From Styela clava (Eukaryota > Chordata > Ascidiacea > Stolidobranchia > Styelidae): a DNA stretch of 64,000 bases. This document shows positions 1 to 64,000 of this stretch, in pieces. The stretch spans positions 12,782,974-12,846,973 of the forward strand of contig NC_135259.1 of NCBI RefSeq assembly GCF_964204865.1, given 5' to 3'. Within the stretch, counting starts at the first letter, position 1. Each line of letters opens with the position of its first letter. The position numbers were made by a program, and so were the translations under genes. Under the pieces are notes generated by a model that did not search any database, was not told where the DNA came from, and saw only the letters and a program-made list of their open reading frames with translations.

Positions 1-1461
1 TACAGCAGCAATAATTTGTAGTGAGACATATAAGCGAGTGCGTTTTTTTATATTACGGTATAGCAGACTCAGTTGAATTAACATGGAATGAAATATCTTG
101 ATCAGAATTAGCGTTACTTTTGGTTTATCCAAAATAAGACTTTGAATAGCAGCTTATTTGTGTGACTAGGATCAGATTACCGGATTTTTTTTACAAAAAT
201 AAAAAAGTATAAGACAAAAGCAAGAAAAAAAAAGTAAATTAAGATCTAGCACTTTCATAAAGACATCGCTAGCTCTTAAAAACACTCGCACAGATAAAAA
301 AAAATGAGGTATAAAAAAGAATAAAGGATACGGCAGAAACTTGAATCGCAATACAACAGATATTTTGAAAATGCTCAAATTCAGTTTCTAACATTAAGGG
401 TTCGGGGTAAGGGTGAATATTTGAACATCGCTTGTTCCTGTAATAAACGTCAATAACACACGAAACCAATTTAAAAGTTATTGTCCCAGGTGTAGTACAT
501 TAACAATTTATGGAAAAGTGGATATAACGTTTTAATGCAGGAATATGAAGCATGTCAAATGAAAGAAATCCTGCCACTCCTACTTAGTGGTACTCCAGTG
601 CTAATCCAGCAAAACAGTAAAAGGCAGTGAGATGGAATATGCCATTTTAGACACTTTTTTTTTATCAAGAAACGAGCAGTGTTTCAAGTTTTATATATTT
701 TTCTCAATTTTTATTTAGTTTTTGTTATAGTTTCGCATTTCCAAATATGGAAATGGGCATTTTTTTCTTAAATCTAGACTCCCTCCCTTTGTCGGTATTC
801 ATTACGCAATCTACACGCCACAGTCTTTCTAGCTTTCATTGCTTCACATAACCACCCTCGTTCATAAATCGCACCCTATAAAAAAGGACGTCGCCGTTTG
901 AAGCCGCTACTACGACAGACGGACATACAAGAAAAAGAAAACCGGGGGGAAACTAATCATCGTAAGAAGCAAACAGAAACAACAATGACATGATAAGTCC
1001 CCCCCATGAAAAAAAAAACGTGGCAATAAAGTAAAACTAAGAAAAAGCACCCAATTTTTCACCCAATGAATCGGTTACATGCACACAGAAATGTAGCACT
1101 ACACATCTGATTATGATTTCAAATATGAAAAAAATTTTGATTTTCCATAAAATCACATTATTTCCATTCGATTAAGATAATTTGATATAACAGAGCCAAA
1201 AATTGTGATTTATAATTTTAGTTCAGAATCATAACCCGATCAGAATTTTTTTAAGATACATGTGAAAATTACTTCAGACAGAATATACGTTACTACGCTT
1301 ATCAATACTGCCGCCACGATCAAATTTGAATATCTACGTAAATTACTATAAATGGGTTTATAATTCACTGACAAATATTACTACTTAATAAGAATTGTTG
1401 GTTATGACAAGAACATATTACTGCATTCTTTTTGACGAACGACTAGCAGATGGTTGTTGAT
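1..1461. other. Downstream of IGF2BP: probable 3' UTR plus intergenic DNA
   Basis: No coding exon is visible. The stretch lies just past the IGF2BP stop codon, and on the minus strand it is likely to hold a long 3' UTR. A minus-strand AATAAA (TTTATT on the plus strand) is at about 710-715 and is a candidate poly(A) signal. That would give a 3' UTR of roughly 750 bases, but nothing confirms its use. The rest is A+T-rich with short A runs. Confidence 0.35.
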
Positions 1462-14245
<12,784 letters not shown>

Positions 14246-16302
14246 ATTGTCCGGTTTTGAATGATGAATCCACTAAAGTGAAATGTGGAAAACCAGTTGT
14301 CCGAGCCTAGCGCGTTCCGCTGTATGGTTGTGACGGCCAGTTAAAAAGCTATGCGTAGTGTTCTTTGGGAAGAAAGCGCCATGTGCTTGTCAAGCAACTG
14401 TGACCCGCCCCTGAATAAAATGTCCGCAAATAATGGACGAAATTACGCGCTCGTGTGGCTATCTCATCGAAGTTAAGCATGCCGACAGTTGCACGGCTTT
14501 CGTCGTTTTATATCCGTAGATCGACAAGCGTACGCTGTAAATGGTGTCAGTAAAGTCGGCTCGGTAAGAGCTCTTTCTCATAGTTGCTGACGGCGCTCAT
14601 ACTGCAACGATTGCTTGTTCATCCCACTAACCGCTAAATCAAGTTCTAAACGACGAGAAAACTAAAACAAAATATTAAAATAAAAATACTGCCTTAAAGT
14701 ATCTGTTTGTTTTTTAGCATTCTCTGGAAAGTACCTTGTCTATTCATTGGTCCATTCACATCGTTTATATGAATTTATGCTATATAGCGACGGAAGCGAT
14801 GTTTTATCGGTTAAATACTGACTAATTTTGAAATAGATTTATAATTTGAAAAATTCAGTAAATTAATGGTATATATATTGAACGAAGTGCGACGAACTTC
14901 CACAAACAGGGACAGATAGTCATCTCAACGTCAAGTCCCAGAAAAGTCAGTAGAATTGAAATAACCAGAAGCAACTAAAATATGCGGTGTTTGATAGATA
15001 TACCCATGAAACAATGTCGTGCTAACATGCTTCTCAATGAGAATCGCTTTCCCAAACAATTACAGCTCGATTTAGAAAATTTCTTTCAGATTTTTAAATG
15101 AATTCCGACGGTTAAGGATCACTTTCGTCGAACTATTAGGCCTACGGTATGCGAAAGGGCCACATGATAGTCACGAAGTGTCATCAAAAAGCAATTAAAC
15201 ACATTTGGACTTTTCTTCAACTGAGAGATTAATCTCCCTCGGTGACTTGAAAACTCTTGTGCATGCGGCAGGGAGAATGGATTAGTAACTATATGTCCGG
15301 TCCGCGAAATATGTGCGCGATGATAAATTTTTGTTGGGTATCCACACAACTTTGTGTGAATTTCAAAAAAAGATTTTGTATTCAAATACGCATACTTCAA
15401 TGGCATTCATTGCATGGATATGCATCGTTTATTGTAAAGTTTTAACTTAGGGAATTGGTGAAATTGAGTTCTGTATCCCACACTGGGCGGCAAATTCCGG
15501 TGCTATTTGTCCTCAGGATTATATGTCAAACAAATGACATTTCATAATAGTCTCATGTTAAAATTTTATTATATCAACTTATGTTTGTTTGGTAGAATTG
15601 AGAATATTTTATGATGAAACTTCATATATATCTATCTCGTACAGTAGTAATGTAGATAACGGATTTTCCGTAAATCGCCATATTACCTTGGCAATCTCAA
15701 TCTCCGCGTACACGGGGTAACTTCAGTGATGTTGATGGCGCTCTTGTTTCAAGCGCAAGCCTATTGCGATACTGTCAGTGATTTAATACATATATATACG
15801 TTTCTTCATTTCATCTTCACATAGTAGTTTGATCAATGAATTTTCAATTTGTGGAATATACATATATTATCCATAACAGTAACATCTTCATAAATATCTT
15901 TATACCAATGTTATTTAATAAAGATAAACATACGGAGCAATTATAATAAGCGCTGGCGCTTTAACTCCGTCGTCTTTCGGGCCATCTTCTTTGTTTATTA
16001 TGTGCATGTTCAAATTTTCATGTGCGTAAAGACATACAACTTCCTTATTACAAAGAGCATATTATGATCAAAATAACCTTGAATTTTCCCTTTTCTTCTT
16101 TTCTCTAACTCATAAAATCTCATTTGTATTAATTTATTTTTTATAAATATCTATTTCACCCTCCTATGCGGGGTTGACCGTGTTACTGACAAATGTGTCT
16201 ATTTTTTAAATAAAAGTGCACAAAGGCAAAATAGGCTCAATTGATATATAAGGCAATATCGTTTTTGTCTTTCAATCAAATATCAACAACGATTCTTTTG
16301 TA
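14246..16302. other. Intergenic region between IGF2BP and the CCP-trefoil gene
   Basis: This stretch holds the IGF2BP promoter side (right after 14245) and the 3' flank of the next minus-strand gene. A minus-strand AATAAA (16133-16138 on the plus strand) is a candidate poly(A) signal for the CCP-trefoil gene, 165 bases past its stop. No exon-like ORF, RNA gene or clear transposon end was found in the remaining 2 kb. Confidence 0.4.
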
Positions 16303-19300
16303 CTACATTTTCTTTTGAGTGTGAACGGCAGCATACACCAAACAAAATTCACACATTCCAGATCCCATGTTCCGTATATCATAATCATGCTGAACGCTCA
16401 CCGCCCTATTCAAACCCACAAGTAGTGACATTGACTCAGAAAAATCCAAAGGTATTAGTTTTTCCGACGCTGAACCAGTTATGTATGTAACATCACGATT
16501 CGTTTTCTTCAGAGTCAATGTAACTTCAGCTTTTGATGGAAAAACTCCTTTTCCAGAGAAATGAGATATTCTGCATATTAAATGATATATAAAAATGATT
16601 ACTCCAATGCAAAAATGAAGATATATATAACAAACAACAAAATAATATCTAATAGCATTTGATATTGATACAGACCGAAGTGTAGTTTTTTGCGTTTCTT
16701 ATGTTAAAATTTATTCGGAATAATTTATTTAATTACACATATAAAGTGAGTAACCATTACTAAATATTTATCAGAATGAAAAGAGAACCTAAGCTCACCC
16801 GGTTGCTTGAAAGTTTTTTCCTCTCATTGATTTGAGTTGTCCTTTATGTTTTTGATCGACCAATTCGAAGTGGAGGGACGATGGAACTCCGTAGTTCATT
16901 CTCATCGCAAATGCCTGATATTATGATTGTTATGAAATTTTATATACAAAATGTAAGGGCAGGGATGATAGATTGTCAAAAAATAAACCTACCGACAATC
17001 GTGCGTAGTCTACTTCCAGGACGCTTTGATATTCACACTGGTGCGTCCCCAACGACATCCATTTTCTCCAAGCTGGAAGTCTAGGGGAGACTTTTATCTT
17101 AACAAAATCACGGGCATCTTTCCGTTCCGTGACTTTCCCATTTGAAAGATTTATTAGCATGTCACATTCTCTCGTTTTCAGATCTAAATAAAATATTACA
17201 AGTTTTTAAGAGTGCCCCGGGTTATCATGAGCACTTGGGTTCAGGACTTCAGGTTCCAGTTTATTTCAGTGGTCACGACGGTACTCTCATAGTATATGTG
17301 TACCAGGTTAGGGTTAGGCCATAATTTCATTCCGATTTTTCTTATTTTAATTCTATTACGAGTTCGGTACTGTCTGTGTTAGCCAAGTGAATATACCCCA
17401 CAGGTTTCAGTACCTTTACACAACTTGATGTAAAGTAGACAAACAAAGTTTGTTACATCCATATCGGTAGACATACTTCTGGAACGCCACAAGATTTGTA
17501 ACAAAGTAGGCAGGATACTAACTGGAGTGCTTGTGTGGAATTATATCTTAAAATCATTTGACTATTTCTTTGAAAATTTGAACACGCGAGTGACGCGACT
17601 CACCGATGCACTGTGCAGGGGGTGAATTACTCCATGACGGTACACCCTCATCGTTGTTGATACAGACCGTGACAGATGACCCTTCTCCGTGATCTCCACA
17701 TTCTATCGTGCAAACTGATCCGAGTCGGTCTCCACCAGTACAGACCGTTGTCAGTTTATTCCATTCCGCTTCTGGAAACACCGTTCGTAAATCTCCACAC
17801 TTGGGAGGGCCTGTTCAATAAAAATATAGTGCTCGGTTAACATTTTTTCTGGCAGTGATCATACCTATATATAGAGAGAGTCAAAGAATATTTTTCAACT
17901 TTCGAAGCGTATTTTATTCTGCCCAATGCTATAATACCGAAGGAATAATAAAAGCATTCACAAACCTAGTGCACTTACACATTGTTCAGTTTTACAAATA
18001 TTGACGATTCTGTTTACCAGGATGAATCCATTTGAAATGTAAACTTACCTTTGCACGATTCACCTTCGAATGAGTCTTGCCATTCTAGATTATCCATGCA
18101 TGCCAAGACATTTACTTCGTATCCTCTCAAAGTTTTACCGGTTGGACATTTTACAGAACATAATGTATCAGCGTTCATACCATCGGGACATTCTAGTACA
18201 GCATTTTCTGGTACAAAGGGGTTTTCACACTGCCGCGACACTGGAACAAAAATTCGATTTCATCAGTCTATTGAAATAGCAATGAATATTAATATCTCAA
18301 TTTTTAGATAGAATTTTAAGCTTCTTACAGTGGAAGAGTAATATAAACTTCTCGTAGACTGATGTGTTCGTACCCACAAGACTTGTTGCATATATATTTT
18401 CACATGATTTACCTATGCAATTGATCTGCGACGGGTGTGATGACCATTGTTGATTTGCTCTGCAACTTATCGTCGGTGGCCCCTCTAGCTTGTATCCAAA
18501 TGGACATATCAGTTTACATCTACTTCCAATTTTATAGTCATCAGAGCATGAATGCGTCAACAGATGTGATAGCTGTGGCATTGAGCAGGATAGTGCTGTA
18601 AAAGAATGAATTTAACAACTTGAACATCTCTTAAAAGTTAAAATTGCAACAATAAATGATTCGTAACTTACGAATACATCTGACAGTCCCAAACGACCAT
18701 TTCCCAGATATTCCACATCGTATGCTCGTCGCGCCAGTTTGCATGTAGCCCAGAGGACAGCTCACGCCGCAAACGGACCCAAACTTTCTTCCTTTTGTAC
18801 AATATACACTGGCCTCCGTCCCATCGTATGATCGTTGACCTTCAAGGACTATGTCATCCAACTCCAAAGCCGGGCATTGGATTTCTGAAAAATAATATGG
18901 CGTTGAAATCGAGAATATAATGCGTAGTCTATGTAAGAAAACAAACAGTGGACAAGACTATTATATTCAGCAATGTTTATTTTGATCTTATGACAAAAAT
19001 CAATAAAAAACACGAGCTCCGAACAGCGTTAAATTACCTGTACATTCCCAGTTGGTTGGTGCGGTCCATTCGCCCTGTTTGTTGCACGCTGCTGTGTTAT
19101 AAGACAATAGCTTGAACCCCCGGGCACAGGATGCTGTACAAGTACTTCCCACGTGGACTCCATTTGTGCAGTCCACAAACGTCCTCGGTGAAGTTTTGAT
19201 ATTGTTGCAGAATTCTCCTGAGAATGAATTGAATGGTTACGTTCATTTCTATGATTTGAATCGTCTTCTGTTAGATAAAATGACCATTATAGCTTACTTT

Positions 19301-22300
19301 TACAACGCCATGAGCCAGGAGACCACTCCTCGCTAGAGATGTGGCACGACCTTGTGGGTACTCCTTCCAACACAAATCTGTCATTGCATCTTGCATTACA
19401 GCGAATAACGTTACCAGTTGTCACGCAGTCGAGTCTACCATTAGGTAAACTGTCCTCCGTGAGTTTACAAGCAGATACTGAATGAATGATGTAAATGTAA
19501 TGATAAAACATTTATAATTTTTACATAACTAACTAAATTGAATTTAATGTTAAATGATAAATATGATTGCATACTATCCTTGAAACTACAAAATATATCG
19601 TCTTATACTAAAGCAACTGAAGCGGAAATAAAATGTTAGTGCGAAATGAATGCTGTTTATACGTACAGGGTGGCCAAAAACGAATTCATAGATTTCTTAA
19701 TTAGCCTAATGCTACGAAAATATATTTAAGACATGTTTCGGTATGATTGTGCCTCTAAGATTCATCAATCTACGCTTTGCTCAGAAGGTATATGTTCTTT
19801 CTAGAATATGTTCCGCGTGACCCGAGTTCTGTTTTTCTGTACAATGATTAAGTGAACAATGAAATTCAATGCGATATGTAAATAACAACAGATACCTTAC
19901 GTTAATCTAACCGATCGACCGAAAGTAAAATGAATGATTTCGGTCTCTATTAACGTATATATATATATATATATATAGCATATCTTTCAATTGATAAAAC
20001 ATATTAGGTTTCGCAATACCTTTTTCTGGTTGTGGTTTCAAAGGCAATTTTCGTCCAGGCAATTTGTCTGTTATCACTTCTGGCTTCTCTGAAAAGGTAT
20101 TTAGAGACATTTCATTTGTTGACTAAAATAGGATTTTTTTTCAGTTTTCAGTAATTAGGGTCCTAAAATCATGCCGATAAAAAAAACAAGGACGAGTGTG
20201 TGAACAGTTAGATATTTTATTTTTTTTCAGTTTTCGCTCCTAACTTTGTTTTTATAACGACATGATTTTAGGATCCTAATTATATATTTATAGACCAAGG
20301 GTGTGCAACCTTTAATACATGAGGGCCAGATAGAAATAACTGGGTGAAACCGCGGGCGCACGTTTATTTAACATAGGCTATGTATCTAGTAGTTACAGGC
20401 ACAAAAAATTTTGTTATTGCTCTTGTGACATGCGTAATTTGCACAAGCCAGTTGTTGAGGCATTGTAACGTCATAGGCATAGATAGATAATGAATTGGAC
20501 TCAGTGATACGCTTTGCAACACAGAGGCATTAAAAACTCGTTTCACGGGTGACACATCTTTCAAAATTGGCACTTCTCCGCGGGACTCACAATTTTTTCT
20601 TGAGGTTGCATTTGACTCGTGGGCCGCAGGTTGCACACCCCTGATATAGACGTATATATATCTATTTCCGATCATAAACGTAAAACACTATATCAAATGA
20701 AGATCTTCGTTTAGAAGATTACTAGATTACTAGAATTTACCTGTATAACATAAGTTTCTGTCATCATCAAAACAACATCCTTTGCTCTCACATATAGTCC
20801 TCGGAATTCCATACCATGTTCCTGAGCAATTGCTTCGTTTTGGCAGTTCAATTTGACATTGTTGATCTAAGACTAAAAAAGGCGACAAGTCAGGCATTAC
20901 CCATTATAGCGATGCCAACATAGACGGATGGCAAGTGGAGTGATGGATAAATGAATTTTGCTTGTAATAATTTGCTGTACAGTAAAACAGAGTGCGTGCA
21001 TATGCGTACGAGATAAAATATAACAAGTATTTGATGATGTATTATGTAAAAATTATTATTATTATTATTAATCTATTATGCTATAGGAGTATAGGTTATT
21101 ATATACATACAGTCAGTAATCAACTTAACATACATTTGTAGCAGTCTTTCTTTTTTGCATCCCAGCAGCATCTTGATTGTCGGCAAACCCGTTCAGTGAT
21201 CCCGTTGTATCGTGCGTCACAAAATGTGGTTGAACACATGCCGTTGTGCTGTCTGCTGGTCACGGAAAAGCTACTTCTTCCATCACCTGTAATTATATAT
21301 ATATATAGTTTTGGATTCAAGATAGTTGGCGTGGAAGGAGGTACACGAAATTGGTATGACGTAACGTGATATTCTGCTGGAGCATCAAGCGATAAACCGT
21401 ATATTCATACGTGTGCAATCGATTAAAAACAGTATATTCATGACTTTGACATATTATAGCACTATTGGTCTCGTCTTACCTTTAAACACTCGTCTGCATT
21501 CTGGTGGACTTGTGAAAGGAACGTGATCATCTCCCGCAAGTAACCATGTTCCTCTGTAGCAATCAATTGCAGTCGGGCCGCTTGCGTGAGCAAATAGTTT
21601 CTATTAAAAAGGGAACGTTTAATAATAACAAAACTGCACGACTTTCTGAATTTTACGATTCGGGTGTTTTAATGCCGACTTCCGCTAACTGAGGGTGTCG
21701 TTATGTGACGACATTATAGTTATATTCTTGATTTCATAATTTAAAGCTTTTAAATGAAATATTATACTTAATCTATACTTTGAACGTTATTCTGCATAAT
21801 ATGAGCGAAGAATAAGGGAAATTAAAAACAAACAAGCTAGAGCGAAGTACTCCATAACAGTATTATATTACTTATTTATTGTTTGTTAGGGTTACATTGA
21901 CTTACATTACATTTAATCTTGCAGTGTGTACCATCAAGATATTTCCCCACCGATTCACGAGTGGAACAAATCAACATGCCATTCTGAATGTTCGGAGTGT
22001 TGCAGCTTGCAATCTTTCCTACATTGACGTATTCAAATTAAAAATAAAAATTGCAAAAATATAGAAATCTGACTAATAGAGTGATAAAAAATATTGAAAC
22101 AAAATTTTTATTGGATGAATTTCATTAATCCGTGTATAGTTTGCATTTTGAGAACCACGAGTTAAAACGCGGGAACGAATAATCCTCGCTAATGCTGTGT
22201 TAATATTCGATTTCACAATTCACATAAAGCAGTAAATAACAGTTTCACTCGAACGTGTATAATTCACCGAGTCGCGCCAGTTGATTCATTCTCAGACAGA

Positions 22301-22637
22301 TATTTATGAAATTATTGGAAACGTGGGATTTTCTCCCAAGTCAATCATGGCATTATTTTTAACAACCCTTCGGTTTTCACCCAAACTTCAAAAAAACTAT
22401 ATAAAAAACGGAAAATGTATTCAACTTTAGGAGTAAAATGAATAAACTGCGAAACAAGCAAAAATACGATCTTCAAGTATGGTAATGTAATGATTACCCA
22501 GTGATTTAAATAGAACTATTTCTTAGTTTCGGTAGTTTAAAAATTCAATAGACACACTCACTTGCATCCGACGTCTTTATAGCAGAGTATAAAATGATGT
22601 AAATCCATAAGCTTATACATGAATGTACTACCTTCAT
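16303..22637 (-). CDS. Secreted CCP (sushi)/trefoil mosaic protein
   Basis: Predicted secreted modular protein; function unknown. Fourteen exons: 22562-22637, 21906-22018, 21480-21600, 21134-21286, 20741-20872, 20020-20088, 19298-19477, 19038-19217, 18672-18884, 18413-18595, 18049-18240, 17604-17810, 16993-17183, with the last two at 16799-16914 and 16303-16570, giving 797 aa in frame (15 segments counting both terminal pieces). Layout: signal peptide (MKVVHSCISLWIYIILYSA, 1-25), CCP1 (about 31-100, built from two exons), trefoil 1 (104-154; CRQSRCCWDAKKKDCY), trefoil 2 (155-198; ICESKGCCFDDDRNLCY), Lys/Pro linker (199-221), six more CCP modules of about 60-70 aa, one exon each (222-606), and a C-terminal region (607-797) I do not recognise. 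Most introns are phase 1, the classic shuffled-module pattern. CCPs suggest complement-like or adhesion roles and trefoils suggest mucosal secretion, but neither is shown. The start ATG is preceded by no better in-frame Met. Confidence 0.85.
17280..17488. mobile_element. MITE, family A, in an intron of the CCP-trefoil gene
   Basis: A 209-bp copy of the same family as 10194-10413, with ends GGTACTCTCATAGTATATG and ACATACTTCTGGAACGCC. It sits between the exons at 17183 and 17604. The body shares GGTTAGGGTTAGGCCATAATTT and TGTTAGCCAAGTGAATATACC-type words with the other copies. It is non-coding. Confidence 0.8.
20154..20280. mobile_element. Short palindromic MITE
   Basis: The two ends, ATTAGGGTCCTAAAATCATG at 20154 and CATGATTTTAGGATCCTAAT ending at 20280, are near-perfect inverted repeats of about 40-50 bp around a short A/T loop. 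Flanking TA or TAA repeats could be target duplication. It lies in an intron of the CCP-trefoil gene, directly next to a hAT element. Confidence 0.65.
20296..20643. mobile_element. Small non-autonomous hAT element
   Basis: Ends CAAGGGTGTGCAACCT and AGGTTGCACACCCCTG form terminal inverted repeats around 348 bp. Flanks TTATAGAC (20288-20295) and ATATAGAC (20644-20651) agree at 7 of 8 positions, the duplication length expected for hAT. A related copy is at 38164-38527. There is no transposase. Confidence 0.8.
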
Positions 22638-24386
22638 TCTGATATATATAACCTTACTAACGTTTCTTCGCAAATTTTCAAATGGAAATATTATTTATAT
22701 TTTTATATTCACCAAAATCAATTTAATAGAGTTATGCGCTAAATTTCAACGCACCACAGTTCGATATCTACAAGAAGCAAGCCCAAATAGACACTAAATG
22801 GGTATATATATCTGCGTTGACTTATAAACTTAGATAGTATGACGTCACTATTTTCGTCAGTTACTCGAGCATCAAGTTTGCGAGGGCGGATCGAATTACA
22901 GATGTGTCGTCTGAATATCAAAAAATAAACGTGTTATCTGATGAGACGTGACCTAAGTTTTTCGAAGGATACTCACCATTTTAAGTTAAATGGTTTCGGG
23001 TAGCTTGTGCTACCCTCGGGGTGTGAGATGTAAGTCGGTGTACTTTGTCATTGAATACTTTGTCATCACCTCTAACGATACGCCAGAATACTAGGACCGA
23101 GTGGGTTCCCAATTAGCATCGATACAAGTTATTGTGAATGCCAAATTTTATTTTCAATTGTCTGATCGGAATTAACCCGTTAACTGTCTAATATAGGCTA
23201 CTCTGTATGATTCCGACTGATTGAATGTTAAACTCAAATATCTAATTTTGTTCTGTTTTCACTTGGTATATTAGGATAGGATAAGTAGTTCACTATGTTG
23301 CGCTTTGCCATTACTGATAAAAAGAATTGTTTATTGCTCTTGATATTTTATTTGATACGATGGAAAGCAAATCGAAAAAAAAAAAATTTAATAGGGCTTT
23401 CCGTCCCGTATACATATTATCTGTAAGTTAGGGCCGTTGTATTAGTCCAAAGTCTGAGAGTTTGCTAACCAGCCAATTCACGAGGAATGTCTCTATTGTA
23501 TTTATTTTATTCGGTCACAGTGTGGATCTAATTTGAAATAAAACAACCACTGTCATTTATACAAAAAGGGGTTTTTAATTTTTTAAGACCCGAAATATAT
23601 TTGGTTAGCGCGCCTTATAGGTTGGTGGGCACTAATATTGAACCTAAGACCTGCTATGCGAAAATGTGTCACGAGAAGACTTCCGCTTACTTCTGTAGAT
23701 CATTTTCTGATGAAATATTCTCATGTATATATATAAGGAAATTTGATAGGAAATGTTTTCTATATACTGTATATGTATTAATAAAGTATATTGATGTAAG
23801 AACGTGCACGTGCGATTGAAGGTGAACAAGAATAAATATATATTGTCCTCGACAGACGTCTCAACAAACAATATATATGATTCCTGAATTTAAAAAATAT
23901 TGTAGCAATAAGAGGATGCATTTTCCTCATTAAAAAAATGAAAATTAAATGTGCTTGCATTTTGGATCGAATAAAACTATACACTGGTTTATTTGACAGA
24001 TGACTGTTAGTTTAGTTTACAGCGATCTAGAATGCAAATTAATTACAATAATATAACAATGAGCTCATTAAAAAGTGCGTTATCAGCAAATCTTTTGTGA
24101 TCACGATGTTGTCCCCACAAGCCAAATTAATCATTGTGCCCAACATGGCTCAGTCATCATAGACACGCCACTGTTTGGGTATCTCTCAAGTCCATGCACC
24201 GGAAAAAATAACTGGCTTACTACTCCGATCACCATATGATTAATCCGTCTTATCGGCTTTCTTTTCCCCTTGAATAAATATGTAAATCCTCCGCCGCTGG
24301 GGTAACATTCTCCGCGATTTCTTTGCCTTTATATCGCACGTGTTTGTTTCTATTCAATATTATAATTCATATTATTTCATCATTAT
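22638..24386. other. Intergenic, upstream of the CCP-trefoil gene
   Basis: A+T-rich with TA microsatellite runs. No convincing exon or element was found. A small hairpin, GGGTAGCTTGTGCTACCC, lies at about 22998-23015; its meaning is unknown. The first 200 bases should contain the promoter of the CCP-trefoil gene. Confidence 0.35.
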
Positions 24387-24617
24387 TCATTGTGTGGTTT
24401 GTTGTTTTATATTGTAAACTTTTGAATTAAATACGCCCTCTTTTTCAAATATAGCACCCAATTTCAACTGTTTTGAAGCTAAACCAGTACCGAAATACTT
24501 CGCTGTCTGTTGGTTACGATGTTTCATTCGCGCTACGTAATCCCTAGGAAGATGAACAATTCCCTGAAACTTTTCCCCAATAAGATGGATGAGTCTTTCG
24601 TGACCCCTCATCAACTG
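24387..24617 (-). CDS. Possible terminal exon of an unrecognised gene
   Basis: On the minus strand a good acceptor (TTGACTTACAG) at 24618 opens a 76-residue frame ending in TGA at 24387. Its composition is protein-like: it begins QLMRGHERLIHLIGEKFQG and later has HRNQQTAKYFGTGL. I do not recognise the family. No upstream exon could be linked to it in the 2.5 kb to the right, so it may be the last exon of a gene with a distant 5' end, a fragment of a dead gene, or a chance frame. Confidence 0.3.
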   Translation of the reverse strand, partial: QLMRGHERLIHLIGEKFQGIVHLPRDYVARMKHRNQQTAKYFGTGLASKQLKLGAIFEKEGVFNSKVYNIKQQTTQ

Positions 24618-26792
24618 CTGTAAGTCAATGTTCACCGTTTCTATTTTTCATGTGGATTATTGCTTTATATTGATTCTTACATTGTGAAAATGAATATCTG
24701 TATCTATAATTCATATATATACATGAAACTGAGCCTCCGTTTTTCCAAAAAAACGTATTATCGGGACATGACATTCATAATATATACACAAAATCAAGTT
24801 CCGGGGGAGACGCAAGACTTGCGAAGGCATGAACGAAATAACTTCTATTCATTTTGCATTCATTTACTACTGGGGGCTTTTGTGATAAACAATTGCTAAT
24901 ATGCAGCTGAATAAAACGATATATTCTCATACACGGGATCAGTAGTAATAGTTTGAATCCATTAGCATAAACTCACTCTGCATCTAGGATTCTATGTCCA
25001 ATAAGTATGAAGTTCAATTCCGATCCTCTAAGCAGGGGTGGCCAACACGTCGATCGCGATCGACCGTCGGTCGTTTCATCCTGAGTGGTCGATCGCGCCT
25101 GATCTTGAAACGTAACAAAAGACGTAAAAAATTTGTTTTAGACCAATATTCAAGCGGCGCCTATTTTGTGTTCCGAAGAGGCGAATACTGTGCGTGTGCG
25201 AAAGACGTTATGTCTGGCGCATATTGGACAAAGCTCGTTTTTACGTAACAGTTTACAAGTTTCGTCACTGATAAATATAAGAAACAAATGGGCCGACTTA
25301 GACCAATGAATGTTTCACTTCGGTATTATGTGGAAAATTTTGTTAATTCTGGTGTATAAAAAGTAATATTGGTCACCGTAGCTGGACATTAGAATGACCA
25401 TATTCAATGTTAATTTATATCAATTCTGAGCGTACCAGACAATTCCGGCGATTCTGCGTGAGCGGTAATACCTCCACTTTATTTTTTTAGGTGATGTCCC
25501 CAATTAAAATCGCATAACTTTCCTTAATATCTCCATGAGGCAGATAACGTCAAAATTTGACGCATACGTCAACGCAAACTACGATGAACCCTTTCGGTAA
25601 TTATATTCACCGCACTCCTAGAGAATCGTCTCTCATTGGGCAGTGAAAAGGTCTATGTCATAATCAGAAATAAAGTAACCCAATGAGCGATTTGACGCCT
25701 AAGTTGAGAAACATATAATAGCTTTGCAAAGTCCAACTAAACGATTAGGATTGTTAGGCCTAGAACCTAAAATTTAGTGTAAACTAAGTTCAGTTCAAAG
25801 TGGGAGGATTATTAGAAGGATGGCACTCGATAGAAACATCTTTGGTTAGGGTACCAAAAGTACAAATAGTACAACAGAAGTCTTACCATATATCACTTTC
25901 TACTTTATGCCCTTGTTGTTGTTGTTGTTGTTGTTGTTGTGAGAAATAAATAGATTTTCTAAGCATTTAGTCCTGGCGCTACTCTTATATGAGAGCAGCG
26001 TGTACACGCTTCGTATGACATCCGTTACAATTATTTTGCCAGTGTGCTATCATTTTGGTATTTATAGTTACAGTGTTCCAACCAACGACCGGTTCCAACC
26101 CAATATCTAAGAACAATTCCAAAGTATTATCCTCTATAAAGTCGAATTATGTTTTGGATTTGATAACGTGGTTCCACTTGAGTGGTTCCTTGGGAGAGGC
26201 TTCACCTTCCGTCTCCTTGCTTAGTTGTTGCAGTGTCTATTCGGCTGGTTGGACATCGCGAGTGATTGTTTGCGTATAATTGAAAGTGTAGCCTTAAAAT
26301 TGCCGATATTTACCGCACTGAATTATCAGTTTATAAAAAATAGTTTTGTGACAGATCCGCCAAAGTTTACATTGCTTTATACAGTAATATTCTGGAGTAC
26401 CGGTATCACAAATTTTTCACTTTGATTTTTAATACCCTGATAGCGGTACCAAACAAAAATAGAAGTCCCGATTTAAAAGTGTATTGTGTTTCTAGTACAT
26501 ATATTTCGGTGGAGTTGTGTAACATAGGAAAATAATGTTTGGCATTGAACATTTTCTGAGTTTGATATATCTATATACTGATATACCTGTATACAGATAA
26601 CGGTAGCAGTTTTTCTGAAAATATTGCACTTATTTCGGTATTACTTCTGATATCTACGTCGTAATACTGTAATAGATGAGACTTACATTTTTTTCTATAA
26701 TCCAACTGAAACTTGAATTGTATCTTATCCTAGGGCTAAACCAAGAACAGAAGAATAGGGCTGTAGCAGTAACAAAGTGATGAGCTGAAAAA
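24618..26792. other. Intergenic; one solo hAT-like end and a GTT repeat
   Basis: At 25033 a solo hAT-type end, CAGGGGTGGCCAACACG, is followed by a run of the palindromic word GATCGCGATCGAC. No matching right end was found, so it is probably a truncated copy. A (GTT)n microsatellite of about nine units lies at 25914-25941. No exon was seen. Confidence 0.45.
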
Positions 26793-27250
26793 TTGGGGTC
26801 TCATGTAGTTTCTTACCTAACATACTTCTAGTGGGTGTAACATGACAATTTTTCTACATATCAATCCTAACCCCCACCTGACCACACCATCCAAAAATTA
26901 CGTCACTACGACGTCACAGTGACGTAATAGAGCCCTTCAAACTATGTGAACTGTCATCCAAGACGCGCAGACGAGAACCCGAAATCGAACAGCCATTTCT
27001 CTCGTTTTCTCGTCGCAACGATCCCGATAGGAGAGAGGTCGTTGACGTCAGTCAGTTCTTTATCGTCGGCGCCGATGCTATTTCGGGCGATCGTACAAGT
27101 ATTTGGCAAGCTCTATGACGTGATTTTGACGTCGTAGTGACGTAATTTTTGGATGGCGTAGTCAGGTGAGGGTTAGGATTGGCATGTCAAAAAATTGTTA
27201 TGCTACGCCTACTAGAAGTACGTTAGGTACGAAACTACACGAGACCCAAA
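26793..27250. mobile_element. Palindromic MITE with CRE-like (TGACGTCA) arms
   Basis: Two arms of about 140-150 bp are inverted copies. The left begins TTGGGGTCTCATGTAGTTTC and the right ends GAAACTACACGAGACCC. Both carry ACTTCTAG, CACCTGAC and CATCCAAAAATTACGTCACT. The inner ends hold several TGACGTCA/TGACGTAA words. One-arm relatives occur at 61993-62075 (DDX intron 1) and about 59275-59308. The element ends about 345 bases before the ARPC2 ATG, so it may lie in or next to the promoter. There is no coding content, and the target duplication is unresolved. Confidence 0.7.
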
Positions 27251-27596
27251 AATTGTAACGAACAAACCTAATTCATTGAAATGTGAAAATAAAAATGTTT
27301 TTTTGGTACAATGGCATAAAGTTCTTCATGACATACCAATGAAAATTTAACCAACTAAGGAATCATAGTAACTTCAGAATTCAAAATCGAGAAAACATTT
27401 CACATTGCATTATGTATAAAATTTGCTTGTTAATAAAATTTAGAATGAAACTTTGTTAAGCTATGCTTCCTCAGCTACCACGCTCCTATGCCATTAGGAT
27501 ATCAGTATTGTGTGTTGATGGTTTTTGTTATGTATTAACAATAACTTTGTCATTTGGTTTAGTAATTTAGTAGAATTTGCTCAACATTTCTCCAAG

Positions 27597-30500
27597 ATGA
27601 TTTTGCTTGAAACACAGAATCGAATAATATCGGATACTTTGACATATAAATTTGAATGTGCAGTAGCAGGGTAAGCTTATTTTTTAAGTTAAATTATTTG
27701 TTATTTTTGAAGTTTCAGTGTTACATTTTTATTATTATTTTTAAAGGTCTAAACCAGAATCAATTGATTCAACAATTGCCGATTTTGATGGAGTGTTATA
27801 TCATATCTCGAATCCAAATGGCGATAAATCAAAAGTCATGGTCAGCATTTCTTTGAAATTTTACAAGGATTTGGAAAACCATGGAGCAAAAGAGGTACAT
27901 TACTTTGCAGTGAAAGAAATAAACCTTTTTGAGAGTGTGGTGAATAGTTTGGGACCTTTGTGAACAAGACTTGTTATATTTTATGAATTGAATTATGTTC
28001 GTTTCACATTTGGTTGTTTATATAATATTGATTACTAAGTTATTAAATACAGTAAATAAAATTATTCTATTTCAGCTTCTAGACAGAGTCTACGGATGTT
28101 ATCTGACTTCACCTGAGTCTGGACACAGTGTCTCACTGCTCTATGATCTTTCGAACATTCCTAAGGATCACGCCAAAATTGTTGCAGATGTACGTTATTT
28201 CAATTCAAATTTTTTTTTCAATTTTCAGATGTAGAATTTACATTGGTACCAGAACAATTGACATTCCCAGTACTTGTTTTTCTAGGCTGCAAGTTTGAAA
28301 AGGAATTGTTTTGCATCTGTGTTTGAAGAATATTTTGAAGCACAGGTACAAGGGAAACAAGTGAAAAGAGCTGTCGTCAACTACAGAGATGATGAGACGA
28401 TGTACGTTTTGAGAAATAATACTCGAATTATACTTTAAGTCTAATTTTTGAAAATACGCCAAACTAGATATTATGGGATATAGTATTTATGTTAGAAGAC
28501 TCATAATACAGTATAAATACGATTTATTTATGTTTGCTTGTATTTTATTCAGGTATGTGGAAGCTAAGAAAGATCGTGTTACAGTGATATTCAGCACTGT
28601 TTTTAAAGATGATTCTGATATCATCTTTGGAAAAGTATTTATGCAGGTAATTAAATTAACATATGAACCTAAGTATAGGTAGGCCATATTATGTAGAATT
28701 ATATCTTTGGCCATTAGAAAATAATAAAAGCCCCATCATTTGCTGCTTGTTAGGAGCCGTCTTCACAGAGAGAAATTGTGACAAAAACACCACATAGCAT
28801 ATTAGCTATTTACGAGTTTATCCACACTTTTTAAGTAAATATTGAAGCAGGAAGATATTTGAGCGCTCCAGAAGTATGTGTACCAATATGTAGGTAACTA
28901 ATTTTATTCGCCTACATCAAGTTGTATAAAGGGACTGAAAACTATGGGCAGGGGGTATATTCGTTAAACAGACAGTCCCTGAAATCGTAATAGAACTAAA
29001 ATAAGGAAAATCAGAATAAAACTATGGCCTGACCCTAACCTGGTACACACACTATGGGAGTGCCGATGTTTGACCAAGTATATTTGGATACATGTTCCTG
29101 AATTGTACTAGGAATCAGTCAGGGATTTGTATTACTTAAACATGATATGCAGGCTGTATGAAATATTGTAATAGGAATTCAAGGAAGGCCGCCGAGCAAG
29201 TGCCAGTGCACCCCAGGTTCTTTTCACTCATAAAGAACCTCCACTGGAATTGAAGGGACAGGATGCTGCAGTTGGTGATAACATTGGATACATTACTTTT
29301 GGTAAGATTTTGTTTCCTTCTGCTAAAATCTACTAATTCCAATTGTAGTTAAGTTCCAATAATTAAAACTAAATCAGATATTGTATTATGTAACCCACTA
29401 CACAGGAAATTTATTTGATCATTACAATTATAACATAAAGCCATTTACCCCTCAACATGGCTGATCAGCTTCTATATCAATGCCCAAATTTTTCTAGGAC
29501 TAGGACACTGCTAAGCATTCTTTTCATCCTTATTTTTAAAGTTTAAAGAGGCTGTCTGAGTGTCAACTGTCATTATGGATACATAAGTCTACAATCGCAA
29601 TTCTTTTTCTACATTTGCTGAAATCAAATATTGTGTAGCTGCTATGTATGTTTTATTTGTATTTCTAGTTCTGAATACTCGACACACCAACCCTGCTAAT
29701 CGTGACAATACAATTGATCTCATCCACACATTCCGAAACTACTTGCATTATCACATCAAGTGCAGCAAGGCTTACATTCACACAAGAATGCGAGCAAAGA
29801 CTTCGGATTTCCTTAAAGTTCTCAACCGTGCCAGGCCTGACCAAGCAGTAAAAGAGAAGAAAACAATGTCGTAAGTTAAGAGTGTATCTAGAAATGGGGT
29901 GATTCTATTACCGGTTTATTTTATTTTGTTGATTTTGCTTACATCAAGATTTAATCAGTATTAATATACCATAATCGCATTTTAATTTTTTTTTTTAGTA
30001 ACAAAATTTATGCAGTTTTGTGATTAATGAAAAATTTTTTTATATTATTTTGAGATTTTTATTTGCTTCTTTGTTTTTATTGTTGAATTGTTTTTAGTAG
30101 CAAATTTAATCATAAATGCTGATTGCAGGCTTTTTTTTTTTAATTGTGATTTTATCCCTAATTTTTGTTTTGCATGAACAGAGGAAGAAGTTTTTAATGT
30201 CAACGAAATGCACTATTTTCATTGTTTGAAAGGTTTGTATTTGCACTTTTTTTCTGGAATTATTTTGCTGCTTAAAAAATCCTAATGATTACATAACCAA
30301 GAAATTTTTAAGTTGATTTTGTTTTCCACATGTTGGAGTTGTAAACATTATGCTTCTGGGATAATCGGACTGTGAAGTCAAAGTTCAAAAAGTGACTCAG
30401 AATTCGATTTCCGGCTCGGGACTACCGTATAAAATTTTACCTACAATAACTTTGCTGTTTGCTACCTTTTTTATTTCATTCCGAAATCTTGACTGAGGAC

Positions 30501-30922
30501 TCTTAGCATTCAGAAATCTATAGTTGGATAGTGTCTGTGGGCAGTGAAATACATTTAGATTTCTGGTTTCAAAACCAGGAAAAAGCACATAAAACTATCG
30601 AATGAATAGGGTGGCCATTTCCTGGGAAAAGTTGGACTAGCAATTACAAAATAATTGATAAGCCAAACTACCTTAAAAATTAACACCCCTTTAAAAATAT
30701 GAACTGAGTTTCCTGTTTTCATATTCATTAATACATGTACGCACGCGTTGAAATGTTTTGGTTATAATCAGCAATCTCATTTCATGAAAGTATCAAGATT
30801 TTGAAGGATGCATATTGTAACAAATTTAAGAAAAGATTACCAATTCCTACTGTTGCGAAAAAAAGTATATTTGTCATTAATTGCTTCTTTTCATATTTAG
30901 GGGCAAGACATTCAACCGTTGA
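27597..30922 (+). CDS. ARPC2: Actin-related protein 2/3 complex subunit 2 (p34-Arc)
   Basis: Structural core subunit of the Arp2/3 complex, which nucleates branched actin filaments; with ARPC4 it contacts the mother filament. Eight exons: 27597-27670, 27747-27894, 28076-28189, 28286-28401, 28553-28646, 29175-29301, 29669-29870, 30901-30922. They join in frame to 298 aa, against 300 in human. Family hallmarks in order: start [11 protein letters not shown], then [97 protein letters not shown], and [20 protein letters not shown], ending GKTFNR. The last exon encodes only seven residues and sits about 1 kb beyond exon 7. A family-A MITE lies in intron 5 and another in the 3' UTR. It converges tail to tail with the PLAC8-family gene. 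Confidence 0.97.
28862..29064. mobile_element. MITE, family A, in ARPC2 intron 5
   Basis: A 203-bp copy in opposite orientation to the one at 10194: it starts GCGCTCCAGAAGTATGTG and ends GGTACACACACTATGGGAGTGCC. The body contains TATATTCGTTAAACAGACAG and ACCCTAACCTGGTACACA, matching the reverse of other copies. Confidence 0.8.
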
Positions 30923-31161
30923 TGTGTAATGATTAAACTACATTTTATACATATCTACATATTACCCAAGATTCCAAGAAGAATAATCAACATCTTTAAA
31001 ATCTAATAATTATAATCTAATCAGTGTAATATTGATTGAAGATTTTTCCAATAATGAATCGAACATTTCGTGGCTATGCCTGGAATGCTTCAACATCAAA
31101 ATGAATAACTGCAGATTATTTTATTCCATTATGATGATCCTTATATATAGGGAAAAGTTTG

Positions 31162-31266
31162 GGTACTCCCGAAATATGGTACCAAGATGGCGCACAGCCT
31201 GAAATATGTGTACCAGGTTAGGGTTCAGGTTGTGCGTCATCTTGGTACACATACTTCCGGAGCGCC
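31162..31266. mobile_element. Short MITE, family A, in the ARPC2 3' UTR
   Basis: A 105-bp internally deleted copy, GGTACTCCCGAAATATGG to ATACTTCCGGAGCGCC, almost all of it inverted repeat. It lies between the ARPC2 stop (30922) and the candidate poly(A) signal at 31602, so the mature mRNA may carry a hairpin here. Confidence 0.75.
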
Positions 31267-31601
31267 AAGGTTTGTACTACATAGCTAGCTATGCCAACAT
31301 AGTTTAACTTCCGATGTAAAAAATAACAATACATTTAGCATAAAAACAGTATGGCTGTCTACTACAGGGTAGTTGCATAGGTTTATTGCTATATATTGGA
31401 AGTTTACGTTGGAGTCTTCTTCGATTTATCATTTATTTTATATTGTATTGATCATGCGCTAATTCTGCTGCTTATGATTGTCTTTTGCCCACTAGCACAG
31501 ATAATTTAATGTGATTGTTTGGGAATTGTTGAGGAAATTTATTATTTCGTAATGAGCTTATATATCCTGCACTGCATTTAATATTATTGTGTGGGAAACT
31601 G

Positions 31602-31607
31602 AATAAA
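31602..31607 (+). terminator. Candidate ARPC2 poly(A) signal AATAAA
   Basis: AATAAA about 680 bases after the ARPC2 stop, in GAATAAAACATAAC. A minus-strand AATAAA lies only 20 bases further right, so the two convergent transcripts probably end within tens of bases of one another or overlap. Confidence 0.45.
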
Positions 31608-31626
31608 ACATAACAATACTGAAAGT

Positions 31627-31632
31627 TTTATT
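31627..31632 (-). terminator. Candidate PLAC8-family gene poly(A) signal
   Basis: AATAAA on the minus strand (TTTATT on the plus strand), 73 bases past the PLAC8-family stop at 31705. A second TTTATT lies nearer the stop at about 31672-31677. Confidence 0.4.
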
Positions 31633-31704
31633 CGCAAATATATTCCAAAAACAAACAAATTTACATTTTTTTTTATTTCATGTAGAAACTTTGTAGTTCA
31701 GGTG

Positions 31705-34700
31705 TCAGTCCCGTGAAATTGATTGTCCCTCGTTGATAGCTTGTTTAACCCAAGACTCCTCTCGTTGCCTTTCATTTAATTCCTGGAAATAGTCGATGTA
31801 TATTAAGAAGCAAACAACTGCAGGGTTTCGCCCAGCTTTGGGGCTATTAGTTATAGCAAGTATGCGTACAATTGAAATTCATGTAACTCGATAACTTGCA
31901 AGCAACGTTTTTTTTATAATCATCTGTCATTTTAAGAAACTCGTAATTTACGCTCCACTTCAGCCCTTCCATAGAGGTAGATAGTAGTTGAAACTAATTA
32001 AGTTATTAAACTTAGTCATTTTTATTTTTTAAAAGGATACCCCAACACTCTCTTGTGCCCGAGTTACTAATTACTACAAGCATTGAAATGACTAATTTAT
32101 TTTTTTTTGGCGGGCAACGTTTGCGTTTTAGATAAATAGAATAAAAAGATGAAAGATGCTTCCAGATAAATATGTACAGTCCCACTTACATTACGCAGTT
32201 GCGCAATCAATAGGCACGGCACAATGCATCCCAAACAGTTATCGTCTGAAACGAGTCCTGGTATGGTATTATTTTGCCTATAGATTGTCTTTGCTTTGCC
32301 AACAGAATGACTCGACCCGTACCACAATGGCGAAAGAAGGCATAGCAGTGTGTGTCTGGATTTTTCTCCCAAGCCTGGAAGAAGTGGAAAATATTTAAAA
32401 TAGAGAACTTCTGACTAACAGTAACATCTTTACCACACTTCCCTGTTTTAATTTAAAGTGCGACTCTACTCTTATCCCTCATCAAAGCAAATAATTGAGA
32501 TTAAAGTAGTAGCACACATAAAAAACAGCAATGTAACGGAGATAGAAAGACTAGGAAAGCGACCAAAATCTTATCTGAGATTGAAATGTAAATTTATTAT
32601 CACGCAGACGAAGTCAACATTTTTATAAACATAATCTGATAAAGAAAATTGCTTTAACTTTTAACAGTGATTTAACATCGTTTTGTGCGGGTCGGTGTGC
32701 ATGACTGATAAAGATCATCTAGCTAGGGCCTAGGCACCCGACCCTTTTGTGTATGTGCTCACCATGGCATATTATACTACCGTAGAGAAAGGCAAATAAG
32801 AGTAAATATATAAAATATAAAAAGGAAACGAATAAATGAGTTGGCAATTTTGAGTTATTATGGAGACAATTTAAGATTTTGAGAGGTCATGTATTGTTTG
32901 AAACTGGTCCTGAAAAATTATAACAATCATAAAGAGTTTGGTTTCATTATTTAATTGAATAATTCATTGGACACAGACTGAAAAACAAAAAATAAGGACA
33001 AGTAAGTATTATCATCACGGATTCAATATGCCCTCACTTCTAGCAATAGATTAATTCATTTCGCCTATATATGACAATTTGTACCAACGAGTCTTAAACG
33101 GGTTCAAAGCTCTAATTCGTCACGAGGCAGTCGTTTACTCTTCGTGGGGATTGCGGGTTCGAATCATGTTGTGGCGATTGTCGATTTTGTCTTGGGGCAG
33201 TGCTCGTCAACCGGGTTTGTAGTACACCCCAGGGTGTACCAAAAAGTCCGAAGGGTGTACCACATCGATAGGGTGTACCGAATGTTGTAGGCCGTAGGGT
33301 ACACACTAACACATGATATGCTAATTTAATACTCTATGTCTCTATGGTAAAGGCAATGCTATGTACGCGTAATAACTATCTAACTAACACTAACCTATAC
33401 GTGTTTATCTATGCATAACATATGTCTGGCATTTCTGATATCTTCGCCAGTGTGTTTACTGCGGCTAGCTTTTAAATGAGTTTATAAGCAGACTTTTAGT
33501 ATTTCATTCAGGCTGAAGTATGTTTCGTGAATTTGGCGTGATTGTTTTGGGCCATCTACATCCGAAGGTCGGTTCTTTTCATCGCGCATGTATCAAGTCT
33601 TGCGCTCTGGTGGAAATCGATGTTTGTTTAAGTTGTTTTTTTCATCGCGAAACTGCGCGTTCTGTACGACAAACTCGAGAGCTACTGTGCGATCATCGGC
33701 GACAAGACGGAATTATTTGGCAGCCCAAATTTCCAAATTATCTCTCATTTTGATTATTATCTCGTGTCGCCTTTGATCGTCCTTATCGTCAGCATATAAT
33801 AAAAAGTGAACAATTTCTTTGCTACTGGTTTCGGGGTTCGTTGTATTATTCTGTCGTGTCTATGTTATTTAACGTTAAATAAAATAAAACTCATGAAATG
33901 TCATCTCTGCGAATCGGTTAAAAATTCTGATAAAATTGACTTAATGCCATTTCTCCATATTCAAATTAATATATCCGTTCGTATTCGAAGTTGTATTGAT
34001 GCTTCGAAATTTATAAAACGGCCTACTGAAAAGTTGTTGAAATTCACGTGACATTGGCGAACATTATGCTCATTTAGGAATTGAAACAACATCATAGCCA
34101 CTGAAACATATAAATATAAAACATTATAACGCAAATATAAAACTCTATTTTAACGTCTCTGTCTGTTAGCGAAAAGTGTGTGCAGATTCTTGTGTGTTCG
34201 TAAGAAAATCGCAAGTGCGTTGTGCTGTACAAGCGTTTGATTCAGCAACGTACCATGTCCAGGCCACGTCTTACCAGACATAAGTAAACTGCAAATATAA
34301 CACTCGATTTGGACGTCTTGGCTGATGTTCAAGTTTGGTAAAAACGTTTGCGGCCCGCAATGAATTTCCCCCTGTGAAAGTGGCCCGCGACACTGAAAAG
34401 GTGGGTTGAGTCTGATGCAGATACTCTAATGCAGTGGTTCTCAACCGAGCAGCTTTGAATTATTCCAACAATTCACTTTTGAGTTGACTGAATTATGCCA
34501 GCAACGCTTTTTCTTTATCGTTCATATTCACACTGTATGTATTCGCTGGACGAGTTCGCTACGGCCTACCTAAATCGAAGCGAGAAGGGCATGTTTTCGC
34601 CCGTTTCGCCTTTTACGTCCACAACGCATTTAAAAACGGCAACGAAGGGAGCGTAATATGATACTGGATGATACTATTGCCATCTGTTATATGTGTTGAC

Positions 34701-36656
34701 TTGAGACATAATCTCAAGTTTTATGGCTCATTTATCAAGTTTTCAATAAATATTTAAGCATGTCGAAGCGAAAGTATACCTCCTAATACATTCGCCCGGT
34801 GTTTGCAACAGTGCAGTGGAGGCAATAATTAAACCAGATCTCGCGATTTTGCATGCAATTAATACATTGTTATCGCACATAATTAATATGTTGAAACTTT
34901 GCACGACAGTCTAATAATTGATATAGTACCATAAAAGACTTCCATACCGCGTTTCTTGTGGCATTGTTCTCCGTCTCCAAAAAGAGAGTTTTGTTGGTGG
35001 TATGCGACCGGAGTAAAAAACACAAAAATGGTACGTTGTCAGTAAAAGGTTGAGAACCACTGCTTTAATAAAAGGGGCACTGAAAACAAGGTTATTACCT
35101 CGCTTTGCACAAATGCCTGATGGAATCCAAGAGCAACGTTCATATTAACTAAATAATAAACCATTGCGTCGAAATAAACATATATATAACATCTAAACAA
35201 TGAGTTTTTTACGTATTAAAAATGTAGGATGGGCGGGGTGTACCAGATTTGGAGAAAGTGTAAAAAGGGTGTACCATTAAAAAAAGGTTGACGAGCACTG
35301 TCTTAAGGTAATTAGCGTAACGTCTGACCGGCCATGGCGGATAGGACCAGTGGCCATATGGTTACATTAGAACAGGGCCGTCCATCCCGTGTCTATTATT
35401 CGAGTGATGCAGTACGCAAAGATGTGATACATACGATTTGTTTATTTTCCTGAAATGCGCTCCGCCAGCCCTTTCAAACGAGCCATAAGTGCCATTTGAA
35501 TCGAAGCCAACTGGGAGGAGATATCAATACATAAAGGTGCCATAGTCGCTACGTACATACATAAAAACAATACATACACACATGCAAGCAAGCTACTTCG
35601 TGGCAGAAATAATCGCAATACAATCGAAGCCATTCTCAACTTGAGAATTCGTTAAGGAATGTATTCTTCGAGTTGCCAATGTTTTATGTCTGGAAATAAA
35701 AGAGGCTTTCGCAAAAATAGACAGGCGTTTCTCGTCGTGTTCGGAAGAACTTCGGAATTCTATAGCAGAAACTTTGATTGCAAATACGGAAAAGTTTTCA
35801 TCATATTCATTGGCGCTTGGCAAAGGATCTGACATCAAGTTTACTGCTAATCATGCGGGGAGTTGATGATGAATTTGAAATTACCGAAGAGCTCTCAGCC
35901 ATTGTCCCAGTTAAGGGCACGACTACGGGCATTTGTTGGGAGCTGCGATGAAAATGATCAAGCGTCTTGGCTTGTCTTTGGCGAATCTTTCTGGAATCAC
36001 CACTGAGGGCGCCCCGTCAATGGTTGGGAAACAACAGTTTTATTGTTCTAATTCTAATAAAAGTTTGACGCTAGGGTATTGTTCGTTTTTTCATTAATCT
36101 GAAGCCAGTATGGGAAAACTAAAACATAACTAGACTACCATGTTTAGTGGCCCGCGCACTGATTAGTAAACTAAATGTTGCCTATCGGCCAAAAAGGTTG
36201 GACGATCCTGCATTAGAAGTTTCAAGCGTCTGTATTGGGAACCGACGCCGGAGAACAAACTGAGTGGACCAGGTTATGAAAATCGAAAACAGTACGTCAG
36301 AAACACTAGTTCTTGAACATGTATCCCGTCTCTGCTATACTGTTTAGCGTTAATTATTATGCAGATACTGTTAAATTTTTGAGGCAAATAAAAGACATAC
36401 ATAAACATCGTTTCGTGGCATGCAACACGTCGTAAATTTAGTACGTACCTATTTCTTCAGCATTTTCACCATGGGCAATGCAAGGAGTAACAAACGATTT
36501 CAAACAAACAGTCGGGTTGTAAAGGCAATCCACACATCTGAAAGTAAAGTTTCCTTCTCTTTGAATAACAAGTAAATCTTGGGTATCACTGCGGATTATT
36601 GCTCTTTTTTCAGCTTCCACTTCGGCCCTATGGACCACTTTTCCTTGCCTTTGCAT
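31705..36656 (-). CDS. PLAC8-family cysteine-rich protein
   Basis: Small Cys-rich protein of the PLAC8/cornifelin/FCR family. Members include membrane-associated organ-size and metal-transport proteins in plants and PLAC8/ponzr in animals; the role here is unknown. Three exons, 36449-36656, 32190-32374 and 31705-31782, join in frame to 156 aa. Support: exon 1 carries FRCVDCLYNPTVCLKSF then TPCIAHGENAEEIG. Exon 2 continues with the family's second Cys block, IPGLVSDDNCLGCIVPCLLIAQLRN. Exon 3 completes ELNERQREESW and ends SISRD. The family core CxPC and the xAQLRxELN tail are recognisable, though the Cys pattern is sparser than in vertebrate PLAC8. Donor GTACGT follows exon 1. Intron 1 is 4.07 kb and is almost filled with hAT elements. 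The start is the only upstream Met in frame. Confidence 0.7.
33198..35300. mobile_element. hAT-type element, host of a nested hAT
   Basis: Inverted ends CAGTGCTCGTCAACC at 33198 and GGTTGACGAGCACTG ending 35300. Flanks TCTTGGGG and TCTTAAGG agree at 6 of 8 positions, in keeping with an old 8-bp duplication. Subterminal GGGTGTACC words recur on both sides. It contains a second hAT at 34432-35062. No transposase was recognised. It lies in intron 1 of the PLAC8-family gene. Confidence 0.8.
34432..35062. mobile_element. hAT-type element nested in a larger hAT
   Basis: Ends CAGTGGTTCTCAACC and GGTTGAGAACCACTG, 631 bp. Flanks CTCTAATG and CTTTAATA agree at 6 of 8 positions. Being inside 33198-35300, it is the younger insertion. 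No coding frame of note. Confidence 0.8.
35373..36210 (+). mobile_element. hAT element with fossil transposase and perfect 8-bp duplication
   Basis: An 838-bp element between identical 8-bp copies of CATTAGAA (35365-35372 and 36211-36218). The ends CAGGGCCGTCCATCCC and AAGGTTGGACGATCCTG are imperfect inverted repeats. Between about 35700 and 36035 on the plus strand a decayed transposase is legible across frames: YSLALGKGSDI, then RGVDDEFEITEELSAIVPVK, then LGLSLANLSGITTEGAPSM. These match the conserved core of hAT transposases of the GTF2IRD2/ZBED-related type. Stops and frame changes make it a pseudogene, and the 5' and 3' transposase regions are missing. Confidence 0.85.
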
Positions 36657-37770
36657 TATGTGTAATTAACACTAAAAACCCCGTTTAAAGAATTTGTTCG
36701 CAGCAGATCTCGTTTGAGAGATTAGGGTTTTTGACGTCATAATGGTTTAGCCTAAATTAATCTATTAGGTAACAAACAGTTTTTTTCAGACCTTTGACCC
36801 CAAAGCCAATCTCATCATTTTAACCCGGCGAGGAAGGCGCACTACGGCCTCTCGTCCGGTTACCAGTCCAAGTCGAATATGGGATTAGTTGGCCAGTTAT
36901 TTGTTTCAGACCCATAATTTTGATGGTATAGGAAGTCGTAACCGACCAGTGTTTACGAACCCACGCAGGGTAAACAGAGGTGCGATCAGCGTATTCCTTA
37001 CGTTTAGCACCATGCGTCACCCGCCGCTCCCGAAATGTGCCAAGATAACTTCATTGTAACACAATACTAAAGATCAATGCAATGTTTATCGAATTGTGCA
37101 ATAATGTCCCCTACTCCACAATGTCCCATTTTCAAGAGAATTTGGTCAAAGCGCTCGCTAACTCAGCAGAAGTAAAGGAGACTTATCTCCGAGCAATGTT
37201 GCGGTGATTCACAGAAGCCACACATGATTGTGGCGGTGCATTATGTGCCAGTAGATGACGATTAACGCGAAATGTGATTCAATCAAGACGACTAACGAGC
37301 GGTACTAAGCTAGAAAATGTATAATCAATATAGTCAAAAAAAATTTTAGCTGCAACTCCCGAGTGCAAAACAAGACCCAGACTGAAGCTCTGTGAAAATC
37401 AACACCATTATTTCCCACAAATTGTGTCACAATGAATGCACACTTCTACTGCACAATATATATTTGTAATTTGTCAGATACAATATAATACATAAATTAA
37501 GTTAAAAATAGCGACTGATTGGAAATTTCTTAAAAGGCAAATCTGAACTCTTAATAATGGGCACATAAGTCAATGTTAGAAATTCTCATAAAATAAATAT
37601 AATGTGTACAAAAAAATTAGTTCCGATTCTGAACATGCCATGTTACCGCTCGAAAACCACAGAATGTTGTTGAATGCTTGATTGTTTCATTACATCACAG
37701 GCAATAAGCGATCAGTGTTTTCGAAACTCTCACTATTTTAATTGTACCAGGAGTAGCAAATCAGTGTTGT
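36657..37770. other. Intergenic, with a tRNA-derived SINE-like block
   Basis: The PLAC8-family promoter should lie just right of 36657. About 36825-37030, read on the minus strand, resembles a tRNA-derived SINE: a TGGTGCTAAACG stretch like an A box, GTGGGTTCGTAAAC like a B box, then a body whose plus-strand words (CCTCTCGTCCGGTTACCAG, TCCAAGTCGAATATGG) recur in altered form near 59028-59085. The remainder shows no exon. This is the 3' flank of CHMP6. Confidence 0.4.
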
Positions 37771-40616
37771 TCAAGATGCTTCCAAAGCCACCCTTTCTTG
37801 CCGAGGTTCCTTTGATTCTGTCATAATAAAAAAATGATACAATATTGTAAAAATTTGACAGCATTCTGCAATGCTCATACAAAATCTTTCCAGAGAGAAA
37901 ATGATGGAAGAGAACATAAGTCCAACCTGACGCATAATATGCAAAAGCAAGACGTGTAAGAAATTGCGTAGGCTTGTCCCTTGTACAGAGCCGTATTCGG
38001 GGTGAAGGTGCGAGAATTCGAACTCATGAAAAGATCATTTCCCTGATTCAGTATATATGGCTGCTTCATCTTATTAGTTATTTGATGCTGAGAGCATGTG
38101 TCAAATTGACTTCTTACAAGCTGGCAACAAGAATTTCCTCTGGAAGATAAATGAGGTTTGAGCAGGGGTGTGCAACATGTGGCCCACAAAGAAAAATTGT
38201 GCGGTCCACAGAGAAGTGCCAATTTTAAAAGGTGTGCGGCTCGCAAAACGGGTTTTTAATTCGGTTTATTCTGCAACGAGCGAGTTATTCCAATCCCTTT
38301 GCGTGGCAAAGCCTATACCTGACTGGGTCAAATTTATCATCTATTTCTATGAAGTTACAATGCCCTAACAGCAAGCTTGTGCGAAGCAAACAATACATGT
38401 CATAAGATCAATAACCAAAATGTTTGTGCATGCAACTACTAGAAAGCCTTGTTAAATGAAGGTGCGGCCTGTAGTTTCACCCAGTTATTTGTATCTGGCC
38501 CGCCTGTATCAAATGTTGCACACCTCTGAGTTAGAAGATTTACTTACTCTCTTGTTGTTTAACTTGTGGTTCTTCTGTTGGAACATCTGGTAAATTGGGT
38601 ATTTGGTCAATCTGTTTTTCTGTTGATGATGTAATAGCTTCTAATTCGGCCAGTATATCACTTTCATCTTCATCTGATATGGATCCCGCAAGAATGTCGG
38701 TCAATTGCTTAAATTGAATTAAAATATAAACTTACCAAAAAAACTGAAAACATCCAAAAATAGGAATAAACAATTTTCTTCAGAACAATAGGATAGAAAA
38801 AATACTCCGAAATCATATCAGTAATTTCAATGTTTATCTTTTAATTAAACAAAATAGAGAGATAACATTAGCCGTACAGTACAGTTCCAAACTTCGAATA
38901 GGAATTTCACATTTGTACCGAGAAACAGAAAAATGATAAGACTACATTCATACTTATTTGTCAATCTATCTAAGGTACGGAAAAAGTCAATTAGTTATTT
39001 ATTTTAAATGAGCGGATTTATTGCATAGCTATGATAATTACCCCACAATGTCAGGGAGTCCAGCCATCCTTTCATATATTATTATCTCCCATGGGATTAT
39101 GTGACCTTGTGCAGAGTATTCAGCGTTAATATGTCAAGTGTATCTCTCAAGTCAACGATACAACTTTGGCAAACATGTTTATAGGTATATCTGATATAGT
39201 AAGTAGTTCATGGAATAAGAAAATTGATACCTGCTGATATTCAATTGCTTCTCTAGTGTCATCCATTATTTGCTCTGCCTCTTCTAATGACATTAACTAG
39301 GATTAGAAATAAATATTATTGATATGTAAAAAGAGTAAGGGTAGACAAAATCAATAGGTCTATATAATTTTCTGAATTGAATCTAATATCTTTATAGGTT
39401 TTCAAACAACAAACCAATTCTGCAAAATGATGGATAAAAGATTTGAACTGCAGCTTATATTTATGATTAAGTAAAACATTAATTTTACCTAAAATCTTGA
39501 AGATTCTGTGGAGACAATAAAGATGCATATTCGATTCTCAGGGTACAACTAATTTGTTTACATAATTTGATTTAAATTTACTTGGACAGCCTTAATAACT
39601 TATGAGTAATACAATAATGGTACTAAACAATAGTTATAAACATGACTGTGAAGTCAGAGTGGAATTAGAAATTTCGAATTCCAAGGTGGTGAAACTAGAA
39701 TCGAAGGTAAAGTTTTGTCAACGAGGTGCCGGGAGTCGTTTTCAAATGTCGAGGTCAGGTATAAGTTCTCCATGACACCAAATCTCTGAGTATAACTAGT
39801 AAAAGTACCTTGTGAATGTCTTTTAAAGCTTGATTTCCAACTTTGAGACCTTCAAATACTTTGTTTTCCATTTGGGCAAATTCAATATCATTTGCTAAAG
39901 TTTCCATATTTTCTATTTGTTGTGCTGTTTTCTCAGCCAAATTTTCTTGTCTCTTCTTCTTTTTCAACAACAAAAGAGCCTTGCTGAAACAAACAGAAAA
40001 CAATTTAAATGGAACAAATGTCGAATAAAATGAACTAATTATTTTTCAACCTGACTTAATTACATGGCCCAGATGACTCAAAAATGGTTGAGGAAGTCAC
40101 AACTGACCAGCACACCATCATACAAGAAATTCGAACCTGCAACCACACGGTTTTGACTTTGGACATAAAATGCACCAACCTTTTTTTCCCATCTTTCAAT
40201 AATTGTTTGGCTAAATTTTTCAGTTTTTCCTGCTCTGCATCAATTTTTCTCTGGTACATTCGTAACTGATCTCTTTGCTTCTTTAATTCCTGTACAAATA
40301 AAATACCAACGATCAATACCAAACAATTAACACTTCATTCGAATTTCGGTGTAAGGACCAAATTAGAGAAGTTAAGAGTCTCTACCAAGACAGGAATCAT
40401 ACAACTACACAGACTTTTCCAATAACTCTTGGGCCAACAACCGTGTTAAATCACTGAATTAAGTTACACCATGCCAGCATACAATGCACTCAACACTCTG
40501 ACAATGGAACTATTACAGTATTAGAAAACAATAAAACATATCCCAACCAGAATGGCTCTGTCTTGATCAGTAACTCGAGATTCTGGCTTCTTCTTACTTG
40601 AAAACAAGCCCCCCAT
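37771..40616 (-). CDS. CHMP6: Charged multivesicular body protein 6 (ESCRT-III, VPS20)
   Basis: ESCRT-III nucleating subunit. In the family it is N-myristoylated, binds ESCRT-II at endosomes and seeds CHMP4/Snf7 filaments. Six exons, 40548-40616, 40180-40289, 39809-39983, 39231-39296, 38548-38707 and 37771-37817, join in frame to 208 aa, against 201 in human. It starts MGGLFSSKKKPESRVTDQD: Gly2 fits myristoylation, and xSRVTxQDxAIL is the CHMP6 signature. The basic helical hairpin follows (ELKKQRDQLRMYQRKI, LLLLKKKKRQENL), then EFAQMENKVFEGLKVGN, SLEEAEQIMDDTREAIEYQQ and an acidic segment (SDEDESDILAELEAI). It ends EPRQERVALEAS, close to the human tail. Intron 5 contains a hAT-type MITE. Confidence 0.96.
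38164..38527. mobile_element. hAT-type MITE in CHMP6 intron 5
   Basis: Ends CAGGGGTGTGCAACATGTGG and the inverse of CAGAGGTGTGCAACATTTGA bound about 364 bp. It also has the internal GTGCCAATTTTAAAA and GCCCGC words of the 20296-20643 element in the opposite arrangement, so both belong to one family. A clean 8-bp duplication was not seen. Confidence 0.7.
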
Positions 40617-42044
40617 AGTTGAGACCAGATTTATCGGCAAAAGATGTCTCTGGCTGCTTAAATGTATTCAGAATGTATTCAAGAATAAGATCTGAAGGTA
40701 GCCTATAAATAAAAAAATATGTCACATAACTTCCTCATATGAAAGCAACTTAATTTAAGCTTATATCAATACCTGTACCGGTACCAGACAAAAATATTAT
40801 TTATTCAGTGGCTTTGGCAGCCTAGTAAAAGTTTGAGTTGAGTTTTTAAAGAGATATTTCGCTACCGTACGCCGTACGGTACCTTATAACCCTGTGTAAC
40901 ATTACGTACCGCTTATGCATTCGATATGAAATAATGTTTCAGACAGCTCACAACTAAGATAAATGAAACTCCCGCCCCAAGGCTTTTAGATCCAATATTA
41001 AAAGTGCCTATGAAACTTTTGTTGACATTGGTAAGTTACTTTCCTCTATTCCAAATATTGGTTATACTTATTTTTGGAGGCGCGGTTCTTACCACTTCAT
41101 GGCAGCTCCTGCCACGAACGTACCGATACGTACCGCGGCGTCTCTTGCTACCGGTATGGTTTTATCGCGCTATTACCGGTATATTTACTTACAAAGTTAT
41201 GTCATGTCATAATGTGGAAATATATCTACCTAAACCTAACCCCAAATACTGTATTCATAAGAAAAGCGTTTCAAGCAGCCCTGCTATTACAGCCGACATG
41301 CCGTGGTTACCGGTACGGCAGCAAAATTGGTGGTATTCTATTTGCTGCCGTAACCACGGCACCTTTAAATAGTTTTATAGTAGGGTATATCATTGAGGTG
41401 TTGTATAGGTTTACTGTATAGTCATTTTGGTTTGTGGCAGCCAAAAAGTCAGTCGCCGTGGGTTTGGTCCTGGTTTGGCTATAGCGGCCATGGTTTGGAA
41501 ATCCCGCCACGGTTTTGCGGCAGCTCTAGACGCCACAAAATACTTGAAACTGCACTTGTATTTTTGATAACATTTTTTGCATTTGCATATTTTGTTTACT
41601 AAGTAATTTACTTTGAGTTTCTTGAGTTTTTTTTTAATTTTTCTATATCTCTGTAGTTAGGTGGTTGCACATGTTGTAGGTGGTTGCACGTGTGACAATT
41701 AATTCAATACTTCTAGGCGAGTGAACATTTACGGTACCGCTTCATTTCAATAGTGTTTGTACCTATAGCTGTAGTGTAGAGAGTCCATAACGTCAGAACG
41801 TTTTGTTTGCTCTCCTGATTCTATATTGTGATTTTATCAATTATAAACTTTCCTCCTACACGGAATAAAAATTTAAATCCAACTCACCTTTAAACTGTGA
41901 CTGAAAGGAAAGGTTCATATTACTACCGTTTTCTTTGTGGCCCACGTGCAGACATGATTGTATTGCAGCAGAATCATAGTCAGTTCAACATTTTATCGAA
42001 CAATATTAGCTTGTATCTGCTTTTCAATTAAAATATATACTATT
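40617..42044. other. CHMP6 upstream region with GGTACCG-rich tracts
   Basis: Contains the CHMP6 5' flank, then scattered palindromic GGTACCG/TACCGGTA words (about 40776-41160 and 41730) and two imperfect inverted segments built on CCGTGGTTACCGG (about 41300-41360). Open frames here are low-complexity by-products. No recognised gene. Confidence 0.4.
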
Positions 42045-43240
42045 CTATCTTCGACCCACTTTCCTATCTCCCTAAACTCTTTTATTCTCAACCCACTGTC
42101 CTCTCTATCCCCAGCCCACTGCTCCATTACTCCCACCTTCATACCTCAACCTCCTCCTCGGCCCAATGTCCTATCACCCTCAGCTTTCCTATCCTCGACT
42201 CACTGTCCTATCTCCACCAGCCTTTCTCCCCTCTACTTATCTATCTCCGACCCACTGTCCTATCTCTCTCACATTCCTATTCTCGACCCACTGTCCTATC
42301 TCCCTCAACTTCTTATTCTCGATCCACTACCCATCTGTCCCACTTTCCTATCCTCGACCCAATGTCATATCTCCCTCAACTTTCTATCCACGACCCTATC
42401 TCTCTCACCTTCCTATCCTCGATCCACTGCCTATCTATCTCAACCTTCCCATTCTCGACCCACTGTCCTATCTCCCTCAACTTCCTATTCTCGATCCACT
42501 ACCCCATCTCTCTCATCTTCTTATCCTAGGTCCACTGACCTCCATCTCTCTCAACTTCCAATCCACGGTCCACTACCCTATCCCTCTCACCTTTCTATCC
42601 CGGATCCTACCTATCTCAACTTCCCTAAGCTCTGTCACTGTCCTATCTCCCTCAACCTTTCTAAGCTAGACCCACTGTCCTATCTCCCTCAACTTCCTAT
42701 CCACGAACCACTGCCCTATCTCTCCCGCTTCACTATCCTCGACCCACTGCCTTATCTCCCTCAAGTTCCTATTCTCGATCCATTACCCCATCTCTCTCAC
42801 CTTCCTATCCCCGATCCACTACCTATCTCCCTCATCCTTCCTATCCTCGACCCACCGCCCTATACTACCCCGCACCTAAACTAACCGCGCTTTACCCAAG
42901 CTCCGACGGTAACACCCAACATTTTTCATGCTTGTGATTATTCAAACTCTCAGGTTTTATACGGCTCGAGTATGCCAATGAAATGATGGAAGCGTACGTC
43001 GACGAATCAAGCCTATAAAGTTGACGGCATTCGTGACATTTGAATATGAAACAAACGTATAGCTTCAGTGAGTGTGAATGATGACAGAAATGTTTGAAAT
43101 CTTTCAAAGGTACTCATTTACATCATTTGCCAGGCCATTTAAATGTAGGCTGCATCCAAAACGTTAATCAATCACCATAATTGGTAGCTCAAAAATTTGC
43201 TACTTGTTAGGCCACAGATGTTCTCGGGAGCGGAAGCGCT
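42045..43240. repeat. Left arm of a foldback element, with 36-bp minisatellite
   Basis: 42045-42875 is an array of about 23 imperfect 36-bp units built on CGACCCACTGTCCTATCTCC followed by a CTCAACTTCCTATT-like half. 42876-43240 is unique arm DNA. The whole segment is repeated inverted at 49450-50447: the unique part is roughly 90% alike by eye, including GTCGACGTACGCTTCCATCA and CTACCAATTATGGTGATTGA. The array reads through as a long Pro/Leu/Ser-rich frame, which is an artefact of a unit length divisible by three. Confidence 0.85.
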
Positions 43241-43954
43241 GATAAAGCTATTTTGAAGATAATAAACTGCTTGTATGACTGCTGCTTACGTAGGGGAAAG
43301 CTTATGAAGCGTAACAGCATTTAATATGATGTGTCTTTAGGACACTGATCCGAGACCGGTTAAACTCTGATCCGTAAAATGAAAAAAAAAATAAATGAAA
43401 ATAATAAACCATGTATGTACACAGTGAACGCGAAGCCACTGACACGAGCAGCAAATTGGATTAGGGGGGAATGGAACAGTCTGCCGATTACACTATTTTT
43501 ATCACAAAATCCGTATAACCAATCGACCCATTTTTTGAGGAGTTAATGATCTTCCAGCGCGCAGCGGGTCAATCTCTAAATATGGAGAGGGCACATATTT
43601 TATGTGTGAATAGAGAGATCCTTCGAGAATACAGGTTTCGACAATATCAAATATCATTTAAAAGAATCCTTATACAGTAATTCGGACCCTCACGCAATCC
43701 AAATAGACAGTAACTGGCAACACCTATCAAACATCTGCCACATTATTAATTTAAATCCAAGCGAATGGGACTCGGGAATTCTTGCGGCTGTGGCAGATAT
43801 TTGTTTGTTGGCCGCGATCTTCAAAGGCTAGGTCGATTATTTATACGGATTTAGTGATAATACTAGTGTAATCGGGAGACTGTTCCACCCCAAATTAATT
43901 TCCTGGGTGAATCTGTTGCTGATTATTGCTTGTGTCAGAGGTCCCACGGTTCGT
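43241..43954. other. Loop of the foldback element
   Basis: About 715 bp between the two inverted arms, left of the LINE insertion. It contains an A10 run near 43382 and no recognisable gene. If the foldback once encoded anything, it is not visible here. Confidence 0.4.
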
Positions 43955-43963
43955 GTGTACATG

Positions 43964-43968
<5 letters not shown>
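43955..43968. repeat. Target-site duplication, left copy, of the U2-led LINE
   Basis: GTGTACATGTTGTA, identical to 49417-49430. It abuts the poly(T) that represents the LINE poly(A) tail. Confidence 0.9.

Positions 43969-44007
<39 letters not shown>
43969..44007 (-). other. LINE poly(A) tail
   Basis: An almost uninterrupted run of about 39 T on the plus strand marks the 3' end of the retrotransposed RNA. It directly follows the left target-site duplication, confirming poly(A)-primed target-site reverse transcription. Confidence 0.9.
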
Positions 44008-44260
44008 CTTGATTTTTCGGATCAGAGTATGTATGGTCTGCCTCGGATCAGTGTTACATATAATAACACGTCATACCCGAGTCGTATCGGTATTAATCCT
44101 CGCAATCACATTGCCGCATATGCGGCGGTCAGATGACATCCACTCATCACTTCCGTTGGGTTGTTTGATGGTATTCTCAGGAGTATGCTACCATTTGTGG
44201 GTGGCATAGATAAAAGGTTCATTACATTTATTGTTGTTAGGATCTGGTTTTCTCGTTATT

Positions 44261-47152
44261 TTATTGTTCGTACCCCGCAAGTATTTCTTTCCAATTAGGT
44301 TTCAAATTGGATGTGTATACCTTGGGAAATTTTTTGTCAAGTTGGTTGATAAAATCGGACCATTTTCGAGTTGTTTTGGGGATAATTTTGTCCTCGCTCG
44401 GATCGACTATTCTATTTTCTATATCTAACTTGATTTTGAAGTTGATTATTGCTAATTTGAATATTAAAAATAGTTTTATGGTTATGGTCTGAACTGTCTG
44501 GTTGGGCATGGTGTAAGAGTTGTAGAAGATATTTTCTTTAGATATTTGTACTGGTATTTTAAGGGTCCTGTTCAGTATGCCCGTGGTTTTGGAAAGGTGT
44601 CGTGAAATGTAAGAGCAGTGTAAGAAAATGTGTAGGGTATTGTCTTCACGGCTTCCACAGAATTTGCATTTTAGCAGTTTTCTTTGGCCGTGCGCATCGC
44701 TAAACATAGATCTTTTCCGCGCTTTATTCCCAAAGATGTACCCATCAGCCACTATTCTGTACGAACATATCTTCTCTTTGTTTGTTGTTTTATGTTTCAG
44801 AGTTCTTTGCTTTACGTGAACGCAAGTCCAATCTATTCCCGTTGGGTATGGAGACTCAGTTTTCAGGTTGTATAGGAGATTTCTGTATATGTCTTTGTGC
44901 TTCATGTCAGCCCACTGTTGTTTGGTAAGATGTATTCCCTTTGTTGTATCCAAATATTTTTGCCAGATTTTGGGGACGAAGGGGAGTTGTGGGGTAGAAT
45001 TTGTATATAAGCTTGGGTTGTTTTTTATGATTTTGGATCCTAAAGCATAGACTGCTTCCTGATGCCAAAAAAGGTAAGGTGTATCGATATTGCTTAGTAT
45101 TTTTATTCGCTCTGCTATACATGCTGAAATTTTAATTTTGATATTGGGCATATTTATGCCGCCTTCTAACCATGGCCGTTGTAGCGTGGTTCTCTTTATC
45201 GCCTCCATTCCCTCGGGGAACCATAGGTATTTAGCAACTAGGTGTTGTACCTTGTTGAGATATACTGGCGGTATTTCTACAAATCTCGCGTGAAATATTA
45301 TTAGTGACATGATCAGGGAATTTATTACTGTTAGTTTTCCAATCCAGGTGAGTTTTCGTGTTTTCAAAAAGTTTAATTTTCTGGTTATTTTGACAAGTGT
45401 TTCGTCCCATGTTATTGTTTCCCGCCCTAATCCATAATATATCCCCAAGATTTTTTCTGTATCTTTATGGTGGGTATTATAGTTGGATTTCCGGAGACGT
45501 TGTGCTGCGTCAGTTGTGAAACTCAATATCTGGGTTTTATCTATATTAATTTTTTGTCCTGCTGCTTTTTCGTATTTTTGTAATTCAAAGAAGATTTGTT
45601 GAATGGAAGTTATATCTCTCACTGCGTAGGTGGCGTCATCGGCAAATTGGTCCAGTTTATGTGTGAATTTTCCAAGTTTGATGCCATGTATGTCGGAATT
45701 TCGTTGTACTGATCTAATTAGTGGTTCTGCGTTTAGAATGTATAACAACATGCTCAATGGGCATCCTTGTCGAATTCCCCTATTGATTTTGATTGGGGAG
45801 CTCATTTTACCGTTAATATCTATGTAGTTGTAAATTTCTTCGTACATGTTTTTGACGATATTAGTTATTTTGGGGCTGAGGCCGATTTCGTGTAATACTT
45901 TAAAAAGGAAGTTATGGTCTATTCTGTCGAACGCTTTCAAGTTGTCGATCATTACTAAATATCCTGGAATTTGCTTGGTTTGACAGTAGCGGACAACCGC
46001 TTCTAGGTTGTAATGGGCATCAAATATACTTCGTCCAGGTAAGGTACTCTTTTGCTGTTGGCTTACCAATGTGTTGAGTGGAGATTCTAGTCTTTTGGTT
46101 AAAAGCCTTGCAACCAGTTTGTAGTCAAAGTTGAGATTCGAGATCGGTCGCCAATTTTTTAGTAGATTTTTGTTTCCCTTTTTAAATATCAATTTCACTC
46201 TGGCATAGTGTGAGCTTTGCGGTAGAGCGCCGAAGCTCAAGATAATATTAATCATATTCGTCAATTTTTCTTTTATCATGTGCCAAAATGTTATATAGAA
46301 TTCTTTGCTTAGCCCGTCAGGGCCGGGGGATTTATTATTTTTCATATCTTTTATAATAGAGAATATCTCGTCCTCGTTTGTGGGTTTTTCTATCTCTTCG
46401 TTTTGATCTTGGCTGAGTTGTGTGGCGCTCATTTGATTGATATAGTGGTGCTGGTGAGATTCGTCTATTTTACACTTCATGCCCCATAGCTCGTTATAGA
46501 AATCCTCTACCGCCTTAGTTACTTCGTTTTCACTTGTAACTATCTTCCCGTTTAAATTTTGGATAGAATCCATCGATGTTTGTTTTGCGCGTGTTTTGAT
46601 CCTATCATAGAAGTACTTCGTTGGTTCTTCTCCTTCTTCTTGATCTTCTATGCCCGCCAGGATTGTTTTATAATTGGCTTTGTTGTCAATCAAGTTTTTT
46701 AGCTGTACCCTAAGTCTTTCCAGTTTTCTTACGTCTGTACTATTCTTGTTGGCCACTGTATTCGCAATGTTTTGTCTTATCAATTGTTCAGTTATATTGT
46801 CTTCTTTTGCTTTTTTTATTGAGTATGCTATAGTTTGTTTTTTGGTGTTTAGTTTGAAGTTGTCCCACCAATCTAGTAAAGATTCGAAACTTTCAATGTT
46901 TATCAAGGCCCTATTATATGTATTTTTTATAATTTCGAAGTAATCTTTTTCTTTGTATAGCGAGATATTGTTCCGCCACATCCCCCGACCCCATCTTATA
47001 TTTTTCAAAACTCTGAGTTTAATATATGGGCATAGAGCGTGATCGGCTACGGTGTTCACGGCATGTCCTACGTATGTAATTAAGGGGTCGATTTCGCGGG
47101 AGTTATAAATTCTATCAATCCTCTTGGCTTGCTGGTTGGCATTGGATATTGG
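44261..47152 (-). CDS. LINE ORF2, endonuclease C-terminus and reverse transcriptase
   Basis: An uninterrupted frame of about 960 codons. It opens with the last part of the APE-type endonuclease (RIDRIYNSREIDPLITY, then ADHALCPYIKL). The reverse transcriptase follows: NNKSPGPDGLSKEF, NWRPISNLNFDYKLVARLL, RGIRQGCPLSMLLYIL, and the catalytic box FADDATY (about 45632-45652), with FADD in place of the usual YADD. Near the C-terminus is a CCHC motif, CKFCGSREDNTLHIFLHC, typical of L1/Tx1 elements. The frame runs without a break into the U2 segment, but that extension is chimeric. Absence of stops over 2.9 kb suggests recent insertion. Confidence 0.93.
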   Translation of the reverse strand, partial: PISNANQQAKRIDRIYNSREIDPLITYVGHAVNTVADHALCPYIKLRVLKNIRWGRGMWRNNISLYKEKDYFEIIKNTYNRALINIESFESLLDWWDNFKLNTKKQTIAYSIKKAKEDNITEQLIRQNIANTVANKNSTDVRKLERLRVQLKNLIDNKANYKTILAGIEDQEEGEEPTKYFYDRIKTRAKQTSMDSIQNLNGKIVTSENEVTKAVEDFYNELWGMKCKIDESHQHHYINQMSATQLSQDQNEEIEKPTNEDEIFSIIKDMKNNKSPGPDGLSKEFYITFWHMIKEKLTNMINIILSFGALPQSSHYARVKLIFKKGNKNLLKNWRPISNLNFDYKLVARLLTKRLESPLNTLVSQQQKSTLPGRSIFDAHYNLEAVVRYCQTKQIPGYLVMIDNLKAFDRIDHNFLFKVLHEIGLSPKITNIVKNMYEEIYNYIDINGKMSSPIKINRGIRQGCPLSMLLYILNAEPLIRSVQRNSDIHGIKLGKFTHKLDQFADDATYAVRDITSIQQIFFELQKYEKAAGQKINIDKTQILSFTTDAAQRLRKSNYNTHHKDTEKILGIYYGLGRETITWDETLVKITRKLNFLKTRKLTWIGKLTVINSLIMSLIIFHARFVEIPPVYLNKVQHLVAKYLWFPEGMEAIKRTTLQRPWLEGGINMPNIKIKISACIAERIKILSNIDTPYLFWHQEAVYALGSKIIKNNPSLYTNSTPQLPFVPKIWQKYLDTTKGIHLTKQQWADMKHKDIYRNLLYNLKTESPYPTGIDWTCVHVKQRTLKHKTTNKEKICSYRIVADGYIFGNKARKRSMFSDAHGQRKLLKCKFCGSREDNTLHIFLHCSYISRHLSKTTGILNRTLKIPVQISKENIFYNSYTMPNQTVQTITIKLFLIFKLAIINFKIKLDIENRIVDPSEDKIIPKTTRKWSDFINQLDKKFPKVYTSNLKPNWKEILAGYEQ

Positions 47153-47190
47153 ATCGCTTCTCGGCCTTTTGGCTAAGATCAAGTGTAGTA
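47153..47190 (+). pseudogene. First 38 nt of U2 snRNA fused to the LINE 5' end
   Basis: From 47153 the plus strand matches the 5' end of metazoan U2 snRNA from nucleotide 1 to 38 with no mismatch that I can find against the conserved sequence. It starts ATCGCTTCTCGGCCTTTTGG and ends with the branch-point recognition sequence GTGTAGTA. It then switches to element sequence at 47191. U2 continuation (TCTGTTC) is absent, so this is not a U2 gene. It stands exactly at the 5' end of the reverse-transcribed RNA and in sense with ORF1. Confidence 0.93.
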
Positions 47191-47216
47191 GGTCGTATGC
47201 TAGCTAGACCTGAGTA

Positions 47217-47247
47217 TCGATCTTCGGCTCTTCGGCTAAGATCAAGC
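47217..47247 (+). repeat. Second, degenerate U2 5' end in the LINE 5' UTR
   Basis: Starting 64 bases after the first, ATCGATCTTCGGCTCTTCGG then CTAAGATCAAG aligns to U2 nucleotides 1-31 at about 25 of 31 positions. The last 13 bases, GGCTAAGATCAAG, are identical to U2. A 26-base spacer separates it from the first copy. Confidence 0.75.
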
Positions 47248-47302
47248 CTTAGGAACAAGTTATAGTTGGAATTACAAGATAGTCTAAATACCTTTGGATA
47301 TT

Positions 47303-48616
47303 ATGGCCTACGCAAAAGTCGCCGCTATACCCCCAGTAATGACCACACCAAGTAATAACAGACCGCGATCTCTGATGATCGAGACGGAGGACAACATAAA
47401 TTTTGAAGGACTGCTTGGAGTTTTAAAAACAACACCCGATGTCAACCAGTACTACAATGAAATAAAAGGATTATTTGAAGTGAGAAGAGGTCTCTGGACA
47501 ATATCCTTTAAACCTACATCAAACGAAACGTCTAGTTGCAGGGATGAGTTCCTAAGCGCAACCGGTGGCAAGTTGAATTCAATGTATGGGCCTATCCACT
47601 TCATGCTACCCGCAGGTACACCGACAAGAATTTCAATCAAAGGCATACCCGATGAAACACCGTTTGCGAGGGCCGCGGCAATCATAAACAACCTAGAATG
47701 CGGCAAAATTAAAAACGCAATGAAAAACTGGCACAAAGGCACGGAAATATATAACGGTTATACCGCTTTTTTCATCACAGACTTTAACAAGGATAAACTA
47801 CCGGACTATATCATATTCGATGGAATAAGATGCAAAACGTATCTCCCGCAAGAGTTATACACTCCGACATGCGGCAGGTGTTTACAACAGGGCCATACAT
47901 TCGTCGCATGTCAGAATACACCGGTATGTAGATACTGCAAAGAGGAAGGACACCTCGTAAAACAATGCAAAAAACGTATCGACCGACACAATCAGGAAGA
48001 ACCAACCGCTTGGAACATATCTAAAAGAACCGCTAATACTAACAACAAAACAGGGATAAATACAAACCGTCACAACGTACCACAACTTAATGCAGGCATG
48101 TGCCTTTCGCCGCTATCCTCAACATTGCTAAGAGAAGAGGCAAACACAAACAGCAAACCACAAACCGAAGAGGAGAGCACACAAGCAATAAGCGATAACG
48201 AAACCTCCTCAAACTGCGAAAACGATGACTTAAACGACGAAACAAAAGATTGGTCTCTGAGCAGAGACGACTCCCAGTTAGAGAAACCGTTGGACATACC
48301 GAGAACACCTAGAAGAAAGTTAAAACCAACTTCAACAATCGGACAGACCCCCATAGTACATGAAATGACAAGACAATCGTACGTAAAAGGAATGGTTAGA
48401 GGATACGAATCCATTGACTCTTCCTCGTTTTCTGATACGTGGATTAATAACTCAGCCCCCGCTCATTTGGGAAACAGTGACTACAATCCAATTGGACAAG
48501 CCAGTGGCGCAAATAAACGAGATAGACTTAATTTGAGCTCTGCATCATCCTCGTGCACACCGCCTAACCCCAAGAAGGAGAAAGCCTCCGCCACAACCGA
48601 GCGCCCACAGACATAA
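47303..48616 (+). CDS. LINE ORF1, gag-like protein with two zinc knuckles
   Basis: A 437-residue frame from the ATG at 47303 (MAYAKVAAIPP). An in-frame TTG at 47294 is less likely as start. The N-terminal half resembles nucleic-acid-binding ORF1 proteins of the Tx1 group. Two CX2CX4HX4C knuckles lie at about residues 190-203 (CGRCLQQGHTFVAC) and 209-222 (CRYCKEEGHLVKQC). The C-terminal half is Ser/Thr/Asn-rich and probably disordered. A 190-bp spacer follows before ORF2. It is intact, with no stop or frameshift. Confidence 0.9.
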   Translation: MAYAKVAAIPPVMTTPSNNRPRSLMIETEDNINFEGLLGVLKTTPDVNQYYNEIKGLFEVRRGLWTISFKPTSNETSSCRDEFLSATGGKLNSMYGPIHFMLPAGTPTRISIKGIPDETPFARAAAIINNLECGKIKNAMKNWHKGTEIYNGYTAFFITDFNKDKLPDYIIFDGIRCKTYLPQELYTPTCGRCLQQGHTFVACQNTPVCRYCKEEGHLVKQCKKRIDRHNQEEPTAWNISKRTANTNNKTGINTNRHNVPQLNAGMCLSPLSSTLLREEANTNSKPQTEEESTQAISDNETSSNCENDDLNDETKDWSLSRDDSQLEKPLDIPRTPRRKLKPTSTIGQTPIVHEMTRQSYVKGMVRGYESIDSSSFSDTWINNSAPAHLGNSDYNPIGQASGANKRDRLNLSSASSSCTPPNPKKEKASATTERPQT

Positions 48617-48806
48617 ACAATCGACTGTGGCAACCAATCCACCAATCAAAAGACACCAGGAAAGATAATTGATACAAAACAAACCACACAGACATAACTT
48701 GGATATAAATAAGGATTATAACTCGGATATAAATTATGGATGTACCTAGGATCTCGAAACAAAACAAAGGGAAGTCAAAAACGTGAGTTAAATTTAAATT
48801 ACTAAA

Positions 48807-49416
48807 ATGAGCGAAATGAAAATCATATCAATAAACGTAAACGGGCTTAACCATCATAAAACGAAACTAGCCCAATTCGTATCATATGAAAAACCTGACA
48901 TTCTATGCCTACAGGAGGTCAATAAAATCAGAAACAGCATAGTAGAAGAGTGGGCAGGAAAACTGGGTTACCACATTTTCCCTAACACGCTTACCGTATT
49001 AGATCCCGAAGACAAAACCTTCAGGAAAGGCACCGCAATAATGGTAAAGAACGCCCTGATAGAAGGCGTTCAATACTCCGTTCGCGTTAAACACAGATGT
49101 TGCAGCCTAGCGCTAGAAATCGACGGACTTCGCATAGAAATAGTAAATGTGTACGCCCCCGCAAAGAGCGGCGCACCGAAAACAGAGTTTTACAAAGAAT
49201 TGGTGCAGATCTTGGAGGACATGTATTACCTAAGCCCCTTGATAGTTCTAGGGGATTTTAATGTGATCCTAGACAACCGAGATGTTTTAAACCCTTCCAA
49301 CCAGAAACACACGGCCGCGGCCAAAATTTTCAACGCTCTCCTAACAAAGCACAAGATAAGTGACTCCTTTCGACAACGAAATAAGAATAAAAGAATTTAC
49401 ACCTTCATATCCAAAA
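48807..49416 (+). CDS. LINE ORF2 N-terminus, APE-type endonuclease, cut by the inversion
   Basis: ATG at 48807 (MSEMKIISINVNGLNHHKTK). Apurinic-endonuclease motifs occur in order: SINVNGLN, ILCLQEVN, NVYAPAKSG and LIVLGDFNVILDNRD. The frame stops being element sequence after YTFISKS at 49416, where target DNA begins. The missing C-terminal endonuclease segment lies on the other strand at 47152 and below. The protein as encoded here is therefore split and not functional. Confidence 0.92.
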
Positions 49417-49430
49417 GTGTACATGTTGTA
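49417..49430. repeat. Target-site duplication, right copy, of the U2-led LINE
   Basis: GTGTACATGTTGTA, identical to 43955-43968. The site is followed by ATATTTTCAAAA. The last element base is ambiguous by one or two positions. Confidence 0.9.
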
Positions 49431-49449
49431 ATATTTTCAAAATAAGTTT

Positions 49450-50447
49450 TTCCGTACTCCTGCTCCCAGTGGACTGACAAGTAGCAAATTTTTGAGCTAC
49501 CAATTATGGTGATTGATTACCATTTGGGATTGCAGCCTACATTTAAATGGCCTGCAAATGATGCAAATAAGTGCCTTTGGAAGATTTCAAGCATTTCTGT
49601 CATCATTTACACTCACTGAAGCTATACGTTTGTTTCCTATTCAAATATACCCATAATAATATGTCACGAATGCCGTCAACCTTAAAGGCTTGTTTCGTCG
49701 ACGTACGCTTCAATCATTTCATTGGCATACTCGAGCCGTATAAAACCTGAGAGATTACATTATCAGAAGCATACTACAAGGTTGGGTGGGGCCGTCGCAG
49801 GGACGGGGTAGTATAGGGCGGTTGGTCAAGGATAGGCAGTGAACCGAGGATAGGAGGGTGAGAGAGATGGGGTGCTGGGTCGAAGATAGGAAAGTGAGAG
49901 AGGTAGGACAGTGGGCCGGGAGTAGGAAAGTTGAGGGAGATAGGGCAGTGGGACGAGGATAGGAAAGTGAAGGAGACAGGGTGGTGGATAAAACGTTTAG
50001 GGCGATAGGACAGTGGGACGAGGGTAGGAAGGTGAGAGAGATTGGGTAGTGGATCGAGAAAAGGGAGTTGAGGGAGATAGGACAGTGGGTTGAAAATAGG
50101 AAAGATATAGAGATAGGACAGTGTGGGTCAAAGATAGAAAGGTTGAGGGGGATAGGACAGTGGGTCGACGGTAGGAAGGCTGAGGGTGATAGGACAGTAG
50201 TCGGAGAATATGGGGTTAAGGTATAGATAGGAAGGTGAGAGTGATAGAAAGCTTGAGGGAGAAAGGGCATTGGGTTGACGATACGAAGAATAAAGGAGAT
50301 GGAGCAATGGGTCGAAGATAGAAAGGTTGAAGAGATGGAGCAGCGGGTCGAGGATGGGAAGGTTGAGGAAGATAGGGAAGTGTGGCAGTGGATCCACAAC
50401 AGGAAGGTTAAGACAGATAGAGCAGTTGGTCGAGGATAGATAGGTTG
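49450..50447. repeat. Right arm of the foldback element, with inverted 36-bp minisatellite
   Basis: 49450-49800 is the inverted counterpart of 42876-43240. 49801-50447 is the minisatellite in reverse orientation (GAGGATAGGAAGGTGAGAGA-type units, about 18 copies). The inner boundary of the array, GGGGTAGTATAGGGCGG, mirrors CCGCCCTATACTACCCC on the left. This arm has fewer units than the left one, so the arrays have changed length independently. Open frames on the minus strand here are array by-products. Confidence 0.85.
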
Positions 50448-50929
50448 CAATTTCTGCGGTCCAATCTGGCCCGCTTGATGCTGTCACAACCAAACTAAAA
50501 CCAAATTTTAATGTTTTAACTAAAATAGCGTAAGAAATTTGTTGAGATTGCGGTTAAATTTAGTTTTGGCACGTGGATTATTGTTTTCGACCTAGGCTTT
50601 TGTAACATTGTAAATATTGTTATTAATTGTAACATTTTACACACCTTTGCATGGCCCAATCAATATATTTATCAAATCAAGACCATAAACTTCGGTCTAA
50701 TTATGTGCATCGAGTTTATTTTCCGATATTTCAGAGTATTTTAGGAAACTTGTTCGTAAATAAGATTTATTTAAAACTTTCAATTTTGTATTCAATTCAG
50801 TTGGGAATATTATAAATTCAGTTGTTCAGATATTATTCTCCGGATACATCGATATGCTTTTGAGTGAATGTCGTTTGACAGCCGTCGTATTGTTACATGA
50901 CATTCAATAGCCGTCCATCAAATTCTTTT
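50448..50929. other. Flank between the foldback and LINE 2
   Basis: No exon. An A+T-rich stretch with a CCAATCTGGCCCGC word like hAT subterminal DNA. The outer end of the foldback could not be placed exactly. Confidence 0.3.
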
Positions 50930-52220
50930 CCGTATAAATCCTTTGGTGTTGCATAAATATATTCTGAATGTCAACTCATGTGAAGAGCTCTGGGTTGAAA
51001 TACCTATTCACTTTGAAAAATTTTCTGCGCTGGTTTTTGGTGTGGTATATGGCACCCAAGATCCAGTGAATCTGATTTTATGGCTGCGGCTTAGCAATAA
51101 CCTGTACCAATTGACAAAAAGAAATTTATTATAATAGGTGATATTAATATTAACTTGTTAAGCACCTCAATATTTACAAAAAACCCAAAGCATTCTTCAG
51201 TTTGAATGCTGATAATTCGAATTCATATTTTGACGATTTTATTTCTAAAGTCTTAATTGTGTGTGATAAGCATGCACCATTAAGAAAACTAACTAGAAAG
51301 GAACGTAGTCGAGAGAGAAAACCTTGGATAACAACTTGCATTTTGCGCTCGACTAAAGTTAGAGACAAATAGCATAATACTCATTTTATTAACGGATCCC
51401 CTGAACAAAAACAGCACTATAAGCAACAAATTCAAAATGAAAGCTAAGGAGATATATTTTGCCAAGCGCTTTAAAAATAATATAAATGATCCAAAAAAGA
51501 CTTGTAGTACGATGAATTCTTTAATAAATTCGAAATCAAACATTAATGTTCCTCAAAAATTAATCGAACAGCATTCAATTAGTCGTTAATTACAGTGGAC
51601 TAATATTAAGAATGTTCAATGGGTATTTTTCACAGATTGGACAAACATTGTCTTAGGCATTTCACGATGTAAGCGATAATGAGCATCTGAAATTCATGAC
51701 AAACAAGTCGTCCACGTTTATTGAAGATGCCTCGTTGAATGAGGTAGTATATATAATCAATTCTTTAAAAACTAACAAAGCAACTGGGTATGACCATATA
51801 CCAGCTTATCTCCTGAATCTTCTCTGTAGTACAATAAGTCCCATGCTCAGTAAACTCTCCAATTTCAATTATTTTATGGTTTATTTCCAGATTATCTTAA
51901 AGTTGCCAGGGTTGTTTCGTTTGTTCCTGTATATAAATCTGGAAAAAAAATAATATATTCAATTATCGACTCATCTCTATACTTTCATGCTTTTCTATTG
52001 TTTTTAGAAAAGTTTATGCTTACTCGCCTCCAAAATTTTCTAAATAAACTTTCGTAATCATCATTCAACTACACAAGCAATTCTTCTAGATATTATTAGT
52101 AAATATTATGAAATCGTTGATAAGGGTTTGATTGGCTGTAGTATATTTTTGGATTTAAAAAAGAATTCGACACAGTTGTATACAAAATACTTTTAAGCGA
52201 ATAGAAACTTTATGGGATTC

Positions 52221-52462
52221 GGCGCTCCCGTAGGATGTGCAACAAGATGGCAAACAACGGGACGTAGTATGTGTACCAGGTTGGAATTAGGCCATAATTT
52301 TATTCCAATTTTCCTTATTTTAGTTCTGTTACGAGTTTGTGGACTAGCCAAGTGACTCCCGTAGTATTTGTACCTGAAATTATGGCCTAACCCTAACCTG
52401 GTACACATACTACGTCCCGGGGTCCGCCATCTTGGTTCACATACTATTCTACATGAGTACCC
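52221..52462. mobile_element. MITE, family A, inserted in LINE 2
   Basis: A 242-bp copy, GGCGCTCCCGTAGGATGTG to CACATACTATTCTACATGAGTACC, with extra inner copies of the ACGTAGTATGTGTACCAGG end. It lies between the LDLKK and GRNQFV parts of LINE 2 and so postdates that element. Confidence 0.8.
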
Positions 52463-55313
52463 TATTTTCTAGTTACCTGCACGGTCGAAATCAATTTGTC
52501 ACTGTCTTTGCCAATGAATCACCTCATCAACTTGTTTCTGTCGGCGTGCCCAAGGGCTCACCCAGATAGCACAACTACGTCGGAACAACCATGGCCGAAC
52601 GTTGTTCGAACCACCGGCCCAATAATGGCGAACAACCATGTTCCAGCGAAGATTTGGCCGCTGGGCCAACGTCGGTCCTTTCGCTGTAATGCAACCGTGG
52701 CAAATGGTCGGGCCAACGTAGGCGATACGTTGTATCACAATCGTGAAATATGGCCGGTCCAACGTTGGCGATACGTTGTAACACAATCGTGACATATGGC
52801 CGGGCCTACGTAGGTGACATGTTGTAATACAATCGTGGCACATGGTCGGGCCAAGTTAGGCGATGTGTTGTACAGACAGTGTATGGATCTATACTACATA
52901 GAAATTTCCCACTAATCTAACATTATTTATATAATAAAAAACAAAAGATAACAAAATGTCTTTATTTTACAAATATGTATACATGTAATAAAATTAATCG
53001 GAGTTCGTTGCCAGATCATCCATAGCTGAAAAATATAAAAATTCTGTGTTAAATTGCAGTATTAGCAAATTACAGCACCAGAGTTCAAAGCCTAGTCTGA
53101 ATAACTGCATCCCAACAAATTTTCAGAGTAGGAATCTTAAGCCAAGTTTCTGCAGTCGCAAATGTGTGAGTGAAGCTTACATTGACAAGACAATAATAAT
53201 TGAGAAATACAGAAATTCTTGATTCCGCAAGGGGGGCGTAGACAATGTTTTGATGGGAATATTTGTTGGAGGGAATAATGATGATTTGAGATTTTATCTG
53301 ACTAAAATGTCTTCAAATATTCCTTGTTGAAATTCATCTATATTATTAGAAACATCATGCACCATGATTAGTCTATTTGTTTAATAGATTTACAATAAAT
53401 TTATTTGTAACTTCATCATTTGCTGTTGTGCTAGGGGGGGATGATAATGTAAAAAGTACTGTACGGGAGCGATGATACAAATAAGTTCGAAAACCACTGT
53501 TCGCCATTATGCACCAAACTCTGGCAACATTGGATTGGCAATTTGGCACTTGACTCTAACCATAATCAGCTTGGCGATATTTCCTTAATAAATATTTTTC
53601 TATACTGTTCACTTTTGTATACAAAATCTACATTCAATTTCTTTACTGTTCACAGTTGTTTACAAAATTATTACTCAATTTGACAATCATAATGATAAAA
53701 ATGAATGGTGTGGCAACTGGCAAGTACATTTTGTTTACTACCAAACTTATCTAAATTTTCTCGCCTGTTTTTATTTTATTATATCTCTGTTGTTGTTGTG
53801 TGTGAGTAACTTAATTTAATTCATGAACACGATAGGCATCTTTTTGGCAAAACCTTATATTCTTTACGCTTCAATCTTAATTAAGGTTTTGTTTTCACTC
53901 CAGATTGTCAGATTCTATTTAATCAATTTTTGTTCATTTCCCGTATGAATTATCTTAAGCTGATTTGGAGTCAAAATAATCTTATACTTATAAAATAGAA
54001 GAGGGTAGAGCAGAGAAAGATGGTGGTACAATATGATAAACATATTACATACGTACCTTTAATAGCAGAAACTAAGGGCGTCCCACTCACTCCTTATCCA
54101 CCGCGTCCTGCACAGTTGAAAGAGCGGGAGAGTAAATTTGTTATAACTGAGCTCATGATTCTCCAATCCAGTCTTTCTCGGAGCAACCTCCAAGACTTGA
54201 CAAATATCTTATCTGGAATGAGTAAATAAGCCCAATTATAAGAATACATCTAATGAAAAGGTTTCCATCCGTTGCAAAAGCTCTATGTTAAATTATCGCG
54301 AGTATCTACTCTAAAATATACACATATGTGTTTTGTCCACATCCCATTCGTATAAAAGTGAACAATTTTAATATTGCAATCAGATCGTATTTAGACATTT
54401 AAATAACCTTCCTTGAACACGAAGCGAAAATATTGGGCATATTGTATTTCATACATAAATTCGAAGCGCTTCATGCAGTCAAAAACAAAACGACAAAAAA
54501 TAAAAGGCACTCAATAAGATGAGACCCAGCAAGGGTATTTTCACCTATTTTACTTTCATGTTCTGTTTAGCTTTCCAATTAATTATGGAGTAATCTGCAA
54601 TATTTTAACATTGTACTAAAACTAAACAAATATTCTGAATCTCAGAGATTTTTACATCGTGGTCTTCATACGATGGCATGTGTTACCGGTCAGCGAACTC
54701 TTAAATTAATTTTGCTTGCCCACTGGCCGCTGGGGTAAAAAGGTTGGGAACCACTGAACTAAACAGTTAAGTACAAGTACAACCACGTTGCACTAATGCC
54801 CCGCAAACTTACAGTCGATTTTCATCAGAAAGATTGAATAGAATAAATTGATTTTTACTGTTTTCTCGTTGTGGGGTCACAAGTATCTGTAGTCTGTGAT
54901 TTTACAAAAATTGGGGTCGCGGAAAAAAAAGTTTGGGAACCACTGCCGTAAAGTGTATGTAATCAGCCTGTAAAAGTATTCAACTCACGAGCGATTTTTT
55001 CATCCTTGAATGTTTTCTGGATCAAAATGTAATCAGACAATGAATTGACAATGAATTTCATCAATTCCTTTATGTCCGAGTCCACACTATAATCAGTGGA
55101 AAGTTGCAGATGCCGTAGCTTGTAGCATAAGAGTTTCTACCGCCTGTCCCAACAATTTTTCCATGGACTGGATTGGAGCATGGCTTGATCTCTGAAAATC
55201 AAGTTAGTGTTACACAATATATAGTACATGATTGTCTTTCAGATGATAAACGTGAACGAATGGCCTATACTAATTACCAGAATATAAATTTTTCATTAAT
55301 ATTAGTTACCGTA

Positions 55314-55769
55314 TTTTCCGGCGAATAAGTCTACCCGGCGAATAAGACGAGGCCTGTTTTTAAGCCTGAAAAAATGGGTTTTTGCATATAACCGGCCGAT
55401 GAGTCGGGGTAGTAAAATCGCATCAACGTCGGGAATCTTAAATTACCATGCAATGCCTTTCGAGCGGTTGCCGCGTTTGCGCATTGGTTAAAATAGCCTA
55501 TGACTTTTTTTTATAGCGTAATATTCAGTCCATATATGATAATCACAGCATTGAAATTTCAGATTCACAGCACGAGAATGTCGATTTAATTAAACTAACC
55601 TGATGAGGACGTGGGGGATGCTATTGCCGAAGGTATTTTATTGTCCGGGTTCAATAATAGGGCAACAAAAAAATGAAAATGATCATACTCGCCTAATAAG
55701 ACGACCCCCCCCGAAAATCAGGCTAAAAATTTGGGTCTAGAAAAGCGACTTATTCGCCGGAAAATACAG
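55314..55769. mobile_element. MITE with TATTTTCCGGCGAATAAGT ends
   Basis: Inverted ends CCGTATTTTCCGGCGAATAAG and its complement, ending CGCCGGAAAATACAG, bound about 456 bp. TA flanks both sides, a 2-bp duplication of Tc1/mariner type. Internal TAAGACGA words repeat near both ends. It is nested in the 52563-57538 element. Confidence 0.75.
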
Positions 55770-56810
55770 TATTAACCACATGATGTTGTACTAGGTAATT
55801 ATTCAACCGATCTATCTAGCTATTGTGCAATATTTTATGGCACAGGTATGCAAGGAGCTACTATCAAACTATGAAACAAAAGCACCTGTTTTGGGCATTG
55901 TCCGCATTGAAACATTGAGATACTTGAAATGACACAGTGTATGATTGCGTGAAAGAGGGAATTGAAGCAGGTGAATTTTCCAGTCCATTGTCATAGGGCC
56001 TATTATAAAAATGGTATATATCATTAAACTTACAATGGTAATATTGACACTTGACAGAATATCTAATCGGTAATAATTATTTAGAACCGGAAAAAAAATG
56101 GATATTACACAAAATATGTCCAAATATTTGTAAAGGATGTGTCGTACAATACTTCATGCTTTTAGAGTCGCTGGGCATTGCACAGTTGCATGCACATTCG
56201 GCAGTCATTGTACAGAGATGGGCTTCCCCCCAATCGCCCGAATCTTTTTTGCTAGCGGTCTACTTTCCAATTCACTTTAAAATATAATAACACTTAATTA
56301 AGGTTGGTTGGGTAAGATTACATAGCATACATACTGAAAATAAATCATATTAATATATATGATTAGATTACCCAATATAATTCTATTGAATTTTAAAACA
56401 AAATAGATATTATTCAAAAATCAGTAATTTATTTCTCAACAAAGCTGAAAATATGAACTAGAGCAGGGTTGGACAAAGTTCTCGGACCTCGGACAAAAAT
56501 TGAAAAAAAATTTAAAGTGTTACAAAAACAAAAAGGGAAAACAATAATCCTTGAGCTATTTTTTACCCAAAAACATCAAATTTTAGTTTCAGTTTGATTG
56601 TGGCAATTGTTAAAACATATTTTAGATTTCAGCCAATTGAGATCTGTATTTAGATTTGTTGAAATTCATCAGACAGAAGGTTCACAAATGTACAACTATT
56701 CAGATTACTGGATTAAGTCGTTCAACGGGTTGGATTTGGGCTGCGGAAATGTTTGCACTTATACAAATAAAGTAAATATAAAAAATTAGGCTATATCCAG
56801 GGATGAAGGA

Positions 56811-57175
56811 CCAATACCGGTATCGGTACTCGATAACGAATACTGGTAAATAAGAGATGGCAACCTCAGAAAGTTTAACAAAAAAATGTGCCAAAAGACC
56901 AAGTACCGGTACGGTAACGTACTGTACGGTACCTCATCTCGTTCTGTCGTTACCAGTACCTATGGTGTCCAGGATAAATATGTAACTTTTACCGGTATCT
57001 ACCATAGGTACCGGTACTCGATAACGAATACTGGTAAATGAGAGATGGCAACCTAAAAAAGTTTAACAAAAAAATGCCAAAAGACCAAGCACGGTACCGT
57101 ACCTCATCTCGTTCTGCCGTTACCGGTACCTACCGTACGGTGTCCAGGGATAAATATGTAACTTTTACCCGTATG
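56811..57175 (+). repeat. Tandem duplication of about 190 bp in TACCGG-rich DNA
   Basis: A block with CTCGATAACGAATACTGGTA, GAGATGGCAACCT, AAAGTTTAACAAAAAAATG and CCTCATCTCGTTCTG words occurs twice in a row (from about 56814 and from about 57005), roughly 90% alike. Both copies are embedded in GGTACCG/TACCGGTA tracts. Confidence 0.7.
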
Positions 57176-58110
57176 GTACCCTATCACCCTTATGAACCGT
57201 GACCTGACAACGCACTTAGAGTACCGGTACCATGAGATTAACTTACACGGTTACAACTAGGCTATCTCTACTTTCGCCATTCTACTATGAAAGCATAAAA
57301 AGTTCAATGTCACTGTCCCATCCACGGCAAAAACTCGTAACAGGCTATCGATTACGAGTACCGCCAAAATGAATGGCGACCTCATGTGCTATATTCGAAT
57401 CGCGCGCGCATTTCTTCGCATAATGGAGTGTTTCGTTGAAGGCCAATCATGGCCTTACCATGGTAAATGGTTGTAAAACCGCGTACAACGGTTGCCGGCG
57501 GATTATAACGTTGGCCCAACGTAGTTGTGCTATCTGGGCAGTTATTGACCCGAACTTTTTTCTGGTTTATATAAATGATGTAGGCCTAGTTGAAGAATAA
57601 CATCAATAGCAATTGATTTGTCCAGGCAAGTTGAAAAATACTTACAAAATATTTCCAAATGGATGAAATCTAACCATAAAGTTAAGTTAACCATAAATCC
57701 TTACTAAACACAAGTACTATTAATAAATCATCCCTGTAATATAAATATTAAGTATGCACCTAGTCTCAATTTTACTCAAGTGGTGTTAAATTAAAAGTAC
57801 ATGACGCTGATAAATACCTTGGAATATTCATATATAACACGCTTAAATGGGACCAACACATCAACTACCTTAAACTGAAACTGTCCAGGCTATAGGAATA
57901 ATGACAAGGATAAAATACGTGATTCCTAAAAAAATTATGCGAACTGTTTACTTTTCTCTCTTACTTGCACCTACAGCATGTTATTGGACACGAAGTGGAC
58001 ATAACGATCGTTTCATTATTATGTTGTTGTTGTTGTTGTTCTTGTTCTTGTTCTTTGACACGTTTTTAAAAAGTCGCTTTTGTCTTGGAATACTGGACCA
58101 ATTGCTTTGA

Positions 58111-61100
58111 AATTTTCAGTGGTTGCAGATAAAATTTTTCTCCAGAAGGCTATTACTTTTATTTATTTTAAAATTTCCTGTGGACTTCGAGAGATTCGTT
58201 TTTTGTGTTCAAAGAAGTGATCAGAATAAAAAATAGTGACACCTTGTGGCCATTGCGCGAAGGCATATCAACTGAGAAGCGATCGTAATTCTTGCTCCGC
58301 TAAGAGTTGTTTATGGGGAATCGAGATGTTTGGGGTTACCGGTACCCGCAATGCAGCAATGCAACGGTTTGCGATTTCAATAAACTCGAAAGGTTTTTGA
58401 GGTTAAGTTAAACTACCGGTACTGTTTCGCTCGGTGTTCAATCAATCAATGTTCACTTTCCATATATTTCAGTATTTGTAGACTGTGGTTCCCGTGTTAA
58501 GCGAAAGTGATACCGGTAACGGTACGATAGCTGGGAAAGCTATGACAGTCCCTGTTTCCTGTACGGCACGTACCGGTACCGTTTACAGGTTTACGTACCG
58601 TCTTACCGATACCGGTACCGTAGTCCGTTACGGTACGTACCGGTACAGCTGTACAGGTACGATATCGGTAGACTAGTACAGTATTACTGTACTAGTTGCA
58701 TTAATTATATTTGTTTAGAGTGTGTGCCTGCATTGAAATTAAGTTTTTGTAATGAGCCAGCATGTCTGCACAGCTGCTATGCGTTTCTAATTTTTCGCTG
58801 TTTCGTTACATTTTTTTGGAAACAACATTTGCATAAATACGTATGGTACCGGTACCATATGCAGAGGAAGAAACTTCACAAAAATTTCAAAATGTGCAGC
58901 AGGTTAGTGTACATAAATCAGTAAATACAGAAATCTGCAGAGGAAGAGACTTTACAAAAAGGATAAGATTTACATGATTATCCCGATGGAGAGGAAAGCC
59001 TATAGAACGGCTTAACCATATTGCGAACCACTGCCTCTTGTCTGGTTACCGATAAGGTACCATTCCAAGTCTGGTATGGCTGTATGGGAGAAGCATTACA
59101 ATCTTTCCAATAGTGTTCAACATGTTATGAAATATGGTGGTCGCGGTTTCATCAATGCAAAAAATATTTGCCGGTTTAACAGCGTGATGCAATTATTGCA
59201 AATAGTTTTCGTGTCCATATATTTGAGCATTGCTCTCTTGTTGTGACATAGGGTTCCGCTGATAAAACTAGACTTGGATGACGGAGTCAGGTGGGGGTTA
59301 GAAATAATATATGCAAAATATACCTAAAATATGATTGAATATTTTACATATTGCAATTATTAATAATGTTTTATTATTTCTCAATTTAAATTAAGTGTAT
59401 ATAAATCAATTCATTCATTTTACCATTCTCTACTGAAATAAAATATGTTTGCGTAATAAAATGCAATGTCGGGCACTCATTATGCGTAAAAAAGAAACAC
59501 AGAAAACATCTCACATAAAAACATGTAGGGGAAGGTGAGACACGGGGCATAGAGGAAAATCAGCTCTCACACTCATACTATATCCGGTATCAGGTCTGCG
59601 GTTCGGTGAGTTACAACGACCATGCAAACGGTTAGCGACCGTGCAGAACGACGCAAGTTATGAGATGAAATTGGTTTTGGAGGGTCGAAACTAAAATTTC
59701 GCCCTCTCAGTCTTTTATTTTTCTACTTTAGGCTTTGCAACAGGACTAATCACTGTCTGGTTCTTTTTTTTAGTTTTAGTTCATACTGAAATATATATTT
59801 ATACCGTTGGCTAATGGGTGTGCGTTCTTAGTAATATTTGTTTCCTATTTGGGCTTGCCCCATTGGGCACAAAGTTGAACATTGATTTAAATTATGATTT
59901 TTGCTTTTGCTTATTTTAAAGGGCATATTCCGCTGAATTTAATAAACTGTCCCATTGTGCCCGCGGCCTGTTCGAATGATCCCCACAAGTGGGGTGCTGT
60001 TGAACGCTTTACAAATGTTTTTTAAAGCATTTTTGTGGCAAGATGTGTATCATCAGAGAATTTTTTAGTTGCTGAATAAAAACTACATTTACCCTTCTCT
60101 GCATTAGCCACGCGATGTCAAATGAATGTGCAGATTATAGGGCTCAAAAGAAACAAAGTGTCCCAACCATCCACACTTCCCCCTGCATGCTGAATCATGT
60201 ACAAGCACAATTAACTCGATTGGCAATTTTCTGCTGTTTCTGCAATATATCAGTTGATCGACGCCTCAAACAAAATCAATTTACAATACAAATTATTTTA
60301 CAATGTCAAAGTCGTCGCTAACTTGACATCGCACAAGGCTCAAAACGCTGCTGTGTATCACCTGGAAAAGATCTCTGCGATCCTTTCGTTGCGCGTCTCG
60401 CGACCACCCACAGGGTCGCAACAAGTTAATGATTATTTACATATAGCCTACACAGTGGTGAGATTAAGCCGGTTCTATATGACCGTCTCACGGAATTTTG
60501 TTAGATCATCGAACCGGTTAGCACTAGGCTACTGGTTACTGTCAATGCTCTGTTTATAACAGAACCGGCGGAAAAAACATGACTTTCCTGAAGGAACCGG
60601 CTGACAAAAAATTTGGATTAGTAGCCTACCTATAAGCGTCACGTGATTTATTGGTTTGGACAAAAATGATAGATCGGTATATGTGAGCCAGTTTGTAATT
60701 GTCAACTTTTCAAAACACTCTCAAAAGCAACGTTGAACTTGACCAGGGGAACGCACATAGCCTACACGCCGTCATAATGTTTCGGGATGGTAATTTTGGG
60801 AAGTCAATGAGAGAGTAGCCCCACCACCTTATCCTAACCAATATGCCCAAAAGGCCCGGATTCAAAAATCACACGCTGTTTAAATAATTAACTTTCCAAA
60901 TAAATCGGAACTAACCACGGCCTCCCCGAAACATTAACATAAAGAGAGGTTATATTTATATAAATATTCTGAAGCGTAAATGAATACAAATGAGCTTTTA
61001 GCACGAACAAAAAAATAAACAGAATATGTATAAACATATACGACGTAAAGCTGAAAAAAATGTGGCTTATGCAACAAGGTCACCCTCGCAAAGATATAAA

Positions 61101-61500
61101 AAAATGGAATTAATACTAGTTGCTCGGCTAGTTCTATCTGATCTAGTGGATCTCGTTGAGTGGATGTATAATTTTAAGATAAATAAAAATTGATTTAACG
61201 TTAGATACGGCCAGCTCCTCGAGAAAATTACTCAAAAAATACAAAATGAACAAATATAAAAATACTGTACTGTATTCCGCCTCGTAAGTCGGGACATGTG
61301 CTTATTTACCATTTAAAATTCTAAAGTATATTCTTGCGCAATATTTATTTCAATTGTTTGAGCTCATAAATTTTATGATAATTTATATAAATGTGTTATA
61401 TTATGTCACTTATGTGTTATATTGCATCGCTATATTTCATACCTGATGCTGACTACTGGTTGTAAGAGCACAAATACAGAAAAATAGTACGATGAACAGC
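58111..61500. other. Intergenic repeat-rich DNA before the DEAD-box gene
   Basis: 58320-58670 and 58845-58860 are dense in overlapping palindromes TACCGGTA, GGTACC and CGTACG. About 59028-59085 is the SINE-like body also found at 36840-36890. About 59275-59308 (GTCAGGTGGGGGTTAG) is a fragment of the arm of the 26793-27250 MITE. The remaining stretches show no exon or RNA gene. Confidence 0.45.
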
Positions 61501-61690
61501 GGATGAATATAATGACGTAAACTACGTAATCAAGTAATTCTCATGACTTGCGTCATACACAAAGCCACTTCCTTCTCTTTTGACTCGCTGGACGGACTGT
61601 TTCGCTTTTCACCGCATATATTTATATAATTCAACGTTTGAATCGTTAACTTCAGTTCGAGAATCTTTTTAATTTATATTATTTATCATC
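61500..61690 (+). promoter_or_regulatory. Likely promoter and 5' UTR of the DEAD-box gene
   Basis: Immediately upstream of the ATG are TGACGTAA (about 61513) and TTGCGTCATAC (about 61549), both ATF/CREB or AP-1-like. An ACTTCCTTCTC Ets-like word follows (about 61567), then TATATTTATATAATTC (about 61617). The positions suit a promoter, but the true start site cannot be seen. Confidence 0.3.
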
Positions 61691-63803
<2,113 letters not shown>

Positions 63804-64000
63804 GTATGGCTCTTTCAAATACTGTATTTTTTAGTAATAACTACTAGTGCTCAATAGGCATTGTAATAAGCAATAGGTTCTAGTGAAATTACAGATTCTT
63901 TTTTTTGGATAATATAAACGCTGTCGAATTTAATTTTAGTGAATAAATTCTTTGTGACCAAGATGTAACAAATTTTAATTCATAATCCAATGGATAACTT

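Follow-up and report, generated by a model that had tools for sequence, protein, structure and literature searches.

An analysis of a 64,000 nt stretch of DNA, here called the window, identified a LINE insertion that begins, at the RNA 5' end of the element, with the first 38 nucleotides of U2 snRNA. The 5' half of the insertion is inverted, the leader is shared among the copies of the family, stacked heads are found in the 5' UTRs, and a relative of the element sits inside a tRNA-Ile gene. There is about an even chance that the window holds a single twin-primed, off-target insertion from a LINE family with U2-led RNA, in a LINE group some of whose members reside in small-RNA genes.

Structure of the insertion and its leader

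In the preliminary description of this DNA, the RNA of a LINE starts with U2 nt 1-38 in sense orientation, and this was borne out. Positions 47153-47190 of the + strand are identical to U2 nt 1-38 at 38 of 38 nucleotides, the only such match on the + strand of the 64-kb window, with none on the - strand. The piece has the orientation of ORF1 and forms the start of the RNA of an L1/Tx1-like LINE. The same 38 letters are present in an Rfam-verified U2 gene on a contaminant contig and in the U2 genes of the host, which continue after nt 38 with TCTGTTCTT; at that point the window reads GGTCGTATG. The Rfam scan of the whole window returned no family at or above its gathering score because the U2 match scores slightly below it; in a scan of 47100-47330, U2 is matched from model position 1 with 43.2 bits (gathering score 46, E 9.2e-8). 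No ribozyme family was matched in the window scan or in 47100-47330. A chance origin of the U2 piece is ruled out by its perfect identity, given that the best 31-mer elsewhere in the window (both strands, outside 47120-47260) matches U2 1-31 at 19 of 31 positions. In outside collections, two contaminant U2 matches were found among the genome contigs, useful only as U2 and U1 references; the viral contigs contain no exact U2 38-mer, and no related LINE was confirmed there.

The features of the insertion are as follows.

43955..43968, no strand: target-site duplication GTGTACATGTTGTA, left
43969..44007, - strand: poly(A) tail, 39 nt, T on the + strand
44008..44260, - strand: 3' UTR
44261..47149, - strand: rest of ORF2 with the reverse transcriptase (RT), inverted relative to the 5' half
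47150..47152, no strand: three extra nucleotides (TGG) at the inversion junction, separating U2 nt 1 from the RT half and foreign to the element, the 3' half matching copies L013-L015 from its 4th base
47153..47190, + strand: U2 snRNA nt 1-38, 5' leader of the LINE RNA, from sequence identity and Rfam
47191..47302, + strand: remainder of the 5' UTR
47216..47246, + strand: second, decayed U2-like stretch, 25 of 31 nucleotides identical to U2 1-31
47303..48616, + strand: ORF1, counted from the first in-frame ATG; its CCHC zinc knuckle scores 20.1 bits, just below the Pfam cut-off of 20.8
48807..49414, + strand: start of ORF2, apurinic-type endonuclease domain
49417..49430, no strand: target-site duplication GTGTACATGTTGTA, right

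The LINE had been described as otherwise intact, which does not hold. This is one insertion (43969-49416) with a 14-bp target duplication and an inverted 5' half. The 5' UTR, ORF1 and, up to 49414-49416, the endonuclease part of ORF2 are on the + strand, while the RT part runs in the opposite direction from 47149 to 44261, followed by the 3' UTR and the 39 A. U2 nt 1 is separated from the RT half by the TGG alone. Copies L013-L015 are continuous across the inversion point, where the two halves in the window overlap by 8 nt. When aligned to the related protein P0003 (1149 residues), the endonuclease part extends up to residue 207 (query 201 of 203), and residue 210 is where the RT part begins to align (query 7).

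With its inverted 5' segment, near-contiguous breakpoints, target duplications and poly(A), the insertion is twin-primed, a known mechanism that is described in the available text of PMC4476161. The second cDNA would have been primed inside ORF2 and extended to the extreme 5' end of the RNA, in which case the RNA began at U2 nt 1. The G adjoining U2 nt 1 might, speculatively, be a copy of the cap. A later genomic inversion is disfavoured, since the target duplications and the 8-nt overlap argue otherwise. The target site has no likeness to U2, which counts against residence in small-RNA genes as the source of the leader. Because the U2 piece lies within the duplications and the target is unlike U2, it is also ruled out that the piece represents target DNA at this locus.

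The only protein matching ORF1, one from 2481 candidates, is Styela clava LOC120347729, with 44% identity over 95%, which points to a tunicate as the probable host. ORF2 contains Pfam domains PF03372 and PF00078, corresponding to endonuclease and RT, and no other nuclease domain was found in it. The best solved relative of the RT part is human L1 ORF2p (E 2.8e-59), with R2 behind at 2.1e-25. On its sequence, which combines an apurinic-type endonuclease with an L1-like RT, the element belongs to the L1/Tx1 group.

The LINE lies between inverted minisatellite-like arms at 42039-43215 and 49469-50206 that are up to 92% complementary, and, before the insertion, the site seems to have been a large fold-back unit. 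Two short inverted-repeat units are also present, at 43472-43541 / 43818-43887 (84%) and 52231-52300 / 52377-52446 (86% complementary). By eye, remnants resembling the RT of a different LINE are found at approximately 51150-52200, and translation of 63056-63679 suggests an exon resembling a DEAD-box helicase.

U2 heads in other copies and other families

A search of the 376.6-Mb assembly with the 5' region, in which the best 40 of 218 candidates were scored, identified at least 6 copies of this region including that in the window. Five of them extend to the U2 head, namely the window, L011, L012, L013 and L014, whereas L015 begins at leader position 69 and is hence without it. The head is thus present in 5 of 5 copies found that extend to the 5' end. 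It is not unique to the locus, so the outcome that the preliminary description had named as refuting its view did not occur. The copies are outside U2 genes and, by eye, their upstream DNA differs. The heads start at U2 nt 1 (window, L011, L012), at nt 2-3 (L014) or at nt 4-6 (L013). Target duplications of about 55 nt (L013), 15 nt (L015) and a short 6-7 nt (L014) are present, and none is clear for L011 and L012. In the U2-headed L011 and L012, parts near the endonuclease region are missing.

The end of the U2 identity at nt 38, as it was first described, is correct for the window copy and not for its family. Copies L011-L014 read GTAGTATCAGTAGTAGGTCG, with U2 identity to nt 38-40. They contain 9 nt, TCAGTAGTA, between GTAGTA repeats that the window is without, and since the four others carry these 9 more nucleotides, only the window copy stops exactly at nt 38. 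A loss in the window is the likelier explanation since this copy groups with L015 and L013, in a tree that is unrooted and in which L015 has no head. Because four copies have one junction, the leader can be read as an inherited part of the 5' UTR of the window family. A one-off template switch onto U2, at the window locus only, would be in keeping with the nt-38 junction being peculiar to the window among the five copies. However, the leader is common to the family, with the head in four other copies, and the peculiarity comes down to the 9-nt difference between the GTAGTA repeats. As an account of the head as such, a one-off snRNA/LINE chimera is refuted by the five headed copies; only the 9-nt difference could be local, and a switch confined to this locus is extremely improbable.

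The exact U2 5-31 sequence, a 27-nt core, occurs 13 times in the 376.6-Mb assembly and its reversed pattern does not occur. Four of these are U2 genes and nine are LINE heads, this being a count of exact matches that may miss more diverged heads. The nine heads belong to four families, which differ in their U2 junctions (nt 33/35, 36, 38-40 and 50). Those outside the window family, L020-L023, are the remaining listed matches of the 5' region search besides the U2 genes and a variant-U2 array on C6. They are also LINE 5' ends, and their ORF1 is 34-45% identical to that of the window element. Their heads extend over U2 nt 2-36 (L020), 4-50 (L021), 2-35 (L022) and 1-33 (L023). Poly(A) is accompanied by duplications of about 13-15 bp in L020, 8 bp in L022 and 9-14 bp in L023, lengths that may include some tail A; no target duplication was seen for L021. 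L022 and L023 are 97.9% identical, and their junctions differ, with U2 to nt 35 followed by TGG in one and to nt 33 followed by ATTG in the other, a difference that one gap and one substitution would also explain. All nine exact heads match the canonical U2 and not the C6 variant. The latter forms a tandem array (L016, C6:17.529-17.560 Mb) with a period of 1169 bp and a variant U2 that reads TATCGCTTCTTCGGCCTATTGG...GTAGTAACTG.

Among the exact matches, no LINE was found inside a U2 gene. The source copy had been proposed to sit in a U2 gene just after nt 38; so far, none of the 4 exact U2 genes has an insert at nt 38/39 and all 4 continue past nt 38. U2 sequence from nt 39 onwards does not follow the 3' end of any of the 9 headed LINEs, all 9 of which lie outside U2 genes. 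A BLAST comparison of upstream DNA, covering 8 of the 9, revealed no likeness to the DNA upstream of U2 genes, a weak test because, even among the 4 U2 genes, only 2 have matching upstream DNA. In the RT tree, where the reference rows carry no family names, the five headed rows and P0001 form one set (100/99), so U2 heads recur within the clade. Two changes are needed in the label test because P0001, whose 5' end is not known, falls within the headed set, and the headed families in the tree were found through their U2 heads and so are not an unbiased sample.

Stacked heads are seen in two of the families. In the window, the second U2-like stretch at 47216-47246 is probably an older leader: when the 5' UTR was shuffled 5000 times by dinucleotides, no shuffle reached 25/31, nor does any of 1000 in a separate run. 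In L020, U2 nt 36 directly abuts nt 1 of a U1-like piece, a decayed U1 5' end in an alignment that covers U1 nt 1-38. Its score is 22, where the highest of the shuffles is 14 (0 of 1000; the U1 reference was verified with Rfam), and Rfam's U1 model did not list it. No U1- or U2-like piece above the shuffles was found beyond the head in the 5' UTRs of L021-L023.

Relatives with other small-RNA heads

An RT search, in which the best 47 of 1837 candidates were scored, returned 5 members of the window family, L021-L023, and 34 others from which further 5' regions were taken, with 5 left. The 34 have no clear U1 or U2 head, with best scores of 14 that have no shuffle control and a true 5' end that is not fixed in all of them. 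U2 heads are therefore in the minority, with 7 among the 42 related LINEs examined. In 20 of the 34 regions, Rfam identified only a tRNA, near L053. A closer relative among the 34, L054 (RT 72%), contains tRNA-like and leader-like pieces and no U2 head.

One LINE, L039, lies in sense within a tRNA-Ile gene. The order is tRNA nt 1-33, the element, a poly(A) of 24, GCGTCGTGC again as a 9-bp duplication, and the 3' part of the tRNA; its 5' flank is the same as the neighbouring intact unit at 76 of 80 nt. The gene is part of a large array at C13:18.46-18.78 Mb. There are 101 exact matches to the tRNA-Ile 5' part, all but 5 of which, among the matches listed, are in the C13 array, and ARAGORN predicts tRNA-Ile at two of them (L071 and L072). 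The array spans C13:18.456-18.778 Mb, with spacing often of about 1.65 kb, and at least one of its genes contains a LINE. L040, which belongs to the L039 family and is on another contig, has GAGCGTCGTGC, 11 nt of the tRNA-Ile gene, and a 15-nt filler shared with L039 ahead of its 5' UTR, and might lie in a tRNA remnant. L043, also of this family, has neither the tRNA piece nor the filler.

Other heads come from what look like spliced-leader RNA genes, in tandem on C4 and C6. An intact-looking unit at L061, with TTATTCGCTATTTGATTAAG, GTAAG and an Sm-like T run, is 254 bp before another such head. In L057, on C4, a LINE stands behind the upstream sequence of the tandem spliced-leader-like genes, and L045 and L050 have the same head as L057 with other flanks. 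A search of the open-licence PMC literature listed no paper with the letters of the putative spliced leader. Clusters of related LINEs are present at C4:23.30-23.48 Mb and C6:19.28-19.69 Mb, some of them in tandem spliced-leader-like genes. L053, L054, L067 and L068 contain pieces that we take to be tRNA-Lys or tRNA-Ser 5' halves, and tRNA genes were found within the stretches of L053, L067 and L068.

Residence is thus directly seen for tRNA-Ile and is likely for the leader-like genes. The relatives with, or within, other small-RNA genes suggest that these elements borrow leaders from such genes.

Origin of the leaders

As the source of the leaders, residence in small-RNA genes is narrowly favoured over template switching at the RNA level. 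Some members of the LINE group would sit in sense in small-RNA genes, the 5' part of the host gene becoming the leader of their RNA. Copies landing elsewhere would retain the borrowed leader, and later residence in another small-RNA gene would place a new head atop the decayed old one. The RNA of the window family would start with U2 nt 1 to about 40, and its host gene would be a U2 gene. We infer that there was once a copy resident in a U2 gene and that the leader arose by transcription from the U2 promoter. The absence of a U2-resident copy among the exact matches counts against residence, as do the U2 junctions that vary between families and slightly between L022 and L023, the 34 relatives with no clear U1 or U2 head, and the second label change in the tree. 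The earlier proposal that an off-target copy kept its leader is supported in part, with the shared leader and the parallels of L039 and L040 on its side. The U2 38/39 position is the site reported for Keno and Utopia in the available text of PMC4640811 and PMC6136364, and it fits the window family, not L020-L023 as they stand. According to the accessible part of PMC6390993, snRNA promoters can give rise to long polyadenylated RNAs when 3' processing fails, which counts for residence; counting against it, the U1- and U2-led read-through RNAs assayed in worms were untranslated.

Template switching onto small RNAs, after which a chimera may breed true as a family, falls a little short of an even chance. 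The variable U2 junctions suggest such RNA-level capture, as do the difference right at the junction between L022 and L023 and the direct joining of U2 to U1-like sequence in L020. SINEU have heads from U1 and U2 5' ends, and their repeated addition in crocodilians by Tx1-type machinery counts for switching too. L1 chimeras with U1-U6, 5S 1-45 and tRNA 1-37 are recorded, the latter two mostly antisense, in the available portion of PMC13174262, and that of PMC4476161 ascribes 3'-truncated U5 pieces to internal initiation. However, the one junction in four window-family copies points to an inherited head there, and a dispersed copy carries a bit of the tRNA-Ile gene in which its relative resides; both count against RNA-level capture as the only route. 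The spliced-leader-like heads also include the intron-side GTAAGC, and L057 has the upstream sequence of the gene.

It is very unlikely that the U2 head dates back to the ancestor of the clade and is kept by selection, for example as a start site, hairpin or cap signal. In its favour, 33-47 nt are identical to U2 across families whose RTs share 37-46% of residues with that of the window, but the junction differs per family, decayed older heads are stacked and relatives have other heads. Trans-splicing of the U2 5' part onto LINE RNA is barely credible: tunicates trans-splice and the host is probably a tunicate, yet U2 continues past nt 38 with TCTG rather than GT, and the junctions vary.

With somewhat less than even odds, residence may extend to a tunicate LINE clade that rents small-RNA genes (spliced-leader-like, tRNA-Ile, probably tRNA-Lys, tRNA-Ser, U1 and U2), its earlier target genes being recorded in layers in the 5' UTR. 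In the open-licence PMC literature, no report was found of tunicate LINEs with U2 leaders. One genome here holds a tRNA-Ile resident, likely leader-gene residents, dispersed copies with borrowed leaders and stacked decayed leaders. Comparing the junctions of residents and dispersed copies can separate promoter borrowing from template switching. This bears on the expression of target-specific LINEs and on the ways in which LINEs and SINEs acquire new 5' ends, which are hard to address from single cases.

Keno, a Tx1-group LINE specific for U2 genes, has an apurinic-type endonuclease like the window element (available text of PMC4640811) and a U2 break near the same nucleotides as the window family. 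It differs in residing in U2 genes, where none of the 4 exact U2 genes of the single assembly searched here has an insert. For Utopia, another U2-gene LINE, the same text gives a downstream U2 part from nt 39, matching the window junction, and a restriction-like endonuclease in place of the apurinic type. Its authors expected U2 1-38 upstream of Phytophthora Utopia, and found intact U2 genes. R2, a LINE of 28S rDNA, is co-transcribed with its host gene, which resembles the mechanism proposed here; it is released by a ribozyme (PMC3774820, in the part available), whereas here the host part stays and no ribozyme family was matched.

Mammalian L1 chimeras with U6, U5, tRNA and 5S resemble the window insertion in that a small RNA forms the 5' end of the inserted LINE. 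The U6 chimeras are independent events that usually do not propagate further, as far as the available text of PMC13174262 goes, whereas here the family inherits its head. SINEU are named as SINEs in the accessible parts of PMC8143547 and PMC5753468. They are short, non-autonomous and without ORFs, in contrast to the full LINEs with two ORFs described here, in which heads derive from tRNA and spliced-leader-like genes as well as from U1 and U2. Such elements would give the U1/U2-headed SINEs a LINE counterpart.
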